A DNA stretch of 64,000 nt from Methylobacterium sp. Leaf91 (GTDB lineage: Bacteria > Pseudomonadota > Alphaproteobacteria > Rhizobiales > Beijerinckiaceae). This document shows, in pieces, positions 1-64,000 of this stretch. The translations under genes and the position numbers were made by a program. A model generated the notes under the pieces. That model had not been told where the DNA came from, ran no database searches, and was given only the letters and a program-made list of their open reading frames with translations. How positions within the stretch are numbered: the first letter of the stretch is position 1; each line of letters begins with the position of its first letter. The stretch is from the NCBI RefSeq assembly GCF_001422815.1, contig NZ_LMMP01000001.1, positions 495,919-559,918 on the forward strand. Direction: 5' to 3'.

Positions 1-1
1 C

Positions 2-661
2 CATGACGAGCGCGACCGCGCCGTAGTGCTGCTAGCGGATTTCCGCCCTTCCATGCTGTTCGGCACGCGTCGCGCCCTGCGCTCGGTGGCGGCGGCCGAA
101 GCCCTGGTGCTGCTCGGCTGGCGCATCGTCGGCGATGGTGGCCGCATCGGTCTCGTGGCCGCGTCCTCGGGGGAGCCGGTGGTGGTCCGTTCCGGCGGCG
201 GCGAGCGGGCCATGACGGCGGTGACGGGTGCCCTTGCCATGGCTCATGCCCAGGCGCTCGCCGCCTCGGACATGCAGGATCCCCCCCTAGACCGCAGCCT
301 CACCGTGGCGGCGAGCCTGCTTCCGTCCGGCGGCCATCTCGTCATCGGGAGCGCGCTGGACGCGCCGGGGCCTGAATTCGACCACCTGCTCACCGTGCTG
401 GCCGAGCGCCTGTCGATCCGCCTCGTCCTCGTCAGCGATGCGTTCGAGCGTAGGAAGCCGGCGGGGTTCTTTCCGTTCGCCACGCCGGACGGGCAGCGCG
501 GCACGGTTCAGGTCGGGCGCTCCGCCGCCAATACGGATGGCGTGCCCGACGACCGACTCATCGCCTATGCGCGGCGCGGCATCGAGGGTCTGCGCCTCGA
601 CGTGGAGGCCGGCCCCGAAGCCTATGCTCCGCTGATGGAACGTCTCGATGCGGTGCTGTAG
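2..661 (+). CDS. DUF58-domain protein (MoxR/Bat operon), 5' truncated
   Basis: The reading frame is open from base 2 and its true start lies upstream of the window. The visible residues begin HDERDRAVVLLADFRPSMLF, which is the end of the DUF58 core (an aspartate-containing strand followed by the conserved S-M-x-F-G segment), and continue with the VWA-like Rossmann half. DUF58 proteins accompany MoxR ATPases and VWA proteins that help assemble periplasmic or membrane enzymes, such as MxaS in methanol dehydrogenase maturation. The gene is followed after 3 bp by a DUF4381-like gene, so it is operonic. A moxR ATPase gene is expected just upstream but cannot be seen. Confidence 0.85.
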   Translation, partial: HDERDRAVVLLADFRPSMLFGTRRALRSVAAAEALVLLGWRIVGDGGRIGLVAASSGEPVVVRSGGGERAMTAVTGALAMAHAQALAASDMQDPPLDRSLTVAASLLPSGGHLVIGSALDAPGPEFDHLLTVLAERLSIRLVLVSDAFERRKPAGFFPFATPDGQRGTVQVGRSAANTDGVPDDRLIAYARRGIEGLRLDVEAGPEAYAPLMERLDAVL

Positions 662-664
662 CGC

Positions 665-1132
665 GTGAACCCGCTTAGCTCCCCCACCGATCTCACCCAG
701 CTGCGCGGCCTGCACCTCCCGGCCGATGCGGGTAGTGGCGCGCAGGGCGAGGTGGTGCTGGCCATCGCGCTGGGCTTCGTCGCGGCCCTTCTCGTCGGCC
801 TCGTCAGGCTGAAGCGGGCGCGCTCGAACGCTTCGGTGCGGGCCTCGGCCCTGCGCGGCCTCGCCGAGACGCGCACACTCGCTCGGGACGCACGCCTCAT
901 CGCGCAGGCCCGCCTGTTGCGGCGCCTCGCCCGGACGCTCGCCGGCGACGAGGCCGCCTCGACCCAGGGACGCGACTGGGCGGCCACCCTCGACCGCCTC
1001 TTCGCCACGGATGTCTTCAGCAAGGGCGCAGGCAGGGTCGTGACGGAGGGCCTGTACCGGCGCTCCTCCCCGGCCGACGTCGAGACCCTCGATTCCGAAC
1101 TCAGCCGTCTTTTCGCGCGGATCAGGGCCTGA
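665..1132 (+). CDS. DUF4381-like membrane protein
   Basis: A 155-residue protein with a GTG start only 3 bp after the preceding stop. It has one hydrophobic segment near residues 30-48 (LAIALGFVAALLVGLV), followed by a basic, arginine-rich cytoplasmic part with helical heptad character. Size, single membrane span and position between a DUF58 gene and a VWA gene match the DUF4381 proteins of Bat-type operons. In the methanol dehydrogenase cluster this slot is taken by MxaA, which is less similar in length. Its function is unknown; a scaffold role for the VWA partners is an inference. Confidence 0.7.
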   Translation: MNPLSSPTDLTQLRGLHLPADAGSGAQGEVVLAIALGFVAALLVGLVRLKRARSNASVRASALRGLAETRTLARDARLIAQARLLRRLARTLAGDEAASTQGRDWAATLDRLFATDVFSKGAGRVVTEGLYRRSSPADVETLDSELSRLFARIRA

Positions 1133-1136
1133 GCCG

Positions 1137-2150
1137 ATGCCAGCCTGGTTCACCGCTTTCCTCTCGGCCTTCGATCTCGCCGCGCCCCTGGCGCTGCTGC
1201 TCCTGCCGCTGCCCTTTCTCGCGGCCCGGCTGCTGCCGCCCGAGCGGATGGGATCGAGCGGTGCCTTGCGCGTTCCGTCCACCGTCGTGATGGGCTCCGC
1301 CCGAGGGGACGGCGTGGCGGCGCGCGGGCGCAGGCGCTCGCTCCTGATCTGGACCCTCTGGGCCGCCCTGGTGGCGGCGCTCGCCGGCCCCCGCCTCGTC
1401 CTGCCCGCCACCGCGCTTCCGGCCTCGGGTCGCGAGATCATGCTGGTGATGGACCTCTCCGGCAGCATGGAGCGCCGCGACTTCGCCATCGACGGCGAGA
1501 CCGTGACGCGGCTCACCGCGGTGAAGCGGGTGGGCACCGACTTCATCCGCCGCCGGGCCGGGGACCGGATCGGCCTCGTGATCTTCGCCAACGAATCCTA
1601 CGTCGCCGCGAGCCCGAGCTTCGACACCAATACCGTGGCGCGCGCCCTCGACGAGGCGACGATCGGCCTCGTTGGCCGCTCCACCGGCATCGGCGACGGT
1701 CTCGGCCTCGCCCTCAAGCGGCTGGTGCCTGCCACCTCCGGCGAGGCGTCCGACATCCCGCAGGCCACATCGAAGGTGGTGGTGCTGATGACGGACGGGG
1801 CCAACAATGCCGGCCAGACCACGCCGCGCGACGTGGCGGCTTTGGCCAAGGAACTCGGCGTCAAGGTCCACACCATCGCGCTCGGCCCCCGTGACATGTC
1901 CAATGCCGACGGCGAGCAGGATGTGGTCGATGCCGAGACCTTGCGGGATATCTCGACTCTCACCGGGGGCACCTTCTTCAGGGTGAAGACCACCGACGAC
2001 CTCATCGCCATGGCCGATTCGATCGATGCCATCGAAGGGGGTCGGGCCAAGGCTCCCCCGGTCCCCCTGCGGCAGGACCTGTGGCCCTGGCCCGCCGGCC
2101 TTGCTCTCCTCTGCGCGGCGGGCCTGCTGGTAGCGAGGCGCAAGGCATGA
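1137..2150 (+). CDS. BatA-like VWA-domain membrane protein
   Basis: A 337-residue protein. A hydrophobic N-terminal hairpin (about residues 17-35 and 70-88) precedes a von Willebrand A domain with an intact metal-ion-dependent adhesion motif, DLSGSM, near residue 106, and the later MTDGANNAG strand. A final transmembrane helix (about residues 314-332) anchors the C terminus. This architecture, two N-terminal spans, a VWA domain and one C-terminal span, is that of BatA/Aerotolerance and MxaC/MxaL proteins. It starts 4 bp after the preceding stop, and its own stop overlaps the start of the next VWA gene (ATGA). Confidence 0.88.
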   Translation: MPAWFTAFLSAFDLAAPLALLLLPLPFLAARLLPPERMGSSGALRVPSTVVMGSARGDGVAARGRRRSLLIWTLWAALVAALAGPRLVLPATALPASGREIMLVMDLSGSMERRDFAIDGETVTRLTAVKRVGTDFIRRRAGDRIGLVIFANESYVAASPSFDTNTVARALDEATIGLVGRSTGIGDGLGLALKRLVPATSGEASDIPQATSKVVVLMTDGANNAGQTTPRDVAALAKELGVKVHTIALGPRDMSNADGEQDVVDAETLRDISTLTGGTFFRVKTTDDLIAMADSIDAIEGGRAKAPPVPLRQDLWPWPAGLALLCAAGLLVARRKA

Positions 2151-3076
2151 GCGCCCTTCTCTCCCTCGCCATCCTGCGGCCCTGGTGGCTCCTGGCGATT
2201 CCCGTCATCCTCGTCCTCGCCCTGCGCGCGGCCTGGCGCTCGGCCCCGCTGGGCGATTGGGCGAAGGCGGTCGATCCCGGCCTGATGGCCTTCCTCGAGA
2301 CGCGCGGAGCCGTCCTCGGTGGTCGGCGCCAGGCCAACCTCGCCGCCGCCATCGCGGCCGGCCTCATCGCCGTCGCCCTCACGGGACCGGCCATCGAGCG
2401 CCCGGACGCGGCGACCTTCCGCAACCTCGATGCGACGGTGGTCGTCATCGATCTCTCGCGCTCCGTGGCCGAGGGCGGCCACCTCAAGGAGGTCCGCCAG
2501 ATCGCCGACAGCGTGGCCCAGGCGGCGGGCACACGCAGCGTCGCCGTGGTGGTCTATGCCGGCGACGCCTATCTCGCCGCCCCACCGACCACGGATCGCG
2601 ACGCCCTGAGCCTCGTCCTGTTCGCCCTCGACGGCGACACCGTGCCCGATCGCGGCACCCATCCCGAGCGCGGCCTCGCCATCGCGCGCCGGACCCTGGA
2701 GGAGGCCGGCGTCATCGCCGGCGACGTGGTCCTCGTCACCGATGGCGACGGGATCGGCGATGCCGCCATGCGCGAGGCCACTGCGATCCGGAACAAGGGA
2801 TGGCATCTCCATGCCGTGTTCGTTCCGGCCACCAATTCCCTGCCGGTGGGATCGCCCAAGCCGGACCGGGCGGCCCTCGACCGCGTGACCGGCACGGGCA
2901 ACGGCCTCACCGTCGATCTCGACAGGCCGGCCGCCCTCCTCGATGTGGTGGGGGCCAGCACGGCGCAACATCTGGCGGCGGGCGGCTACACCGTGCTCGC
3001 CTTCGCCGATCTGGGACGCTGGCTGATCCTCCTCGCCCTGCTTCCGGCCCTCGCCCTGTTCCGCAGGAGCGCCTGA
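2147..3076 (+). CDS. BatB-like VWA-domain membrane protein
   Basis: The start is placed at the ATG overlapping the preceding stop (ATGA), giving 309 residues. The protein opens with a hydrophobic span (LAILRPWWLLAIPVILVLAL), then a second span, a VWA domain whose metal site reads DLSRS near residue 101 (the D-x-S-x-S ligands are kept), and a C-terminal membrane helix. An in-frame GTG further upstream (2081) would bury the start deep in the previous gene and is less likely. The pairing of two consecutive VWA proteins followed by a TPR protein is the BatA-BatB-BatC order. They are thought to act together in the periplasm or inner membrane. Confidence 0.85.
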   Translation: MSALLSLAILRPWWLLAIPVILVLALRAAWRSAPLGDWAKAVDPGLMAFLETRGAVLGGRRQANLAAAIAAGLIAVALTGPAIERPDAATFRNLDATVVVIDLSRSVAEGGHLKEVRQIADSVAQAAGTRSVAVVVYAGDAYLAAPPTTDRDALSLVLFALDGDTVPDRGTHPERGLAIARRTLEEAGVIAGDVVLVTDGDGIGDAAMREATAIRNKGWHLHAVFVPATNSLPVGSPKPDRAALDRVTGTGNGLTVDLDRPAALLDVVGASTAQHLAAGGYTVLAFADLGRWLILLALLPALALFRRSA

Positions 3077-3999
3077 TGAGCACCTCGCGCCTCTCCTTGC
3101 CTGATCGTCTTCCCTTCGCCCGTTACTTGCCCCGGCATTGGACCGGCTGGGCGAGGATCGCCGGCATCACGCTGGCGGGGGCCGGCATTCTCAGCCTCAC
3201 CCTGGTTTCGGAGCCGCGCACGACGCTCGGTCGCAGCCTGATGAGCCTCGGCCTGCCCAACGCCGCCGCCACCATCCTTGCCGATCCGGCCTGGCGCGGG
3301 CCCGCGCTCTACGAGGCGGGACGCTACGAGGAGGCCATCGCCATCTTCCGGAATGGCGGCCGGCGCAACGCCTACAATCTCGCCAATGCGCTCGCGCGCT
3401 CGGGCGACTTCCAGGGCGCCATCGACGCCTACGACGTCGCCCTGCAATACAATCCACGCGATGCGGATGCGCAGGCCAACCGCTCCCTCGTCGCCCGTCT
3501 CGTGGCCGAGGGGCCGGGTGATCCGGGCAAGGGCGGCGGCCTCGCCAATGCCACCGCGACGGTGGGCTCGCGCTACAACAAGACGTCGAACCAGGATCCC
3601 AACGACGACATGAAGGCCTCCTCCGTCGGTGAGGGACTGGCCGGCAATAAGGAGGGAGGCACCTCCTCCTCGACGCCGGGCAACAGCAAGGTGGCGCGGC
3701 GCGGCAAGGCCGAGCAGCAATCGGTGGATTCCGGCAAAGGTGAAGCGAGAGGCTCGGCCAGCGATGCAGCCGGTCGTGGACGCACGGGCGCCGGTTCCGC
3801 CATGGTCGCCGCCGCCCCGGAGCGGGAGGCGCGGCGCGTGACGAAGAGCTTCGAAGCGCACGAAATCCGCCCCGACCGCCTCTGGCTCCAGACCCTACCC
3901 GACGATCCGGGCCGGTATCTCAAGCTGCGCCTGAAAGCCGAGCAAGCGGTGCGTGTGGAAGCGGGCACGGCGGTCCCGGCGGGAAGCAACCCATGGTGA
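3076..3999 (+). CDS. BatC-like TPR membrane protein
   Basis: A 307-residue protein starting at the ATG that overlaps the stop of the previous gene. There is one membrane helix at about residues 18-36, then tetratricopeptide motifs (ALYEAGRYEEAIAIFRNGG; NLANALARSGDFQGAIDAYD; ALQYNPRDADAQANRSLV). A long serine-, glycine- and alanine-rich low-complexity region follows, then a charged C-terminal segment with the conserved LWLQTLPDDPGRYLKLRL stretch seen in BatC/MxaK-like proteins. TPR proteins of this operon type are presumed to bind the VWA partners. The downstream BatD-like gene starts inside this gene's last codons. Confidence 0.82.
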   Translation: MSTSRLSLPDRLPFARYLPRHWTGWARIAGITLAGAGILSLTLVSEPRTTLGRSLMSLGLPNAAATILADPAWRGPALYEAGRYEEAIAIFRNGGRRNAYNLANALARSGDFQGAIDAYDVALQYNPRDADAQANRSLVARLVAEGPGDPGKGGGLANATATVGSRYNKTSNQDPNDDMKASSVGEGLAGNKEGGTSSSTPGNSKVARRGKAEQQSVDSGKGEARGSASDAAGRGRTGAGSAMVAAAPEREARRVTKSFEAHEIRPDRLWLQTLPDDPGRYLKLRLKAEQAVRVEAGTAVPAGSNPW

Positions 4000-5426
4000 G
4001 CGGAGTGTATCGCCCGGATACCAACCCTCCCCCCTCTGCGGGGGAGGGTGCCTGCGGAGCAGGCGAGAGAGGGGACGACCTCTCCGGAACTGGCGCTCCC
4101 CTCTCCCGACCCGCTTCGCGGGCCACCCTCCCCCGCAGAGGGGGGAGGGATCACGGACGGCGTGGCATCCTCATGCTCGGCGCATTCCTATTCCTCGCCG
4201 CTCCCGCACAGGCCGAAATCGCTCCCGGCGACCTCACCCTGACGGTGACGCCGGAGCTCAACGGTAACGCTGCGCCGTTCTCGCGGGAAATGGTGCTGCT
4301 CCACATTCGCGGCGTCTACCGGCAGGCGATCCTGCTGGAGGAGGTCGTCCAGCCGTCGCTGGCGAATTTCAGCTGGACCCAGCTCGGCCGGGACACCTGG
4401 TCGAAGACACGCTTGCCGGACGGACAGGTGGCGGTAGCCTTCGACCGTACCATCGCGATCTTCCCGCACCATCCGGGCGACTTCACCATCGACCCGTTCA
4501 TCCACCGCCTCACCATCAACGATGGCGGCACCCGCAAGGTGGTGGACGTTCCCTCCGTACCGGTCTCGCTGCCCGTCGCCACCTGGACGAAGCCGGTGGG
4601 CGGCCCCGACGTAAAGGAGCCGTGGTGGCTACCGGCGCGGGACGTCACGATCACGGATTCCTGGAGCCCCGATCCCGAAACGGTGAAGATCGGCGAGACC
4701 ACGAGGCGCATCGTCACCCTGGAGGCGCAGGGGCTGGTGGCCGAAGGGCTGCCGCCAAGGCCGGTCATGCGCACACGCGGTATCCTCACCTTCGCGGGCC
4801 CCGTGACCCGCGAGACGATCATCACCCCGACGGGTCCGGTGGCGCGGGCGACCTATCAATGGGACGTGCGCCCTGCCGTCACCGAGATCGTCCCGCTGGA
4901 TGCGATCACCATTCCCTGGTTCGACACCGTCTCGCGGACCCTGCGGGAAGCGGAAATCCCGGCCCGCCAGATCGGCGGCGGCCTGCCCGACCGGGACGAG
5001 GACGCCAAACCCGTCGCTCCGGCCTCGCCGATGGTCGTTGCGGCTGCGGCCGTGGGAGCTTTCGGGTTCGGCCTCGCCCTCATCGGCTTTGGCGTTCCGA
5101 GACGCTCACGGACCCTGCGCCTCGACCGTGCGACGCGTCGCGAACTCGCACGCCACGCGGAGGCCGGCGACGGACTGGGTTTCCGCGCTGCCCTCGGCCC
5201 AGTCTTCGAGCGCGAACCCGAACTCGCGCGGCTCTGGCGCTCCACTCCGGTCATCTCCGAGGCACTGGCCGCCCTCGACGCCTCGCTCTATGGCCGAACC
5301 GAGGAAGCGACGCCGGACCTGGCTCTATTAGCCGGCAACCTGTCGAAGCCGTTCAAGATCGACAGGCTTCCCGCCGAGCCGGTCAACCCGTTGGCGGATC
5401 TCGATGGTCGGGCTTTGCGACGGTAA
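3993..5426 (+). CDS. BatD-like protein with a palindromic element in its 5' coding end
   Basis: A 477-residue protein. The ATG at 3993 overlaps the end of the TPR gene, as expected for a coupled operon. Residues 11-53 are encoded by a 125-bp GC-rich palindrome and look like translated repeat. Only after this comes a normal signal peptide (MLGAFLFLAAPAQA, from residue 61) and the mature domain: beta-rich BatD-type segments, a transmembrane helix near residues 350-370 (VVAAAAVGAFGFGLALIGF) and a cytoplasmic tail. An alternative start is the ATG at 4173, which has no visible ribosome site. BatD proteins are anchored, mostly periplasmic partners of the VWA proteins. Which start is used is unresolved. 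Confidence 0.75.
   Translation: MVSGVYRPDTNPPPSAGEGACGAGERGDDLSGTGAPLSRPASRATLPRRGGRDHGRRGILMLGAFLFLAAPAQAEIAPGDLTLTVTPELNGNAAPFSREMVLLHIRGVYRQAILLEEVVQPSLANFSWTQLGRDTWSKTRLPDGQVAVAFDRTIAIFPHHPGDFTIDPFIHRLTINDGGTRKVVDVPSVPVSLPVATWTKPVGGPDVKEPWWLPARDVTITDSWSPDPETVKIGETTRRIVTLEAQGLVAEGLPPRPVMRTRGILTFAGPVTRETIITPTGPVARATYQWDVRPAVTEIVPLDAITIPWFDTVSRTLREAEIPARQIGGGLPDRDEDAKPVAPASPMVVAAAAVGAFGFGLALIGFGVPRRSRTLRLDRATRRELARHAEAGDGLGFRAALGPVFEREPELARLWRSTPVISEALAALDASLYGRTEEATPDLALLAGNLSKPFKIDRLPAEPVNPLADLDGRALRR
4025..4149. repeat. GC-rich palindromic repeat element inside a coding sequence
   Basis: The outer arms are perfect 25-bp inverted copies (4025-4049 and 4125-4149). They enclose a second, imperfect inverted pair (about 4049-4075 and 4095-4124) and a short centre. 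The form, CCCTCCCCC at both ends with a purine-rich GAGAGAGG run inside, is that of the mosaic intergenic palindromes common in Hyphomicrobiales. Here it sits inside the 5' coding end of the BatD-like gene and the reading frame stays open through it. Confidence 0.85.
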
Positions 5427-5536
5427 CCTTTCGTTCACCCTGTTCTGAGAATTTCGAGCCTCGTCCACGGACGGTGAGTTGGGTGGTGAACCCCATCGAC
5501 AGGGCTTCCGGCGACGGGAGCACGCAGCGGGATGAC

Positions 5537-5938
5537 ATGAGCCGAGGGCGCGAGACAGCAGGAGGCCAAGCCGCGAGGGTGCTGATCGCGGCATGTTTCG
5601 TCGCGTCCGTCTTGGACGGCCCGGCCGGGGCCGCCGATGCGCGGGAGCGCTGGTCCACTCCCTACGGCGTGGAGGCCAACCGCCCTGTTCCGGGAGCCGA
5701 GCCGCCGCCGCGTTACTTCCCGCGCGCGGACGAGGACAGCACGCCGCGACGGGAGCGTGCGAGACCCCGACGGCTCGCCTGTATCCCGAGAAGCGTACCC
5801 ATCCCCACCGACGCGCCGGACGATCCGAGCTATGTCGGATCGACCTACGGGCTCGGAAAACCGAGCTATTACGGCTTCAAACCGGCACTGGGCGTGGACG
5901 ATCCCTTCGGTCGGTCCCTCCTACCCTATTGCAACTGA
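5537..5938 (+). CDS. small exported protein, unrecognised
   Basis: A 133-residue protein. An N-terminal signal-like segment (VLIAACFVASVLDGPAGAADA) is followed by a proline-, arginine- and tyrosine-rich mature part that ends in LLPYCN, with one further cysteine at RRLACIPR. I do not recognise a family. The ATG at 5537 is the best start because the signal peptide follows directly; an in-frame GTG at 5483 would add 18 residues. It stands alone between the Bat-type operon and panC, and no clear promoter is visible in the 110 bp before it. Confidence 0.6.
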   Translation: MSRGRETAGGQAARVLIAACFVASVLDGPAGAADARERWSTPYGVEANRPVPGAEPPPRYFPRADEDSTPRRERARPRRLACIPRSVPIPTDAPDDPSYVGSTYGLGKPSYYGFKPALGVDDPFGRSLLPYCN

Positions 5939-6030
5939 CCTCGGGCGCTCGCGGCATCTGGCCTTCCGGCACCGAGTTGGGATAGTCGAAGGCTTATCGA
6001 CGTCCCTCAGAGCCCTGCCGAAGAGCCCCG

Positions 6031-6894
6031 ATGAGCAGCCAAGCCTCGCCCGTCACCCCGGTCCGGTTCGACGCGGTGGACCCCATGCGGGCCTGCATCC
6101 GCGCCTGGAAGGCGGCGGGCGACCGTGTCGTCTTCGTGCCCACCATGGGTGCCCTACACCAGGGCCACCTCTCCCTCGTGACCCGGGCGCGGGAACTGGG
6201 GGAGCGGGTCGTGGTCAGCATCTTCGTCAACCCGACGCAGTTCGGGCCGAGCGACGATTTCTCGCGCTATCCGCGCGATACCGAGGCCGATCTCGCGCTG
6301 CTGTCGGAGGCGGGCGTCGATGCCGCCTACTGTCCCACCGTGGAGACGATGTACCCGGCGGATTTCTCCACCAGCCTCACGGTGGCGGGCATCAGCGAGG
6401 GATTGTGCGGCGCGTTTCGTCCGGGCCATTTCTCCGGCGTCGCCACGGTGGTGACGAAGCTCGTCAACCAGGTCCAGCCCGATACCGCCCTGTTCGGCGA
6501 GAAGGATTTCCAGCAATTGCAGGTGATCCGCCGCGCAGTGCGCGACCTCGACATCCCCGTCGCGATCGGCGGCGTGCCGACTCTGCGGGAAGAGGACGGC
6601 CTCGCCCTTTCCTCGCGCAACCGCTACCTCGATGCACAGGAGCGACGGATCGCCCCTCTTCTGCACCGCGAGCTGTCGATGATCGCCGAAGGATTGCGAG
6701 CGGGGAACGCCGCGTCCCCCCTCGTCTCCGCCTCGACCGATCGGCTGATCGCGGCCGGGTTCAGCACGATCCAGTATCTCAGCGTGTGCGATGCCGACAC
6801 GCTGGCCCCGGTGGAACACGCCACGGGAGCGACCAGGATTCTGGTCGCCGCCTATCTCGGCTCGACGCGACTCATCGACAACGTGGCGGTCTGA
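6031..6894 (+). CDS. panC: pantothenate synthetase (pantoate-beta-alanine ligase)
   Basis: A 287-residue cytosolic enzyme that condenses pantoate and beta-alanine with ATP in the pathway to coenzyme A. The diagnostic motifs are present in order: PTMGALHQGHLSLV (ATP-binding HxGH), VSIFVNPTQFGPSDD, FRPGHFSGVATVV, FGEKDFQQLQ, and ALSSRNRYLD (the KMSKS-equivalent SSRN loop). The length is normal for the family. It is a single gene here, not beside panB. The next gene is convergent, with 22 bp between the two stops. Confidence 0.97.
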   Translation: MSSQASPVTPVRFDAVDPMRACIRAWKAAGDRVVFVPTMGALHQGHLSLVTRARELGERVVVSIFVNPTQFGPSDDFSRYPRDTEADLALLSEAGVDAAYCPTVETMYPADFSTSLTVAGISEGLCGAFRPGHFSGVATVVTKLVNQVQPDTALFGEKDFQQLQVIRRAVRDLDIPVAIGGVPTLREEDGLALSSRNRYLDAQERRIAPLLHRELSMIAEGLRAGNAASPLVSASTDRLIAAGFSTIQYLSVCDADTLAPVEHATGATRILVAAYLGSTRLIDNVAV

Positions 6895-6916
6895 CAGTCC
6901 GTCATCTGACAGTGAT

Positions 6917-8179
6917 TTACTGGCGCGGTCGGTCGAGGCGGTGGGCCATGAAGAAATCGACCATCGCCCGTGACGCATCGGGTCCGCGACGGTCGGTGTA
7001 GCTGCCCGACGGGTCGCCCCCCGACCAGGCATGGTTGAGGCCGCGCACGACCCAGCTTTCCACCACCACACGATCGGTCTCGTCGGCATAACGCGTGCGG
7101 ATATAGGAGAGCCCGCCCGGACTCACGCCGTCCGAGACGGAAGGCGTGAGCGCATCGACGCCGGCCTGGAGCAGGACCTGCTCGCCATTGCGCGGGTGGA
7201 CGGTGCTGTCGTTCTCACCGTGAACCATGATGGTCGGAACGCGGGGCGTCCCTCCCTGCAGAGTGGCGGCGGCTCCCGAAGGCCCGAGACGCATCGTCGT
7301 CAGCGCCGAAGAGACGTCGCCGGCGCATCCGGCCGCGAGGCCGGAATGCACGCCGACGGCGGCGTAGAGATCGGGATAGGCCAGGGCCACGTTGGCGGCG
7401 GCCGCGCCACCGGCCGAGAGGCCGGCGATGTAGACCCTGCGCGGATCGACATCGTAGCTTTGCATCACCTCACGGGTAAGGCCAGCGATGATCTCGGCCT
7501 CGCCCAGGCCCCGTGCCTGATCGCCGGGCTGGTACCAGTTCCAACAGCGCTGGCCATGGTCCCTCGTGCTCTGGCCTGGATAGGCGACGAGGAACCCTTC
7601 CTGCTCGGCAAGGAGGTTCATGCCGGTTCCGGCAGCGAAATCGTCCGGTAACTGGGTGCAGCCGTGCAGCATCACAACCAGGGGAGGATGGGTGACCGTA
7701 CGGCTGGGAATGTAGAGCTTGTAGTCGCGCGCACCCGCTTCGTTGGCGAAGGAATGCGCGGTGAAAGTTCCCTCTCCCGTGGTGAGAGACGGAACGTTTC
7801 CGTCCCGGAACAGCGTCGCAGGATCGAACCCCATGAAGCCGGACGTCGCCGGAGCGGGAGCATTCGCGCCTTGAGCGACCGCGCCGGATGGCGACGACAG
7901 GCCGAATTTCCGCGCGACCTGATCCAGGGCCCCACGAAACTGATCGTGCAGACCTTCCGCGATCCCGCCTGCCGAATGCGTGGAGGTTGCGGCGTCCGCC
8001 GTCTGACCGGAATGGCTGGCGCCCTGGCTCCCGAACAGGCCGCGCTGAATGAGATCGGACGCTTCCTGCAAGCGGCCCGCCCCCGTCAGCTTGGTGGCTT
8101 CGACGAGATCGGCCAGACGTGCCTGTGTCCGGTTCGGGTGATCAGCCATCGCATGATCGCTTTCTTGGGTGTTGGACAT
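6917..8179 (-). CDS. PHB-depolymerase-family esterase
   Basis: A 420-residue alpha/beta hydrolase of the Esterase_PHB type. The first 130 residues are a variable, serine- and alanine-rich region, beginning with a helical segment (ARLADLVEATKLTGAGRLQEA). The hydrolase core then shows PLVVMLHGCTQ (oxyanion strand), RCWNWY, the nucleophile elbow GLSAGG near residue 252, PTIMVHGENDSTVHP with the acid, and LNHAWSGGD with the histidine. No signal peptide is evident, so action on intracellular polyhydroxyalkanoate or on another ester is possible. The annotated start gives MSNTQESDHAMADH; the second methionine is an alternative. A TGC/GCA palindrome lies upstream. Confidence 0.85.
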   Translation of the reverse strand: MSNTQESDHAMADHPNRTQARLADLVEATKLTGAGRLQEASDLIQRGLFGSQGASHSGQTADAATSTHSAGGIAEGLHDQFRGALDQVARKFGLSSPSGAVAQGANAPAPATSGFMGFDPATLFRDGNVPSLTTGEGTFTAHSFANEAGARDYKLYIPSRTVTHPPLVVMLHGCTQLPDDFAAGTGMNLLAEQEGFLVAYPGQSTRDHGQRCWNWYQPGDQARGLGEAEIIAGLTREVMQSYDVDPRRVYIAGLSAGGAAAANVALAYPDLYAAVGVHSGLAAGCAGDVSSALTTMRLGPSGAAATLQGGTPRVPTIMVHGENDSTVHPRNGEQVLLQAGVDALTPSVSDGVSPGGLSYIRTRYADETDRVVVESWVVRGLNHAWSGGDPSGSYTDRRGPDASRAMVDFFMAHRLDRPRQ

Positions 8180-8299
8180 GTGTGTCGACGAGCGGCCAGC
8201 GGATCTGATCGATGCAGGATAAAAGCTGATCCGGCATCGACGATGGGCTCGATTCGCCTCCGCGCCGACTCGTTGTGCAAAGATGTAAGCTGGTTCTGT

Positions 8300-8330
8300 T
8301 GCAATGCAATATGTGTTTTATTGCATTGCA
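8300..8330. promoter_or_regulatory. inverted repeat, candidate PhaR-type operator
   Basis: Two 11-bp arms, TGCAATGCAAT (8300-8310) and ATTGCATTGCA (8320-8330), are perfect inverted copies separated by 9 bp. Each arm is itself a TGC-N3-GCA half-palindrome. The site lies in the 163-bp gap between dnaQ and the esterase start, about 120-150 bp upstream of the esterase. Alphaproteobacterial PhaR regulators of PHB metabolism bind TGC...GCA palindromes; assigning this site to PhaR is an inference from that and from the neighbour. Confidence 0.5.
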
Positions 8331-8342
8331 CCTAGGCAATAT

Positions 8343-9080
8343 TTACTCGCCTTCGCTCTCGCTGACATAGTCGCGCCAGATCGGGCTTGCACTGAGAGAC
8401 GAGACGAACGCAGCATGCTGGCTAACGTCCAAGGGGTTCAAGCGGTTGCGCAATCGGCGTGGCCCCGTGGCGACGGGACCGTCGCCGGAGGCAACGATCT
8501 GGATCGGTTCGGCGGCCTCGACCATCGCCAGGCCAAGGCTTGTCTGCTTGCCGCCCAGCAGCTCGATATAGACCTCGGCCAGGATCTGAGCGTCGAGAAG
8601 CGCACCGTGTTTGGTGCGCCGCGTCGTATCGATCCCATAGCGTACGCAAAGCGCGTCGAGGCTGTTGGAAGCGCCGGTATGCTTGCGCCGCGCCATCTGC
8701 AGCGTGTCGACCACCGCCCCCAGGTCGATCTGCGGCGGTCCGCCTTCGCCGAGCCGGGCGAACTCCATGTTGAGGAAGCCCACATCGAAGGGCGCGTTGT
8801 GGATCACGAGGGGGGAATCGCCGCAGAAGGCGACGAAATCGTCCACGATCGCCGAGAAGACGGGTTTGTCCGCCAGAAACGCGTCGGACAGACCGTGGAC
8901 GCCGAACGCGCCCTGCGAGACCGGCCGAGTCGGGTTGACGTAACGGTGGAAGGTCACCCCCGTCTGGATGTGGTTGATGAGCTCGACGCAGCCGATCTCG
9001 ATCAGCCGGTCCCCGTTCTTGGCATCCGTACCGGTGGTTTCGGTGTCGAGGACGATCTCACGGAGCATGGTGCGGTCCAT
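8343..9080 (-). CDS. dnaQ: DNA polymerase III epsilon subunit (3'-5' proofreading exonuclease)
   Basis: A 245-residue protein. The DEDDh exonuclease motifs are complete: VLDTETTG near the N terminus (ExoI, D and E), VIHNAPFDVGFLNME (ExoII), and HGALLDAQILAEVYIEL (ExoIIIepsilon, H and D). The C-terminal 50 residues form the tail that contacts the alpha subunit. It is the replicative proofreading subunit. It is the last gene of the leftward run ppsR-maf-aroE-coaE-dnaQ, 23 bp after coaE. Confidence 0.96.
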   Translation of the reverse strand: MDRTMLREIVLDTETTGTDAKNGDRLIEIGCVELINHIQTGVTFHRYVNPTRPVSQGAFGVHGLSDAFLADKPVFSAIVDDFVAFCGDSPLVIHNAPFDVGFLNMEFARLGEGGPPQIDLGAVVDTLQMARRKHTGASNSLDALCVRYGIDTTRRTKHGALLDAQILAEVYIELLGGKQTSLGLAMVEAAEPIQIVASGDGPVATGPRRLRNRLNPLDVSQHAAFVSSLSASPIWRDYVSESEGE

Positions 9081-9103
9081 TCGAGGAGAAACGAAGCGGT
9101 CGG

Positions 9104-9709
9104 TCAGGCTTGGCCTGCGCCGACGAGCCGTTCGATGAGAGCGTCGACCTGATTTTCGGCGCCAGCAAGGCCAAGCCCGGTATCGATGAGGAAGTCGGCA
9201 CGGGCGCGCTTATCGGCATCGGGCATCTGCTTGGCGAGGATCGCGGCAAAAGCCGCCTCAGACATGCCTGGGCGCGCCAGCACACGCTGCCGCTGAACAT
9301 CGGGATCCGCCGTCACCACCAGAACCGCATCGCATCTCGCCTCTCCGCTGGTCTCGAACAGGAGGGGGATGTCGAGGATCACCAGGGAGGCGTCGGCGTG
9401 CTCGTCGAGGAAGCGCTGCTCCTCCGCGCGGACGAGGGGATGGATCGCGGCTTCCAGCCGGGCGAGAGAATCCGGCCGGCCGAGCACATGGTCCCGCAGG
9501 CGCGCGCGGTCGACGGAGCCATCCTCCGCGATGGCGTCGGGGAACAGGTCGGTAATGAGACGGGCGCCGGCTCCACTCGCGGCGTAGAGGCGCCGCACCG
9601 CCGCATCCGCGTCGTGGAGCGGGATGCCGCGCCGGGCGAACATGGCGGCCGTGGTCGATTTCCCCATGCCGATGGAGCCGGTGAGGCCGAGAATGAACGG
9701 CCGGGTCAA
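9104..9709 (-). CDS. coaE: dephospho-CoA kinase
   Basis: A 201-residue kinase for the last step of coenzyme A synthesis. The P-loop GLTGSIGMGKSTT lies right at the N terminus, followed by the DADAAVRRLYA and HPLVRAEEQRF segments and PLLFETSGEARCDAVLVV, all typical of CoaE. The start is placed at the TTG (9709), because it overlaps the aroE stop as TTGA and puts the P-loop in its normal position. In-frame codons further upstream lie deep inside aroE and encode unrelated sequence. Confidence 0.93.
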   Translation of the reverse strand: MTRPFILGLTGSIGMGKSTTAAMFARRGIPLHDADAAVRRLYAASGAGARLITDLFPDAIAEDGSVDRARLRDHVLGRPDSLARLEAAIHPLVRAEEQRFLDEHADASLVILDIPLLFETSGEARCDAVLVVTADPDVQRQRVLARPGMSEAAFAAILAKQMPDADKRARADFLIDTGLGLAGAENQVDALIERLVGAGQA

Positions 9710-10548
9710 CGGTTCGCGACCAGATCGGCGACGATCAGGGCACGCAGCTCCGGCGTCACCACGGGACGGGTCCCGAACCAGCGTTCGAAACCCGGCACTG
9801 CCTGATGCAGGAGCATGCCGAGCCCGTCCACCACGCGATGCCCTCGCGCAGCTGCCGCTGCGAGGAGCGGCGTCTCCAAGGGCGAGTACACGATATCGGC
9901 GACGGCACATTCAGCCGGCAAACGATCCAGCTTGATGTCGAGGGGCGGCTTGCCGGTCATGCCGAGGGAGGTAGTGTTGACGAGAAGCCGGGCGCGGCGG
10001 AGGGCATCGTCGAGCCTGTCCCAGTCGATGGCCTCCACGCGGGACGGATCGAGTTCCACGATGGCCTCGGCCCGCGAGCGCGTGCGGTTGGCCACGAGGA
10101 TGCGGCTCGCCGGCCGGTCGAGGAGGCCCGCAACGACGGCCCGTGCCGCCCCTCCCGCTCCGAGGATCACGACATCTCCCCCATCGGCGCCGAGCCGGTC
10201 CGCCCCGAGGGTCTCGTCGAGATGGGCGGTGAAGCCGACGGCGTCGGTGTTGTCGCCGACGAGACGTCCCTGCCCGTCGAAGGAGAGCGTGTTGACCGCG
10301 CCGATCCGCCGGGCGGACGCCGTCAGCACCTCGGCCCCGGCGAAGGCGGCTTCCTTATGTGGCAAAGTCACGTTTCCGCCGGCGAACCCAGCAGCCTTCA
10401 GGCCGCGCAGGAAGGTCCCAAAATCCTCCGGCGCCACGTCGATCCGCTCGTAGGACCCATCGAGCCCGAGGGTCGAGAGCCAGTGTCCGTGGATCATCGG
10501 CGACCGGGAATGGGCGATCGGATGACCGACGACGAAGGCTTTGATCAT
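9706..10548 (-). CDS. aroE: shikimate dehydrogenase
   Basis: A 280-residue NADP-dependent enzyme reducing 3-dehydroshikimate to shikimate. Substrate-site motifs are GHPIAHSRSPMIH near residue 8, GGNVTLPHKEAAF with the catalytic lysine, and GDNTDAVGF with the catalytic aspartate. The nucleotide-binding loop is VVILGAGGAARAVVAGL and the conserved NRTRSRAEAI follows it. The length is standard. It overlaps coaE by 4 bp at its end and follows maf by 26 bp, so it is part of one transcript with its neighbours. Confidence 0.96.
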   Translation of the reverse strand: MIKAFVVGHPIAHSRSPMIHGHWLSTLGLDGSYERIDVAPEDFGTFLRGLKAAGFAGGNVTLPHKEAAFAGAEVLTASARRIGAVNTLSFDGQGRLVGDNTDAVGFTAHLDETLGADRLGADGGDVVILGAGGAARAVVAGLLDRPASRILVANRTRSRAEAIVELDPSRVEAIDWDRLDDALRRARLLVNTTSLGMTGKPPLDIKLDRLPAECAVADIVYSPLETPLLAAAAARGHRVVDGLGMLLHQAVPGFERWFGTRPVVTPELRALIVADLVANR

Positions 10549-10574
10549 GAATGGGTCTCGCGGGGCGTTCGGGA

Positions 10575-11213
10575 TCAGAAGGCAAGGCAGCCATGGCAGC
10601 GCAACCGGTCAAGCAATCCGGTCAGCGGCAGGCCGAGGATCGTGGCATGGGCGCCTTCGATTTCCGCGAACAGATGGATGCCGAGGCCTTCCAGCTGGTA
10701 TCCCCCCACCGTGCCGGTGACGCGGTCATGGCCGGCAATCGACAGATAGGTGTCGATGGCGGCCGCGCTCAGGTCCCGCATGGTCAGACGGGCCTCGTCG
10801 TGAATCACGTCCTGCTCGCGCCCCGGTACGATGAGTGCGGCGGCGGAATGCAGGGAATGCGTCCTGTTGGATAGCCGGCTCAGCTGATGTTTCGCCGCGT
10901 CGAGGGAGGCGGATTTGTGGAACACCTCCCCGTCGCAGGCGAGAACCTGATCCGCGGCCAGGACGATCCTGTCGCGGGCCTTTTCCGCGACCGCCCGTGC
11001 CTTGGCCAGGGCCAGCCGGCGGGCGAGATCGGCGGGGGCGAGGGGGCCTGAATCGGCCTCGATGCCTCGCTCGTCGACATTCGGGATCACGACCTCCACG
11101 TCGAGGCCGGCGGCTTCGAGGAGATGCCTGCGCGTCGGCGAGCCGGAGGCAAGAACCAATGGACGTTCGGGAAGCCAGAGATGGGTCATGACGGAGCTCG
11201 CTTCGCGTTTCAC
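10575..11213 (-). CDS. maf: Maf-family nucleotide pyrophosphatase
   Basis: A 212-residue protein with the Maf signature [19 protein letters not shown], then the VDER loop, [24 protein letters not shown] (catalytic AADQ) and [16 protein letters not shown]. Maf proteins hydrolyse non-canonical or modified nucleoside triphosphates to monophosphates. Here TVGGYQ replaces the DKAGAY-type motif, as in the Maf-like branch common in alphaproteobacteria. Two starts are possible: the GTG at 11213, which overlaps the ppsR stop as GTGA, or the ATG at 11189, which is closer to the family start (204 residues). Neither has a clear ribosome site. Confidence 0.92.
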
Positions 11214-12040
11214 GCCACGATGAACTTGAGCCGGTGCTCGCGGTGGAGATCGAGGATCGCGGCGGCGGTCTCCTCGATGGACCGCCTCGTGACGTCGATG
11301 GTCGGCCAGCGATGTCGGCTGCAGAGTTTGCGGCAGGCGGCGATCTCGTCGGCGACGGCGTCGCGATCGACATAGAGAGAGGTGTCGTCCGCCTTCAGGC
11401 TCAGCAGACGGTTCTGACGAATCTGCACGATCCGCTCAGGAGACGCGAGAAGGCCGACCACGAGGGGCTTGCGGGCGTTCTCGAGATTGGGCGGCACCGG
11501 CATGCCGGGCACGAGCGGGAAATTCGCGGTTTTCAGCCCACGATTGGCCAGATAGATCGCCGTCGGGGTCTTCGAGGTGCGGCTGACGCCCACGAGGATC
11601 ACGTCGGACTCGTCGATGTCGAAGGGCAGGTTGCCGTCGTCATGCGCGAGGGTGAAGTTCATCGCGTCGATGCGCTTGAAATATTCGGCGTTCAGCATGT
11701 GCTGCGCTCCCGGCCGGGCCGTCGTCTCTGCGCCGAGATAGGATTGGAGCAGGGCGTGGACCGGCTGGAGCACGGAGAGGCAGGGCGAGCCCGTCTCGCG
11801 ACAGGCCGCTTCCAGCCGCTCGGTGAGGTCGTGCCCGACGAGCGTGTAGAGGACGAGGCCCGGCGCCGCCTCGATCTCGGAGATCACCCGTTCGAGCTGG
11901 GCCGAGGATCGCACCAGGGGATAGACATGCTCGATGGCCGAGACGCCTTCATACTGGGCGGCGGCGGCGCGACCCACATTGATGAGGGTCTCACCGGTGG
12001 AATCCGACACGAGATGGAGATGGAAGTAGCTGCGACTCAT
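11210..12040 (-). CDS. ppsR: pyruvate, phosphate dikinase regulatory protein (DUF299)
   Basis: A 276-residue bifunctional kinase/pyrophosphorylase of the DUF299 family, which uses ADP to phosphorylate and phosphate to dephosphorylate a threonine on PPDK or PEP synthetase. It opens with [20 protein letters not shown], typical of the family. The P-loop-like [18 protein letters not shown] and the C-terminal [15 protein letters not shown] are clear. It is the first gene leaving the putative origin leftwards, and maf overlaps its stop. Whether its target here is PPDK or PpsA cannot be told from the window. Confidence 0.94.
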
Positions 12041-12319
12041 CGGAAATTCCCATCCCAGGCCGGCGGACGGGCTCGAGGGATCTCCGGGTTATCCACCACA
12101 CCTGAAGGCCGGAGTCGACAGGTGGGGATAAAGCACCCCTGTCCGGGCCGGGGGCGGAACCTTCCCCCGCGTTGTCGACTCTCACGTCAACATGCAGACC
12201 AACGACCCTCGTCCCGATCCCGGTTTGGGAGATTCAGGGAGGGTTCGGGCACGGGAGACCCATCACGGCGCGCAAGTCGCTGATTAGACTTCCCGTTCTC
12301 GAAAGTTAGCGCGAACCCG

Positions 12320-12335
12320 TTAAAGCCCCGTTAAC
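12320..12335. promoter_or_regulatory. CtrA binding site within oriC
   Basis: The sequence reads TTAA, seven bases, TTAAC, an exact match to the CtrA consensus TTAA-N7-TTAAC. TTAA is rare in this window; I noticed only about three other instances. In Caulobacter CtrA binds the origin and blocks initiation. This site is 22 bp from the nearest DnaA box and 56 bp from the AT-rich block. Confidence 0.7.
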
Positions 12336-12384
12336 GGCGGTGCGGCGGGGATGGGGTGTGGACAAGTTCGCGGTCCCGTCATCC

Positions 12385-12442
12385 CCCGTCTAAAAGAAAA
12401 AACAGAGTCCTAGAATCTCTCTTTTCTTATTAGATAGACGGG
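12385..12442. other. AT-rich block flanked by inverted repeat, candidate DNA unwinding element
   Basis: Perfect 8-bp arms CCCGTCTA (12385-12392) and TAGACGGG (12435-12442) enclose purine-run AAAAGAAAAAACAGAG on one side and CTCTCTTTTCTTATTAGA on the other, so the whole block is roughly palindromic. Its A/T content is far above the surroundings. It lies 20 bp from the DnaA box at 12357, which is the usual placement of an unwinding element. Confidence 0.55.
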
Positions 12443-12600
12443 ACGGGGACAGGGATTTTCGGCCACCCCCGGAGGCTCTCGCAGGGAGCAGGGCTTTCGG
12501 AAGTGGGCATGGGAGAAGCGGCGACGTCCTGCGGTAAAACAACGTCCCTCGGCAAAAGATCTTCCCGAGAAGGGGCAGGGACGTCATAGCTCTGTTCCAA

Positions 12601-12617
12601 GGGGGAGGGTCTCCCCC
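12601..12617 (+). promoter_or_regulatory. hairpin holding the hemE ribosome-binding purines
   Basis: GGGGGAG (12601-12607) pairs perfectly with CTCCCCC (12611-12617) across a 3-base loop, ending 6 bases before the first hemE ATG. The only Shine-Dalgarno-like purine run before that ATG is inside the stem. Translational masking is an inference. Confidence 0.4.
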
Positions 12618-12623
12618 ATCAAG

Positions 12624-13715
12624 ATGGACCGGGCGGATACGCGCATGACTCGACGTGACGGCACCGATCGTGCGCTGCTTCAGGTTCTCGACGGCAAACC
12701 GTCCCGGATCCCTCCCGCCTGGATGATGCGGCAGGCCGGACGCTATCTGCCGGAATATCGCGAGGTCCGGGCCAGGGCCGGTTCGTTCCTCGACCTCTGT
12801 TACAATCCGGACTTCGCCACCGAAGTGACCCTGCAGCCGATCCGGCGGTTCGGCTTCGACGCGGCGATTCTATTCTCCGACATCCTCGTCGTGCCGGACG
12901 CCCTCGGGCAGAATGTCCGCTTCGTCGAAGGGGAAGGCCCGCGTCTCGACCCGGTCCATGGCCGGGACGAGTTCGCTCGCCTGAAACAGGCCGATGATCC
13001 GAGCATCTTCCAGCATCTGGAACCGGTCTTCGAGACCGTCCGGCGCTTGCGCTCTGAGTTGCCGGCCGAGACGACGCTTCTCGGGTTCTGCGGCGGTCCC
13101 TGGACGGTGGCGAGCTACATGATCGGCGGACGTGGCACGCCCGACCTCGCTCCCGCCCGCGCGCTCGCCGATACCGAGACCGCCCTGGTGGAAGCGCTCA
13201 TCGACCGCCTGGTCTCGGTGCAGATCGAGTACCTGTCGCGCCAGCTCGAAGCCGGCGCCGATGCGGTCCAGATCTTCGAATCCCATGCGGGTTCGCTGCC
13301 CCGGGCTCCCGGGGCGACGGCGGACGCCCTAGAACATTGGAGCTTCGCCCCCATCGCCCGCATCGTCGACGGGGTCAGGGCCCGCGTGCCGGGCGCGAAG
13401 ATCATCGTCTTCGCCCGGGGCTCGGGCCTGGAAGGCCATGCCCGCGTGATGGGCGAGACCGGTGCGGACGCCGTCGGTGTCGATTGGAGCGTCGATCTGA
13501 AGGCCCTGCGCGGTGCCGTGGCGCCGCGCACCGTGACCCAGGGCAACATCCACCCCGAAACGCTGATCGAGGGCGGTGAGGCCCTCGACGCGGCCGTGGA
13601 CGGGGTGCTCGAGGCGACGGAGGGACTGCCGCACATCTTCAACCTCGGCCACGGCATCACCCCGCAGACGCCGATCGCCCATGTGGAGCGGATGCTCGCC
13701 AGATTGCGGCGCTGA
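12624..13715 (+). CDS. hemE: uroporphyrinogen decarboxylase
   Basis: A 363-residue cytosolic enzyme converting uroporphyrinogen III to coproporphyrinogen III in haem and cobalamin precursor synthesis. The N-terminal signature [20 protein letters not shown] is intact, as are [29 protein letters not shown], and the C-terminal [12 protein letters not shown] and [12 protein letters not shown]. Two starts are possible, ATG at 12624 or 12645 (MTRRDGTDR), and both leave the signature complete. It is the first gene to the right of the putative origin and is followed 10 bp later by hemJ. Confidence 0.97.
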
Positions 13716-13725
13716 CGGCCTGACC

Positions 13726-14178
13726 ATGGCCGACACGCTCTATCCCTGGATCAAGGCGATCCACGTCATCGCCGTCATCTCCTGGATGGCGGGGCTGCTC
13801 TACCTGCCGCGCCTCTTCGTCTACCACGCGTCCCTGCCCGAGGGGCCGGCCTCCTCGGCCCAGTCCGAGACGTTCAAGGTCATGGAACGGCGCCTGATGA
13901 AGGCGATCATGAACCCGGCCATGATCGTCACCTGGCTGCTTGGCCTGTTCCTCGTCTGGCAGAGCGGGTTCTACGCGTCGGGTTGGATGCAGGCGAAGTT
14001 CGCCCTGGTCCTCGCCATGAGCGGCTGCCACGGCTGGTTCTCGCGGATGGTCAAGGATTTCGCCGCAGACCGGAACGCGCGGACCCACCGCTTCTACCGG
14101 ATGGTCAACGAGGTCCCGACGCTTCTCATGGTGGCCATCGTCATCCTCGTCATCGTCAAGCCGGGATTCGGATCATGA
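13726..14178 (+). CDS. hemJ: protoporphyrinogen IX oxidase HemJ
   Basis: A 150-residue inner-membrane protein with four hydrophobic helices (about residues 8-27, 63-81, 88-104 and 125-146). The HemJ hallmarks are IKAIHVIAVISWMAGLLYLP, with the conserved histidine in helix 1, followed by LPRLFVYH and VMERRLMKAIMNPAM. HemJ converts protoporphyrinogen IX to protoporphyrin IX in bacteria lacking HemG and HemY. The ATG lies 10 bp after hemE, so the two form a haem operon. Its stop overlaps the start of the next gene (ATGA). Confidence 0.93.
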   Translation: MADTLYPWIKAIHVIAVISWMAGLLYLPRLFVYHASLPEGPASSAQSETFKVMERRLMKAIMNPAMIVTWLLGLFLVWQSGFYASGWMQAKFALVLAMSGCHGWFSRMVKDFAADRNARTHRFYRMVNEVPTLLMVAIVILVIVKPGFGS

Positions 14179-14534
14179 TCGCATCGCATCCTCGTTACAG
14201 AGCATGGGGCCTTGCCGCGGTCATGATGCTGGCCGCATCCGGTGCCGAGGCCGCGAGCTTCCCGTGCGAGAAGGCGGAGACGCCCGACGAAAAGGCGATC
14301 TGCGGCCATCTTCCCCTCAACGATCTCGACGTGGAGATGGCGGTCCGGTTCGAGATCCTGCGCGGGCTCCTGCCCATGGGCGGAAACGCCAAGCTGCGCG
14401 ACGACCAGGAGGCCTGGCTGCAGGAACGGCGCAGCTGCGCAGCGGACGTCGCCTGCCTGACCAAGGCCTACGAGGCGCGCCTGAAGACCCTACGCGGCAT
14501 CTTCTCGGAATTCGCCAAGCAGGGGCCGCTGTAG
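14175..14534 (+). CDS. exported LprI-like (DUF1311) protein
   Basis: A 119-residue protein whose ATG overlaps the hemJ stop. A signal peptide (AVMMLAASGAEAASFP) is followed by the LprI/DUF1311 pattern: SFPCEKAETPDEKAIC, LNDLDVEMAVRFEIL, LRDDQEAWLQERRSC and CLTKAYEARLKTL, with four cysteines likely forming two disulfides. Relatives in other bacteria inhibit lysozyme or are uncharacterised periplasmic proteins. Its link to haem synthesis is only positional. Confidence 0.75.
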   Translation: MIASHPRYRAWGLAAVMMLAASGAEAASFPCEKAETPDEKAICGHLPLNDLDVEMAVRFEILRGLLPMGGNAKLRDDQEAWLQERRSCAADVACLTKAYEARLKTLRGIFSEFAKQGPL

Positions 14535-14554
14535 GAAGCAGGCCCCACAGAGGT

Positions 14555-15574
14555 TCAGCCCAGCCGCGTGAGCAGCCGGTCGATCAACGGGTTGTCCGGG
14601 CCGAAGGCGTAGTCGATCCGCCTGACGCTGACCGCGCTCGCTCCGGATTTCACGAGATCGTCCACGAGGTCGAACGTGGCGTCCACCGGGCAGTGGAGCA
14701 CGATCTCGGCGCTCCGGTTCTCCGGCATGCCGTAGGGCAGCTGGGCATCGTGCAGAGCGCTGATCCCGGCGAGATCGAGATCGCCGTCGGCCGGCATCGC
14801 CGCCCGGATCTCGCGGGTGAGGCGCGCGCGCTCCTCCGCCGCGATCCTGCCGAGCACGGTACGCAACGCCTTCTTCTGGCTCTGGCCCCAGGGGGCCGTA
14901 AGCGAGGCGACGAGATTGGCCTCCGAACGCAGGATGATGCCGTCGTCGAGGATCTTCAGAGCGTTGGCGGCGAGCGTCGCCCCCGTCGTGGTGATGTCGA
15001 CAATGATTTCCGCCGAGCCCGAAGCAGGCGCGCCTTCCGTGGCACCGAGGCTCTCGACGATGCGGTAATCGGCGACCCCGTGCTCGGCGAAGAAGCGCCG
15101 GGTCAGGTTCACGTATTTCGTGGCGATGCGCAGGCGGCGCCCGTGGCGGATGCGGAGTTCGGCCGCGACCTCATCGAGATCGGTCATGGCGCGGACGTCG
15201 ATCCAGGCCTGCGGCACCGCGACGACGACGGTGGCCTGACCGAAGCCGAGCGGCGTCAGCAACTCGACCTGGCCCCGCGCATCGGGAAGGCTCTCGCGGA
15301 TCAGATCCTCGCCGGTGACGCCGAGATGGGCGCTGCCGCTGGCGAGCTGGTTGGCGATCTCGGAAGCCGAGAGGTAGCGCACCTCCACATCCGGTACGCC
15401 GACGAGCTTGCCGCGATAGTCGCGCGCCCCCGCCCCTTGGGCGAGTTTCAGCCCCGCCCGGGCGAAGAAGGCGGAAGCGTTCTCCTGCAGGCGGCCTTTC
15501 GAGGGCACGGCGAGGACGAGGGGGCCCTCGGCCGGGCCTTGCGAAGCCTGGGGAGTCGGAACGGTCTCAGCCAC
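14555..15574 (-). CDS. hisG: ATP phosphoribosyltransferase
   Basis: A 339-residue enzyme for the first step of histidine synthesis, joining PRPP and ATP. It shows [13 protein letters not shown] at the N terminus, [15 protein letters not shown], and the PRPP loop [17 protein letters not shown]. The GTG at 15574 is chosen because a strong GGAAGGA lies 7 bases before it; it overlaps hisZ by 8 bp. The last 110 residues ([19 protein letters not shown]... SVRRIDYAF) form an extra domain resembling the regulatory C terminus of long-form HisG, although a HisZ partner is present. Confidence 0.93.
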
Positions 15575-16721
15575 GGGACGATCCTTCCGACGTGAGGACA
15601 CGGGACAGCCAAACGGCGCAGCCCACCGCCGGGATCGGCGTGGGGCTGCCCAGATGCTGGAGCAGTCCGTCGTAGCGGCCGCCGCCGACGAGGGGGGCGG
15701 CGCCTTGCCCTCGCGTCACCTCGAAGATGAAGCCGGTATAATAATCGAGGTTGCGGGCAAAGCTTCCCGAAAACCGGAACCGCTCCACGTCGAGACCACG
15801 CGCGGCCATGAAGCCGGTCCGTTCCTCGAACAAGGAGAGGGCGGCTTCCAGCGGCGCGTAAGTGACGCCCGCCGAGGCGGCGAGCTCGCGCATGGAGTTG
15901 GCGGCCTGATCCGGATCGCCCGAGATGGCGCGGTAGCGCTCGACGATGGCGCGGTTCTCAGTGTTGAGCCCGGCGCCGCCATTGGCTCGGGCCGAGGCCT
16001 TGGCGAGGAAGCGTTCCGCGATCTCGCCGGCGCTGCGTCCGCCCACGCGTGAAATGCCGGCGATGGACAGAACGTCCTCGACGAATGCGCGCACGCCCTT
16101 CGGATCCTGGCCCTGGATCGCCGCCAGCAACCCGGCATGCGGGTCTTCCACGGTCGCCACGGTGGTGACGTCGTCCAGGGAACGGCTCGCCGCGAGTGCT
16201 CGCAACGTCCGCCGCTTGGCGGCCGGCGGCACGTTGAGCCCATCGAGCAGCGCGTCGATGACGCCCATATCGCCGAGCCTTACCGAGACCTCACCGGCTC
16301 CGAGCAGGTCGAGGCCTTCGAGGGCGAGGCCGAGCACCTCCGCATCCGCCGCCGGGATGTCGGTGCGGCCGATGGACTCGATGCCCGCTTGGAGGAACTC
16401 CTCCGCCTCGCCGGAGCCGAGCCGGAAGACCGGGCCGAGATAGCTGTAATCGGCGGTCGTCCCGACGCTCCGCGCCAGATGCTGGCGGCAGACCGGAATG
16501 GTGAATTCCGGCCGCAGGCACAGTTCCGCGCCCGACGCGTCCTGCGTCACGAAGATCCGCCGGCGGATGTCTTCGCCGGAGAGTTCGAGGAACGGCTCCA
16601 CCGGCTGGAGCACGGCGGGCGTCACCGGGCCGTAGCCTCCGTGCGAGAAATGCGCGAGGAGCCGCGTTCCCTCATCCGCTCGCATGGTGTCGATCGGATC
16701 GACTGCCTCCGGTCTCGTCAT
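15567..16721 (-). CDS. hisZ: ATP phosphoribosyltransferase regulatory subunit
   Basis: A 384-residue paralogue of histidyl-tRNA synthetase that lacks the anticodon-binding domain and serves as the activating and feedback subunit of HisG. Class II synthetase traces remain: [15 protein letters not shown] (motif 2 region), [21 protein letters not shown], and [30 protein letters not shown] genuine hisS lies elsewhere in the window (58335-59873), which confirms this copy as hisZ. It overlaps hisG and is probably cotranscribed with it. Confidence 0.93.
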
Positions 16722-16829
16722 GGTTCACCCGCCGCCTGATGCCGCGTCCTTTATCAACAGCATCCGGACTTGGCGACCACCCACAGAGCGGGAAGTCCGC
16801 CGACCTCCCATGCGGGCGGTGTCGGCGTC

Positions 16830-17912
16830 TCAGATCCAGCCCTGCAATTCGCGGCGGACCACGTTCTCGATCACCTTCATCCCGAGGTCGCTGTCGTTGA
16901 GACAGGGGATGTAGGCGAAGCGCTCGCCGCCATTGTCCTCGAAATAATGGCGGTTCTCACCGTCGAGCTCCTCCAGGGTCTCGAGGCAGTCGGCGGTGAA
17001 GCCCGGCGCCACGATGGCCATGCGCTTCACGCCGGATTTGGCGAGGGTCTGCACGGTCTCGTCGGTATAGGGCTTGAGCCATTCCTCGTTGCCGAAGCGC
17101 GACTGGAAGGTCGTGCGCATCCGTTCCGTCGAGAAGCCCAGGGCCTCGCGGATCAGCCGCCCGGTCTTCACGCATTGGCAATGGTAGGGATCGCCCTTGA
17201 GAAGATAGCTCTTCGGCACGCCGTGGAACGAGGTGAGGATCACCTCCGGCTCGAAATCGAGCTTGGCCAATCCCTCGCGGATCGAGGTGGCCATGGCCTC
17301 GATATAGACGGGGTCGTCGTGATACGGCGCCGAGACCCGGACGGTCGGCTGCCAGCGCATCTGCATCAGCGCCTTGAAGGCCTGGTCGCAGGCGGTGGCC
17401 GAGGTGGCGGCGGCATATTGCGGGTAGAGCGGTACCAGCAGGATGCGGTCGCAGCCCTGGTCGAGGAGCGCCTGGATGCGCAGGGACACTTCCGGCTTGC
17501 CGTAGCGCATCGCCCAGTCGACCACGACGGAATCGCCCATCGCCGCCTGCAGCCGCTCGGACTGTCCGCGGGTGATGGTCTTGAGCGGACCCTCGTTGCG
17601 CTCGTTGTTCCACACGCTAGCATAATCCCGACCCTTCGGGCCTGGACGCTTCGTGAGGATGATGAGATTGAGGATGGGCCACCAGATCAGGCGCGGCACC
17701 TCGATGACGCGCCGGTCGGACAGAAACTCTTTGAGATAGCGGCGCATGGGCCAATAGCTCGTGCCCTCCGGGGTGCCGAGATTCATCAGAAGCACGCCGA
17801 CCCGGCCCCAGCGCACGGGCGGATGGTCGGAGGGCAGGCTGGCGGTCGCGGAGGAGCTGGTCTGCAACGGCTTGATGTCCTTGAGGGACGTCGGTTCGAC
17901 GCGTTCGTTCAT
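16830..17912 (-). CDS. hemH: ferrochelatase
   Basis: A 360-residue enzyme that inserts ferrous iron into protoporphyrin IX. Motifs are VGVLLMNLGTPEG near residue 40, LLVPLYPQYAAATSA, ILTSFHGVPKSYLLKGDPY with the catalytic histidine, and IVAPGFTADCLETLEEL with the conserved glutamates. The ATG at 17912 (MNERVEP) fits the family better than the further upstream ATG at 17987. The pair CQCVKTG plus NDSDLGM is normal for the alphaproteobacterial branch. It completes the haem pathway with hemE and hemJ but is separated from them by hisG-hisZ. Confidence 0.96.
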   Translation of the reverse strand: MNERVEPTSLKDIKPLQTSSSATASLPSDHPPVRWGRVGVLLMNLGTPEGTSYWPMRRYLKEFLSDRRVIEVPRLIWWPILNLIILTKRPGPKGRDYASVWNNERNEGPLKTITRGQSERLQAAMGDSVVVDWAMRYGKPEVSLRIQALLDQGCDRILLVPLYPQYAAATSATACDQAFKALMQMRWQPTVRVSAPYHDDPVYIEAMATSIREGLAKLDFEPEVILTSFHGVPKSYLLKGDPYHCQCVKTGRLIREALGFSTERMRTTFQSRFGNEEWLKPYTDETVQTLAKSGVKRMAIVAPGFTADCLETLEELDGENRHYFEDNGGERFAYIPCLNDSDLGMKVIENVVRRELQGWI

Positions 17913-18041
17913 CGGGTTTCCGAAGCGCCGACGTGAGGCGCGGTTATCTGAATGACGCCATTCCGGCACAGTTGTACCAGACGGCATATCTATCTAGAGC
18001 ACGAGACCTGCCAGCGACCATCTCGTCAATGAAGGCGCGAC

Positions 18042-18995
18042 ATGCCGTCTCCCCGGTACTTCTTCAACCACTTCATGCCGTTCACCGGCTACCCCTATAA
18101 GGGGGCGCCGACGGTCTGCAATCTGTGCGGATCGGGCGAGACCGTGACGGTGGCGGAGACCGACCGGCGGCTGAAGACCCTGAAATCCATCGCCTGCGCG
18201 CAATGCGGGCTGATTCGCACCGACCCGATGCCGACGCCGGACGAATTGGCGCATTACTACGCCCATGCCTACCGGGCGGATTACCAGCTCGCCTTCGCCG
18301 GCGGGCCGCCGCGCCACCACCTCAACCGCTCGGCCCGCGAAGCGACCTTCCGCGCCGACCTGCTGGCGCCGAAGCTGAAGCCCGGCGCCCGGGTGCTCGA
18401 TTTCGGTTCGGGTTCGGGCGAATTCCTGGCCGCCGTCCGCGCCCGGGGCTGCGAGGCGGTCGGCATCGAGCCCGGCCGGGACTACGCCGCCTATGCCCGC
18501 CAGCACCACAAGGTCGAGGTTCTCGACGATGCCAGCGACGAGCGTTTTCCGCCCGGGCATTTCGACGTGATCTCGACGCATCACGTGCTCGAGCACCTGC
18601 GCGATCCGGCCGTGGTGATGGAGCGCCTGTCGCGCTGGCTGAAGCCCGACGGGGTGCTCTATGCCGCCGTGCCGAACATGGCCGCCACCGGCAAGCCGCC
18701 GCACGAGCGTTTCCACTTCGCCCATGTCCACGGCTACGTCCGGGAGACCTTCGACCTTCTCGCCCGTCGGGCCGGACTCGTCCCCCATCCCGAATATTGG
18801 CGGGAGGACACGACGGTCGTCTACGTGAAGACCGACGCCCCGGTGGGCGAACTCGCCAATCCCGGCCTCGCCCAGCGCCTGGCCGTCGATCTGAAGCCGA
18901 TGCCGGCCGCCGCCTATCTGGTGTCAGGCGCCTGGATCTGGCCGATGATCCGCCGCAACGCCAAGGCGGTGCGCGACGGTTTCGCCTCTCGCTGA
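18042..18995 (+). CDS. class I SAM-dependent methyltransferase with N-terminal zinc-ribbon-like module
   Basis: A 317-residue protein. Four cysteines in two CxxC pairs (CNLCGS and CAQCGL, about residues 27-55) suggest a small zinc-binding module. Then come a Methyltransf_23-type domain with the SAM loop VLDFGSGSGEFLAAV, the acidic VGIEPG, and the motif FDVISTHHVLEHL. The C-terminal tail is amphipathic. This domain order is common in sugar or lipid methyltransferases, but the substrate cannot be told. It stands alone, and an 8-bp-stem hairpin (19003-19023) follows it as a possible terminator. Confidence 0.82.
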   Translation: MPSPRYFFNHFMPFTGYPYKGAPTVCNLCGSGETVTVAETDRRLKTLKSIACAQCGLIRTDPMPTPDELAHYYAHAYRADYQLAFAGGPPRHHLNRSAREATFRADLLAPKLKPGARVLDFGSGSGEFLAAVRARGCEAVGIEPGRDYAAYARQHHKVEVLDDASDERFPPGHFDVISTHHVLEHLRDPAVVMERLSRWLKPDGVLYAAVPNMAATGKPPHERFHFAHVHGYVRETFDLLARRAGLVPHPEYWREDTTVVYVKTDAPVGELANPGLAQRLAVDLKPMPAAAYLVSGAWIWPMIRRNAKAVRDGFASR

Positions 18996-19002
18996 GTTCG
19001 GC

Positions 19003-19023
19003 GTTCCGGCCTGATGCCGGAAC
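19003..19023 (+). terminator. hairpin after the methyltransferase gene
   Basis: GTTCCGGC and GCCGGAAC form a perfect 8-bp stem with a 5-base loop, 8 bp after the stop codon. No T-run follows, so it is a weak terminator or a transcript-end stabiliser. Confidence 0.35.
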
Positions 19024-19116
19024 CGGTGCCCCGTTGTTGCATCGGCTTCATCGATCGCGTCCACACTGGATTTCGGGTGGAAACTCCACCGCCCGGCCCC
19101 TCGGAGACCTGTCGCG

Positions 19117-20637
19117 ATGCCACGTCCTACCCGTCGTCAGACCCTGAGCCTCGGTCTCGGGGCCGGTCTCGCGGTAGGCTTGGCCGCGCCCGCCCGTGCC
19201 GGGGCGATCGAACCGACCTTCACGCTCCTCCTCGTCAACGACATCTACCTGATGTCCGAGGTCGAGGGCCGTGGCGGTTTCGCCCGCCTCAACGCTGTGG
19301 TGAAGGCCGAGCGGGCGCGCGGCGTGCCGATGCTCTACGCCCATGCCGGCGACACCCTGTCCCCCTCGCTGATGTCGGGGTTCGACCGCGGCGCGCATAT
19401 CGTCGAACTCCTGAACATCGCGCCGCCGGATGTCTTCGTTCCGGGCAACCACGAATTCGATTTCGGCCCCACGACCTTCGCCCAGCGCATGGGCGAGGCG
19501 GCTTTTCCGGTCTTCGCGGCCAATCTGCGCGGTGCGGACGGCAAGCCGCTCAAGGGGATCCGCGACCGGATGATCGTGACGCTCGGCGGGATCCGGGTCG
19601 GCATCGTCGGCATCGCCCTCGCCAGCACGCCGGAGAAATCGCAATCCGGCGATCTCGTCTTCGGTCCCGAGATCGAGACGTTGCGCGCGGCGGCCCAGGC
19701 CCTTCGCGACGAAGGGGCCGAGCTCATCGTCGGCATCTGTCATACGGCACGGATCACCGACGAGGCCATCGTAGCGGCACGGATCGTCGACATTCTGCTC
19801 TCTGGCCACGACCACGACCTCGTCGTGCAGTATGACGGGCGCAGCCTGCTGGCGGAATCGAGCTTCGACGCCCGCTACGTCACCGCCATCGACGTCGCCG
19901 TGACGGTGAAAGGAGCGGGCAAGGCCCGGACCCTGTCCTGGCACCCGACCTTCCGCATCCACGACACCGCCGACATCACCCCCGATCCCGAGACCCTCGC
20001 CCTGACGCAGCGGCTCGAGGCCCGGCTGGCGAAAGAGCTCGATGTGCCGGTGGGGACGATCAGCACGCCCCTCGACAGCCGCATCTCGACCGTGCGCCTC
20101 CGCGAAGGCAGCTTCGGCAACCTCGTCGGCGATGCGCTCCGGGCGGCGACGGGGGCGGAGATCGCCCTCACCAATGGCGGCGGCATTCGCGGCAACCGGC
20201 TCTATCCGGCCGGTACCGTGCTGACCCGGCGCGACATCCTCACCGAGCTTCCCTTCGGCAACACCACGGTTCTGGTCTCGCTGACGGGCGCCCAGGTGCG
20301 GACCCTGCTGGAATCGGCCCTTGCCGATCTCGGCCGCCCGGCGGGTCGTTTCCCGCAGGTCTCGGGTCTCGTCGTCACGGTGGATCCGGGGGCGAATGCG
20401 GGACACCGGATTCAGTCCATCCTGGTGGACGGACAGCCCCTCGACGAGACGCGGACCTATACGGTGGCCTCCAACAACTTCCTCTACGATGGCGGCAACG
20501 GTTACGGCCTCCTCGCGGACGGGCGCACCCTGATCGGCGCCACGGACGGCAAGCTCGTGGCCAACGAAGTCATGGCCTATATCGCCCGACATGCTCCCCT
20601 CTCCGTTCCCGAGGACGGCCGGATCGTGATCCGGTGA
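19117..20637 (+). CDS. Tat-exported bifunctional metallophosphatase / 5'-nucleotidase
   Basis: A 506-residue UshA/CpdB-type enzyme. The N terminus carries a twin-arginine signal (TRRQTLSLGLGAGLAVGL) with an A-x-A cleavage site. The calcineurin-like metal domain shows HAGDTLSP, PGNHEFDFG, VGICHTA and LSGHDHD. The C-terminal 5_nucleotid_C domain shows GNLVGDALR, LTNGGGIRG and NNFLYDGGNGY. The first metal motif, normally N-D-x-H, reads VNDIYL, with tyrosine in place of histidine. It probably hydrolyses periplasmic nucleotides. Its stop overlaps the ung start, so the two are coupled. Confidence 0.88.
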   Translation: MPRPTRRQTLSLGLGAGLAVGLAAPARAGAIEPTFTLLLVNDIYLMSEVEGRGGFARLNAVVKAERARGVPMLYAHAGDTLSPSLMSGFDRGAHIVELLNIAPPDVFVPGNHEFDFGPTTFAQRMGEAAFPVFAANLRGADGKPLKGIRDRMIVTLGGIRVGIVGIALASTPEKSQSGDLVFGPEIETLRAAAQALRDEGAELIVGICHTARITDEAIVAARIVDILLSGHDHDLVVQYDGRSLLAESSFDARYVTAIDVAVTVKGAGKARTLSWHPTFRIHDTADITPDPETLALTQRLEARLAKELDVPVGTISTPLDSRISTVRLREGSFGNLVGDALRAATGAEIALTNGGGIRGNRLYPAGTVLTRRDILTELPFGNTTVLVSLTGAQVRTLLESALADLGRPAGRFPQVSGLVVTVDPGANAGHRIQSILVDGQPLDETRTYTVASNNFLYDGGNGYGLLADGRTLIGATDGKLVANEVMAYIARHAPLSVPEDGRIVIR

Positions 20638-21323
20638 CGATGCCCGGCCCGCTGAGCCTGGCCCTCCACGAGTTCCGCGCCTCGGGCTCGTCCTGGCTGG
20701 CACTGCCGTTCTTTTCCGATGGAGCGGCGGATGCCGTCTGCGCGCGGGTCGATCGCCGGATCGCCGAGGGGGCGACGGTCCTACCCTCCCCCGATGCGGT
20801 CTTCCGTGCCCTCACGCTGACGCCGCTGGAGTCGGTGAAGGCCGTCATTCTCGGGCAGGACCCTTACCCGACGCCGGGCGATGCCAACGGCCTCGCCTTT
20901 TCCTATGTCGGTCCCCGCCGGCTTCCGGCCTCTCTCAACGTGATCCTCGCCGAACTGCCGGGCGCACCGGCGAGCGGCGATCTCACTCCCTGGGCCGGAA
21001 GGGGCGTGCTGCTCCTGAACTCGGCCCTCACCGTGGAGGCCGGCAAGTCCGGCGCGCACCTGCGCTATGGCTGGTCCGCCCTCACCGATGAGGCCGTGAC
21101 GGCGGTCTCTGCCCGCCCGACCCCCGCGATCTTCCTGCTCTGGGGCGCACAGGCCCGCGCGCGGGCGGCTCTCATCGATCGCGAACGATGCGGGGTGATC
21201 AAGACCGGACATCCCTCGCCGCTCAACCGGCTGCGCGATTTCCCGGGCACGCGGCCCTTCGACGAGGCCAATGCCTGGCTGGCGAGCCGGGGCCTTTCCC
21301 CCATCGACTGGTCGCTCGGTTGA
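20634..21323 (+). CDS. ung: uracil-DNA glycosylase, family 1
   Basis: A 229-residue base-excision repair enzyme removing uracil from DNA. The water-activating loop GQDPYPTPGDANGLAFS (motif A) and the minor-groove loop HPSPLNRLRDF (motif B) are both present, with FLLWGAQAR between them. Family 1 enzymes usually have GQDPYH; the sixth position here is proline. The GTG at 20634 overlaps the nucleotidase stop as GTGA; the ATG at 20640 is equally possible. Confidence 0.93.
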   Translation: MTMPGPLSLALHEFRASGSSWLALPFFSDGAADAVCARVDRRIAEGATVLPSPDAVFRALTLTPLESVKAVILGQDPYPTPGDANGLAFSYVGPRRLPASLNVILAELPGAPASGDLTPWAGRGVLLLNSALTVEAGKSGAHLRYGWSALTDEAVTAVSARPTPAIFLLWGAQARARAALIDRERCGVIKTGHPSPLNRLRDFPGTRPFDEANAWLASRGLSPIDWSLG

Positions 21324-21341
21324 CGCGGTGAAACGGTCGCT

Positions 21342-21369
21342 TTGACAGGACGGCCCGGCGGTCTATCTC
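21342..21369 (+). promoter_or_regulatory. sigma-70-type promoter
   Basis: A perfect -35 hexamer TTGACA (21342-21347) is followed by a 16-bp spacer and TATCTC (21364-21369). It lies 70 bp before the small exported protein gene at 21439 and just after the ung stop. Confidence 0.5.
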
Positions 21370-21438
21370 GGATGGGCTGCATAAGCGGAACGTAAGAATC
21401 CGCGCCGCCCCAAGAATGCTTCCGAGGAAACGCCGTCC

Positions 21439-21858
21439 ATGCGCCTGAAACCCGTTCTCACCCTGTGCCTTGCGGCCGGCCTGCTCGCACCGACCCTCGC
21501 ACAGGCCCAGATCCGCAACGCGCCTCCGCCCCGTGCCCTGGAATTCGCCGCCTATATCTTCGCCGCCGCGAATGTCTGCGGCTACCAGATCGGCGTCGAA
21601 CAATTCGATGCCCTGCTCCAGAAGCAGAATGTCAGCGCCGCCGATGTCGGCCCGCGTGGACCTTTCGGCAACAAGGTCCAGACGATCTTCGCGCTGATGT
21701 CGAATCAGATGCAGCTGAACCGGGAGCAGGCCTGCCTGGCGGTCGCCGGCGAATACGGCCCCGAGGGCAATGTCGTGAAGAACGTGCTGCTTCCCATGGG
21801 CACAGCCACCCCACCCGCCGAAGCGAAGCCTCCGGCCGAGCCCAAACCCGCGCAGTAG
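21439..21858 (+). CDS. exported protein, unrecognised
   Basis: A 139-residue protein. A textbook signal peptide (VLTLCLAAGLLAPTLAQA) precedes a 95-residue mature domain with two cysteines (ANVCGYQIG and REQACLAVAGEYG) that may be disulfide-linked, and a proline-, alanine- and lysine-rich tail (PPAEAKPPAEPKPAQ). The helical middle part resembles small periplasmic proteins common in Methylobacteriaceae, but I know no function. It has its own promoter candidate and lies upstream of rlmN. Confidence 0.7.
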   Translation: MRLKPVLTLCLAAGLLAPTLAQAQIRNAPPPRALEFAAYIFAAANVCGYQIGVEQFDALLQKQNVSAADVGPRGPFGNKVQTIFALMSNQMQLNREQACLAVAGEYGPEGNVVKNVLLPMGTATPPAEAKPPAEPKPAQ

Positions 21859-21952
21859 GCCCCGCCATTCCGTGCACGCATCGGGACGCATTCGCGTTCC
21901 GGTGCGGGATCGCCTATATCGGATTCGTTCCAAGTCCGAAGGTTAGAGATCC

Positions 21953-23239
21953 ATGGCGACGGCGTCGTTCGACACCGCCGGTCGCGACGTCAACGTCGTG
22001 GCCGCAATCGAGAAGCTTCCCGAGTTCCAGCCGGACGCCGTTCCGCCGGGCCGCTCGTCCCTCATCGGCCTCACCCGCGAGGAATTGAAGGGTCGCCTTG
22101 CCGCCATCGGCGTATCGGAGCGCGAGCAGCGCATGCGCTCGGGCCAGCTCTGGCACTGGCTCAACGCGCGCGGCGCCACCGACTTCGACCAGATGACCAA
22201 TGTCGGCAAGGGGCTCAAGGCCGATCTGGCGCGGGCCTACACCTTGGAGCGGCCCGAGGTCGTCACCGAGCAGATTTCCCGCGACGGCACCCGCAAGTGG
22301 CTGCTGCGCATGGCACCCACCGGCAAGCACGACCACAATCGCGGCGCCGAGATCGAGTGCGTCTACATTCCCGGCCGGGGTCGTGGCACGCTCTGCGTCT
22401 CGTCCCAGGTCGGCTGCACCCTCACCTGCAGCTTCTGTCACACCGGCACGCAGCGTCTGGTGCGCAACCTGACCGCCGCCGAGATCACCGCCCAGGTGGT
22501 GGTGGCCCGCGACCGGTTGAACGACTGGGTCGGCCAGAACCCGGTGGCTGCTGGCGAGGACGAGACCCGCCGCGCCGTCACCAACATCGTCTTCATGGGC
22601 ATGGGTGAGCCCCTCTACAACATCGACAACGTCATCGATTCCGTGGGTGTCATGTCGGACCAGGAAGGCCTCGGCCTTTCCCGTCGGCGTATCACCGTCT
22701 CGACCTCCGGCGTGGTCCCGCAGATGCAGCGGCTCGGAGTCGAGGCGCATGCCATGCTGGCGATCTCGCTCCACGCGGTGCGGGACGACCTGCGCGACAC
22801 GCTGGTGCCGCTGAACCGGAAGTATCCCCTGGCCGAACTGCTTGCGGCCTGCCGCCACTATCCCGGTCTCAACAATGCCCGCCGCATCACCTTCGAATAC
22901 GTGATGCTCAAGGGCGTGAACGATTCCGATGCGGATGCGCGCGAGTTGGTGCGGCTGCTCAAGGGCATCCCGGCCAAGATCAACCTGATCCCGTTCAATC
23001 CCTGGCCCGGCAGCATCTACGAATGCTCCGACTGGGAGCGGATCGAGCAATTCTCCGAAATCGTCTATGAAGCCGGCTACGCGTCGCCGGTGCGGACGCC
23101 GCGCGGCCGCGACATCCTCGCTGCCTGTGGCCAGCTCAAGAGCGAGACCGAGAAGCTGCGTGCCCGCGCCCGGATGATGTTGGAAGACGGGATCGGCGCC
23201 GAGGGTGTCTATGCCGGGGCCGATGACGACGAAGGCTGA
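21953..23239 (+). CDS. rlmN: dual-specificity 23S rRNA / tRNA adenine-C2 methyltransferase
   Basis: A 428-residue radical-SAM enzyme methylating A2503 of 23S rRNA and A37 of some tRNAs. It shows the N-terminal fold ([16 protein letters not shown]), the cluster motif TCSFCHTG preceded by CTLTC in [13 protein letters not shown] (CxxxCxxC), [31 protein letters not shown], and the C-terminal catalytic cysteine in [11 protein letters not shown]. Compared with E. coli, it has an N-terminal extension of about 30 residues. A small membrane protein gene follows 9 bp later. Confidence 0.96.
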
Positions 23240-23248
23240 GCGCGTCCC

Positions 23249-23731
23249 ATGCGGCTCGTCGGCCGCCTGATCTGGGCGTCTCTCGCCCTGTGTCTGGCCA
23301 TTCCCTGCGGGGCCCTGGTGCTCGTCGTCGCCATCCTGTTCGATCCGGTCTCCAGCGAGGCGCTGACCCGGCTCGGCCTGTTCGGCTTCCTGCAGGGGAT
23401 GACCGACCTCGCCTCCGGGATCGGACCCGACGCACTCCTCCTCCTGGCCGCCGGTATCGCCCGCGCCGGGTTCATCCTGCTGGTGCTGCCGCCCCTCGCC
23501 ATGGCGCTCATCGGCGAGGCGATGAACCTGCGCAGTGCTCCGGCCTATGCCATCGGCACGGGGCTCGCCACCGCCCTCGTGCCGTGGCTGATGCGGGGCG
23601 CGCCCGCCTCCCTCGCCGCCCACAACCTCGCCGTTGAGGGACGGGTCACGGCCCTGCTTTTCCTTGCCGGAGCGGCCGCCGGGCTGGTCTATGGCTGGAT
23701 CGCCATACGCGACCGGCCCGTGGACGCCTGA
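23249..23731 (+). CDS. small multi-span membrane protein
   Basis: A 160-residue protein with four predicted transmembrane helices (about residues 7-32, 66-90, 100-116 and 128-148). Charged residues are few and concentrated at the ends. I do not recognise a family. It follows rlmN by 9 bp and is likely in the same transcript. No enzymatic motif can be seen. Confidence 0.65.
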   Translation: MRLVGRLIWASLALCLAIPCGALVLVVAILFDPVSSEALTRLGLFGFLQGMTDLASGIGPDALLLLAAGIARAGFILLVLPPLAMALIGEAMNLRSAPAYAIGTGLATALVPWLMRGAPASLAAHNLAVEGRVTALLFLAGAAAGLVYGWIAIRDRPVDA

Positions 23732-23812
23732 ACGGGCACCGCTGCCGTTGCGTTGGCTGCGACGGGCATCGGCGCAGGATGCCGTGGGAGAGCCTCGCAT
23801 GACGGATTGGGC

Positions 23813-25549
23813 ATGACCGGACATCGCTTCAGCCTCGCCTTGGCGCTTCTCACGATCCTGTCAGGACCAGCCCTCGCGCAGGCGGTCCCGGAACTGCCCC
23901 CGATCCCTTCCGACGATGCCCGCATCCTCCCCGTCCTCGGGACTCACGGCATGGTGTCCTCGCAGGATGCCCTTGCGACCCGGATCGGTGTCGCGATCCT
24001 GAAGGGTGGGGGCAACGCCGTGGATGCCGCCGTGGCGGTGGGCTTCGCCCTCGCGGTAACACTGCCGCAGGCGGGCAATCTCGGCGGCGGCGGGTTCATG
24101 CTCGTCCGTCTCGCCGCCACCGGCGAGACCGTGGCCATCGATTTTCGCGAGACGGCACCCGCCGCGGCGACGGCGGACATGTTCCTCGCGCCCGACGGGC
24201 AGCCCGATCGCGGCGCATCCATCCGCACCGGCAAGGCCGTCGGTGTCCCGGGCTCCGTGCGCGGATTGGCCGAGGCGCACCGCCTCCACGGGTCGGGACG
24301 CTTCACCCTCGCCGATCTCGTCGCTCCCGCCCGCGCCCTGGCCAGGGACGGGATTCCCGTGGAGGGCGGGCTCGCCGATTCGTTGTCCCGCGCCGCCGAC
24401 CGCCTCGGAAGGTGGCCTTCGAGCCGAGCCGTGTTCTTCCGAGACGGCCGACCGCTCCAGCGGGGCGAGACCCTGGTCCAGCCCGATCTTGCCGGGACCC
24501 TCACGGCCATCGCCGAACAGGGGCCCGATGCGTTCCATACCGGCCCGATCGCGGAGCGGATCGCGGCGGCGGCGAGAGATGTCGGCGGGGTGATGACGCC
24601 GGGCGACCTTGCCGCCTATCGGCCCGTGATCCGCCAGCCGGTGAAGGGCAGCTATCGCGGCTACGAGATCGTCTCGATGCCGCCACCGAGCTCGGGCGGC
24701 GTCCATCTGATCGAGATCTTGAACATCCTCGAAGGGTTCGACCTGGCCTCAATGGGCGCGGGCAGCGCCCAGGCCCTCCACACCCTCGCCGAGGCGATGA
24801 AGCCGGCCTATGCCGACCGGGCCACCTGGCTCGGCGACCCGTCTCGTTCGGAGGTGCCGGTGCGGGGCCTCACCGCCAAGGCCTATGCCGAGACCCTGCG
24901 CGCCGCCATCGACCCCGCTCGCGCCCGCCCGGCCGACGCGGTGAAGGCGGGTGACCCGCTGCCCTACGAATCCAACCAGACTACCCATTACTCGGTGGTG
25001 GACCGCGCCGGGAACGCCGTCTCCACCACCACGACCCTGAATTTCTCCTACGGGTTCGGGCTCGTGGCGGAAGGAACCGGCGTCCTCCTCAACAACGAAA
25101 TGGACGATTTCTCGGCCAAGACCGGGAGCGTCAACGCCTACGGCCTCGTGGGTGGCCCGGCCAATGCCGTGGCGCCCGGGGCCCGGCCGCTTTCCTCGAT
25201 GACGCCGGCCATGGTGCTCAGGGACGGACGCCTCGTCCTCGTCACCGGGAGCCCGGGCGGCAGCCGCATCATCTCCACGGTGCTGCAGGTGATCGTCAAC
25301 GTCATCGATTTCCGCATGAACCTCGCCGAGGCGGTCACCGCCCCGCGCATCCATCATCAATGGCGCCCGGACGTGCTGTTCGCCGAAGACGGGCTCTCGC
25401 CGGACACCCTCGCTCTGCTCCGGGCGAAGGGGCACGCGGTGCGGGTGGGGTCGAGTTCGGGCTCGGCCAATTCGGTGATGATGGGAGAGGGATTCGTGGC
25501 CGGGGCCGCCGATACACGCCAGCGCGGAACCCTGGCCGAGGGCGAATAG
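23813..25549 (+). CDS. ggt: gamma-glutamyltransferase
   Basis: A 578-residue periplasmic enzyme that cleaves gamma-glutamyl bonds such as that of glutathione. A signal peptide (LALALLTILSGPALAQA) is followed by the large subunit with GNAVDAAVAVGFALAVTLP, GNLGGGGFMLV and the R in DFRETAPAAA. The autocleavage site is at TTHYSVVDRAGNAVSTTTTLN, where the first threonine of the small subunit is the nucleophile. LLNNEMDDFS, PLSSMTPAMVL and the oxyanion GSPGGSRI complete the active site. The ATG at 23813 is chosen because the signal peptide begins there. Confidence 0.95.
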   Translation: MTGHRFSLALALLTILSGPALAQAVPELPPIPSDDARILPVLGTHGMVSSQDALATRIGVAILKGGGNAVDAAVAVGFALAVTLPQAGNLGGGGFMLVRLAATGETVAIDFRETAPAAATADMFLAPDGQPDRGASIRTGKAVGVPGSVRGLAEAHRLHGSGRFTLADLVAPARALARDGIPVEGGLADSLSRAADRLGRWPSSRAVFFRDGRPLQRGETLVQPDLAGTLTAIAEQGPDAFHTGPIAERIAAAARDVGGVMTPGDLAAYRPVIRQPVKGSYRGYEIVSMPPPSSGGVHLIEILNILEGFDLASMGAGSAQALHTLAEAMKPAYADRATWLGDPSRSEVPVRGLTAKAYAETLRAAIDPARARPADAVKAGDPLPYESNQTTHYSVVDRAGNAVSTTTTLNFSYGFGLVAEGTGVLLNNEMDDFSAKTGSVNAYGLVGGPANAVAPGARPLSSMTPAMVLRDGRLVLVTGSPGGSRIISTVLQVIVNVIDFRMNLAEAVTAPRIHHQWRPDVLFAEDGLSPDTLALLRAKGHAVRVGSSSGSANSVMMGEGFVAGAADTRQRGTLAEGE

Positions 25550-25621
25550 GGCAGTTCGGGCCCGGTGGATGGTGCGGCGGGACTGCGCGCGCTACAGGAA
25601 GGGCATCATTCCGGGTTTCCG

Positions 25622-26401
25622 ATGCACATCCTCCGCTCCATCGCCTTCAACATCGTCTTCTATCTCGCCACCGCCCTCATCGCGATCGGCGGCCTGCCGG
25701 CCCTCGTCTCGGAGCGGGCCTGCATCCGCGTCGCCCGGTTCTGGGCCCATGTGAGCCTGTGGCTGTTGCGCGTGGTCGGGGGTGTGCGCGTGGAGTTCAG
25801 GGGGCTGCACCACCGCCCACCCGGCGCGCTGCTGGTGGCGTCCAAGCATCAATCCGCCCTCGAGACCCTGGCCCTCGTCACCGCCTTCCCGGACTTCGCC
25901 TATATCCTCAAGCGCGAGCTGCTCTGGATCCCGCTCTTCGGCTGGTTCCTGTCCCGCTCCGGCATGGTCGCCATCGACCGGTCCAAGGGCACCCGCGCCA
26001 TGGCCGCCATGAACGAGGCGGCGGCCCGCGCCATCCGCCACGGACGCCAACTCATCATCTTCCCCGAGGGCACCCGCAAGGCGCCGGGTTCATCCCCCGG
26101 CTACAAGCTCGGCATCACCCACCTGTACGCGGCCTTGGGCGTGCCCTGCCTGCCCGTCGCCCTCAACAGCGGTCTCTACTGGCCGCGCCGCCAGCTGACC
26201 CGCCGCCCCGGCACCACGGTGATCGAGTTCCTCCCCCCCATCGCTCCCGGGCTGGACCGCACGGCGTTCCTGGAGGAGATGCAGACTCGGATTGAAGCCG
26301 CCTCCGATGCCCTCCTGGCGTCCGGCCGGGCGGATCTGGCGGCACGCGGTCATGCCGTGCCCGAGACCGGTGCCGTCGCAGAACAATCCAGGACCGCGTG
26401 A
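25622..26401 (+). CDS. plsC: 1-acyl-sn-glycerol-3-phosphate acyltransferase
   Basis: A 259-residue membrane-bound enzyme making phosphatidic acid. An N-terminal membrane segment (FNIVFYLATALIAIGGLPAL) precedes the acyltransferase motifs: I, SKHQSALETLAL, with glutamate in place of the usual aspartate of H-x4-D; II, SGMVAIDRSKG; III, IIFPEGTRKAPG; IV, GVPCLPVALNSG. The H-x4-E form is common in alphaproteobacterial PlsC. The ATG at 25622 fits the membrane segment best; an earlier in-frame GTG at 25565 adds 19 unconserved residues. Confidence 0.92.
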   Translation: MHILRSIAFNIVFYLATALIAIGGLPALVSERACIRVARFWAHVSLWLLRVVGGVRVEFRGLHHRPPGALLVASKHQSALETLALVTAFPDFAYILKRELLWIPLFGWFLSRSGMVAIDRSKGTRAMAAMNEAAARAIRHGRQLIIFPEGTRKAPGSSPGYKLGITHLYAALGVPCLPVALNSGLYWPRRQLTRRPGTTVIEFLPPIAPGLDRTAFLEEMQTRIEAASDALLASGRADLAARGHAVPETGAVAEQSRTA

Positions 26402-26410
26402 GCGCTCAGT

Positions 26411-26431
26411 CTATCCACAGGCTGTGGATAA
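26411..26431. promoter_or_regulatory. DnaA-box palindrome
   Basis: The sequence CTATCCACAGGCTGTGGATAA contains a 19-bp perfect palindrome around one central base (26412-26430). On the minus strand, 26423-26431 is a perfect 9-of-9 DnaA box (TTATCCACA); on the plus strand, 26411-26419 is an 8-of-9 box. The one-base centre rules out a hairpin, so it is a double-strand protein site. It lies 9 bp after plsC and 41 bp before a promoter. Confidence 0.6.
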
Positions 26432-26471
26432 GCCGGTCGAAGGCACCCTGCGGAGAGCGAAAGCGCGACTC

Positions 26472-26501
26472 TTGACGGGTGGAAATTGTTAAGATTATTC
26501 T
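26472..26501 (+). promoter_or_regulatory. sigma-70-type promoter downstream of the DnaA boxes
   Basis: TTGACG (26472-26477), an 18-bp spacer and TATTCT (26496-26501), in a locally AT-rich stretch. It would give an untranslated leader of about 95 bases before the ATG at 26602. Confidence 0.45.
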
Positions 26502-26601
26502 GGAACAAAGGGCGAACGAGAAAGCCGTCTCCGTTCTTGTGCCGCAAGGCGCGGAACACGGCTTTCTCCGACGCCCATCCTCTGATCCGGAGATCCCACC
26601 G

Positions 26602-26985
26602 ATGCGCGAAGTACGTCTCAGGACGGCGGCCAGCCTGCGTGGAACTCCTGCCCTGGTGCTGAGCGCCTGGCGCGGACGGTCCGGGCGCCGCTACGTCGTC
26701 GGCATCCACGAATTGGTCGAGCGCGAACTCGACGACATGGGCGAGGCGGTGGTGATGGCCGTGCGCCGGGATTCCGCCGGGGTCGGCGAACTCATCGCCG
26801 TGACTGCGGCGGGGTCGAGCCCGCGCGAACGGCTCACCCGTAACTGGATCGCTCGTGCGCGCCATGGCGGTGCGAACGAGATGCATGTTCACCGCCTCGC
26901 CGAGGATGAGGCCGAGCGCTGCGAGATCGTGGCCGATCTTGAGGTGGACCATCCCCTGGATCAGATGATGGGCGTCGCGGCCTGA
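26602..26985 (+). CDS. unrecognised protein with an upstream DnaA-box palindrome
   Basis: A 127-residue, probably cytosolic protein rich in arginine, alanine and acidic residues, without a signal peptide or membrane helix. Segments such as RYVVGIHELVERELDD and AVVMAVRRDSAGVGELIAV alternate strand-like and helix-like patterns, but I do not recognise a family. The ATG at 26602 has GGAG 13 bases upstream; an in-frame GTG at 26479 would lie within the promoter and is rejected. The gene has its own promoter candidate and the DnaA-box palindrome just upstream. Confidence 0.65.
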   Translation: MREVRLRTAASLRGTPALVLSAWRGRSGRRYVVGIHELVERELDDMGEAVVMAVRRDSAGVGELIAVTAAGSSPRERLTRNWIARARHGGANEMHVHRLAEDEAERCEIVADLEVDHPLDQMMGVAA

Positions 26986-27090
26986 ATCGGCCGGCGGCCA
27001 TGCTTTCGCCGCGTTGAGACCCGCCAAAGCTCAGTCACGAAGGACCCCCTGTCGACGGCGACGGGGCTTCGAGATCGAGGCGAGCGGACG

Positions 27091-28188
27091 ATGGCGCAGG
27101 CACCGGATTTGACGGCCAGGAGACGGCCATCGCGGACCGGCCTTTTCCTGCCCTACATCCTCCTCCTCGCCGTGATCCTGCTCTGGAGCGCGGGCTGGTT
27201 CTGGATTCGCGGCAAGGCCGGCTCCGAGATGGATGCCTGGATCGCCCGCGAGGCTTCGGCCGGGCGCAACTGGACCTGCGCCGATCGCTCGATCAGCGGC
27301 TATCCCTTCCGGATCGAACTGCGCTGCGCCTCCCTCGCCTTCTCGCGGGCCGATAGCCGCTTCACTCTCGGACCGTTGACCGCGGTGGTGCAGGTCTATC
27401 AGCCGCGCCAGGGCATCCTACAGGCGAGCGGGCCGTTCCACGTGGAACAGGACGGCCTCGTCGCCGACACCACCTGGACCTCGCTTGAGGCGAGTTTCCA
27501 CGGTACCTCGGATGGGTTCACGCGGGCCTCCCTGGCGGTGGATGGACCGAAAGTCAGCGTGAGAAATGCCGCGCCGCAGCCCATCGACGTGACGGCCAAG
27601 CACCTCGAATTCCACGCCCGGCCGACACCTGCCCGTTTCGCCACCGAGGGGGCTGTCGATACCAGCCTGCGGCTGACCCAGGCGAACGCGCCGGTCCTCG
27701 ATCCCCTCCTCGGCAATACCGCCCCCGTCGACGCGGCGCTCGACGCCACGGTGAATCGGGCCACCACCTTCCGGACCGGGCAGGTGGCGCGTGAGCTCGA
27801 AACCTGGCGCCAGGCCGGCGGCAGCCTCGACATCGCCCTGCTTTCCCTGGCGAAGGGAGATCGCCGTCTCCAGGCTCAGGGGAAGATCGCCCTCGACGAC
27901 GAGCACCGTCCGGCCGGCCAGATCGATATCCGCGCCGCCGGGGTGGAGGCCCTGGTCGGTCAGATCATGGGCCAGCGTTTCGGGGCGGAGAAGGGGGCTC
28001 TGATCGGAGGCTTGGTCGGCAAGCTGCTCGGTGGCGGAAGTCGCCGCCAGGACGCCGAAACGGCCGCCACGCCAGCGGCGGCGGGAGATGCCGCCCTCAA
28101 GGCGATGCCGCCCCTGCGCCTCGCCGATGGCCGCCTGATGCTGGGTCCGTTCCCGATTCCCAACGTCCAGGTGCCGCCGCTGTACTGA
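27091..28188 (+). CDS. DUF2125 membrane-anchored periplasmic protein
   Basis: A 365-residue protein. One N-terminal membrane helix (LFLPYILLLAVILLWSAGW, about residues 17-37) anchors it. The conserved DUF2125 block follows: the WIRGKAGSEMDAWIAREAS region and RNWTCADRSISGYPFRIEL, with C-x-C disulfide candidates (TCAD, RCASL), then repeated beta-rich segments. DUF2125 proteins are widespread in Hyphomicrobiales with unknown function; the beta-rich fold suggests a periplasmic lipid- or envelope-related role, which is only inference. Confidence 0.85.
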   Translation: MAQAPDLTARRRPSRTGLFLPYILLLAVILLWSAGWFWIRGKAGSEMDAWIAREASAGRNWTCADRSISGYPFRIELRCASLAFSRADSRFTLGPLTAVVQVYQPRQGILQASGPFHVEQDGLVADTTWTSLEASFHGTSDGFTRASLAVDGPKVSVRNAAPQPIDVTAKHLEFHARPTPARFATEGAVDTSLRLTQANAPVLDPLLGNTAPVDAALDATVNRATTFRTGQVARELETWRQAGGSLDIALLSLAKGDRRLQAQGKIALDDEHRPAGQIDIRAAGVEALVGQIMGQRFGAEKGALIGGLVGKLLGGGSRRQDAETAATPAAAGDAALKAMPPLRLADGRLMLGPFPIPNVQVPPLY

Positions 28189-28232
28189 AAGGCCGTTCTA
28201 CGGATTGCGCCTGGCGTGGATGAGGTCATCAT

Positions 28233-28362
28233 CCCACCCACGACCTCATCCTGAGGCGCGGCGATAGCCGCCTCGAAGGAGGCTTCCAGAACCCATTGCG
28301 CGAACTGGAGCCCTCCTTCGAGGCCTCCGCTTCGCTTCGTCGCCCCACGATGAGGTGGTGGG
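28233..28362. repeat. intergenic imperfect palindromic repeat
   Basis: An approximately 130-bp element between the DUF2125 gene and tyrA. The outer arms (28233-28250 with CCCACGACCTCAT; 28343-28362 with ATGAGGTGGTGGG) are inverted copies with gaps, and the inner arms GCCTCGAAGGAGG (28270-28282) and CCTCCTTCGAGGC (28312-28324) are perfect. It differs in sequence from the element at 4025. It may serve as a terminator for the two convergent genes. Confidence 0.7.
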
Positions 28363-28399
28363 CGAGAGACGGGCAGCGCTTGCCTCGGCCGGATGAACC

Positions 28400-29359
28400 C
28401 TACCGTTCGTTGACCGGTTCGTCCTTCGCCGGTTCCGGCGGGGTGCGGCTGCGGCCGAAATCCGCTTCCGCGGTCTCCTGCCCGAGGGCGACGATGCCCC
28501 GGCGAATGGCGCGGGTGCGGGTGAACAGGTCGAACAGCGCGTCGCCGTCACCCCAGCGGATGGCGCGGGCGAGAGCCGAGAGATCCTCGTTGAAACGGCC
28601 GAGCATCTCCAGCACCGCGTCCTTGTTGGTGAGGAACACGTCCCGCCACATGGTCGGGTCGGAGGCGGCGATGCGGGTGAAGTCGCGAAACCCGCCGGCT
28701 GAGAACTTGATGACCTCCGATTGCGTCACGGCTTCCAGATCGGCGGCGGTGCCGACGATGTTGTAGGCGATGAGATGCGGCACGTGGCTGGTTATGGCCA
28801 GGACGAGGTCGTGATGCTCCGGCGTCATGCTCTCGACGATGGCGCCGAGCCCCTCCCAGAAGGCCTGGACCTGCGCCGTGGCGGCCTCGTCGGTGCCCTC
28901 CGGCGGGGTGAGGATGCACCAGCGACCCGAGAACAGGGTCGAGAAGCCGGCATCGGGCCCGGAATATTCGGTGCCCGCCACGGGATGGGCCGGCACGAAA
29001 CGAACGCCGTCCGGCAGATGGGGCGAGACGGCGGCGACCACCGAGGCTTTCACCGAACCGACATCGGACAGGATGGCACCGGGTTTCAGATGCGGCGCCA
29101 TCGCCTCGGCGACGGCGCCCACCGCCCCCACCGGCACGCACAGGATGACGAGGTCTGCGCCGGCAATGCCTTCGGCCTCCCCCGTCGCCTCGTCGGCGAG
29201 GCCGAGGGCCCGCACACGCTCGATCACGACCGGGTCGCGGTCGATGGCGACGATGCTCCGCGCCAGCCCGTATTGCCGGGCCCCTCGCGCGATGGACGAG
29301 CCGATCAAGCCGAGGCCGACGATGGCGAGGCGTTCGCAGACGGGGTTCGCCTCAGGCAC
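28400..29359 (-). CDS. tyrA: prephenate / cyclohexadienyl dehydrogenase
   Basis: A 319-residue NAD(P)-dependent enzyme of tyrosine synthesis. The Rossmann loop [17 protein letters not shown] is followed by [19 protein letters not shown], the substrate motif [17 protein letters not shown] with the catalytic histidine, [13 protein letters not shown], and [19 protein letters not shown]. It is a free-standing dehydrogenase without a mutase or ACT domain (TyrC type); cofactor choice and prephenate versus arogenate use cannot be told. It overlaps hisC by 8 bp at its start. Confidence 0.93.
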
Positions 29360-30473
29360 GGATGCTCTCCTTCACGAAGGCGGTCAGTGCCGTGACGAAG
29401 GCCTGGTTCGCCTCTTCGCTGCCGATGGTGACGCGCAGCGCGTCCGGCAGCCCGTAGGAGGTAACCCGTCGGACGATCACCCCGCGTGCGCTGAGATAGG
29501 CATCGGCCTCCGCCGCGCTGCGATTCGGCTCGTCGGGGAAATGGACGAGGATGAAATTCGCGACGCTCGGGGTGACCACGAGGCCCAGCGAGGACACGAC
29601 CTCGGTCATCCAGGCAAGCCACGTCTCGTTATGAGCGACCGCCGCCGCTACATGCGCCTCGTCGGCGATGGCCGCCGCCCCGGCCGCGATGGCGCTGCCC
29701 GACAGGTTGAACGGGCCGCGAATGCGATTCACCGCGTCGATCACCCCCGCCGGGCCCACCATCCAGCCGATCCGCAGGGCCGCGAGGCCGTGGATCTTCG
29801 AGAAGGTGCGGGTCATCACCACGTTTTCGGATTCCAGGACCAGTTCGAGGCCGGCGCTGTAATCGTTCGTCCGCACGTACTCGGCATAGGCCCCGTCGAG
29901 GACGAGGAGGACGTTCGGCGGTAGGCCCGCATGCAGGCGCCGGATTTCGGCGAAGGGCAGGTAGGTGCCGGTCGGGTTGTTGGGATTGGCGAGGTAGACG
30001 ATCTTCGTGCGCGGCGTGACGGCGGCGAGGATCGCGTCGACATCGGCGTGAAGATCGCGCTCGGGCACCACCACGGGCGTGCCGCCGGCGGCCAGTATGG
30101 CGATGCGGTAGACTAGGAATCCGTGCTCGGTGAAGATCCCCTCGTCGCCCTCCGAGAGATAGGCGTAGGCGAGGAAGGAGAGGAGCTCGTCCGATCCGGC
30201 GCCGCAGACGATGCGGGTGGGATCGAGCCTGTAGCGGAAGGCGATGGCCTCGCGCAGGCGTGTGGAATTTCCGTCCGGATAGAGGGCGAGGCGGAACGCC
30301 TCTTCGCGCATCGCCTCGATGGCCAGTGGGCTCGGGCCGAGGGGCGTCTCGTTCGAGGAGAGCTTATGGACCTTCACCGCGCCGGGGGCGCCGCTCTTGC
30401 CGGGCACATAGGCCTCGATGGCGAGGATGCCGGGGCGGGGGACGGGACGGGACACGGAGGGAGCGGAGGACAT
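29352..30473 (-). CDS. hisC: HisC-type aminotransferase
   Basis: A 373-residue PLP enzyme of fold type I. Visible are [54 protein letters not shown], the PLP lysine in [16 protein letters not shown], and the arginine in [11 protein letters not shown]. The family is histidinol-phosphate aminotransferase. Because it lies between chorismate mutase and tyrA, this copy may transaminate prephenate or aromatic keto acids instead of, or besides, histidinol phosphate. That is a context-based inference. It starts 85 bp after the chorismate mutase stop. Confidence 0.9.
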
Positions 30474-30558
30474 GAGCGCGGGCCGGCTGGAGTTCAGTCT
30501 GCCCGTCTAACGCAGCTTGTCCGCCTTGACGAGAGAACCGGCCCTCGCCTGCCCTGCG

Positions 30559-31422
30559 TCACACCCGGAACCGGGCGGCGTGGCTGCCGATCTCGTCGAG
30601 GCTTTCCACGCTCGCGCCGGTCCGCTCCAGGGCCTCCCGCAACTGCCGGCCGCCGATTCCGCCCGGCACGGCGAGAAGAAGGCGGTGCCCGTCCGTGACA
30701 GCTGCGCGCGCTACCACCTCGCCGTAGAGGTCCTGCAGGGCACGGGCGCTCTCGGGAGACCAGCTCTCGAGCCGGGCCGCGTGGAGCACCCAGTCGCGCT
30801 GGGCGGCGGCCGGATCGTCGAGGGGGTTGGCCACCACGAAGACCGGGGTTCCGGCGGGATGGGTCGGCCGCTCGATGAAGGGCAGGCGCGCGATCACCTT
30901 GGGCCGGCCTTCACCGACGAGACCCTCCCACCACGGCGCCTCCGGGCTCGGCGGTGCGGAACCTTCGGGGTCAAGGCGGAAGATGCCGAGATCGCCGCGC
31001 GAGGCGGCCACGGCCTCGACCACCGCCGCGCAGGTGGGATGCGGCCGGTAGGGCACCGTGAATCCGAAATGGAATCGCGCCGAGTCGCGCATCGGTGCGT
31101 CGCCGCCGGACACGTCGGCATGAACGCTGAACGGGGCCTGGACCCAGGTGAAGGTGGCGATGATGACGCGCCATATCCCCTCCACGGTGTCGAGGGGGAG
31201 AAGCCCGCGATGGCGCTCGGCCACGCGCCGCATCATCGAGGCCTCGCGGCCGGGCCGGAAGGCGGAGCCGCTGGCCGAGGTGCGCTTGACCGCGATGAGC
31301 CGGTCGATGATCGAGCCGCGCTGGATCAGCAGGGCATGCATCTCCGCGTCGATCCGGTCGATCTCGGCGCGCAGCTCGGCGAGGTTGTCGAGGGGCGGTG
31401 CGGGTCTCGTGGTGAAGCGCAT
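30559..31422 (-). CDS. chorismate mutase with C-terminal extension
   Basis: A 287-residue protein. Residues 10-95 form an AroQ-type chorismate mutase: LAELRAEIDRIDAEMHALLIQRGSI, IAVKRTS, FRPGREASMMRRV and VEGIWRVIIATFTWVQ, with the helical pattern and the conserved R, K, R and E residues. The remaining 190 residues (from about FTVPYRPHPTCAAVVEAVAA) form a second domain resembling the substrate-binding part of prephenate dehydratase-like proteins, seen in many Hyphomicrobiales mutases. It begins the operon with hisC and tyrA. The ATG at 31422 is the only plausible start. Confidence 0.88.
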   Translation of the reverse strand: MRFTTRPAPPLDNLAELRAEIDRIDAEMHALLIQRGSIIDRLIAVKRTSASGSAFRPGREASMMRRVAERHRGLLPLDTVEGIWRVIIATFTWVQAPFSVHADVSGGDAPMRDSARFHFGFTVPYRPHPTCAAVVEAVAASRGDLGIFRLDPEGSAPPSPEAPWWEGLVGEGRPKVIARLPFIERPTHPAGTPVFVVANPLDDPAAAQRDWVLHAARLESWSPESARALQDLYGEVVARAAVTDGHRLLLAVPGGIGGRQLREALERTGASVESLDEIGSHAARFRV

Positions 31423-31722
31423 GCGGGCTGTCGCGTCCGGCGGCGGGATGGATCGGGTGTGGATCTTGCCGACCCCGCATGAGGGAGACGGCCGATCGTG
31501 TCTACGTTTCCCGAAGCCCGAGGACCAGAGCACCGGTTGTGACCTTCTCGCGCGCGGCCCCTTTCGTTGACGCCCGTGCATACGCACATTACGCCCATCG
31601 CTACCCGGCTTCGTCGGGCACCGATGGGAATGGACCTTCGCGAAACGTCGATGGAGCGGCACCCGGCTGTTTCTTCGCATCTCCGCGGAAGCGAATCGGC
31701 GAATGACGCGCGAAGACGCCTG
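31423..31722. promoter_or_regulatory. divergent intergenic region, chorismate mutase / metX
   Basis: A 300-bp gap carrying the divergent promoters. It holds a two-level hairpin on the metX strand: CCCATCG (31594-31600) with CGATGGG (31622-31628) outside and CCCG with CGGG (31604-31618) inside, about 95 bases before the metX ATG. I could not match the SAM-II riboswitch consensus (no GCTAAA segment). No other element is clear. Confidence 0.4.
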
Positions 31723-32931
31723 ATGACCATGTCGCTCGATAGTCTCGCAAAGCCCGACGACGGCAATACCCGGCCGGACGGCATCCCGGCGGATGCGCCG
31801 CTCTCCCGCGACCCGCGAAGCCCTGTGGCCCTGTTCGGGCTCGACGAACCCCTGGCGATGGATGCCGGCGTCGATCTCGCGCCGTTCCGGATCGCCTACC
31901 AGACCGCTGGCACCCTCAATGCCGACCGGTCGAACGCGGTGCTCATCTGCCATGCGCTCACCGGGGACCAGCATTTCGCCCATACCCACCCGGTGACGGG
32001 AAAGCCCGGCTGGTGGGAGACACTGGTGGGACCGGGCAAGCCCGTGGACACCGATCGCTACTTCGTCATCTGCTCGAATGTGATCGGCTCCTGCATGGGC
32101 TCCACGGGGCCGGCCTCCACCGATCCCGCAACGGGCAAGCCCTACGGCCTCGATTTTCCGCTGGTGACGATCCGCGACATGGTGCGTGGCCAGGCGATGC
32201 TCCTCGACCGGCTCGGCATCCGCGACCTGTTCCTCTGCGTCGGCGGATCCATGGGCGGCATGCAGGTGCTGCAATGGGCGGCCCTCTACCCGGACCGGGT
32301 CTTCTCGGCGCTTCCCATCGCCACCGGCGCCCGCCACTCGGCCCAGAACATCGCCTTCCACGAGGTCGGCCGTCAGGCGATCATGGCCGACCCCGCCTGG
32401 GCGGAAGGACGTTACCTCGAAGCCGGCACGCGCCCCGCCAAGGGACTCGGCGTGGCGCGGATGGGCGCGCATATCACCTACCTCTCCGAGCCGGCCCTGC
32501 ACCGAAAGTTCGGCCGCCGCTTCCAGGGCGGGTCCGCGCCGACCTTCTCATTCAACGCCGATTTCCAGATCGAGAGCTACCTGCGCCACCAGGGCCTGAG
32601 CTTCGTCGAGCGGTTCGACGCTAACGCCTACCTCTACCTGACCCGCGCCATGGATTACTTCGATCTCGCGGCCGACCATGGCGGGGTGCTCGCCAATGCA
32701 TTCCGGAACACCAGGACGCGGTTCTGCGTGATGTCCTTCACCTCCGACTGGCTGTTTCCCACGGCGGATTCCCGCGCCATCGTGCATGCGCTGAATGCGG
32801 CCTCTGCCTCGGTCGCCTTCGTCGAGGTCGAGAGCGACAAGGGGCACGACGCCTTCCTCCTCGACGAGCCGGTGATGTTCAACGCCGCCAAGGGCTTCAT
32901 CGACGCCGCCGCCCGGGCGAGGGGCTTGTGA
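31723..32931 (+). CDS. metX: homoserine O-acetyltransferase
   Basis: A 402-residue alpha/beta hydrolase-fold acyltransferase that starts the methionine pathway. The nucleophile is in [32 protein letters not shown] gives the oxyanion region, GSTGPAST and [14 protein letters not shown] are family motifs, and the acid and histidine are in SDWLFP and DKGHDAFLL. The start is taken at the ATG at 31723 ([10 protein letters not shown]); the ATG at 31729 is nearly equivalent. Some MetX enzymes use succinyl-CoA; the donor is not determined here. metW overlaps its stop by 4 bp. Confidence 0.95.
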
Positions 32932-33620
32932 CGTCGGTGAGTCGCGTGGCCCCCGCCCCCTGGAGCACGACCGACACGCTGCCGCGCAGCGACGGCGCCC
33001 GCGTCGACCACCTCGTCGTGCTCGGCCTCGTGCCGCCCAGCGCCCGCGTCCTCGATATCGGCTGCGGCGACGGCACGCTCCTGGCGCTGCTGCGCGACCG
33101 GCGCGGCGTCGACGGGCGCGGCATCGAGCTCTCCCGCGAGGGCGTCAACGCCTGCCTCGCGCGCGGCCTGCCGGTGATCCAGGGCGACGCCGACACCGAT
33201 CTCGCCAATTATCCCGACGACGCTTTCGACGTGGTGGTCCTGTCCCAGACCATCCAGGCGACGCGCAACCCGCGCATCGTCTTGGAACACCTGCTGCGGA
33301 TCGGCCGGCAGGTGGTGATCTCGTTCCCGAATTTCGGCCATTGGCGGGTCCGCTCGGAACTGGCCTTCCGGGGCCGGATGCCGGTGACCGAGCTGATGCC
33401 GGAGGAATGGTACGAGACCCAGAACATCCACCATTGCACCATCCGCGACTTCGTCGGCCTATGCCGGACCGTGGGGGCCGAGATCGAGAAGGCCACCGCG
33501 CTCGACGCGCGCGGCCGGCCGATGCGGATCTCCATGCCGTGGTGGGTCTGGAACCTGTTCGGCGCGCAGGGAGTGTTCCTCCTGCGGCGCGGCGACGGAG
33601 CGTCGTCCGACCCGACATAG
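32928..33620 (+). CDS. metW: methionine biosynthesis protein MetW
   Basis: A 230-residue class I methyltransferase-fold protein. It shows [16 protein letters not shown] (SAM loop), [30 protein letters not shown] and [11 protein letters not shown], all diagnostic of MetW. Its reading frame begins at the GTG overlapping the metX stop (GTGA). MetW is needed for full MetX activity in several bacteria and the two genes are almost always paired. Whether it methylates anything is not known. Confidence 0.95.
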
Positions 33621-33752
33621 GGCGATCCGGACGCCCTCCAGCGAAGCGAGGGTTCGGCTGCCGCCGCCCGGCATGCGGCAATCTCCACCGATGGCCTGCA
33701 TGGACGACATCCGGCATGAGGGGCGGCCGATGGCGCAGGAGGAGACATCCTA

Positions 33753-35042
33753 TTGAGATTTGGGGATCGAGACCGGACTCGAGCGGAAGAGTCGCGTTCG
33801 CCGACGATCATGCATTTGCAGCAGGCATCGAGCGGCCGGTCCTTCGCCCTGCAGCTGCTCATCGTCCTGGTCCTGCTCGTCACCGCGCAGACCTATGACG
33901 GATCGATTCACGGTCTGGGACACTGGATCGTCCTGTCCGTCTATGCCGGGGCTTCGATCCTCCTGGCGCTGCTCAGCCTGCGAACGGCACCGGGTACCGG
34001 CATCCCCGTGGGCCCGAGCCGAGGGTGGCTCGGCTGGGGCTCGACCCTCCTCAATGCCAGCGTCGCGATCTACGTCCTCGTCGAGCACATGTTTCTGGGC
34101 GCCGCCGACACGGAGGAGGCAGCCGCCGCGGTCAGCCGGATCCCGGCCTTCCTGATCCTGCTGCAGACCGCTCTCACCATGCGCGTCTGGCACACCTGCC
34201 TCTTCGCCGGTCTGGTGACGGCGGGGTGGGGCGGCGCCATCCTGTTCGTCTCTCTCTCGCCCGAGAGCCATCATCTCGGACCGCACGTCACCCTCGACGA
34301 GGAAGTTCCGGGGCTTCTCACCTTCATGGTCGCCAGCCTCGTGGTCCTCGACGGTGTGCGGCGGCTGACCTGGGCGGTGGCGGCGACGTTCCGGCTGGAG
34401 CGCGAGCGCCTGATCCTCACTCGCTTCGTCCCGGCCGCCGTCGCCGAGGATCTGGCGCAAGGCGGCGGCCCGGGCGAAGTCCAGGAGCGTCATGCCTGCC
34501 TGTTCGCCCTCGACATCCGCGGCTTCTCGGCCCTGACGCGGACACGGCCTCCCCAGCAGGTGGTGGAGGTCCTCATGGAGATGCGCGCCCTGACGCATCG
34601 GGCCGTGACAGAACGCGGCGGCATCATCGACAAGTATATCGGCGACGGTGTGCTGGCGCAGTTCCTCGTCGGCCCTCCCCAGGCGCAGGCGCGCGCGGCC
34701 TTCACCTGTGCCGAGGCGGTCCAGCTGCGGCTGGCGGCCCTCAACCGGCGCCTCGCGGAGAAAGGCCTTCCCTCGTTGCGCGTCACCATCGCGCTGCATG
34801 CCGGCGACGTCCTCGTCGGCGTCTTCGACGACGGTCATCGCGCGGAATTCACCGTGCTCGGCCCGGCGATGAACACCCTCGCGCGCATCGAGGCGCGGGC
34901 CAAGGCCGTGGACCTCCCGATCGCCATCTCGGAGGATTTTCGCGATCTCCTTGCCGGCTCCGGGGCGAGCGGTCTCAACTGGATCTTGGCCGGGACGGTG
35001 AGCGAGGCCTCCGGGCCCCGGCTCTACGCCGTCGCGCGCTGA
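33753..35042 (+). CDS. membrane-bound class III adenylate/guanylate cyclase
   Basis: A 429-residue protein. An N-terminal membrane sensor of about six helices (residues 30-215) precedes a class III cyclase domain: ERHACLFALDIRGFSALT (first metal aspartate), IIDKYIGDGVLAQF (second metal aspartate and the K-x2-GD motif), LHAGDVLVGVF and FTVLGPAMNTLARIE. It makes cAMP or cGMP; the purine-specifying residues could not be decided. The TTG at 33753 is preferred because AGGAGGAG lies 8 bases before it; the ATG at 33810 (MHLQQASS) has no ribosome site. It stands alone. Confidence 0.85.
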   Translation: MRFGDRDRTRAEESRSPTIMHLQQASSGRSFALQLLIVLVLLVTAQTYDGSIHGLGHWIVLSVYAGASILLALLSLRTAPGTGIPVGPSRGWLGWGSTLLNASVAIYVLVEHMFLGAADTEEAAAAVSRIPAFLILLQTALTMRVWHTCLFAGLVTAGWGGAILFVSLSPESHHLGPHVTLDEEVPGLLTFMVASLVVLDGVRRLTWAVAATFRLERERLILTRFVPAAVAEDLAQGGGPGEVQERHACLFALDIRGFSALTRTRPPQQVVEVLMEMRALTHRAVTERGGIIDKYIGDGVLAQFLVGPPQAQARAAFTCAEAVQLRLAALNRRLAEKGLPSLRVTIALHAGDVLVGVFDDGHRAEFTVLGPAMNTLARIEARAKAVDLPIAISEDFRDLLAGSGASGLNWILAGTVSEASGPRLYAVAR

Positions 35043-35203
35043 ATCGTATCCGGCCCGATCCCATCGGCAGGCTCGTCACTTAATCCCGCATGGTTCGTGT
35101 GCCGTGACACGTCATGAAGGAAAAAGACTTCCTATATCAGTTTCATACAGAGCGAAGCGGGCCAAACATCTGGTCTGCACTGTAAAGGAACTTATTAAAC
35201 GCC

Positions 35204-35464
35204 ATGATGAACCGTATCGCCGCCGTCGCTACCGCTCTTGTGCTTGGCGCTGCTTCGATCTCTTCTGCAACGGCGTTCGAGCGCCCCTCGCGCTACACCG
35301 CTTTCTCGCCCTACGACGTCACCGAGACCGGCTCCCTCAGGGAGGTCAGCCGCCCGCCCGCCTATCTGGGCTGCCCGATGAGCTCGGCCGCCGAAGGCAA
35401 TGCCAACCAGCAGAATTTTCCGGTCCAGCAATACGGTCAGACCTCTGGCGGAAACCGCTGCTGA
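35204..35464 (+). CDS. small exported protein, unrecognised
   Basis: An 86-residue protein with a clear signal peptide (IAAVATALVLGAASISSATA) and a 60-residue mature part with two cysteines (YLGCPMSS and the terminal NRC), probably disulfide-linked. It is rich in tyrosine, serine and glutamine. Starts at 35204 and 35207 are equivalent. The 160 bp upstream is noticeably AT-richer than average. It is followed 24 bp later by a 32-residue membrane peptide gene. Confidence 0.65.
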   Translation: MMNRIAAVATALVLGAASISSATAFERPSRYTAFSPYDVTETGSLREVSRPPAYLGCPMSSAAEGNANQQNFPVQQYGQTSGGNRC

Positions 35465-35488
35465 TCGTTTGAGACGAGAGGGACGAAC

Positions 35489-35587
35489 ATGGTTCTGAAG
35501 GGCTTTTCCTACGCCATGATCGGTGCCTTCGCGGGCGGCCTGATCTGGACGATCGTCGGCACCGCGAGCGTCTTACTGGCCTCGTAG
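35489..35587 (+). CDS. 32-residue membrane peptide
   Basis: A very short gene of 33 codons, ATG at 35489, with GAGAGGGA about 6-13 bases upstream. The product consists of a short basic-aromatic N terminus (MVLKGFSYAM) and one membrane helix containing GxxxG-like packing (IGAFAGGLIWTIVGTASVLL). It lies between the small exported protein and a strong terminator, so both probably form one transcript. I recognise no family, and its status as a real gene rests on the ribosome site and hydrophobic pattern. Confidence 0.5.
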   Translation: MVLKGFSYAMIGAFAGGLIWTIVGTASVLLAS

Positions 35588-35619
35588 GTCGGATCTTTCA
35601 CCAAGACCGGAACGCTGTG

Positions 35620-35644
35620 CGGCGGGGCGAGAGCCCCGCCGTTT
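35620..35644 (+). terminator. intrinsic terminator
   Basis: CGGCGGGGC (35620-35628) and GCCCCGCCG (35633-35641) form a perfect 9-bp stem closed by a GAGA tetraloop, followed by TTT. It ends the short-peptide transcript and lies 9 bp from the stop of the convergent methyltransferase gene. Confidence 0.75.
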
Positions 35645-35649
35645 CCATG

Positions 35650-36513
35650 TCAGGGATCGCGCCGGATCTCCAAGGTGGCGACCTCGTAGGTGATCGCCCC
35701 CCCTCCCCTTTCGAACTGTCGGATGACCGTCCGCAATGCGCCGGGCGAGAGGGGACGGACGGTGCCCGGCGTTCCCGCCCCGATGGCGCGAAGCGAGCGG
35801 AGGAAGGCCCGGCCGTCCGCGTGCTTCTCGACGACCGGCTCCAGGAACAAGTTACTCGTGCAGCCGGCAAATTGTAGTCGGGCCAGGGCCTTCGCCGTCG
35901 GATAGGACGGCGTGGCGGGGCGATGGCCGACGGCCTCATGTGCCGCGTGCCATTCGCGGAATGTGCCGGACGCCAGGGTCGTCACCGCGAGGAATCCGCC
36001 GGGTGCCAGCAGACCGGCGAGGCGGCCGAGCGTGCCCTCCAGATCCTCGAACCATTGCGCCGCCAGGCTCGAACAGATCAGGTCGAAGCCCGGCGCCAGG
36101 CAGGGCCGCTCGCCGTCCATGACGAGAAAGGTCAGGTCGGGCCGAGGCTGCATGCGCTCGCGCGCCCGCCGGATCATGGCGGGTGCCAGATCGGAGGCGA
36201 CCATCAGGCCGGGCTTCACACGAGCGAGGACGGCCTGCGTGAGGAAGGCGGTGCCGCAGCCGATCTCGAGAATGCGTGGCGATGGGGCGAGGGGCAGGAG
36301 GGCGATGCGTTGCGCCAGCCGTCCAGCGACCTCCGCCTGGATGATTCCGGCGGCATCGTAATGATCTGCCCCGTCGAAGGCCCGGGCCACAGCCTGTTTC
36401 CAGGGACGCATCGGTGCCGTCAGCGGGGTCATCGGTGAGGCTGCGATAGCGTGGGTGGAGGGCGCGGTCGAGGGGCCGCCCGAGGCTGTCTGCGACGCAG
36501 CCTCCTTCGTCAT
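35650..36513 (-). CDS. BioC-like SAM-dependent methyltransferase
   Basis: A 287-residue protein. An N-terminal 55 residues of low complexity are followed by the FDGADHYDAAGIIQAEVAGRLA region typical of BioC and then the SAM domain: RILEIGCGTAFLT, VASDLAPAMIRRAR, LVMDGERP and FDLICSSLAAQWFEDL. BioC methylates malonyl-ACP to start biotin synthesis; here no bio genes are adjacent, so other methylations are possible. The start at 36513 has a strong GGAGGAG 6 bases upstream. It is divergent from the extensin-like gene. Confidence 0.78.
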   Translation of the reverse strand: MTKEAASQTASGGPSTAPSTHAIAASPMTPLTAPMRPWKQAVARAFDGADHYDAAGIIQAEVAGRLAQRIALLPLAPSPRILEIGCGTAFLTQAVLARVKPGLMVASDLAPAMIRRARERMQPRPDLTFLVMDGERPCLAPGFDLICSSLAAQWFEDLEGTLGRLAGLLAPGGFLAVTTLASGTFREWHAAHEAVGHRPATPSYPTAKALARLQFAGCTSNLFLEPVVEKHADGRAFLRSLRAIGAGTPGTVRPLSPGALRTVIRQFERGGGAITYEVATLEIRRDP

Positions 36514-36589
36514 CCACACTCCTCCACAGGGGTGCGATCGCTCCGCATCGTTGACGAACGCTTTACGAAAAGCTGCCCATTGTTCCGAT

Positions 36590-37636
36590 ATGTGGCGTAG
36601 CGTACTCGCGTTTTCCGTTCTCGGCCTCATTGGCGCAGGTCTCACCGGCTGTGGACGCAGCCCGTTCGAGAGCCGTGAGCCTTGGCGCGACCAGACCGAA
36701 CAGGCCTGCAACGCCAAGCGGCTGGTGGAGACCACCGAATTCGTGACGCCGGTGAAGGAGATCGCCGGCCCGGGTGTCTGCGGCATGCTGCAGCCATACC
36801 GGATTACCCGTCTCGGCAAGGGCTCGGTCGTCCTGAAACAGCGGATGACGCTGGCCTGCCCGGCCCTGGCTGAGGCCGAGGCATGGCTGGCCGACACGAT
36901 CCAGCCCGCCGCCAACCTGTATTTCGGCCAGCCCGTGGCGGAGATCAACGCGGGCTCCTATGCCTGCCGTGGACGCAACAACCAGGCCGGGGCCAAGCTC
37001 TCGGAGCATTCGTTCGGCAATGCCGTCGACATCATGTCGTTCAAGCTCGCCGACGGCTACGTCATCACCGTGAAGGGCGGCTGGCGCGGCACCGAGGCCG
37101 AGCAGGGCTTCCTGCGCGAGGTATTCGTCGGTGCCTGCGCACGCTTCTCCACCGTGCTCGCCCCCGGCTCCAACGTCTTCCACTACGACCATATCCACGT
37201 GGATCTCGCCCGCCACGACCCGCGCGGCCTCAAGCGCATCTGCCAACCGCTGCTGAAATTCACGCCGCAGCTCGGTGCGGACGGCGTGCCCCGGCCGGTC
37301 TCGCGGCCGCGCCCGGTCGAGCGCCAGCCCGCCGCGCCGCAGGCCCCCGTCGATATCGAGGAGGACGATCCCTACGGCGTCTCGCCGATGTCCTCGAACC
37401 GGCACCCGGCGCGGACGAGCCCGCAGGTCGCCCGCGCGCCCTCCCCTGCCCTATCCGCTGCCGCGCCGTCCGCCCGCGCGCCCTCGGCCTATGCCTCCAC
37501 ACCGGTGACCCGTCCGGCGCCGCGCCCGCAGACGTCCCGTCTCGCGGCGGCACCCACCTATGACGAACCCGCGCCGGGATTCTCGGCCGAACCGCTCTCC
37601 CTCGCCGCGCCCGGCCTCTCGGACCCGATCTACTGA
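36590..37636 (+). CDS. extensin-like family lipoprotein, probable LAS-type peptidase
   Basis: A 348-residue protein. The lipobox is LTGC near residue 20, so it is probably anchored to a membrane. The extensin-like C-terminal domain follows, with LTLACPALAEAEAWL, INAGSYACRG, KLSEHSFGNAVDIMSF and HYDHIHVDLARH. H-x6-D plus H-x-H matches the zinc ligands of LAS peptidases (D,D-carboxypeptidase or endopeptidase type), so a cell-wall role is likely. The last 100 residues are proline- and alanine-rich low complexity. The start at 36590 places the lipobox correctly. Confidence 0.82.
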   Translation: MWRSVLAFSVLGLIGAGLTGCGRSPFESREPWRDQTEQACNAKRLVETTEFVTPVKEIAGPGVCGMLQPYRITRLGKGSVVLKQRMTLACPALAEAEAWLADTIQPAANLYFGQPVAEINAGSYACRGRNNQAGAKLSEHSFGNAVDIMSFKLADGYVITVKGGWRGTEAEQGFLREVFVGACARFSTVLAPGSNVFHYDHIHVDLARHDPRGLKRICQPLLKFTPQLGADGVPRPVSRPRPVERQPAAPQAPVDIEEDDPYGVSPMSSNRHPARTSPQVARAPSPALSAAAPSARAPSAYASTPVTRPAPRPQTSRLAAAPTYDEPAPGFSAEPLSLAAPGLSDPIY

Positions 37637-37734
37637 GGGCCGGACTGTGTTCCGGCTGCCCCAGGCCGGAGCGAAAGCGACACCGCCACGGCCCTTCCGC
37701 TTGACACCGCTCGACGAGACGCCATCGTCCCGGA

Positions 37735-38232
37735 ATGAACGGACTCCAGCGAAAAGACGCCGGCATGCGCCCGAATTCCCTCGTCACCGCCCTGGCCCTC
37801 GGCCTCGCCCTCGCGGGCAGCCTGCAACCTGCCTTCGCCCGCTCGGGCCGCGAGGAGATCACCCCCGCCGAGGAGCGTGAGTTCCCGTTCGATGGCGACA
37901 TCCCCGGCTGCCAGGATTCCTCGGTTCTGGAGAAGGTGTCGAGCCAGTTCGCCGAGAAGGAGGCGAAGTTCTGGAACTCGAGCCTCACCATCGTGGGCTA
38001 TGACCGGATCGAGCGGACCGCGTGGCGCCCCTGGGGGCTCGACACCTATCCCCGCCGGTTCTGCAGCGCGGTGGCGACCACCTCGGACGGCATCAAGCGC
38101 AAGGTCGATTACTCCGTGCGCGAGGGTCTCGGCCTGATCGGCGCAAGCTGGGGGGTCGAGTTCTGCGTCCACGGCCTCGACCGCAACCTCGCCTATGCCT
38201 ACGCCACGGCCTGCCGCGAAGCCCGTCCGTGA
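37735..38232 (+). CDS. exported protein, unrecognised
   Basis: A 165-residue protein. The signal peptide (VTALALGLALAGSLQPAFA) begins at residue 16, so the ATG at 37765 (MRPNSLV) is an equally good or better start. The mature part has four cysteines (GCQDSS, RFCSAV, EFCVHG and TACREA), probably two disulfides, and a pattern resembling a small periplasmic domain (WNSSLTIVGYDRIERTAW). I do not recognise a family. It overlaps the RNase T2 gene by 4 bp and is probably coexpressed with it. Confidence 0.72.
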   Translation: MNGLQRKDAGMRPNSLVTALALGLALAGSLQPAFARSGREEITPAEEREFPFDGDIPGCQDSSVLEKVSSQFAEKEAKFWNSSLTIVGYDRIERTAWRPWGLDTYPRRFCSAVATTSDGIKRKVDYSVREGLGLIGASWGVEFCVHGLDRNLAYAYATACREARP

Positions 38233-38888
38233 GACGTGCCTCGGCGCTCGCCGCACTCTTCCTGACGGCGTTCGCCGGAACCGCGCAGGCCCAGGGCTAC
38301 GGACGCGGCGGCACGCCCGGCGAGTTCGATTTCTACGTGCTGGCCCTGTCCTGGTCGCCGACCTATTGCGAAACGGCCGGGCGGCGTGACGCCGACGGCC
38401 AGTGCCGGCCGGGTCGCGGCCTCGGCTTCGTCGTCCATGGGCTATGGCCGCAATATACGCGGGGCTACCCGTCCGACTGCTCTTCCGTGGAACGCTCTCC
38501 CACCCGCCAGGCCATGGACGTGGCAGGTGAAGTTTTTCCGAGCGAGGGGCTGGCCCGCCACGAATGGCGCAAGCACGGCACCTGCTCGGGCCTCGACCCG
38601 ATGTCGTATTTCAAGGCTACCGCCCAGGCGCGGCAGGCCGTGACGATCCCGGCCGCCTTCGCCAAGCCCGATTCCGATACCCGCATCGCTCCCGTCGACA
38701 TCGCCCGTCAGTTCGTCGCGGCCAATCGCGGGCTTCGTCCTGATATGATGTCGGTCACCTGCACCCGGGGAGAGTTGCAGGAGGTGCGGGTCTGCTTCAC
38801 CAAGGACCTGCGCGGCTTCACGCCCTGCCCCGAAGTGGCGCGGCAGAATTGCCGTGCGGGCGAAATCGCCGTCGACGCGAGCCGGTGA
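38229..38888 (+). CDS. ribonuclease T2 family protein
   Basis: A 219-residue secreted endoribonuclease with a signal peptide (ALAALFLTAFAGTAQAQ). Both catalytic segments are present: CAS I, FVVHGLWPQY, and CAS II, RHEWRKHGTC, each with its histidine, plus the expected cysteines. The start is the GTG at 38229, overlapping the preceding stop as GTGA. The enzyme probably degrades RNA in the periplasm or outside the cell for phosphate or base recovery. Confidence 0.92.
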   Translation: MRRASALAALFLTAFAGTAQAQGYGRGGTPGEFDFYVLALSWSPTYCETAGRRDADGQCRPGRGLGFVVHGLWPQYTRGYPSDCSSVERSPTRQAMDVAGEVFPSEGLARHEWRKHGTCSGLDPMSYFKATAQARQAVTIPAAFAKPDSDTRIAPVDIARQFVAANRGLRPDMMSVTCTRGELQEVRVCFTKDLRGFTPCPEVARQNCRAGEIAVDASR

Positions 38889-38906
38889 GGCCAGGAACCT
38901 GCGCCC

Positions 38907-39752
38907 ATGAATTACAGGCACGCCTTCCACGCCGGCAACTTCGCCGACGTGCTCAAGCACCTCGTGCTGACGCGCGTGCTCCATCATCTCCAGGCCAAGC
39001 CCACGGGCTTTCGCGCCATCGACACCCATGCGGGCCTCGGTTTCTATGACCTGACCGGCGACGAGGCCGGGCGGACAGGCGAGTGGCATGACGGCTGGGG
39101 CCGTCTCGAGACCCCCTTCCCCGAAGAGGTGGAGGCGCTGTTCGGCCCCTATCGCGAGGCGGTCGCCGCCACCCAGGCACGCCACGGGGCGACTATCTAT
39201 CCCGGCTCTCCGGCGATCATCCGCGAATTCCTGCGGCCCAGCGACCAGGGCGTCTTCGTCGAGTTGCACCCGGCCGATGCCGAGCTCCTGCGCGAACGCT
39301 ACAACCAGGATCCGCGCACCAAGGTGATGCATCTCGATGGCTGGACCGCCCTCAACGCGCTGATCCCGCCCCCCGAGCGGCGCGGGGTCGTGTTGATCGA
39401 CCCGCCTTACGAAGAACTCGGCGAGGTCGACCGGCTTGGCGCGGCTCTGGCTAAGGCCGTAGCGAAATGGCCGACGGGCATCTATCTCGGCTGGTATCCG
39501 ATCAAGGATGTCGGCCTCATCGACCGCATGGTGGCGGAACTGGACCGTTCGCTCTCCCGGCCGGCCCTGCGTATCGACCTGATGATCTCGGAGCCGTATC
39601 CGAACCGCCTCAATGGCAACGGCCTCATCGTCATCAATCCGCCCTGGCGTCTCGCCGACGAGGCGGCCCTGTTCCTGCCCGCGCTAGCCGAGCGGCTGGC
39701 GCGCGGAGATTACGGGGCCTTCCGCTGCGACGCGTTCGGCGTCGAAGCTTGA
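38907..39752 (+). CDS. rlmJ: 23S rRNA (adenine-2030-N6)-methyltransferase
   Basis: A 281-residue RlmJ protein. The opening MNYRHAFHAGNFADVLKHL is diagnostic. FRAIDTHAGLGFYDLTG is the SAM loop, LRPSDQGVFVELHP follows, and the catalytic N6-adenine motif is VVLIDPPYEE. The C terminus NGLIVINPPWRL is also typical. The length is normal. It starts 18 bp after RNase T2, but functions differ, so shared transcription is only likely. Confidence 0.95.
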   Translation: MNYRHAFHAGNFADVLKHLVLTRVLHHLQAKPTGFRAIDTHAGLGFYDLTGDEAGRTGEWHDGWGRLETPFPEEVEALFGPYREAVAATQARHGATIYPGSPAIIREFLRPSDQGVFVELHPADAELLRERYNQDPRTKVMHLDGWTALNALIPPPERRGVVLIDPPYEELGEVDRLGAALAKAVAKWPTGIYLGWYPIKDVGLIDRMVAELDRSLSRPALRIDLMISEPYPNRLNGNGLIVINPPWRLADEAALFLPALAERLARGDYGAFRCDAFGVEA

Positions 39753-39778
39753 AGTCTTCCCTGAAGGTCGCCCCATCG

Positions 39779-40453
39779 ATGGATTCCGCGATTCCCATCG
39801 CCAGCGCGGCGATTCCGGGCAGCGTCGAGACGATGCGGCTCGTCCGCTATGACGACGCCTACTCGATCATGGTCGGCAGCGCCGAACTGATGAACGACCG
39901 GCACCGCGATTCGGAGCGGGCCCTGGCCACGGTCACCTGCGCGCGGCTCGAGGGAAATCCGGCGCCGAAGATCTTGATCGGCGGGCTCGGCATGGGGTTC
40001 ACCCTGCGTGCGGCCCTCGACGCTCTCGGCCCCAAGGCGGAAATCGTCGTGGCCGAACTGATGCCGGCGGTCATCGCCTGGGCGAACGGACCGCTTGCGC
40101 ATCTTTTCACTGGCAGCCTCGACGATCCGCGCGTGACCCTGGTCGAGGCCGATGTGAACCGCCTCATCCAGTCGGGACAGGCTCGGTTCGATGCCATTCT
40201 CCTCGACGTCGACAATGGCCCCAAGGGGCTGACGCGCCGGGAGAACGACCGGCTCTACGATGGCTGGGGTCTCAAACGGGCACATTTCGCGCTGCGGGAG
40301 GGGGGAATCCTGGCCGTCTGGTCCGGTGGGCCGGACCGCCGGTTCAAGAAGCGGCTCCGGCGCTTCGGCTTCGATGTCGAAGAGCACCGCTATCCCGCCC
40401 ATCCCGGCGGCCGCCGTCACGTGCTCTGGATCGCCGTGAGGACGAACGCATAG
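39779..40453 (+). CDS. spermidine-synthase-like methyltransferase-fold protein
   Basis: A 224-residue protein. It contains ILIGGLGMGFTLRAAL (nucleotide-binding loop), IVVAELMPAVIAWANG (the acidic residue that binds the aminopropyl or methyl donor), and FDAILLDVDNGPKGLT, as in spermidine-synthase-like proteins. It is shorter than true SpeE and lacks its N-terminal beta domain, so the reaction is uncertain. The ATG at 39779 is chosen; a TTG at 39749 overlaps the rlmJ stop. Confidence 0.78.
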   Translation: MDSAIPIASAAIPGSVETMRLVRYDDAYSIMVGSAELMNDRHRDSERALATVTCARLEGNPAPKILIGGLGMGFTLRAALDALGPKAEIVVAELMPAVIAWANGPLAHLFTGSLDDPRVTLVEADVNRLIQSGQARFDAILLDVDNGPKGLTRRENDRLYDGWGLKRAHFALREGGILAVWSGGPDRRFKKRLRRFGFDVEEHRYPAHPGGRRHVLWIAVRTNA

Positions 40454-40513
40454 GCCGAAGCGGGCCGGCGGAACGGGTAGCCCCGTCGTCGGCCCGCCTC
40501 GATCTTATCGATC

Positions 40514-40801
40514 TCAGTAATTATAGGACCGGCGCGGATAGGCCTGGTTCGGTGCGTAGCCGGCTCCACGCTGCTGCACCCGCGATCCGTACTCGATCTC
40601 GCGCTGCTGCTTGGCACGGCGATTGGCGAGATAGCGACCGCCGATGCAGCCCGCGACCGCGCCCACCACGCCGCGCTCGGCGAGGTAATGCCCGGCGAGG
40701 CCACCGATGATCGCGCCTTTGATGCAGCCTTTGGCTTCGGCCGCTCCCGTGCTTGCCACAGTGAGCAGCGCCAGGGCCGAGAGCGTTGCAACGATGCGCA
40801 T
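40514..40801 (-). CDS. small glycine-zipper exported protein
   Basis: A 95-residue protein with a signal peptide (ATLSALALLTVASTGAAEA), then KGCIKGAIIGGLAGHYLAE and GVVGAVAGCIGGRYLANR, a double glycine-zipper with two cysteines, and a basic, tyrosine-rich tail. Such proteins sit in or under the outer membrane. The ATG at 40801 is preferred over 40807, because GGAGG lies 6 bases upstream. It has its own promoter region (40802-40907). Confidence 0.75.
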   Translation of the reverse strand: MRIVATLSALALLTVASTGAAEAKGCIKGAIIGGLAGHYLAERGVVGAVAGCIGGRYLANRRAKQQREIEYGSRVQQRGAGYAPNQAYPRRSYNY

Positions 40802-40907
40802 GATCATCCTCCACGATTTTGCTGGGAGGAAACACCGGCCCGGAGCTTAGCGTTCCGGGCACGGTTCAGCGGGATGACGAGAAACCGCGTTGCGCGGCGC
40901 ACTGGCC

Positions 40908-42341
40908 TCAAGCGGCGACGCGCCCTTCCAACGGGAACACCTTGGCGGGGTTCATCAGCCATTTCGGGTCGAACACGTTGCGGACCCGCATCTGCTGATC
41001 GAGATCGACCTGCGCATACTGGAAGCGCATGAGCTCGCGCTTCTCGATGCCGACACCATGCTCGCCGGTGAGGCAGCCGCCGACCTCGACGCAGAGCTTC
41101 AGGATCTCGTCTCCGGCGGCCTCCGCCTTCTGCAGCTCGCCCGGCTTGTTGATGTCGAAGAGAATGAGGGGATGCAGGTTGCCGTCGCCAGCATGGAAGA
41201 CGTTGGCGACGCGAAGACCCTTGTCGGCGCAGATCGCGCCGATGCGCTCCAGCACCAGCGGCAATTGCCCGGTGGGAATCGTGCCGTCCATGCAGATGTA
41301 ATCCGAGATGCGGCCCGTGGCACCGAAGGCGGATTTGCGTCCCTTCCAGATCGCGGCGCTCTCGGCTTCGGATTTCGAGACTCTGATGCTGGTCGGCCGG
41401 TAGTCGCGGGCGATCGCCTCGATCCGGGCCAGCATCGCCTCGCATTCCTCGTCCGATCCTTCGACCTCGATGATCAGCATCGCTTCGGCGTCACGCGGAT
41501 ATCCGGCCTGCGCGAAATCCTCGGTGATGAGGATCGCCTCACGGTCCATGTATTCCATGGCTACCGGGATGATGCCGGCGGCGATGATCGCGGCGGTGCA
41601 GGCGCCCGCATCCTCCACCGAGGAGAAGCCGACCAGGGCCGGGCGCGCGCCCTCGGCCGCGCGCAGGATCCTCACCGTCGCTTCGGTGACGATGCCGAGC
41701 TGTCCTTCCGAGCCGCAGATCAGGCCGAGGAGATCGTAGCCGGCGCTGTCGAGATGTGCGCCGCCGATCTCTGCCACGGTGCCGTCGCTCATCACCAGGG
41801 TGACACCGAGGAGGTTGTTGGTGGTCACGCCGTATTTCAGGCAATGCGCGCCGCCCGAATTCATCGCGATGTTGCCGGCAATGGTGCAGGCGAGCTGGCT
41901 CGACGGGTCCGGCGCGTAGAAGAACCCTTCATGGCTGACCGCCCCCGAGATGGCGAGGTTGGTGAGGCCCGATTCGACCCTGGCCACCCGGTTCTCGAAA
42001 TCAACGTCCAGGACGCGGGTCATCTTGGCGACACCGAGGATGATCGCGTCTTCCTGGGCGATCGCTCCGCCGGCGAGGGAGGTGCCGGCGCCGCGCGCCA
42101 CCACCCGCACGCCGTTGGCGTGGCAATAGGCCATCACGGCAGAGACCTCGGCCGTGGTCGAGGGCAGGACCACCGCGAGTGGCATCTTGCGGTAGGCCGT
42201 CAGCCCATCGGTCTCGAAGGCACGGCGCTCATCCTCGGTCACGATCAGGGCCTCCGCCGCGACGAGGGGGCGCAGGCCGGCGATGATCGTTTCGCGGCGA
42301 GCGAGAATATCGGGATCGGGGGTGGGGAAGGCGATCGACAT
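40908..42341 (-). CDS. glcD: FAD-linked oxidase, GlcD-like
   Basis: A 477-residue flavoprotein. The FAD_binding_4 domain shows VRVVARGAGTSLAGGA, SGLTNLAISGAV, IAGNIAMNSGGAHCLKYGVTTNNLLG and GLICGSEGQLGIV; the C-terminal FAD-oxidase domain shows FHAGDGNLHPLI and GGCLTGEHGVGIEKR. This is the GlcD branch of 2-hydroxyacid (glycolate or D-lactate) dehydrogenases. The glcE and glcF partners are not adjacent, so the physiological substrate and electron acceptor are not certain. Confidence 0.9.
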   Translation of the reverse strand: MSIAFPTPDPDILARRETIIAGLRPLVAAEALIVTEDERRAFETDGLTAYRKMPLAVVLPSTTAEVSAVMAYCHANGVRVVARGAGTSLAGGAIAQEDAIILGVAKMTRVLDVDFENRVARVESGLTNLAISGAVSHEGFFYAPDPSSQLACTIAGNIAMNSGGAHCLKYGVTTNNLLGVTLVMSDGTVAEIGGAHLDSAGYDLLGLICGSEGQLGIVTEATVRILRAAEGARPALVGFSSVEDAGACTAAIIAAGIIPVAMEYMDREAILITEDFAQAGYPRDAEAMLIIEVEGSDEECEAMLARIEAIARDYRPTSIRVSKSEAESAAIWKGRKSAFGATGRISDYICMDGTIPTGQLPLVLERIGAICADKGLRVANVFHAGDGNLHPLILFDINKPGELQKAEAAGDEILKLCVEVGGCLTGEHGVGIEKRELMRFQYAQVDLDQQMRVRNVFDPKWLMNPAKVFPLEGRVAA

Positions 42342-42645
42342 GGGGCGGGCGCTCCTCGATGGATCGGCCTGTCTTCAGCCACCGCTCAGCTTGGAAGGAC
42401 TAAAAACGAGCCTTGAACCGTTCAGGACAATGGAATTGGAAGATATCTAAACGATAACCGGTTTCGATGCATCAGGATCGGGTGTGTCGACGTTGTCTGA
42501 AGGCGAAATGGAGAGGTGTCGGCTTCGTTTCGCCGCACGGACCGCGAGGCGAGTTTGGAACGTTCCCAGTCTCGATCTGTTCTAAAACCAAAAGCTCTGC
42601 CATAAGCTCGGCTGGCTCATGCTGCCCAATGGAGGAAAAATTATA
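42342..42645. promoter_or_regulatory. divergent intergenic region glcD-like / cytochrome c
   Basis: A 304-bp gap, visibly AT-richer than its surroundings, that must hold both promoters. The cytochrome ribosome site GGAGG lies about 10 bases before its ATG. No convincing hexamer pair, operator or hairpin was found. Confidence 0.4.
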
Positions 42646-43011
42646 ATGCGTCACCTCATCCTCGGCGCCGCCCTCGCGCTCATGCTCCCGATCTCCGCCC
42701 AGGCTCAGGAAGCCGGCGACGCGGCAGCCGGCGAGAAGGCTTTCGCGCCTTGCAAGGCCTGCCACAATTTCGTGAAGAACGGCGTCGGTCCCGATCTGAA
42801 GGGCGTCGTCGGCCGCAAGGCTGGCACTTACGAGGGCTACAGCTACTCGGCCGCTCTCAAGGGCTCGGGCATCACCTGGGACGAGGCGAACCTCAAGGAG
42901 TGGCTGAAGGACCCGAAGGCGAAGGTGCCCGGCAACAAGATGGTCTATCCCGGCCTCAAGGACGACAAGAAGCTCGCCGACGTGATCGCCTACCTCAAGA
43001 CCCAGAACTGA
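42646..43011 (+). CDS. class I cytochrome c (c2/c550-like)
   Basis: A 121-residue periplasmic electron carrier. A signal peptide (LGAALALMLPISAQAQ) precedes one haem-binding CKACH motif, in the FAPCKACHNFVKNG region, and a distal methionine in GNKMVYPGLKDDKKL, as in mitochondrial-like cytochromes c2. GVGPDLKGVVGRKAG is conserved. The ATG at 42646 is chosen for its GGAGG; the ATG at 42619 is out of reach of any ribosome site. A strong terminator follows. It may serve methylotrophic or other respiration, which is inference. Confidence 0.92.
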   Translation: MRHLILGAALALMLPISAQAQEAGDAAAGEKAFAPCKACHNFVKNGVGPDLKGVVGRKAGTYEGYSYSAALKGSGITWDEANLKEWLKDPKAKVPGNKMVYPGLKDDKKLADVIAYLKTQN

Positions 43012-43054
43012 GAGCGTTCCCCGATCCTCCGCCGGATCGGAATCAGCGATCGAG

Positions 43055-43088
43055 AGGCCGCTTTCCCGCAGGGGAGGCGGCCTTTTTC
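43055..43088 (+). terminator. intrinsic terminator of the cytochrome c gene
   Basis: AGGCCGC (43055-43061) pairs with GCGGCCT (43077-43083), followed by TTTT. It lies 44 bp after the cytochrome stop, and its T-run touches the end of the convergent ohrR gene. Confidence 0.75.
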
Positions 43089-43614
43089 ATGCCCTTGCCC
43101 CTCGCCCGGAGACGACGGTTTCCGCCATGGCGTCGGCCACGTTGTCGTGAAGCGCGCCGCGCAGCATCACGAGGGATTCGAGGAGCGCGTGCCGTGCCTC
43201 CTCCGACATTCCCGTCAAGGCGCCGGCGAGGCCGGGCACGCAATCCATCCGCCCCTGCAGTTCGCGGCCCTTCGGCGTCAGGAAGATGCTCACTTGGCGC
43301 TCGTCGGCCCGGTCGCGGGCGCGGCGGACATGGCCCGATGTCTCCAGCCGCTTGAGAAGGGGCGTGAGCGTTCCGGAATCGAGGAATAGGCGCGTGCCGA
43401 TCTCCTTCACCGTCAACCCCTCCTGTTCCCAGAGCACGAGGAGGACGAGGTACTGCGGGTAGGTGAGATCATGGGCGGCCAGCAGGGCACGGTAGGCACG
43501 ACCGAAAGCGTGAGCCGCAGAATAGACCGCGAAGCAAAGCTGGCCGTCGACCCCCCTTTCGGCAACCGGGACGTCCTGGGATTCAGAGGTCTGCGTGGTG
43601 GTCCGGCCCGCCAT
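43087..43614 (-). CDS. ohrR: MarR-family organic peroxide sensor OhrR
   Basis: A 175-residue repressor. The OhrR signature [21 protein letters not shown] contains the reactive cysteine, followed by [42 protein letters not shown], the winged-helix recognition part. A second cysteine occurs near the C terminus. The ATG at 43614 (MAGRTTTQ) is chosen for its AAGGAGG 8 bases upstream. It lies divergent to ohr with palindromic operators between, the standard regulatory pair: peroxide oxidises the cysteine and releases the operator. Confidence 0.92.
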
Positions 43615-43683
43615 TCGTGCGGCCTCCTTCATGTCGGTCGGGTACGGTGTCGGGTCCGAGCCGAGTACCCTATCTAATTGATA

Positions 43684-43721
43684 ATGCGGAATGGTCACCA
43701 ACGTTCGCGGTAATTCCGCAT
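43684..43721. repeat. inverted repeat upstream of ohrR
   Basis: ATGCGGAAT (43684-43692) and ATTCCGCAT (43713-43721) are perfect 9-bp inverted copies separated by 20 bp. They lie 70 bp upstream of the ohrR start. They could form a hairpin in the ohrR leader or be a separate protein site. Confidence 0.4.
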
Positions 43722-43726
43722 CATGG

Positions 43727-43775
43727 TTGCGCGCAATCGGGTTTGGTGCCATATGGAATATCAGTTGCGCGCAAC
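43727..43775. promoter_or_regulatory. two OhrR-type operators
   Basis: TTGCGCGCAA occurs twice, at 43727-43736 and 43765-43774. The second is extended to the 12-bp perfect palindrome GTTGCGCGCAAC (43764-43775). Their centres are 38 bp apart in the 281-bp gap between the divergent ohrR and ohr genes. Assignment to OhrR is inferred from position and symmetry. Confidence 0.65.
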
Positions 43776-43895
43776 CGAGTTTCGTTCACCCGAGGATCAG
43801 TGGTGGCGAAAATTTCCTCGATAAAGAAACGAAGCCTCGCCGAACCCCCGTTCCAGACGCAATCCCTATTTCATACCCAGCAGAAAGTACCCACG

Positions 43896-44318
43896 ATGAA
43901 GGCTCTCTACACCGCTCATGCCCACGCCACCGGCGGCCGTGAAGGTTCGGCCTCCACCGACGACAAGGCCGTCGATGTCACCCTCGTGACGCCGAAGGAA
44001 CTCGGTGGCGGCGGCGGCAACGGCACCAATCCCGAGCAGCTCTTCGCCACCGGCTATGCCGCATGCTTCCTCGGCGCGATCAAGTTCGTCGCCGCCAAGG
44101 ACAAGGTGAAGATCCCCGAGGACGCCAAGGTCGAATCCTCGGTGGGCATCGGCCCGCGCGACGACGGCGAAGGCTTCGGTCTCGTCGTCACCCTCAAGGC
44201 CACCCTACCCGGCATCGAGCGGGACAAGGCCGAGGATCTGGTGAAGCGCGCCGATGTGGTGTGCCCCTATTCCCACGCCACCCGCGGCAACATCCAGGTC
44301 GATATCAGCGTCGCCTGA
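43896..44318 (+). CDS. ohr: organic hydroperoxide resistance protein
   Basis: A 140-residue OsmC/Ohr-family peroxidase. The two catalytic cysteines are in TGYAACFLGAIKFV and VVCPYSHATRGN; TNPEQLFATGYAAC is the Ohr hallmark. It opens with MKALYTAHAHATGGREGSA, as in other Ohr proteins. It reduces organic hydroperoxides using a dithiol donor. It is divergent to ohrR and has its operators in the promoter. Confidence 0.96.
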   Translation: MKALYTAHAHATGGREGSASTDDKAVDVTLVTPKELGGGGGNGTNPEQLFATGYAACFLGAIKFVAAKDKVKIPEDAKVESSVGIGPRDDGEGFGLVVTLKATLPGIERDKAEDLVKRADVVCPYSHATRGNIQVDISVA

Positions 44319-44357
44319 ACCTGCTCGATCGAAGCCGGAGGAGTCCTCCTCCGGCTG

Positions 44358-44792
44358 TCAGGCCGTCGTCACGATGAGGACGGTTCCCTCGATCCCAGTG
44401 ACCCGGATCCGGGTGCCGGCCGGTGCGTCGGCACCGGAGACGCGCCACACGGTGTCGTTCACCCTGATCCGCCCGACCCCTTCGGTGATAGCGGTATCGA
44501 GGCGAAATTCCTGGCCGATCAGCCCGTTCGCACCCCGATTGAGGCTGTTGGGCCGTCCGGCTATCCGCTTCTGCGCGAGGATGACGAGCCCCACCGAGAG
44601 GCCGGCGAAGAACAGGATCTGAGCCTGCCAGGGCATGGGCACGAGGGCTGTCTCCAGCCCCGTGATCATGGCCGCGATGCCGAGCCAGACCAGGAACACG
44701 CCCGAGATCGCGAGCTCCGCTCCCATCAGGACCAGCCCGATCAGGACCCAGGTCCAGACTGGCCCTAAAGCGCTCAGGATGTCGAGGTTCAC
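44358..44792 (-). CDS. NfeD-family membrane protein
   Basis: A 144-residue protein with two or three hydrophobic helices in the first 75 residues (WTWVLIGLVLMGAELAISGVF and ILFFAGLSVGLVILAQ). A C-terminal OB-fold domain (GEFRLDTAITEGVGRIRVND region, VWRVSG, GTRIRVTGIEG) follows, which is the short NfeD1b type without a protease domain. It overlaps the SPFH gene upstream by 4 bp. SPFH/NfeD pairs act in membrane organisation or quality control. Confidence 0.88.
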   Translation of the reverse strand: MNLDILSALGPVWTWVLIGLVLMGAELAISGVFLVWLGIAAMITGLETALVPMPWQAQILFFAGLSVGLVILAQKRIAGRPNSLNRGANGLIGQEFRLDTAITEGVGRIRVNDTVWRVSGADAPAGTRIRVTGIEGTVLIVTTA

Positions 44793-45781
44793 GAGGAGCT
44801 TCCGCTGCTCGGCCCGACCTTGGGCGGGAGGCCGGAGCTCTTTCGCGTCTGCGCCGCTCCCTCGCCGAACACGCTACGGGTGATCTCGGCGATGCCACCC
44901 AGGGTGCCCGCGAGGGAGGCCGCCTCGATCGGTACCACCACCACCCGCTGGTTCGGCGCAGTCGCCAGGGCCTTGATCGCGTCCACGTATTTCTCGGCCA
45001 CCAGGAAATTTGCCGCCGCCAGGTCGCCCTCGGAGATGGCCGCGCTGATGAGGCCGGTCGCGCGCGCCTCCGCCTCGGCGCTGCGCTCGCGTCCCTCCGC
45101 GTCGCGGAAGGCAGCCTCACGCCGTCCCTCGGCTTCGAGGATGGCGGATTGCTTGCGCCCTTCGGCGCGCAGGATATCGGCCTGCCGATGGCCCTCGGCT
45201 TCGAGTACGGAGGCACGCTTCTCGCGCTCAGCCTTCATCTGGCGCGCCATGGCGCCGGCGAGATCGGCGGGCGGCAGGATGTCCTTGATCTCGATGCGAG
45301 TCATCTTCACGCCCCAGGGCGAGGAGGCCGCGTCCATGACATGGAGCAGGCGCTCGTTGATCTCGTCACGGTGCGACAGCAGCTGGTCGAGGTCCATGGA
45401 GCCGACGACCGTCCGGATGTTGGTCATCGTCAGCGTCATCATCGCGGTTTCGAGGTTCGAAATTTCGTAGGACGCCTTGGCCGCGTCGAGCACTTGGTAG
45501 AACACCACCGCGTCGATCTTCACCCCCGCATTGTCGCGGGTGAAGGCCTCCTGGCTCGGCACCTCGATGACCTGCTCCATCACGTTCACGCGTCGGCCGA
45601 TCCGCTCCACATACGGTGCGATCAGGCCGAGCCCGGATTCCAGGGTGCGCGAGTACCGGCCGAACCGCTCCACCGTGTAGACGTGGCCCTGCGGGATGAC
45701 GTTGATGCCGATGGCGAGGGTGACGACCACCAGGATCACGAGCGCCACCGCCACCACGCTCAACCCGATCGAGAGATCCAT
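44789..45781 (-). CDS. SPFH-domain protein (stomatin/QmcA type)
   Basis: A 330-residue protein. One N-terminal membrane helix (IGLSVVAVALVILVVVTLAIG) is followed by an SPFH/band-7 domain (VYTVERFGRYSRTLESGLGLI, ERIGRRVNVMEQVIEVPSQEAFTRD region, VVFYQVLDAAKASYEI) and an alanine- and glutamate-rich coiled-coil (EREKRASVLEAEGHRQADIL repeats). The ATG at 45781 is the natural start; a GTG lies 12 bp earlier. It forms oligomers on the inner membrane with its NfeD partner. Confidence 0.9.
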   Translation of the reverse strand: MDLSIGLSVVAVALVILVVVTLAIGINVIPQGHVYTVERFGRYSRTLESGLGLIAPYVERIGRRVNVMEQVIEVPSQEAFTRDNAGVKIDAVVFYQVLDAAKASYEISNLETAMMTLTMTNIRTVVGSMDLDQLLSHRDEINERLLHVMDAASSPWGVKMTRIEIKDILPPADLAGAMARQMKAEREKRASVLEAEGHRQADILRAEGRKQSAILEAEGRREAAFRDAEGRERSAEAEARATGLISAAISEGDLAAANFLVAEKYVDAIKALATAPNQRVVVVPIEAASLAGTLGGIAEITRSVFGEGAAQTRKSSGLPPKVGPSSGSSS

Positions 45782-45857
45782 GCCTGTCCCCACATCCCTT
45801 CAAGGAAGGGCATTGAGGCCGAGCGTCTTCCCCTATGCAAGGTGAATCATCCTCGCG

Positions 45858-47321
45858 TCAGCGCGCCCAAACTCCGAGGCGTTCCGTCCGCGCACGGTCT
45901 TCGGCGGCGACGAGATCGGGCGTCGCCTCCGAAGAGGCCCGGCCTCCGCCGTTGAAGAGCACGACTTCGGACAGGTCGCGGCCTTCCACCGCGCAGAGAT
46001 AGGCCGCACTTCCGGCGACCGGCTGGCACGTCACCGGACGGCCGGCGAGGTAGCGGGTCAGTTCCTCCGGCTGCCCACCACGGACCCATTCCACGCCGAA
46101 CAAGCGAACGAGCTTGCCGCCGACGCGCAGGGTTGCGGTGTCGATCACCTCGGTCTTGCCGGTTACGGCATTGGACGGCTGCGGGGGATTGGCCCGGCTC
46201 TCCTCGGCCGAGGGCGGGCTCGGCTCCTCTGCGGGAATCCCGGGGGGCGTCGCCGGCGGAACGGTCTCACGCGGGTTGGTCATGGTGGATGGCTGGTTCT
46301 GGGCCTGCTGCGTTTGGGGCGGCTGCGTCGGCGGGGCCGAATCCTGTGCCTTCGTTTCCTGGCGCGGAGCTTCCGCATCCGGTGCGGAGGCCGGCCTGTC
46401 TTCCCCACCGCCCTGGGTGAGGAGCAAGATGAGGGCGAGGCTGCCAAGCAGTCCCGCGCCTGCGAGCACGCTCGGCCGGGTCAGGATCGTGCCGTCATCC
46501 CGCTGAAGGCGACGGACCCGGTCACCGGCGCGGGCGAGCAGCCCGGGCCAGCGGGCTGGTTGCGCTCCTTGGCCTAGGGTCGCCAGAGGAGACGTCGTGC
46601 CGTTCTTTGCAGCGAGGCCCGAGAGACGCTCACGAGCGATAGCGACGGTCTCGCGGGCCCTGTCGCCGAAGGAGGCCCCGATGCGCATGCCGCGCTCGCG
46701 CAGACTCGGTTGCGGCCCGGCGCCTTGCCCGTCGCTCGGGCGATCGGCCAGGGAGTGGCGGACGTTGCTCAAAGTGCCCGCCAGGGTCGCCGAGACCGCA
46801 GCCGCGGCGGACCTTCCCCTGGCGACCGAACGGGCCATCACGGAGCGGGCCAGCTCAGACTGCGTTTCCACGAACCGGGACGTGGCCGCCTTGATCTCGT
46901 CCGATGCGGTGGGCTCGGGCGGCACGTCCACCATGGGTTCGGGTGGCACCGGTACGAACAGCGCCCCATGACGCTCCCGCAATTCGGCGAACAGCTCCGA
47001 TAAGGTCAGGGGGCCGGTCTCGCCCTGACGCGGTGTCCCGGAACGGTCGACGATTCGGTAGAAGGGCGGAGTGGATGTCGGCTCGACCACGGCCTCAGCC
47101 AAAAGCTGAAGCGTCCGCCGGGCCACCGGGAAAGCGTTCTGGCGCCGGATCTCCGCATCGATCAGGGATCTGACTGCCTCTCGGGCAGCCCGAGCAGCGA
47201 CAATGGCCGGAGCCTCTGCCTCGTCGGACGGATTCGTTTTCGAAGCCTTGCCGGTGGCGCGCGTCTTGTCGGCGGCGCGTGACGTGTCCGTTGCGCGTGT
47301 CTTTGGGGCGGTCGCGATCAT
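45858..47321 (-). CDS. membrane protein with degenerate SNase-like C terminus
   Basis: A 487-residue protein of unfamiliar architecture. The N-terminal 150 residues include a conserved-looking globular piece (AFPVARRTLQLLAEAVV to LFVPVPPEP). An alanine- and arginine-rich coiled region follows, then one transmembrane helix (VLAGAGLLGSLALILLLTQG, about residue 300), a 90-residue proline/glutamine linker, and a C-terminal domain with TEVIDTATLRVGGKLVRLFG and AEDRARTERLGVWA. The latter matches the staphylococcal-nuclease fold, but the catalytic residues are not kept. A role cannot be assigned. Confidence 0.65.
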   Translation of the reverse strand: MIATAPKTRATDTSRAADKTRATGKASKTNPSDEAEAPAIVAARAAREAVRSLIDAEIRRQNAFPVARRTLQLLAEAVVEPTSTPPFYRIVDRSGTPRQGETGPLTLSELFAELRERHGALFVPVPPEPMVDVPPEPTASDEIKAATSRFVETQSELARSVMARSVARGRSAAAAVSATLAGTLSNVRHSLADRPSDGQGAGPQPSLRERGMRIGASFGDRARETVAIARERLSGLAAKNGTTSPLATLGQGAQPARWPGLLARAGDRVRRLQRDDGTILTRPSVLAGAGLLGSLALILLLTQGGGEDRPASAPDAEAPRQETKAQDSAPPTQPPQTQQAQNQPSTMTNPRETVPPATPPGIPAEEPSPPSAEESRANPPQPSNAVTGKTEVIDTATLRVGGKLVRLFGVEWVRGGQPEELTRYLAGRPVTCQPVAGSAAYLCAVEGRDLSEVVLFNGGGRASSEATPDLVAAEDRARTERLGVWAR

Positions 47322-47336
47322 TGGTTCGACTGTGGC

Positions 47337-48185
47337 TCAGGCACCATGCCGTGTCGATACGGCCGCACTCAGCGGTCCAGGTGCGAAGCGGCGCAGGACG
47401 CGGCTCGACTCAGACACGATCACCGGGCGTGATCCGGCGAACGAAATCTCGAGGGTCAGTTCCGCCACGCCCTGCGAGCGGGCACCGTTCCTTGGGTTCG
47501 CGGCACGGAAATCGAAGGTCGAGCGCACGATACAGCTGCTCGTGTTGACGCTGCAGGCCGTGCGCGGGGAGCCGTCCTGCACCACGTAGCGGCGGTCCGG
47601 CCAGCGTCGGACGAAGCGGCGCTTCTCTGCCATCACCGCCGTCAGCGACAGGGTGCGACCGTGGAAGCGGACATGATCGGCGTAGAAGCGTGGTGCTGCG
47701 GCGACCATGCCATCGCCGGGCTCAGAGATCGCGTCGAGATAATCCTCGTTCAGCCTTTGGGCCTTGCGTGCCCATTCGGGAAAGCGATCCTCGGAGGCCA
47801 TCGCCAAGCTCGGGGGCGGTGCGCCGGGGGAGACGGTGAGGGGAAGCGCATTCGGCGGAACTTGCGAGAGCCGGCGGGGGGAATGCCTGGTCTCGGCGTG
47901 GCGGGTGCCACGACGAGCCCGCCGCGGTGCCTCCGCGCCTCTCTCCGCGACGGATGCGGCGCGCGTCGTGGTCTCGGGCTTCGCCGCCTGAGCCGGACTG
48001 CTCTGGGGGGCCTCCTGCACCGCCTGAGGGGAGACAGGTTTCGCCTCACTCTTGGGTTCGGGCTTCACATCGGCCTTGGCCGGGGGGTCGACCCAGGCCG
48101 GGCGCCCCTGCGCCTCGGCGCTGACCGTAGAGACCAGGGCCACGAGAAGGGCGGCCGAGCAGGTGGAGAACAATCCGTGGTGCAT
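47337..48185 (-). CDS. exported protein with SnoaL-like C-terminal region, unrecognised
   Basis: A 282-residue protein with a signal peptide (SAALLVALVSTVSAEAQG) and a 100-residue low-complexity, basic and proline-rich stretch. A C-terminal domain then contains RFYADHVRFHGRTLSL, RRFVRRWPDRRYVVQ, CSVNTSSC (two cysteines) and GVAELTLEISF, a pattern reminiscent of NTF2/SnoaL-like folds. It ends 15 bp before the degenerate-nuclease membrane protein on the same strand, so the two may be a transcriptional unit. Confidence 0.65.
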   Translation of the reverse strand: MHHGLFSTCSAALLVALVSTVSAEAQGRPAWVDPPAKADVKPEPKSEAKPVSPQAVQEAPQSSPAQAAKPETTTRAASVAERGAEAPRRARRGTRHAETRHSPRRLSQVPPNALPLTVSPGAPPPSLAMASEDRFPEWARKAQRLNEDYLDAISEPGDGMVAAAPRFYADHVRFHGRTLSLTAVMAEKRRFVRRWPDRRYVVQDGSPRTACSVNTSSCIVRSTFDFRAANPRNGARSQGVAELTLEISFAGSRPVIVSESSRVLRRFAPGPLSAAVSTRHGA

Positions 48186-48725
48186 GGCATCTCACCGCTG
48201 TCGCGAACGACGTGGAAGGTGGGCACGACCGCATCAGAGCGCCCGGCCGAAGGAAAACGTCGAAGGGAAACGTCAGGGTCGCGTGTTCGGTTGCCCGCGT
48301 CGAACCGGGTCGTTCGCCAAAGGACCTCGCCCCGGCAAGAGACCTAGCATACCGCCGCGCCGACCGGTCGGGTCAGCCCTCGTTCCCCGCGCTATGCCCG
48401 TTGTTCCCAACGGTTGGCGGGCATTCTCCGCCGAAGTTGCAGGCACGCTTTCTCCCAGGGAGTATCCTGTCCCCGGGGCGTTGCCGCCGATCTCCTGAAG
48501 CCGATCTCCTGGGCATGACCTCTTGCCATCCTCGCGGGAGCGCCCACCTCTTGAGAGCTTGACGGGTCCGGGCCCCTCTGGCGGCCGAGGCGTCGGCCGC
48601 GATGTCGGACTCCTTCTCTGCCTTTGCGCTGACGCGGCGCGAACGCACCGGGGGGTTCTGACACACGTGGTTGTATCGATGATCTTTTGCGGCATCTCGG
48701 GATGCTCGTTTTCGGAGGTGGCCTC
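48186..48725. other. 540-bp gene-free interval
   Basis: No convincing gene is seen on either strand. A 12-bp direct repeat GCCGATCTCCTG occurs at 48486-48497 and 48500-48511. The region presumably holds the divergent promoters of the exported protein and the lipid kinase. Just before 48726 lies GGAGGTGGCCTC, the ribosome site of the kinase. Confidence 0.4.
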
Positions 48726-49640
48726 ATGAGTGCCGCATCCACTCGCCGGGCCCTCCTTCTCGTCAATCCGAACGCTCGGAACGGCTCGTTTTCCCTCGAC
48801 GCCGTGCGCGATTCCTTGCGCGCCGCCGGCATCGAGCCCTTCGAGCCGCCGGGCGATCCCGATTGCACGGCAGTGATCAAGCGTCACGCGAAGGAGTGCG
48901 ATCTCGTCATCCTCGGCGGTGGCGACGGCACCATGAATTCGGCCGCCCCCGCTCTGGTCGAGACCGGATTACCGTTGGGGATCCTGCCGCTCGGCACCGC
49001 CAACGACCTCGCCCGCTCCCTCGGCCTGCCCACCGACCCGGTGGAAGCCGCCGAGCTCATCGGCACGGCGAAGCCCCAGGCGGTGGATCTCGGCTGGGTC
49101 AACGGCCGCTACTATTTCAACGTCGCGAGTATCGGCTTCTCCGCCGATCTTGCGGGTGACCTCACCGCCGAATCGAAGAAGAAATGGGGCACGCTCGGCT
49201 ACGCCATCGCGGCCATGCGCGTCCTGAGGCGGGTACGTCCCTTCACGGTCTATCTCGAACATGACGGACTGACCGAGACCATCACCACGATCCAGGTCTC
49301 GGTGGGCAACGGGCGCCACTATGGCGGCGGGATGACCGTGGAAGAGACCGCCACCGTCGATGACGGCAAGCTCGATTTCTACAGCCTGGAGGTCACGCAT
49401 TGGTGGCGGCTCATCGCGCTGCTGCCGGCCCTCCGTCGGGGCACCCAGGGCAAAGCCGCCGACGTTCGTGCCTTCAACACCACCGAGATCGTAGTGAAGA
49501 CGAAGAAGCCTCGTCCGGTGAACACCGACGGGGAACTCTCCACCTATACGCCGGCGCATTTCAAGGTCGTGCCCAAGGCCCTCCGGATCTTCGCGCCGGA
49601 ACCTTCGGAGCGTCCCGGCATCATGCCCGCCGCATCCTGA
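48726..49640 (+). CDS. diacylglycerol/lipid kinase, YegS-like
   Basis: A 304-residue lipid kinase of the DAGK catalytic family. It has RALLLVNPNARNG at the N terminus, the catalytic loop VILGGGDGTMNSAAPAL, LGILPLGTANDLARSLGLP (nucleotide site), DLGWVNGRYYFNVASIGFSADLAG and GNGRHYGGGM. The start at 48726 has GGAGG 7 bases upstream; a longer reading from 48687 would start before that site. The substrate may be phosphatidylglycerol or diacylglycerol. Confidence 0.9.
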   Translation: MSAASTRRALLLVNPNARNGSFSLDAVRDSLRAAGIEPFEPPGDPDCTAVIKRHAKECDLVILGGGDGTMNSAAPALVETGLPLGILPLGTANDLARSLGLPTDPVEAAELIGTAKPQAVDLGWVNGRYYFNVASIGFSADLAGDLTAESKKKWGTLGYAIAAMRVLRRVRPFTVYLEHDGLTETITTIQVSVGNGRHYGGGMTVEETATVDDGKLDFYSLEVTHWWRLIALLPALRRGTQGKAADVRAFNTTEIVVKTKKPRPVNTDGELSTYTPAHFKVVPKALRIFAPEPSERPGIMPAAS

Positions 49641-49685
49641 TCTTCCGCCGCTTTCCGACCTGACGACGTTCGAGGTTCTCTCCCC

Positions 49686-50429
49686 GTGGATTCGCTTCTT
49701 CAACTCGCCGCAGACCCGACCGCCTGGGTGGCGCTCGCCACCCTCATCGTGATGGAGGTGGTGCTCGGTATCGATAACCTGATCTTCATCTCGATTCTCA
49801 CCAACAAGCTGCCGGCCCATCAGCAGACCAAGGCCCGCCGCATCGGTATCGGCCTCGCTCTGATCCTTCGCCTGGGCCTGCTCGGCACCGTCGCTTACAT
49901 TGTCCACCTGACGCAGCCGGTCTTCGAGATCTTCGGCAAGGCCTTCTCCTGGCGGGACATGATCCTCATCGGCGGTGGCCTGTTCCTGCTGTGGAAGGCG
50001 ACTAAAGAGATCCACGAGACCGTCGATCCCGATGACGGCCACGAGGATGCGTCCGCCCCGGTGGCGCTGAGCTTCGCCGCCGCCGTCGGGCAGATCCTGG
50101 TCCTCGACCTCGTCTTCTCCATCGACAGCATCATCACGGCCGTCGGCATGACCGATCACGTGCCGATCATGGTGATCGCCGTCATCACGGCCGTCACCGT
50201 CATGCTGCTGGCAGCCGACCCGCTGGCGCGCTTCATCGCCGCCAACCCCACCGTGGTGATGCTGGCTCTCGGCTTCCTCATCATGATCGGCATGACGCTG
50301 ATCGCGGAAGGTTTCGGCGCCCACGTACCGAAGGGCTATATCTACACTGCCATGGCCTTCTCGGCCGGCGTCGAGGGGCTCAATCTCCTCGCCCGGCGCC
50401 GGAAGCGGGGCAAGACCAGCGCGGGGTAG
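49686..50429 (+). CDS. TerC-family integral membrane protein
   Basis: A 247-residue protein with seven or so transmembrane helices. The TerC signature includes [19 protein letters not shown], with the conserved E before it ([12 protein letters not shown]) and, in the second half, [19 protein letters not shown], where acidic residues lie within helices. TerC proteins are proposed to export metal ions such as manganese, or to aid secretion-linked metalation. It starts 45 bp after the lipid kinase and is closed by a strong terminator. Confidence 0.93.
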
Positions 50430-50465
50430 GGGCAAAGCCCCTCCCCTTCCGTTTCACGGGAAAAC

Positions 50466-50505
50466 GAAGAAAGGCCCGACCGGGACAGCGGTCGGGCCTT
50501 TCTTC
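50466..50505. terminator. bidirectional intrinsic terminator
   Basis: A perfect 16-bp stem: GAAGAAAGGCCCGACC (50466-50481) with GGTCGGGCCTTTCTTC (50490-50505) and an 8-base loop. Pyrimidine tails occur on both strands. It separates the convergent terC-like and acid phosphatase genes. Confidence 0.85.
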
Positions 50506-50619
50506 ATTCGATCATCGATCGGTCTTGGCGGATGGACTCAAACTTCGCTCGCTTTCCTACGCAGGCGGGTGACGGTCCGCGGCCAACGTCGCCGGTCGCG
50601 GACGCGTCTTCGTGACCGC

Positions 50620-51510
50620 CTACAGGATCGGCTCGCGTAGGGCCGAGGTCTCGCGGGCACAGATTGCCGCGTCCGGTGGCAAGCCTTCTTGCGAGAGGTT
50701 CTTGCCGATCTCCACCCGTGCCTTTTCGAGATCGGCCCGGAAGCCCGCATCGCCCTGGAGCGCGCTGATGACGACGCTGGCCGTGGTGCGTCCGGCCTCC
50801 ACGTCGCTGGCCCAATGCACGCCGCAAACGATGCGGTTCTCACCGTAAGCCTTGCCGCGCAGGAAGAACTGTGTGGCCTTCTCCGGAACCAGGGCCGCGA
50901 GGATGGATGCGTAGGCCCAGCCTTGAGTCGCGTGACTCGAGGGGAAGCTGAACGCGTCTCCGAGTTCGCGGGTCCGCGCCACGCAGATCTCCGCGTCGTT
51001 GCCGACGAAGGGACGCAGGCGACGGTAATGTTCCTTGAGTGGGCGGGTGGCCCGGCTGATATCGAGGCGCGTGCGTTCGAGCAGCGTCATCAGGGCCGGC
51101 GAGCGGGACTGATCGATCTTGCGCCCGAGTACGCAGGCGAAATCATCGAGGATGGCCGAGGGGCCGTCCGCCACATCCGCCGTGGCGAGTTCCCAGCGCG
51201 CGCTACCCTTCAGGGCGCGGGTCGCCGAGAAGATGGTCTTATCCGCCGTTTCGGCAGCCGATTGACCCCGCGGGGGCGGAGGCAGGATCGCGACTGTATC
51301 AGGTGCTGTGGCGTCGGACAGATAGGGCGCGCGTGCCGGCATCCCCGGCGTCAACGGAGTCGCTGCGACGGCTGGCGCCGACCGAGGCTTTCCGCTCGTG
51401 GCTTTGGTGTCCGCGGGGTTCGGCGTGGGCGCCTGCGCCATGACGGGAGCCGCCATGAAGGCGCAGGACGTGAAGGCAAGCGACGCGAGAGCGGGAAGCA
51501 GAGGAGACAT
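50620..51510 (-). CDS. PAP2-type acid phosphatase, class A
   Basis: A 296-residue periplasmic phosphatase. A signal peptide (LASLAFTSCAFMAAPVMAQA) is followed by about 60 variable residues, then the three PAP2 motifs: KEHYRRLRPF (K-x6-RP), FSFPSSHATQGWA (PSGH-type, with serine in place of glycine) and GENRIVCGVHWASDVEAGR (SR-x5-H-x3-D type). The order and spacing fit class A non-specific acid phosphatases (PhoN family). It probably releases phosphate from organic monoesters. Confidence 0.86.
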   Translation of the reverse strand: MSPLLPALASLAFTSCAFMAAPVMAQAPTPNPADTKATSGKPRSAPAVAATPLTPGMPARAPYLSDATAPDTVAILPPPPRGQSAAETADKTIFSATRALKGSARWELATADVADGPSAILDDFACVLGRKIDQSRSPALMTLLERTRLDISRATRPLKEHYRRLRPFVGNDAEICVARTRELGDAFSFPSSHATQGWAYASILAALVPEKATQFFLRGKAYGENRIVCGVHWASDVEAGRTTASVVISALQGDAGFRADLEKARVEIGKNLSQEGLPPDAAICARETSALREPIL

Positions 51511-51655
51511 GGCAGCGGCTCAGGGTGAAATGCGTCGGGAATGGCAAGCGATAGGGGAGCCATAGGGTTCCTGAACGACACTCGTATGGCACTCGAAACG
51601 CATGACATTTCGTCATTCCGTAACGAATGTGCCCCTCGACGGCCGCGGGATCCCC

Positions 51656-52570
51656 CTAACGGATGCCCGCGCGGATCGCGGCGGCGACCTCCCACGGATA
51701 TTCCTCGTGCGGGCTGAGGGCCCCCGGAACCGAAGCCTTGGCCACATGGCCGGCGGCGATGAGGGCGTCCATCTCGGCGCCGGACCGGCGCGGGGCGCGT
51801 TCGGGACGCAGGACCAGGATCGGCGGAAGCCCTTCGGCTTCGAACAGGGCCAGGAAGTCCTTGCGGCCCTTGAACGGGTCGAGCCCTCCGGTGACGAAGG
51901 CCGCCGTGCCGAAACGGCCACCCGGCTGGAGCGTCACGGCATGTTTGTCGGCTATGATGCCCGGTGTGACGTGGTCCGGATCGGCATAGACATGCGCGCG
52001 CATCATCCGGCCGATCACCGGGGGACTGATATTGACGCGGTAGAGCGCCTCGCCGAGAAGCGGAAGCTCGATAGCCTTGCGGATCCCCGAGAGCCAGCCA
52101 CGGCGCGCGTCGCCGAGCGCGGTGGGCAGCGGTCCACGCCATGTGGGAGCGACGAGAGCGAGCTGGTCGAACTGGCCTGGATGCCGTTGGGCGGCTGCCA
52201 CGAGATAAGGGGCCGCATGACCCGCCGCGATGCCGATGGCGTAGGGGCCCGGCACGGCTGCGATCAGCGAATCCATGAAGGCATGGAAAGTCTCCGGCTC
52301 CATGGCGATGCGGGATCGCGGATGGTTGCCGAAGCCGGGCCAGTCGGGAATGAGGCAACGGTAGTCGTGGCCCAGGATCTTGGCCAGGGGCCGCATCTCC
52401 GCCCGTGCTGAGATCGACGACAGGGCGGGCAGGAGCAGAGCGGCCGGGCCGCTCCCGACGATGTCGCACGGCGTAGGGACCTTGCGCTCCAGCACGTCGA
52501 GCTGAAAGCCACGGGTGGAGTGGGCAGGCTCGATCATCGTTGGCAACGCCTCATCCGGGACGGTCTGCAT
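51656..52570 (-). CDS. alpha/beta-hydrolase-fold protein lacking the nucleophile serine
   Basis: A 304-residue protein with the hydrolase fold: ALLLPALSSISARAEMRPLAKIL, the CLIPDWPGFG strand, and C-terminal PPILVLRPERAPR. The nucleophile elbow, normally G-x-S-x-G, reads IGIAAGHAAP; I checked the codons and serine is replaced by alanine. The acid and histidine positions are also unclear. So either it is not a serine hydrolase or it works with another residue. A start at 52537 (MIEPAHST) is as likely as 52570. It stands alone. Confidence 0.68.
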   Translation of the reverse strand: MQTVPDEALPTMIEPAHSTRGFQLDVLERKVPTPCDIVGSGPAALLLPALSSISARAEMRPLAKILGHDYRCLIPDWPGFGNHPRSRIAMEPETFHAFMDSLIAAVPGPYAIGIAAGHAAPYLVAAAQRHPGQFDQLALVAPTWRGPLPTALGDARRGWLSGIRKAIELPLLGEALYRVNISPPVIGRMMRAHVYADPDHVTPGIIADKHAVTLQPGGRFGTAAFVTGGLDPFKGRKDFLALFEAEGLPPILVLRPERAPRRSGAEMDALIAAGHVAKASVPGALSPHEEYPWEVAAAIRAGIR

Positions 52571-52649
52571 CGGATTGGAGATCTAACGCGCCGGTCGCTG
52601 CCGCATAGGCCGGCTCGGTGTCGCGCCAGGGCCGAGGACGAGCGTCCGC

Positions 52650-52681
52650 CTCCCCTCTTTCCTCGACGGGAAAGAGGGGAG
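52650..52681. repeat. 13-bp inverted repeat 3' of dapD
   Basis: CTCCCCTCTTTCC (52650-52662) and GGAAAGAGGGGAG (52669-52681) are perfect inverted copies around a 6-base loop, 29 bp after the dapD stop. It would form a strong hairpin and may end the dapD transcript, although no T-run follows. Confidence 0.55.
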
Positions 52682-52710
52682 TGCCGATCCGCGTCGAATG
52701 CGTACGGGTC

Positions 52711-53553
52711 TCAGGTCCGGAGCAGCTCGTTGATGGCGGTCTTGGAGCGGGTGCCGGCATCGACGCGCTTGACGATGACGGCGCAGTAGAGGCCGGGGCC
52801 GGGCGTGCCGTCGGGCAGGTCCTTGCCGGGCGTCGTGCCCGAGACCACCACCGAATAGGGCGGCACGCGGCCATACATGACCTCGCCCGTGGACCGGTCG
52901 ATGATCTTCGTCGACGCGCCGATATAGACGCCCATGGAGAGCACGCTGCCCTCACCGACGATCACGCCCTCGGCCACCTCGGCGCGGGCGCCGATGAAGC
53001 AATTGTCTTCGATGATGACCGGGTTGGCCTGGAGCGGCTCGAGTACGCCCGCGATGCCGGCGCCGCCGGAGATGTGGCAGTTCTTCCCCACCTGCGCGCA
53101 GGAGCCGATCGTCACCCAGGTGTCGACCATCGTGCCCTCACCCACATGGGCGCCGAGATTGATGAAGGAGGGCATCAGCACCGCGCCCGGCGCGATGTAG
53201 GAGCCACGGCGCACGAAGCAGCCCGGCACGGCCCGGAAACCGGCCTCACGAAAATGCTTCTTCTTCCAGCCCTCGAACTTCGATGGCACCTTGTCCCACC
53301 AATTGGCGCCATCGGGTCCGCCATGGATGATCTCCATGTCGTTGAGGCGGAAGGACAGCAGCACCGCCTTCTTGAGCCACTGGTTGACCTGCCATTCCTC
53401 GCCGACCTTTTCGGCCACGCGGGCCTTGCCGGTATCGAGGAGATCGAGAGCCTCGTCCACGGCGTCGCGCACGGCGCCCTTGGTCGAGACGTCGATGCCG
53501 GCACGCTCCTCCCAAGCAGTCTCGATGGTGGTGGAGAGATCGGCGTGGGACAT
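52711..53553 (-). CDS. dapD: tetrahydrodipicolinate N-succinyltransferase
   Basis: A 280-residue left-handed beta-helix acyltransferase of the lysine/diaminopimelate pathway. The N-terminal helical domain ([19 protein letters not shown]) is followed by hexapeptide repeats: [37 protein letters not shown] and [29 protein letters not shown] contains the catalytic acid region. The length is typical. It is a free-standing gene, with dapE not nearby. Confidence 0.96.
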
Positions 53554-53641
53554 GGTGGCGTTCCGGTCGGTTAGGGGGAAGGGCCGTGCTTACAAAAGGC
53601 GGCCCGGCCTGTCACCTCGGGGCATCAGGCGAGACGCAGGC

Positions 53642-53905
53642 TCACTCGCGGCAGCCGTTACGGGTTTCCTCCCGCACGATCTCGCCGACCTTCGCCCGGT
53701 CGCGGGCAGAGAGCGGGACGTCGCGGATGTCGGAGAAGCGGCAATTGACGTTGCCGAAGGCCGAGATCGCCCGCTGCGTCTTGAAGCAGTAGCCGGCCTC
53801 CGCATAGACCGCGTTGCGCTCGCCCCAGAGCTCGTCGCAGGGGGATGCGGCCAGGGCGGGGGCGGCGGGCAGGAGAGCGAGGCACAGAATCACGAGGGCA
53901 CGCAT
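53642..53905 (-). CDS. small exported YARHG-like protein
   Basis: An 87-residue protein with a signal peptide (LVILCLALLPAAPALAAS) and a 65-residue mature domain: CDELWGERNAVYAEAGYCFKT, NCRFSDI and ETRNGCRE. The RN-x-x-Y-A-x-x-GYCF pattern resembles YARHG domains, with four cysteines for two disulfides. The ATG at 53905 has AGGAAG 5 bases upstream; the longer reading from 54004 has no such site. Function unknown. Confidence 0.75.
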   Translation of the reverse strand: MRALVILCLALLPAAPALAASPCDELWGERNAVYAEAGYCFKTQRAISAFGNVNCRFSDIRDVPLSARDRAKVGEIVREETRNGCRE

Positions 53906-53993
53906 GGGCACTTCCTGGGCAGGTGTGAGGACCTGAAGGCTTGTGGCCCGTCTGTGCCGGTTTCGCCAGATCTCGGAGCGCGCCGATCGGCCG

Positions 53994-54464
53994 TCAGAAC
54001 GCATCGATCCTGGCGCGGACGCCGTCGAGCCCCTTCACCAACGCATCCAGGTCGTCGGCGAGGGTGGCGTGGATCGTCTCGGCCGCGTCGGGAAATTCCT
54101 CGAGCACCCGGCGCATCAGCGTGGGCGTGATTCGGACGACCTCCGCCGGTGTCACGGCATGGGCATCGGTGGGGCGCTCGCCGCGCAGGAACAGGGCCAT
54201 CTGTCCGATCAGGGCGGAACGGCCCACCCGGACGGGCTCGGCTCCGTCCACGCGGGGCGCCAGTTCGATCGTTCCGGACATGACGACGAACCCGCCATCG
54301 CTGCGCTCGTCGCGGGCGAACAGGACGTCGCCCGCCGTCAGGCTGCGGCGCTCGGCGGCGAAGGAGAGGAGTCTCAGGGCATCGCGCGCCATGTGGCTGA
54401 ACAGGGGCGCGGCCGCCAGGATCGCGATGTCGTCGTCGAGCCCCAATGCCGTGCGCTCCCTCAA
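53994..54464 (-). CDS. cyclic-nucleotide-binding-domain protein without HTH
   Basis: A 156-residue protein consisting almost only of a Crp/cNMP-binding domain: LAAAPLFSHMARDALRLLSF, RRSLTAGDVLFARDERSDGGFVVMSGTIEL, and VGRSALIGQMALFLRGERPTDAHAV. The phosphate-binding cassette G-E-x-A-L-x5-R is altered (GQMALFLRGER). The usual DNA-binding helix-turn-helix is missing. It could be a cAMP/cGMP sensor or a degenerate regulator. A class III cyclase is encoded in the same window. Confidence 0.8.
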   Translation of the reverse strand: MRERTALGLDDDIAILAAAPLFSHMARDALRLLSFAAERRSLTAGDVLFARDERSDGGFVVMSGTIELAPRVDGAEPVRVGRSALIGQMALFLRGERPTDAHAVTPAEVVRITPTLMRRVLEEFPDAAETIHATLADDLDALVKGLDGVRARIDAF

Positions 54465-54622
54465 GACGGAGGTAACCCCTCCGACGGATCAAGCCTTAGC
54501 CGAAGGCGGGCGAGGGGGAAATCCGGCGCTGCACCGGCGCAGGGACGGAGCGTCGATCAAACAGATGTCATGAAACCGGTCGATAGACGCGTCTCTCAAG
54601 CAAGACGAAGACGGAAATTCCG

Positions 54623-54844
54623 GTGTCCAATCACTTCTGCCTGGATCCGAACGATCCCTATGCGCAATCCGAAGTCCTGGTTTTCTTCGAAGGCCAATAT
54701 CCGGATATCCGCCTGCTGTCGGTCATCGACCGCAACGACGACGAAATCCTGTCGGATCTCGTCTACGAGCAGCAGCGCGACCTCATCCGGGAGATTGCGG
54801 CCTTCTACACGTCCGGCGGTGATGCGCCGAACGCGGCTGCCTGA
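54623..54844 (+). CDS. short acidic protein, unrecognised
   Basis: A 73-residue protein beginning at a GTG (54623), with MSNHFCLDPNDPYAQSEVLV near the N terminus. It is acidic, with many aspartates and glutamates (DRNDDEILSDLVYEQQRDLIREI), and looks helical. No ribosome site is obvious. It is convergent with the response regulator gene, 3 bp away. Its intact frame and composition suggest a real gene; the family is not known. Confidence 0.5.
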   Translation: MSNHFCLDPNDPYAQSEVLVFFEGQYPDIRLLSVIDRNDDEILSDLVYEQQRDLIREIAAFYTSGGDAPNAAA

Positions 54845-54847
54845 TCC

Positions 54848-55534
54848 TCAGGGCAGCAGCTTGTAGCCGCCGCCTTCCGTCACGAGGATGGCGGTAACGG
54901 CCGGGTTCGGCTCGATCTTCTGGCGCAGGCGGTAGATGTGGGTCTCCAGCGTATGCGTGGTGACCTGCGCGTTGTAGCCCCAGACCTCGGCCAGGAGCGT
55001 ATCACGTCCCACCACCTCGCGGCCGGCACGGTAGAGGAAGCGCAGGATCGCGGTCTCCTTTTCGGTGAGCTTCAACTTCGAGCCACGCTCGCAGACGAGG
55101 AGCTTCGCGCCGGGGCGGAACGTGTAGGGGCCGATCTGGAAGACCGCGTCCTCGCTCGCCTCATGGCTGCGCAGATGCGCGCGGATCCGCGCGAGGAGCA
55201 CGGCGAACTTGAAGGGCTTGGCGACATAATCGTTGGCGCCCGCCTCCAGGCCCTCCACCATGTCGTCCTCCGAATCCTGCGCGCTCAGCATGATGACCGG
55301 TCCGCGATAGCCGTTGCGGCGCATGGCCCGCACCGCCTCCCGCCCATCCATGTCCGGCAGGCCCACATCCATGATCGCGAGGTCGATCCGGTCCTCGGCC
55401 ACACGGGCGAGGGCGGATTTCGCGTCTTCCGCGCTGACGATGACGAACTCCTCGTACAGATCGAGTTGCTCGATCAAGGTTTCGCGCAAAGACTCGTCGT
55501 CGTCGCAGATGAGCAGGCGATGGGTGGTCGACAT
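54848..55534 (-). CDS. orphan OmpR/PhoB-family response regulator
   Basis: A 228-residue two-domain regulator. The receiver shows LLICDDDESLRETL (acidic pocket), the phospho-acceptor aspartate in LAIMDVGLPDMDG, the threonine/serine switch in VIMLSAQDS, and the lysine in YVAKPFKF. The C-terminal winged helix (LTEKETAILRFLYRAGREVVGRD, VTTHTLETHIYRLRQKIE) is of the OmpR type. The ATG at 55534 (MSTTHR) fits better than 55552. No histidine kinase gene is adjacent, so its partner is elsewhere. Confidence 0.92.
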   Translation of the reverse strand: MSTTHRLLICDDDESLRETLIEQLDLYEEFVIVSAEDAKSALARVAEDRIDLAIMDVGLPDMDGREAVRAMRRNGYRGPVIMLSAQDSEDDMVEGLEAGANDYVAKPFKFAVLLARIRAHLRSHEASEDAVFQIGPYTFRPGAKLLVCERGSKLKLTEKETAILRFLYRAGREVVGRDTLLAEVWGYNAQVTTHTLETHIYRLRQKIEPNPAVTAILVTEGGGYKLLP

Positions 55535-55801
55535 CGGCCGGGATACTTTCACACGCAGCTGGGAAGACCGGACGGGCCGGTTTCGAAAACCTGAGAGATG
55601 GCCGAATCGTCGGCCGCGAGCGTAAAACAGCAGAGTGATGGATGTTTTATGTCAGAACCTTGAACGACTTCGCGGCGGGGCCAGACTTCGCACATCCTCG
55701 ACGGCTCGACGCCTCGAAAAGTTTCTCGCCGGCGCGACCATCGAGCGCCGTGACGAGGAACGCGCTGGTCGGAACCGGTCCGTTCGGACGATAAGTCGGG
55801 C

Positions 55802-56338
55802 ATGATCCCGCTGACCCTCTCTCTCATCCGCGTCCGCCGGCTGGTGGGTGACCCGACCCGCGGGCAGATTCTCATGGCGGGCTCCATCATTCCCTGTGCG
55901 CTCGGCCGCTCCGGCATCGGGCAGGTCAAGCGGGAAGGGGACGGCCTGTCCCCGCGCGGTCGTTTTCGCCTCCGGGCCGGGGCCTATCGGCCGGACCATT
56001 TCGGCGCGCGCCCCTGCACCGCCCTGGCTCTGCGCCCGACGCGGCCGAACGACGGCTGGTGCGACGACCCGCGCGACCGGCGCTACAACCGCCCGATCAC
56101 CCTGCCCGCCCCCGGCGTGAGCGCGGAACGGATGTGGCGGGAGGACGGTCTCTACGACCTCGTCGTCGACCTCGACTACAACCGGCAGCCGATCCGGCCG
56201 GGACGCGGCTCGGCGATCTTTCTGCATGTGGCACGGCCGGGATACCTGCCGACGGAGGGCTGCGTGGCGGTGAAGCGAGCCGATCTCGTTCGCCTGCTGC
56301 GGCGCGTCGGGCCGCGTACGCGGCTGCAGATCCTCTGA
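55802..56338 (+). CDS. YkuD-family L,D-transpeptidase-like protein
   Basis: A 178-residue protein with the compact YkuD pattern: GQVKREGDGLSPRGRFRL (substrate loop), LVVDLDYNRQPIRPG, then SAIFLHVARPGYLPTEGCVAV with the catalytic histidine, the conserved glycine and the nucleophile cysteine. It has no clear signal peptide, which is common in this short class (often called L,D-transpeptidase catalytic domain). It probably makes or trims peptidoglycan crosslinks or transfers to lipoproteins. Confidence 0.85.
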   Translation: MIPLTLSLIRVRRLVGDPTRGQILMAGSIIPCALGRSGIGQVKREGDGLSPRGRFRLRAGAYRPDHFGARPCTALALRPTRPNDGWCDDPRDRRYNRPITLPAPGVSAERMWREDGLYDLVVDLDYNRQPIRPGRGSAIFLHVARPGYLPTEGCVAVKRADLVRLLRRVGPRTRLQIL

Positions 56339-56351
56339 CGGCCGCATCCCG

Positions 56352-57674
56352 CTATCCACGCGTCGGCAGGGCGACGGGTGAGACGCCCCGCCGGTCTCCC
56401 GGACGGGACAGGGTCATGACCAGGATGGCGGCGAGGATGCACAGGGCGCCGGCGGCGAAGAAGGCCGGCAGGTAGCTCGACAAGGCCGTGCGCGACAGTC
56501 CGGCACCGTAGGCGATGGTGGCGGCCCCGAGCTGATGGCCCGCGAACACCCAGCCGAAGACGAGGTTCGCCTTCTCGCGCCCGAACCGGGATGCGGTGAG
56601 CCGTACGGTGGGTGGCACCGTGGCGATCCAGTCGAGCCCATAGAAGGCGGCGAAGACCGACAGGCCGACGAAGGAAAAGTCGGAGAACGGCAGGAACATC
56701 AGTGAGAGGCCACGCAGGCCGTAATACCAGAACAGGAGCCAGCGGTTGTCGTATCGGTCGGAGAGCCAGCCGGACGCCACCGTGCCGATGAAATCGAACA
56801 CCCCCATCGCAGCGAGCACGCTCGCCCCCTGGACCGGGCCGATGCCGTAATCGGCGCAGAGGGGGATGAAATGGGTCTGGATCAGCCCGTTGGTGCTGGC
56901 TCCGCAGATGAAGAACGTGGCGAAGAGAACCCAGAACACGCCCGTGCGCGACGCCTCCGCCAGGACCCCGAGGGCGGAGCCGTTCACGGCCGGCGGCGCG
57001 ACGGCGCCGGTAACGGCGGTCTCGCCATAGGGGGCGAGGCCCATCTCCTCCGGCCGGTCGCGCATCAGCGCCGTGACGGCGACCCCCGCCGCGAGCAGGA
57101 GTCCACAGATCACCAGGAGTGCTGCACGCCAGCCGAGATGCTCGGTGAGGGCAGCGAGGAGCGGGAGAACGATGAGTTGGCCGGTGGCCGAACTGGCGGT
57201 GAGGAGACCGACGACGAGGCCGCGCGACCGCGAGAACCAGCGGGTCGCGATGGTGGCGCCGAGCACCAGGGCGGTAAGCCCCGTGCCGATGCCGACGACG
57301 ACGCCCCAGAGCATGACCAGCTGCCAGACCTCGCTCATGAAGAGGGAGGTGAGCAACCCCCCGACGATGAGGAGAAGCGCCAGGAGCACGATGCGGCGCG
57401 GGCCGTAGCGGTTCATCAGCTGGGCCGCGAAAGGCCCCATCAATCCGAACAGCACGAAGCGCACGGCCAGGGCCGATGAGATCGTCGCCGTGTCCCAGCC
57501 GAACTCCTTCTGAAGCGGCAGGATCAGGACGCCGGGCGCACCCACGGCGCCGGCCGTGACCAGCATGGTGAGGAAGGTGACGGCGGCGACGACCCAGCCG
57601 TAATGAACGTTCCGGCGGGCGAGGGGCCCTGCGACGGCGTTCGACAACGATCCGACGGGAGCAGTGATGGACAT
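56352..57674 (-). CDS. major facilitator superfamily transporter
   Basis: A 440-residue protein with 12 predicted transmembrane helices. The first helix region (HYGWVVAAVTFLTMLVTAG) and APGVLILPLQKEFGWD at the N terminus are those of the OxlT/monocarboxylate-like MFS branch; AQLMNRYGPRR is the G-x3-D-R-x-G-R-R-type loop 2-3 motif. A second such loop (SGWLSDRYDNRW) starts the C-terminal half. The substrate is probably an organic anion. It is divergent from a MarR gene that probably regulates it. Confidence 0.9.
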   Translation of the reverse strand: MSITAPVGSLSNAVAGPLARRNVHYGWVVAAVTFLTMLVTAGAVGAPGVLILPLQKEFGWDTATISSALAVRFVLFGLMGPFAAQLMNRYGPRRIVLLALLLIVGGLLTSLFMSEVWQLVMLWGVVVGIGTGLTALVLGATIATRWFSRSRGLVVGLLTASSATGQLIVLPLLAALTEHLGWRAALLVICGLLLAAGVAVTALMRDRPEEMGLAPYGETAVTGAVAPPAVNGSALGVLAEASRTGVFWVLFATFFICGASTNGLIQTHFIPLCADYGIGPVQGASVLAAMGVFDFIGTVASGWLSDRYDNRWLLFWYYGLRGLSLMFLPFSDFSFVGLSVFAAFYGLDWIATVPPTVRLTASRFGREKANLVFGWVFAGHQLGAATIAYGAGLSRTALSSYLPAFFAAGALCILAAILVMTLSRPGDRRGVSPVALPTRG

Positions 57675-57750
57675 ACGGCCTCTTCGGGTTCCGCATGGTG
57701 GTTCGGCGTGACGACCCGGCGAGCAAGCCCGGCACCACGACGCGGTCGGC

Positions 57751-57783
57751 CTTGCTTAGGCGCATATGCACTCGTTAGACAAG
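57751..57783. promoter_or_regulatory. imperfect palindrome, candidate MarR operator
   Basis: CTTGCTTAGGCGCATATGC and its inverted partner GCATATGCACTCGTTAGACAAG share an exact GCATATGC centre and outer CTTG...CAAG ends. It lies in the 157-bp gap between the divergent MFS and MarR genes and covers an upstream in-frame ATG (57766) of the marR frame, favouring the downstream start. Confidence 0.45.
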
Positions 57784-57831
57784 CATCTCGTCCCCGGACC
57801 CCGTGATTCCGTATATCGAGGATTTCTCACG

Positions 57832-58263
57832 ATGGATTTGGCGTCACCGTGCCACTGCATCGCCCTACGCCAGGCATCGCGACGGCTGACGCAGCATTAC
57901 GACCAGCATCTCGCGCCCACCGGCCTGCGGACCAGCCAGTACGGCCTGTTGCGCAGCCTAGGTCGTGTCGGGCCGATCTCCATCAACACCTTCGCGGAGA
58001 TCATGGTGATGGACCGGACCACGATGGGGCGCGCTCTTCGTCCCCTCACGCGGGACGGGCTCGTCGCCGTCGGTCCCGGACCGGATGGTCGCACGCGCTC
58101 CCTCACCCTCACCACTGCGGGGCGGAGGCGAATGGAGGACGCGCTTCCCCTTTGGGAGCAGGCGCAGCAGACGTTCGAGGAACGCTACGGAGCAGTGCCG
58201 GCAAGCGACCTGCGCCACGCGGCGCTCAGCCTGGCGAGGACGGAGCTGTCACCAGCCGAGTGA
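57832..58263 (+). CDS. MarR-family transcriptional regulator
   Basis: A 143-residue repressor-type protein. It begins MDLASPCHCIALRQASRRLT, with two cysteines that could sense redox or electrophiles. The winged helix follows (LRTSQYGLLRSLGRVGPISI, FAEIMVMDRTTMGRALRPLTRDG) and the wing GPDGRTRSLTLTTAGRRRM. The ATG at 57832 is preferred to 57766 because the latter lies within the palindrome. It is divergent from the MFS transporter, its likely target. Confidence 0.88.
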   Translation: MDLASPCHCIALRQASRRLTQHYDQHLAPTGLRTSQYGLLRSLGRVGPISINTFAEIMVMDRTTMGRALRPLTRDGLVAVGPGPDGRTRSLTLTTAGRRRMEDALPLWEQAQQTFEERYGAVPASDLRHAALSLARTELSPAE

Positions 58264-58334
58264 GAGGGGCGGCGGCCGAGTGATCCGGGGGGCGGGACCG
58301 CGCATGGCGCAGCCTCCGGTTGTCCCGGTCGCCT

Positions 58335-59873
58335 TCAGAAATGCCGCGCCAGCACCTCGCGGACACGCTCGACCATCTCGTCTTCCTTCACCGAGAACTG
58401 GGCCGGGCGCGCCGCCTTCCATTCGGCGTTGCTGGCGATGTCGCCCGCCGCCTTGGCACCCTCGATGAGGTCCTTGATCTGGACTTCGCCGGCCTCGCGC
58501 TCGTTGGAGCCCTGGATGATGGCGCAAGGGCTGCCGCGCCGGTCGGCGTATTTCATCTGCGCCTTCATGCCGGAGCCACCGAGATAGAGTTCGGCGCGAA
58601 TGCCGGCCTCGCGCAGGCGCGCTACGAGGCGCTGGTAATCGGCGATGTTGTCGCGGTCGAGAACCAGCACCACCACCGGACCGGGCTTCGCGGTGCCCTC
58701 GAGGAGAGGGCTCCCGGTCAGTTGCAGCGCCGAGAACAGGCGCGACACGCCGATGGAGAAGCCCGTCGCCGGCACCGGCTCGGCGCGGAAGCGGCCGACG
58801 AGGCCGTCATAGCGGCCGCCGCCCGCCACCGACCCGAAGCGCACGGTCTGGCCCTCCTCGTTGGTGACGGGGAAGGTCAGCTCGGCCTCGTAGACAGGGC
58901 CGGTATAGTATTCGAGGCCGCGCACCACCGAAGGGTCGGCCCGGATGCGGTCGTGGCCATAGCCCGCCGCCGCACAGAGCCGCATGATCGCATGCAGTTC
59001 AGCGATGCCCTCACGGCCGGTCTCGGACGAGCCGACGACATCGCTCCACGAGCCGAAGAATTGCTCCCAGAACGCCATCCGGTCGCCCTCTGCGTTGGGA
59101 GCGGCCTGGAAAGAGACGTAGGCGAGGATGCGCTCGATGGCGTCGGGTGTGAGGCCCGCACCTTTAGCGAAATCACCGCTCTCGTCCTTTCGCCCTTCGC
59201 CGAGAAGTTGGCGTACCCCGTCGACGCCGAGGCGGTCGAGCTTGTCGATGGCCCGCAGAACCGTGAGGCGCTGGCCGGCCTTGTCCTCGCCCGAGAGGCC
59301 GATAGCCTCCATGACGCCGTCGAGCACCTTCCGGTTGTTGACCTTGATGACGTACTGGCCGGACAGGCCGAGCTTTTCCAGCGTATCGGCCATCAACATG
59401 CAGATCTCGGCATCCGCCGCGACGGAGCCCGCGCCGACGATGTCGGCATCGCATTGCATGAACTGGCGGAAACGGCCGGGACCGGGCTTCTCGTTGCGGA
59501 AGACGTAGCCGGCACGGAAGCTGCGGTAGGGCTTGGGGATTGCGTCGAAATGTTCGGCCACGTGCCGGGCCAGAGGCGCGGTGAGGTCGTAGCGAAGGGA
59601 CAGCCAGGATTCGTCGTCGTCCTGGAACGAGAACACGCCCTCGTTGGGGCGGTCGAGATCGGGCAGGAACTTGCCGAGGGACTCGGTGTATTCGACGAAG
59701 GGCGTCTCCAGCGCCTCGAACCCGTAGAGCTCGAAGCTCTGGCGGATCGTCTCCAGCATCCGGTGCTGCGCGGCGATCTCATCGGCGCGACGGTCGACGA
59801 AGCCGCGCGGCAGGCGCGCCTTCAACGTGTCGGCCTTCGTGGGATCGGCCTTCTTGGATTCGGCCTTGGCCAT
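58335..59873 (-). CDS. hisS: histidyl-tRNA synthetase
   Basis: A 512-residue class II synthetase. Motifs are [15 protein letters not shown] (motif 2 region), [29 protein letters not shown] (in two parts), [17 protein letters not shown], and [11 protein letters not shown] with motif 3 arginine in [14 protein letters not shown]; a C-terminal anticodon domain follows ([21 protein letters not shown]). It has eukaryote-like features and an insertion after motif 2, the form found in Rhizobiales and related groups. The ATG at 59873 opens MAKAESKK, a basic tail. Confidence 0.95.
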
Positions 59874-59979
59874 GGTGTCTTCGCTTTGCGTTCGGGCTGT
59901 CGATGTCAGGCGGGCTCTATCGCGGGTGCTCCCGAGCGGCAAGCGTGCCGGGCAAAGGGAGGGACGCCGGGTGCCGTCG

Positions 59980-60465
59980 TTAGAGCTTGAGGCCGAGCAG
60001 CGCGCATAAGCTGAGAATGGCGATGGGGATCTGCAGCGGGCGAAGTCGAGCGAAGAAGAGCGGCGCCTCGCCGGTACGGGCGGCGATGGGATCGAGGATC
60101 GCCACGGCGGTGAAGCCGGCGATGAGAAGGGCGAGGGCCGCCACTGTCTGGCCGAGGGATGCGGACAGGAGCGCGAGAAAACCGAGGCCGAACAGGCCGA
60201 ACATGGTGGCGATCTGGATGAAGGTCGGACCACCCTCGGTGCGGAAGCTGACACCACGCCGTACGCCCGACAGAAACAGCAGGATCGCACAGCCCCATAG
60301 AATGGTGAGGTAGAGGACCGCATCGCCGAGATCGTCCCGCCGCCACCAGGCGAAAGCTGCACCGAGGGCGAACGGCACCATCGGCCCGTAGCCGAGAACG
60401 ATGCTGAGCCAGGGCACGCGACGGGGCTCACTCACGGTGAGCGTGCGGTTGTCATCTCGCTTCAT
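59980..60465 (-). CDS. DUF3429 membrane protein
   Basis: A 161-residue protein with five hydrophobic segments ([78 protein letters not shown] and [16 protein letters not shown]). The central FLSGVRRG with the basic pair is the DUF3429 hallmark. Function is unknown. The ATG at 60465 has AGGAG 10 bases upstream. It is upstream of hisS on the same strand, separated by 106 bp. Confidence 0.85.
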
Positions 60466-60616
60466 GCCGGGAGAGCTCCTCCATTCACCCAGCCGGGCAA
60501 CCGTCGCGCCGTGGCCCAGTTCCGGAGCGCGACGTGCTTGAGATCGGCGCCGGCAGGCCAAGCGCGGCTGTTTTCACGTGCAACAGGTGGACTTGCCGCT
60601 TGCTCGTATCCCGATA

Positions 60617-60658
60617 CGACAACGCCCCGGCACGCTGAAGGCGGCCGGGGCGTTGTCG
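60617..60658. terminator. 15-bp-stem hairpin downstream of secB
   Basis: CGACAACGCCCCGGC (60617-60631) and GCCGGGGCGTTGTCG (60644-60658) are perfect inverted copies around a 12-base loop, 41 bp after the secB stop. The GTTGT at the 3' end of the stem can act as the U-rich part. It probably ends the secB transcript. Confidence 0.65.
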
Positions 60659-60698
60659 GGATCGATGGCGGAAATGCCTTGGCAGATCCGTTCGTGGA

Positions 60699-61211
60699 TC
60701 AGGAGGCGAGGGGACCGGTCGGAGTGTTGCCCTGCTGGTTCTGGGCCTCGAAGGCCTTCTGGCGGTAGAGACCCACGAAATCGATCGGATCGATATAGAG
60801 AGGCGGGAAACCGCCGTTGCGCACGGCCTCGGCGATGATCTGGCGCGCGAACGGGAAGAGAAGGCGCGGGCACTCGATCATCACGGCCGGATGCAGCTGG
60901 TCCTGGGGGATGTTGCGCATGCGGAAGATGCCGGCATAGTTCAGCTCGAAGGCGAACAGCACCTCGTTGTTGATCTTTGCATCGCCTTCCAGGGTCAGCT
61001 CGACCTCGAAATCGGCCTCGGCCAACTGCTTGGCGTTGACGTTGACCTGGATATTGATCTGCGGGCCGCTTTCCTGCGGCTGGAGCGAGCGCGGCGCGTT
61101 GGGGTTCTCGAAGGAGAGATCCTTGGCGTATTGGGCCAACGCGTTGATGGCGGGCGACTGGTCCTCGGCGGGAGCCGCGCCGTTGCCGTTCGGTGCCGGG
61201 GTATCGGCCAT
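60699..61211 (-). CDS. secB: protein-export chaperone SecB
   Basis: A 170-residue cytosolic chaperone that keeps preproteins unfolded for SecA. It shows [21 protein letters not shown], the [15 protein letters not shown] strand, and the diagnostic [31 protein letters not shown] in three parts. The N-terminal 40 residues ([13 protein letters not shown]) are a disordered tail typical of alphaproteobacteria. It is divergent from tim44, as in related genomes, with 436 bp between. Confidence 0.95.
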
Positions 61212-61647
61212 GGCGATCTCGTCCTCTTTCGCGGGGTCTACTGGGCCACCTCGGCGATCCACTGCGCGGCGTATCGTCTGATCGTCGCAGGGCCGGGGCC
61301 GAGAGCACAGCGCGCTAACACGATGGGCCACCCCGGACAAGACGAGGGGCGGGAGGAGGCGATCCGCAGGCGCGTCGATCCGGTCGAGGAACCGGAGCCG
61401 TCTCCGAAGTCGGCGGTCTGCTCTTGACCCTGAGGCCTCCGGCATGGCTCCTCCCTGCCTGGATACGGCGCGCGGGCAGCCCCATATGCAGGGTGACCTC
61501 GTGGGTCGCGCCCTCCTCTCGCGGGCGGGATCCTTTGAATTCTCCGGCTCGATCCTTGCGCAACGCTCCAATAAAGGGCGTAGCGGCGGGATTCTTGGGA
61601 GCCCCCTCGAACAAGCATGTCGTGCGACGGCCACGATCGGATCGGTG
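61212..61647. promoter_or_regulatory. divergent intergenic region secB / tim44
   Basis: A 436-bp gap without a convincing gene; frames in it are short and show shadow composition. It must contain the divergent promoters. In some relatives an fxsA-like gene occupies this place, but none is seen here. No repeat or clear hexamer pair was recognised. Confidence 0.4.
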
Positions 61648-62376
61648 ATGCAGGATTCTTTCGATTTGACGACCCTGATCTTCCTGGGACTCGCGGTGTT
61701 CGTCATTTGGCGGCTCCGGTCTGTGCTGGGGCAGAAGACCGGAGCGGAGCGCTCGCCGTTCAAACCGGTGGACCGGAACCACAATCCGTCGCAGCCGACC
61801 CGGTCGGAAGGCGATAACGTGGTGCGTCTGCCAGGGGCGGACCGGGTTCAGCCGCAGCCTGATTCGGCACCGGCCGCCGCTGCCGTCGCCCGCGACTGGC
61901 GCGGCATCGCCGAGCCGGGCTCCGCTGTCGCCCATGGTCTCGAAGCGATCGTTCAGGCAGAACCGAACTTCGAACCCCGCGCCTTCGTCGAAGGTGCCAA
62001 GGGTGCGTATGAGGCCATCGTGATCGCCTTCGCCAAGGGCGACCGCAAGACCCTGCGCAGCCTTCTCTCGCGCGAAGTCTGCGAGGGGTTCGAGCGGGAG
62101 ATCACAGCCCGCGAGTCGCGCCGTGAGACAGTGGAGACCACTTTCGTCTCTCTCGACAAGGCGGAGATCGTTGCCGTGGATGTCCGCAACAAGGTGGCAC
62201 AGGTGACCGTACACTTCCTCTCGCATCTCATCACCGCGACCCGCAGCGCCGATGGTCAGGTGATCGACGGCAATGCCGAGGCCGTGGCCGAGGTGCCGGA
62301 TGTCTGGACCTTCGCCCGCACGCTGGGCAGCCGCGATCCGAACTGGCAGCTCGTGGCCACGGAAGCCGGCGCCTGA
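61648..62376 (+). CDS. Tim44-like domain protein
   Basis: A 242-residue protein. One N-terminal membrane helix ([21 protein letters not shown]) is followed by a linker and a Tim44/TimA domain: [57 protein letters not shown] and VDVWTF-like [17 protein letters not shown]. The bacterial family is related to mitochondrial Tim44, which binds the inner membrane and import motor. Its position next to secB and mltA is conserved in Hyphomicrobiales. The ATG at 61648 is preceded by a GTG at 61645. Confidence 0.9.
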
Positions 62377-62392
62377 GGATCCAGGGTTTGTC

Positions 62393-63577
62393 GTGACCGG
62401 GTTTATCAATCGGGCATCCTTCGCCGCCCTAGCTCTCGTTGCTGGCTGTCTTCCCGGCCCGGTCGCTCTCGCGACCGGGCCGCTTCGCGTCGGAGAGGCG
62501 ATTCTCGAGCCCGTGGACCCGACCGCCTTGCCGGGCTTTCCCGGCTCCGATCCGGCCGCTTCCCTCGAGGTGTTCCGCCGGACCTGCGCCGCTCCACCGG
62601 TGGAGATCGCCGCGACTGTCGCCGGCTCGGCGGAGGATCTTGCCGCCGCCTGCACCCTTGCGGCCTCGGTCAAGCCGGAAGAGGCCAGGGCCTTCTTCAC
62701 GCGGAATTTCGATGCCTACCGTATCGTAAGAGCAGGCGAGGCGGGTGGTCCTTCGCGCCGGACGGGCTTTCTCACCGGCTATTTCGAACCGGAACTCACC
62801 GGTGCCCTCGCGGCCGGCCCCGGCTTCACCACCCCGGCCCTTGCCCGGCCGGACGATCTCGTGAGTCTCGCCCCCGGTGAGACGAAACCCGGCCTCGATC
62901 CGACATTGCGGGCGGCACGGGCGACGCCGGGGGGCTTCGAGCCTTACCCCGACCGTGCATCCATAGAGGATGGAGCAATCGGGGAGCGGGCACGGCCGCT
63001 CGTCTACCTGCGCGATCCGGTCGATCTCTTCGTGCTCCAGGTCCAGGGATCGGGGCGCGTACGCCTTCCCGATGGACGGGCGGTGAGGGTGCTCTATGAC
63101 GGCCGCAACGGTCGTCCCTATACGTCGGTGGCCAAGCGCATCGTCCAGGCGGGGCATCTCCCCCTCGAGGGCCTGACGCTCGCCCGCTGGACCGGCTGGC
63201 TTCGCGACAATCCGGCCCTTGCCAAGCCACTGATGCGGGCAAACGCCTCCTACATCTTCTTCCGACTCGCCGAAGTGGAGGATCCCCGCCTCGGCCCTCC
63301 GGGCGCGGCCGGCGTACCCCTGACCCCGGGCCGGAGCCTGGCGGTCGACTCCACTTTGTGGCGTTACGGAACGCCGTTCTGGCTCGAGGGACGGATCGCC
63401 GGGGAGGATGCCCCGGGGCGCCTCGTCGTTGCGGCCGATACCGGTTCGGCCATCGTCGGCCCGGCGCGCGGGGACCTTTATCTCGGCACGGGAGAAGCGG
63501 CGGGGATCGCCGCCGGCAACCTGCGCGATGCGGTCGGCTTCGTCGTCCTGCTGCCGAAGCCGCGTGCGGTCCCATGA
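62393..63577 (+). CDS. mltA: membrane-bound lytic murein transglycosylase A
   Basis: A 394-residue peptidoglycan-cleaving enzyme. An N-terminal signal-like segment with ALVAGCLPGP could be a lipobox (AGC). The MltA fold shows TGYFEPELTGAL, PLVYLRDPVDLFVLQVQGSGRV, PYTSVAKRIVQAGHLP, ASYIFFRL, and the 3D domain with catalytic aspartate in VVAADTGSAIVGPARGDLYLG. The start is the GTG at 62393, with AGGG 7 bases upstream. Its stop overlaps the smr start (ATGA). Confidence 0.94.
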   Translation: MTGFINRASFAALALVAGCLPGPVALATGPLRVGEAILEPVDPTALPGFPGSDPAASLEVFRRTCAAPPVEIAATVAGSAEDLAAACTLAASVKPEEARAFFTRNFDAYRIVRAGEAGGPSRRTGFLTGYFEPELTGALAAGPGFTTPALARPDDLVSLAPGETKPGLDPTLRAARATPGGFEPYPDRASIEDGAIGERARPLVYLRDPVDLFVLQVQGSGRVRLPDGRAVRVLYDGRNGRPYTSVAKRIVQAGHLPLEGLTLARWTGWLRDNPALAKPLMRANASYIFFRLAEVEDPRLGPPGAAGVPLTPGRSLAVDSTLWRYGTPFWLEGRIAGEDAPGRLVVAADTGSAIVGPARGDLYLGTGEAAGIAAGNLRDAVGFVVLLPKPRAVP

Positions 63578-64000
63578 GGATGCCGCGCAGACCCCGCGGC
63601 CTGTCGGGGGAGGACGCCTTCCTCTGGGGCGAAATCGCACGGCTGATCACGCCGCTGCGCGGACGTGCTCCTTCTCCGAAGGCCAAAACACTGCCAACTG
63701 GGGATCCCCTTCCTCCGAAGCGGAAACCGGAAGTACCGGCGCTCGTTGCCAAGCCTGTTGCCAAGCCTGTTGCCGAAAGGGCCGGCTTGCCCGGTGGCGT
63801 GAAAGCGCCCCCGAAACGCATTGTGAAACCTGTCCCCGCCCCCGCTCTCGTGGCGGCCCCGGCGGCCATCGTCACCCCACCTGCCCTGCCGGGCCTGGAA
63901 CGCAAGGCTCGCCTCGCCTTGCGGCGTGGATCGCTCAAGGTTGAGGCACGGATCGACCTTCACGGCTTGTATCAGGCCGAAGCTCATGATGCCCTGATCG
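63574..64000 (+). CDS. Smr-domain protein, 3' truncated by the window end
   Basis: At least 142 codons are visible and the frame is open to base 64000. The ATG overlaps the mltA stop. The first 35 residues (RPRGLSGEDAFLWGEIARLI) match the N terminus of alphaproteobacterial Smr/MutS2-like proteins. A proline- and lysine-rich linker follows with a repeated VAKP (encoded by a tandem 12-bp repeat), then the start of the Smr domain, IDLHGLYQAEAHDAL. Smr domains are nucleases; in this neighbourhood (secB, tim44, mltA) the gene is conserved. Confidence 0.9.
   Translation, partial: MRMPRRPRGLSGEDAFLWGEIARLITPLRGRAPSPKAKTLPTGDPLPPKRKPEVPALVAKPVAKPVAERAGLPGGVKAPPKRIVKPVPAPALVAAPAAIVTPPALPGLERKARLALRRGSLKVEARIDLHGLYQAEAHDALI

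Follow-up and report, generated by a model that had tools for sequence, protein, structure and literature searches.

Where chromosome replication begins in Methylobacterium is the question raised by the divergent gap between ppsR and hemE in Methylobacterium sp. Leaf91. This gap lies within a window of 64,000 nucleotides (the whole stretch of DNA that was analyzed; C1:495919-559918 of a 52-contig, 5.26-Mb draft in which contig C1 holds 611,322 bases). The original prediction had called it a good origin candidate, and the comparative support gathered here is strong: an anatomy followed through 29 loci, a gene neighborhood of the Caulobacter Cori type, and the top rank in a scan for origin signals. 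We consider it likely that this Methylobacterium has its chromosomal oriC, the replication origin, in the gap; because KOPS-like polarity words reverse near parS, the claim falls short of proof. The parts of the locus, in window coordinates, were as follows.

11210 to 12040, minus strand: ppsR (Kinase-PPPase), by profile match
12041 to 12623, no strand: divergent ppsR/hemE gap, the proposed oriC; 583 bp, 60.9% GC
12089 to 12097, plus strand: DnaA box 1, TTATCCACC, one mismatch to TTATCCACA; TCCnC core kept in at least 28/29 per column
12111 to 12118, plus strand: GGAGTCGA, near-invariant (at least 28/29 per column), with a GANTC site (12112)
12123 to 12131, minus strand: DnaA box 2, TTATCCCCA, one mismatch to TTATCCACA; the most widely kept box
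12226 to 12240, plus strand: TGGGAGAnTCnGGGA, near-invariant in the 29-gap alignment, with a GANTC site (12231)
12320 to 12334, plus strand: CtrA-type site TTAAAGCCCCGTTAA, an exact TTAAN7TTAA by motif match; exact in 29/29 loci
12347 to 12353, plus strand: GGGGAnG, near-invariant in the 29-gap alignment; presumably W-box-like
12357 to 12365, minus strand: DnaA box 3, TTGTCCACA, one mismatch to TTATCCACA; core TGTGGA kept in at least 28/29 per column
12391 to 12436, no strand: AT-rich block, the proposed unwinding element, with GANTC at 12405 and 12413; conserved core 12387-12423
12624 to 13715, plus strand: hemE, by profile match

The ppsR product scored above the NCBIfam subfamily cut-off (PPDK/PEP-synthase regulators) and below the narrower PpsR equivalog cut-off; we take the gene to be the COG1806/DUF299 member. 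Profiles bore out the predicted divergence of the flanking genes, with Kinase-PPPase, Maf, shikimate dehydrogenase, CoaE and an RNase_T exonuclease (dnaQ-like) leading leftward and HemE and HemJ rightward. The gap was also non-coding, as had been claimed: no open reading frame of at least 90 amino acids lay wholly inside it, and the one extending into it (11234-12283, plus strand) was the antisense shadow of ppsR. The three 8-of-9 DnaA boxes on which the prediction drew (12089, 12123, 12357) are real and exceed chance, the window holding 8 boxes at one mismatch versus 2.29 expected, a number reached in 0 of 100 shuffles; three of these 8 fall within 277 bp, all in the gap. Exact TTATCCACA occurs at three places in the Leaf91 genome, none of them in the gap. 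The AT-rich block, rightly singled out as exceptional, stands beside box 3 and is the top 46-mer for A+T in the window (34/46), the sole one of the 64 kb at such a value, against a window GC content of 67.7%. To these parts can be added the exact CtrA-type site, which is the window's single match to TTAAN7TTAA even allowing one mismatch, and five GANTC sites (12112, 12177, 12231, 12405 and 12413). Genome-wide, TTAAN7TTAA was found at 37 places in Leaf91 versus 9 for the reversed pattern; of 3171 overlapping windows as long as the gap, 33 had at least five GANTC sites, some of these windows overlapping the gap itself.

This anatomy was shared across the genus. HemE was matched in 60 of 61 genomes, 37 of them of the same genus including Leaf91; 30 loci were examined, comprising 29 from the genus and one (L024) from another family, and the eight same-genus genomes without an examined locus include G009, which is covered by stretch L167. 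A divergent ppsR motif upstream of hemE was present in 29/29 same-genus loci and absent in L024. All 29 gaps carried an exact TTAAN7TTAA (shuffle mean, 0.0), and together they held 37 one-mismatch DnaA boxes versus 1.2 expected. In 24 of the 29 a DnaA box (at most one mismatch) stood 197 to 199 bp before the CtrA-type site, box 2 of Leaf91 doing so at 197 bp; five gaps (L015, L017, L019, L020 and L022) had no DnaA box at up to one mismatch. Box 3 was seen at one mismatch only in the four closest of the 29 loci (L002-L005), its core TGTGGA being kept. Columns conserved in at least 28 of the 29 aligned gaps comprised GGAGTCGA (12111-12118), TGGGAGAnTCnGGGA (12226-12240), both TTAA halves, GGGGAnG (12347-12353), TGTGGA (12357-12362) and two blocks in the AT-rich stretch (12387-12408 and 12412-12423). 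Four of the five GANTC sites, the DnaA box cores and the AT-rich block fall in near-invariant blocks. The 29 gaps held 11.2 GANTC sites per kb, about seven times the 1.66 per kb of the sampled same-genus stretches (2.7 Mb). An IHF site was rejected as a conserved part: the one-mismatch match at 12273 in Leaf91 had counterparts at up to one mismatch in 2/29 loci and at up to two in 6/29.

A combined score for boxes, GANTC and CtrA-type sites was computed over 53,139 windows of 400 bp from eight same-genus genomes (the 2.7 Mb of sampled stretches, 311 kb of these in Leaf91). The six best places were all the ppsR/hemE gap, one per genome sampled there (G009, G007, Leaf91, G023, G018 and G004, the last without a box), a ranking that is not blind, since the motifs were taken from the literature after the gap had been seen. 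Elsewhere in the window, at 26411-26431, two back-to-back inverted DnaA boxes, CTATCCACA and an exact TTATCCACA that occurs nowhere else in the window, precede a 168-amino-acid open reading frame without a Pfam match, and the pair recurs in G007. It was rejected as an origin, having no CtrA-type site and lying beyond the 2-lnL bounds placed on the polarity reversal described below. Another Leaf91 contig carries an exact TTAAN7TTAA 1.4 kb from an exact TTATCCACA (C12:265796-267163), perhaps a regulatory region, perhaps the origin of a separate replicon.

The origin of Caulobacter offers the closest comparison. The available part of one report (PMC1914354) has Cori flanked by hemE and the COG1806/DUF299 gene and lists in it sites for DnaA, CtrA and IHF and an AT-rich region of 40 bp; the original prediction, too, had set the Caulobacter origin next to hemE. 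The same part describes how DnaA, CtrA, IHF and AT-rich signals served to predict origins in other organisms. Judged from that part, the Methylobacterium gap resembles Cori of Caulobacter crescentus in its hemE/ppsR position, DnaA boxes, CtrA sites and AT-rich block and differs in having one CtrA-type site in Leaf91 where Cori has five. Four features of a Cori-type oriC were found: a gap between divergent hemE and COG1806/ppsR, a DnaA-box cluster, a predicted CtrA site and an AT-rich element next to a box. A fifth, the IHF site of Cori, appears not to be conserved in Methylobacterium by the motif matches given above. Four GANTC sites of the Methylobacterium gap are conserved. The single CtrA-type site, the five gaps without a DnaA box and the poorly kept IHF-like match speak against the origin reading. 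The oriC of Sinorhizobium meliloti, which supports DnaA-dependent autonomous replication, presumably adjoins hemE in the same order. Predicted origins of Wolbachia and Rickettsia likewise occupy a hemE-side gap with DnaA, CtrA and IHF sites, yet in Wolbachia hemE and COG1806, together in Methylobacterium, are over 600 kb apart (available part of PMC1914354).

From the conserved anatomy and gene neighborhood, which the alignments document, binding, unwinding and firing may be envisaged as follows. DnaA would bind boxes 1 and 2 and the weak box 3 and would open the AT-rich block beside box 3, where the helicase would be loaded. Firing would be blocked when CtrA-P occupies the single TTAAN7TTAA site, and CcrM, by methylating the conserved GANTC sites, would contribute to its timing; both CtrA and CcrM are presumed to be present in Leaf91.

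Strand polarity, which usually reverses at a bidirectional oriC as a correlate and not by definition, appears not to reverse at the ppsR/hemE gap. GC skew, the check first proposed for this locus, was uninformative in Methylobacterium: no usable replicative signal was seen in plain GC skew (20-kb stretches) or in third-codon-position skew by gene strand, the latter following gene strand. Polarity was read from KOPS-like words, GGGNAGGG, by a maximum-likelihood change-point with one fixed bias (0.72) over sampled stretches, a test that was chosen post hoc and applied to eight related genomes. The original prediction had held that a skew minimum elsewhere on the chromosome would refute an origin here; GC skew itself is mute on this point, and the KOPS-like words, reversing near parS some 57 kb away, formally amount to that refuting result.

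In Caulobacter parS lies close to the origin, whereas in the eight Methylobacterium genomes it was 18 to 427 kb from hemE. In six of the eight the words reversed near parS and not hemE, parS there being 57 to 427 kb from hemE. The best reversal point in Leaf91 was C1:563,156 (2-lnL interval, 534,742-569,760), with lnL 8.5 lower at hemE and 0.9 lower at parS; the interval starts at window position ~38,824, and the best point falls at about the window's right end, ~55 kb from the gap. The exact parS of Leaf91 (C1:565697) lies inside the rsmG reading frame, 5.8 kb right of the window. The lnL deficits at hemE and parS, respectively, were 10.4 and 0.9 in G007, 30.2 and 0.0 in G035, 14.2 and 1.9 in G004, 13.2 and 2.8 in G017, and 15.1 and 0.0 in G023, and they were too close to decide in G018 (1.9 and 1.9) and G009 (4.7 and 3.8). 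The reversal was sharp in G035 (between 1,578,652 and 1,582,005; parS at 1,581,019) and in G023 (between 4,359,497 and 4,362,252; one-mismatch parS at 4,361,915). Polarity reversal thus fits parS closely, though not exactly in every genome. Of the 213 words sampled in the hemE-parS intervals of all eight genomes, 61 favored an origin at hemE and 152 opposed it (binomial p 4e-10, uncorrected for relatedness or for the post hoc choice of test).

The nearest closed relative, G007 (HemE 98% identical; chromosome of 4.79 Mb), was divided into two polarity domains both by GGGNAGGG (40 stretches) and by the 10-mer GGGGGAGGGC (whole chromosome). Its origin-side GGGGGAGGGC reversal fell at 1,228,759-1,246,222, with parS at 1,240,181 and hemE at 1,151,260, and 77 of 83 GGGGGAGGGC words fit this reversal plus one at 3.87-4.0 Mb, a map that is chromosome-wide and a clean pattern that is partly selection, the 10-mer having been selected from a set tried on stretches of these genomes. 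The six exceptions (C1 positions 435,917; 1,187,699; 1,761,558; 2,899,187; 3,836,586; and 4,112,305) possibly mark local inversions. A dif-like 24-mer had no match at up to three mismatches in any of 11 genomes, and the terminus is therefore known solely from the polarity reversal. Other markers of polarity were set aside. A 4-mer classifier with KOPS masked was correct for 60, 57 and 52 of 95 labelled stretches at three settings (leave-one-genome-out), and its interval votes at the first setting were mixed (G017, 7 to 2 for hemE; Leaf91, 0 to 3 against); the coding-strand share was too variable for gene orientation to serve; and 16S was found in just 1 of 11 genomes by family and pattern search, which made rRNA orientation unusable.

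The main alternative, for which the polarity data speak, is that the working origin is at or near the parS/parAB/rsmG/mnmG/mnmE/rho cluster (C1 ~560-568 kb, right of the window) and the ppsR/hemE gap is a former origin or has another role. Reversal near parS in Leaf91, G007, G035, G004, G017 and G023 favors it, as does the suggestion, in the available part of an alphaproteobacterial survey (PMC8116508), that parAB be used as an anchor for ori curation. Against it, the sampled stretches around parS held no exact TTAAN7TTAA in any of the eight genomes, and within 12 kb of parS the top-scoring 400-bp windows reached 2 to 6, almost all from GANTC; this sampling was contiguous in Leaf91, G018, G023 and G009, with breaks of 2 to 10 kb in the remaining four (G007, 1.230-1.240 Mb; G035, 1.570-1.575 Mb; G004, 4.310-4.312 Mb; G017, 1.915-1.920 and 1.940-1.950 Mb). 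Moreover, the CtrA-type, GANTC and AT-rich anatomy of the ppsR/hemE gap was kept where parS is 216 to 427 kb off (L017, L022 and L023), unlike a relic, an argument weakened by the lack of a one-mismatch DnaA box in L017 and L022. We regard an origin near parS as unlikely and favor a replication start at ppsR/hemE together with a polarity determined by parS. Around the cluster itself, locus L045 (416-12218) shows rho and mnmE tail to tail with parB-parA-rsmG-mnmG-holA-lptE-leuS, where rho, mnmE, parB, rsmG and mnmG were called by profile, parA scored below its curated cut-off, and holA, lptE and leuS were read from translations. Relative to G007, Leaf91 has an inversion of C1 554.2-605.6 kb that carries parS and parAB and runs from window position ~58,300 past the right end. 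A two-mismatch parS-like site was also seen at C1:494420, 1.5 kb left of the window.

With the origin placed at ppsR/hemE, the origin would have drifted from parS in Methylobacterium and the KOPS-like polarity would follow parS. Since third-position GC skew follows gene strand and no replichore term was seen, the KOPS-like words seem not to be a side effect of replication-linked base composition and are therefore possibly selected; such selection may be for FtsK guidance, in which case the words could follow segregation. The evidence leaves evenly balanced the further proposal that oriC (ppsR/hemE) and the centromere (parS) came apart by the distances given above and that the G-rich words mark the segregation axis (parS to dif) and not the replication axis. 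In P. aeruginosa PAO1-UW, according to the available part of PMC6199493, the GC-skew switch, which is mirrored by KOPS, is less than 15 kb away from dif and 682 kb away from the site where replication terminates. There polarity is uncoupled from replication at the terminus end, whereas Methylobacterium may show uncoupling at the origin end, at parS; if true, the reversal at parS would be the origin-end counterpart of the switch at dif. When parS is displaced in P. aeruginosa, it separates before any other locus and is functional inside a ~650-kb zone around oriC (available part of PMC5098823). Most hemE-parS separations would fit such a zone if it reached ~325 kb to either side, and the 427 kb of G035 would exceed it. 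The range of distances among the eight genomes offers a natural experiment on whether replication or segregation sets KOPS-type polarity, a question that is hard to pose in chromosomes whose oriC and parS are neighbors.

Promoters, too, are targets of DnaA, CtrA and GANTC-reading regulators, and the gap, as a divergent promoter region, might do no more than regulate ppsR and hemE jointly, with DnaA, CtrA and CcrM employed as cell-cycle regulators. Loci from a second collection bear on this reading. The best 80 of 587 confirmed HemE loci were headed by five Methylobacterium records, followed by other Hyphomicrobiales; ppsR was divergent and within 1.5 kb of hemE in 47 of these 80, a motif-based count giving 45, and not so in 30, and 3 had too short an upstream sequence. 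DnaA boxes were present in the 500 bp upstream of hemE in 37/47 junction loci versus 6/30 other hemE loci, an exact CtrA-type site upstream of hemE in 18/47 versus 2/30, and mean GANTC counts per 500 bp were 4.66 versus 1.60, with a mostly coding control (42 loci) giving 0.05 boxes and 0.73 GANTC per 500 bp. All three signals being higher with an adjacent ppsR, the origin-type signals belong to the ppsR/hemE junction and not to hemE alone, in a comparison that is not a clean control because the two groups differ in lineage, the hemE-alone group being rich in Bradyrhizobium and Rhodobacterales. That hemE loci without an adjacent ppsR mostly lack the signals, in a phylogenetically lopsided group, and that an AT-rich block next to a near-invariant box core is consistent with an unwinding element, make a shared promoter region very improbable as the whole explanation.

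An origin upstream of dnaA, where the available part of PMC4161386 places the putative origin of M. oryzae CBMB20, is hardly credible here: in G007, dnaA lies deep within a single polarity domain, its distance being 1.15 Mb to hemE and 1.24 Mb to parS. In the Leaf91 draft dnaA is on another contig (C4), and in 6 of 11 genomes no more than 2.2 kb separates it from the start of a contig, which is a deposit convention. Among the matches listed in a literature search (titles and starts of abstracts; few subscription journals), none maps a Methylobacterium origin at hemE and none describes polarity reversing at parS. The position of a Methylobacterium origin may already have been predicted in print. 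Database origin positions have been used for a set including M. radiotolerans and M. extorquens (available part of PMC5378121). The ppsR/hemE gap gives Methylobacterium a testable origin anatomy, set against the published dnaA-upstream assignment in one species. Farther along the window, positions 48560-48617 matched the terC RNA family (RF03067) at 65.2 bits.
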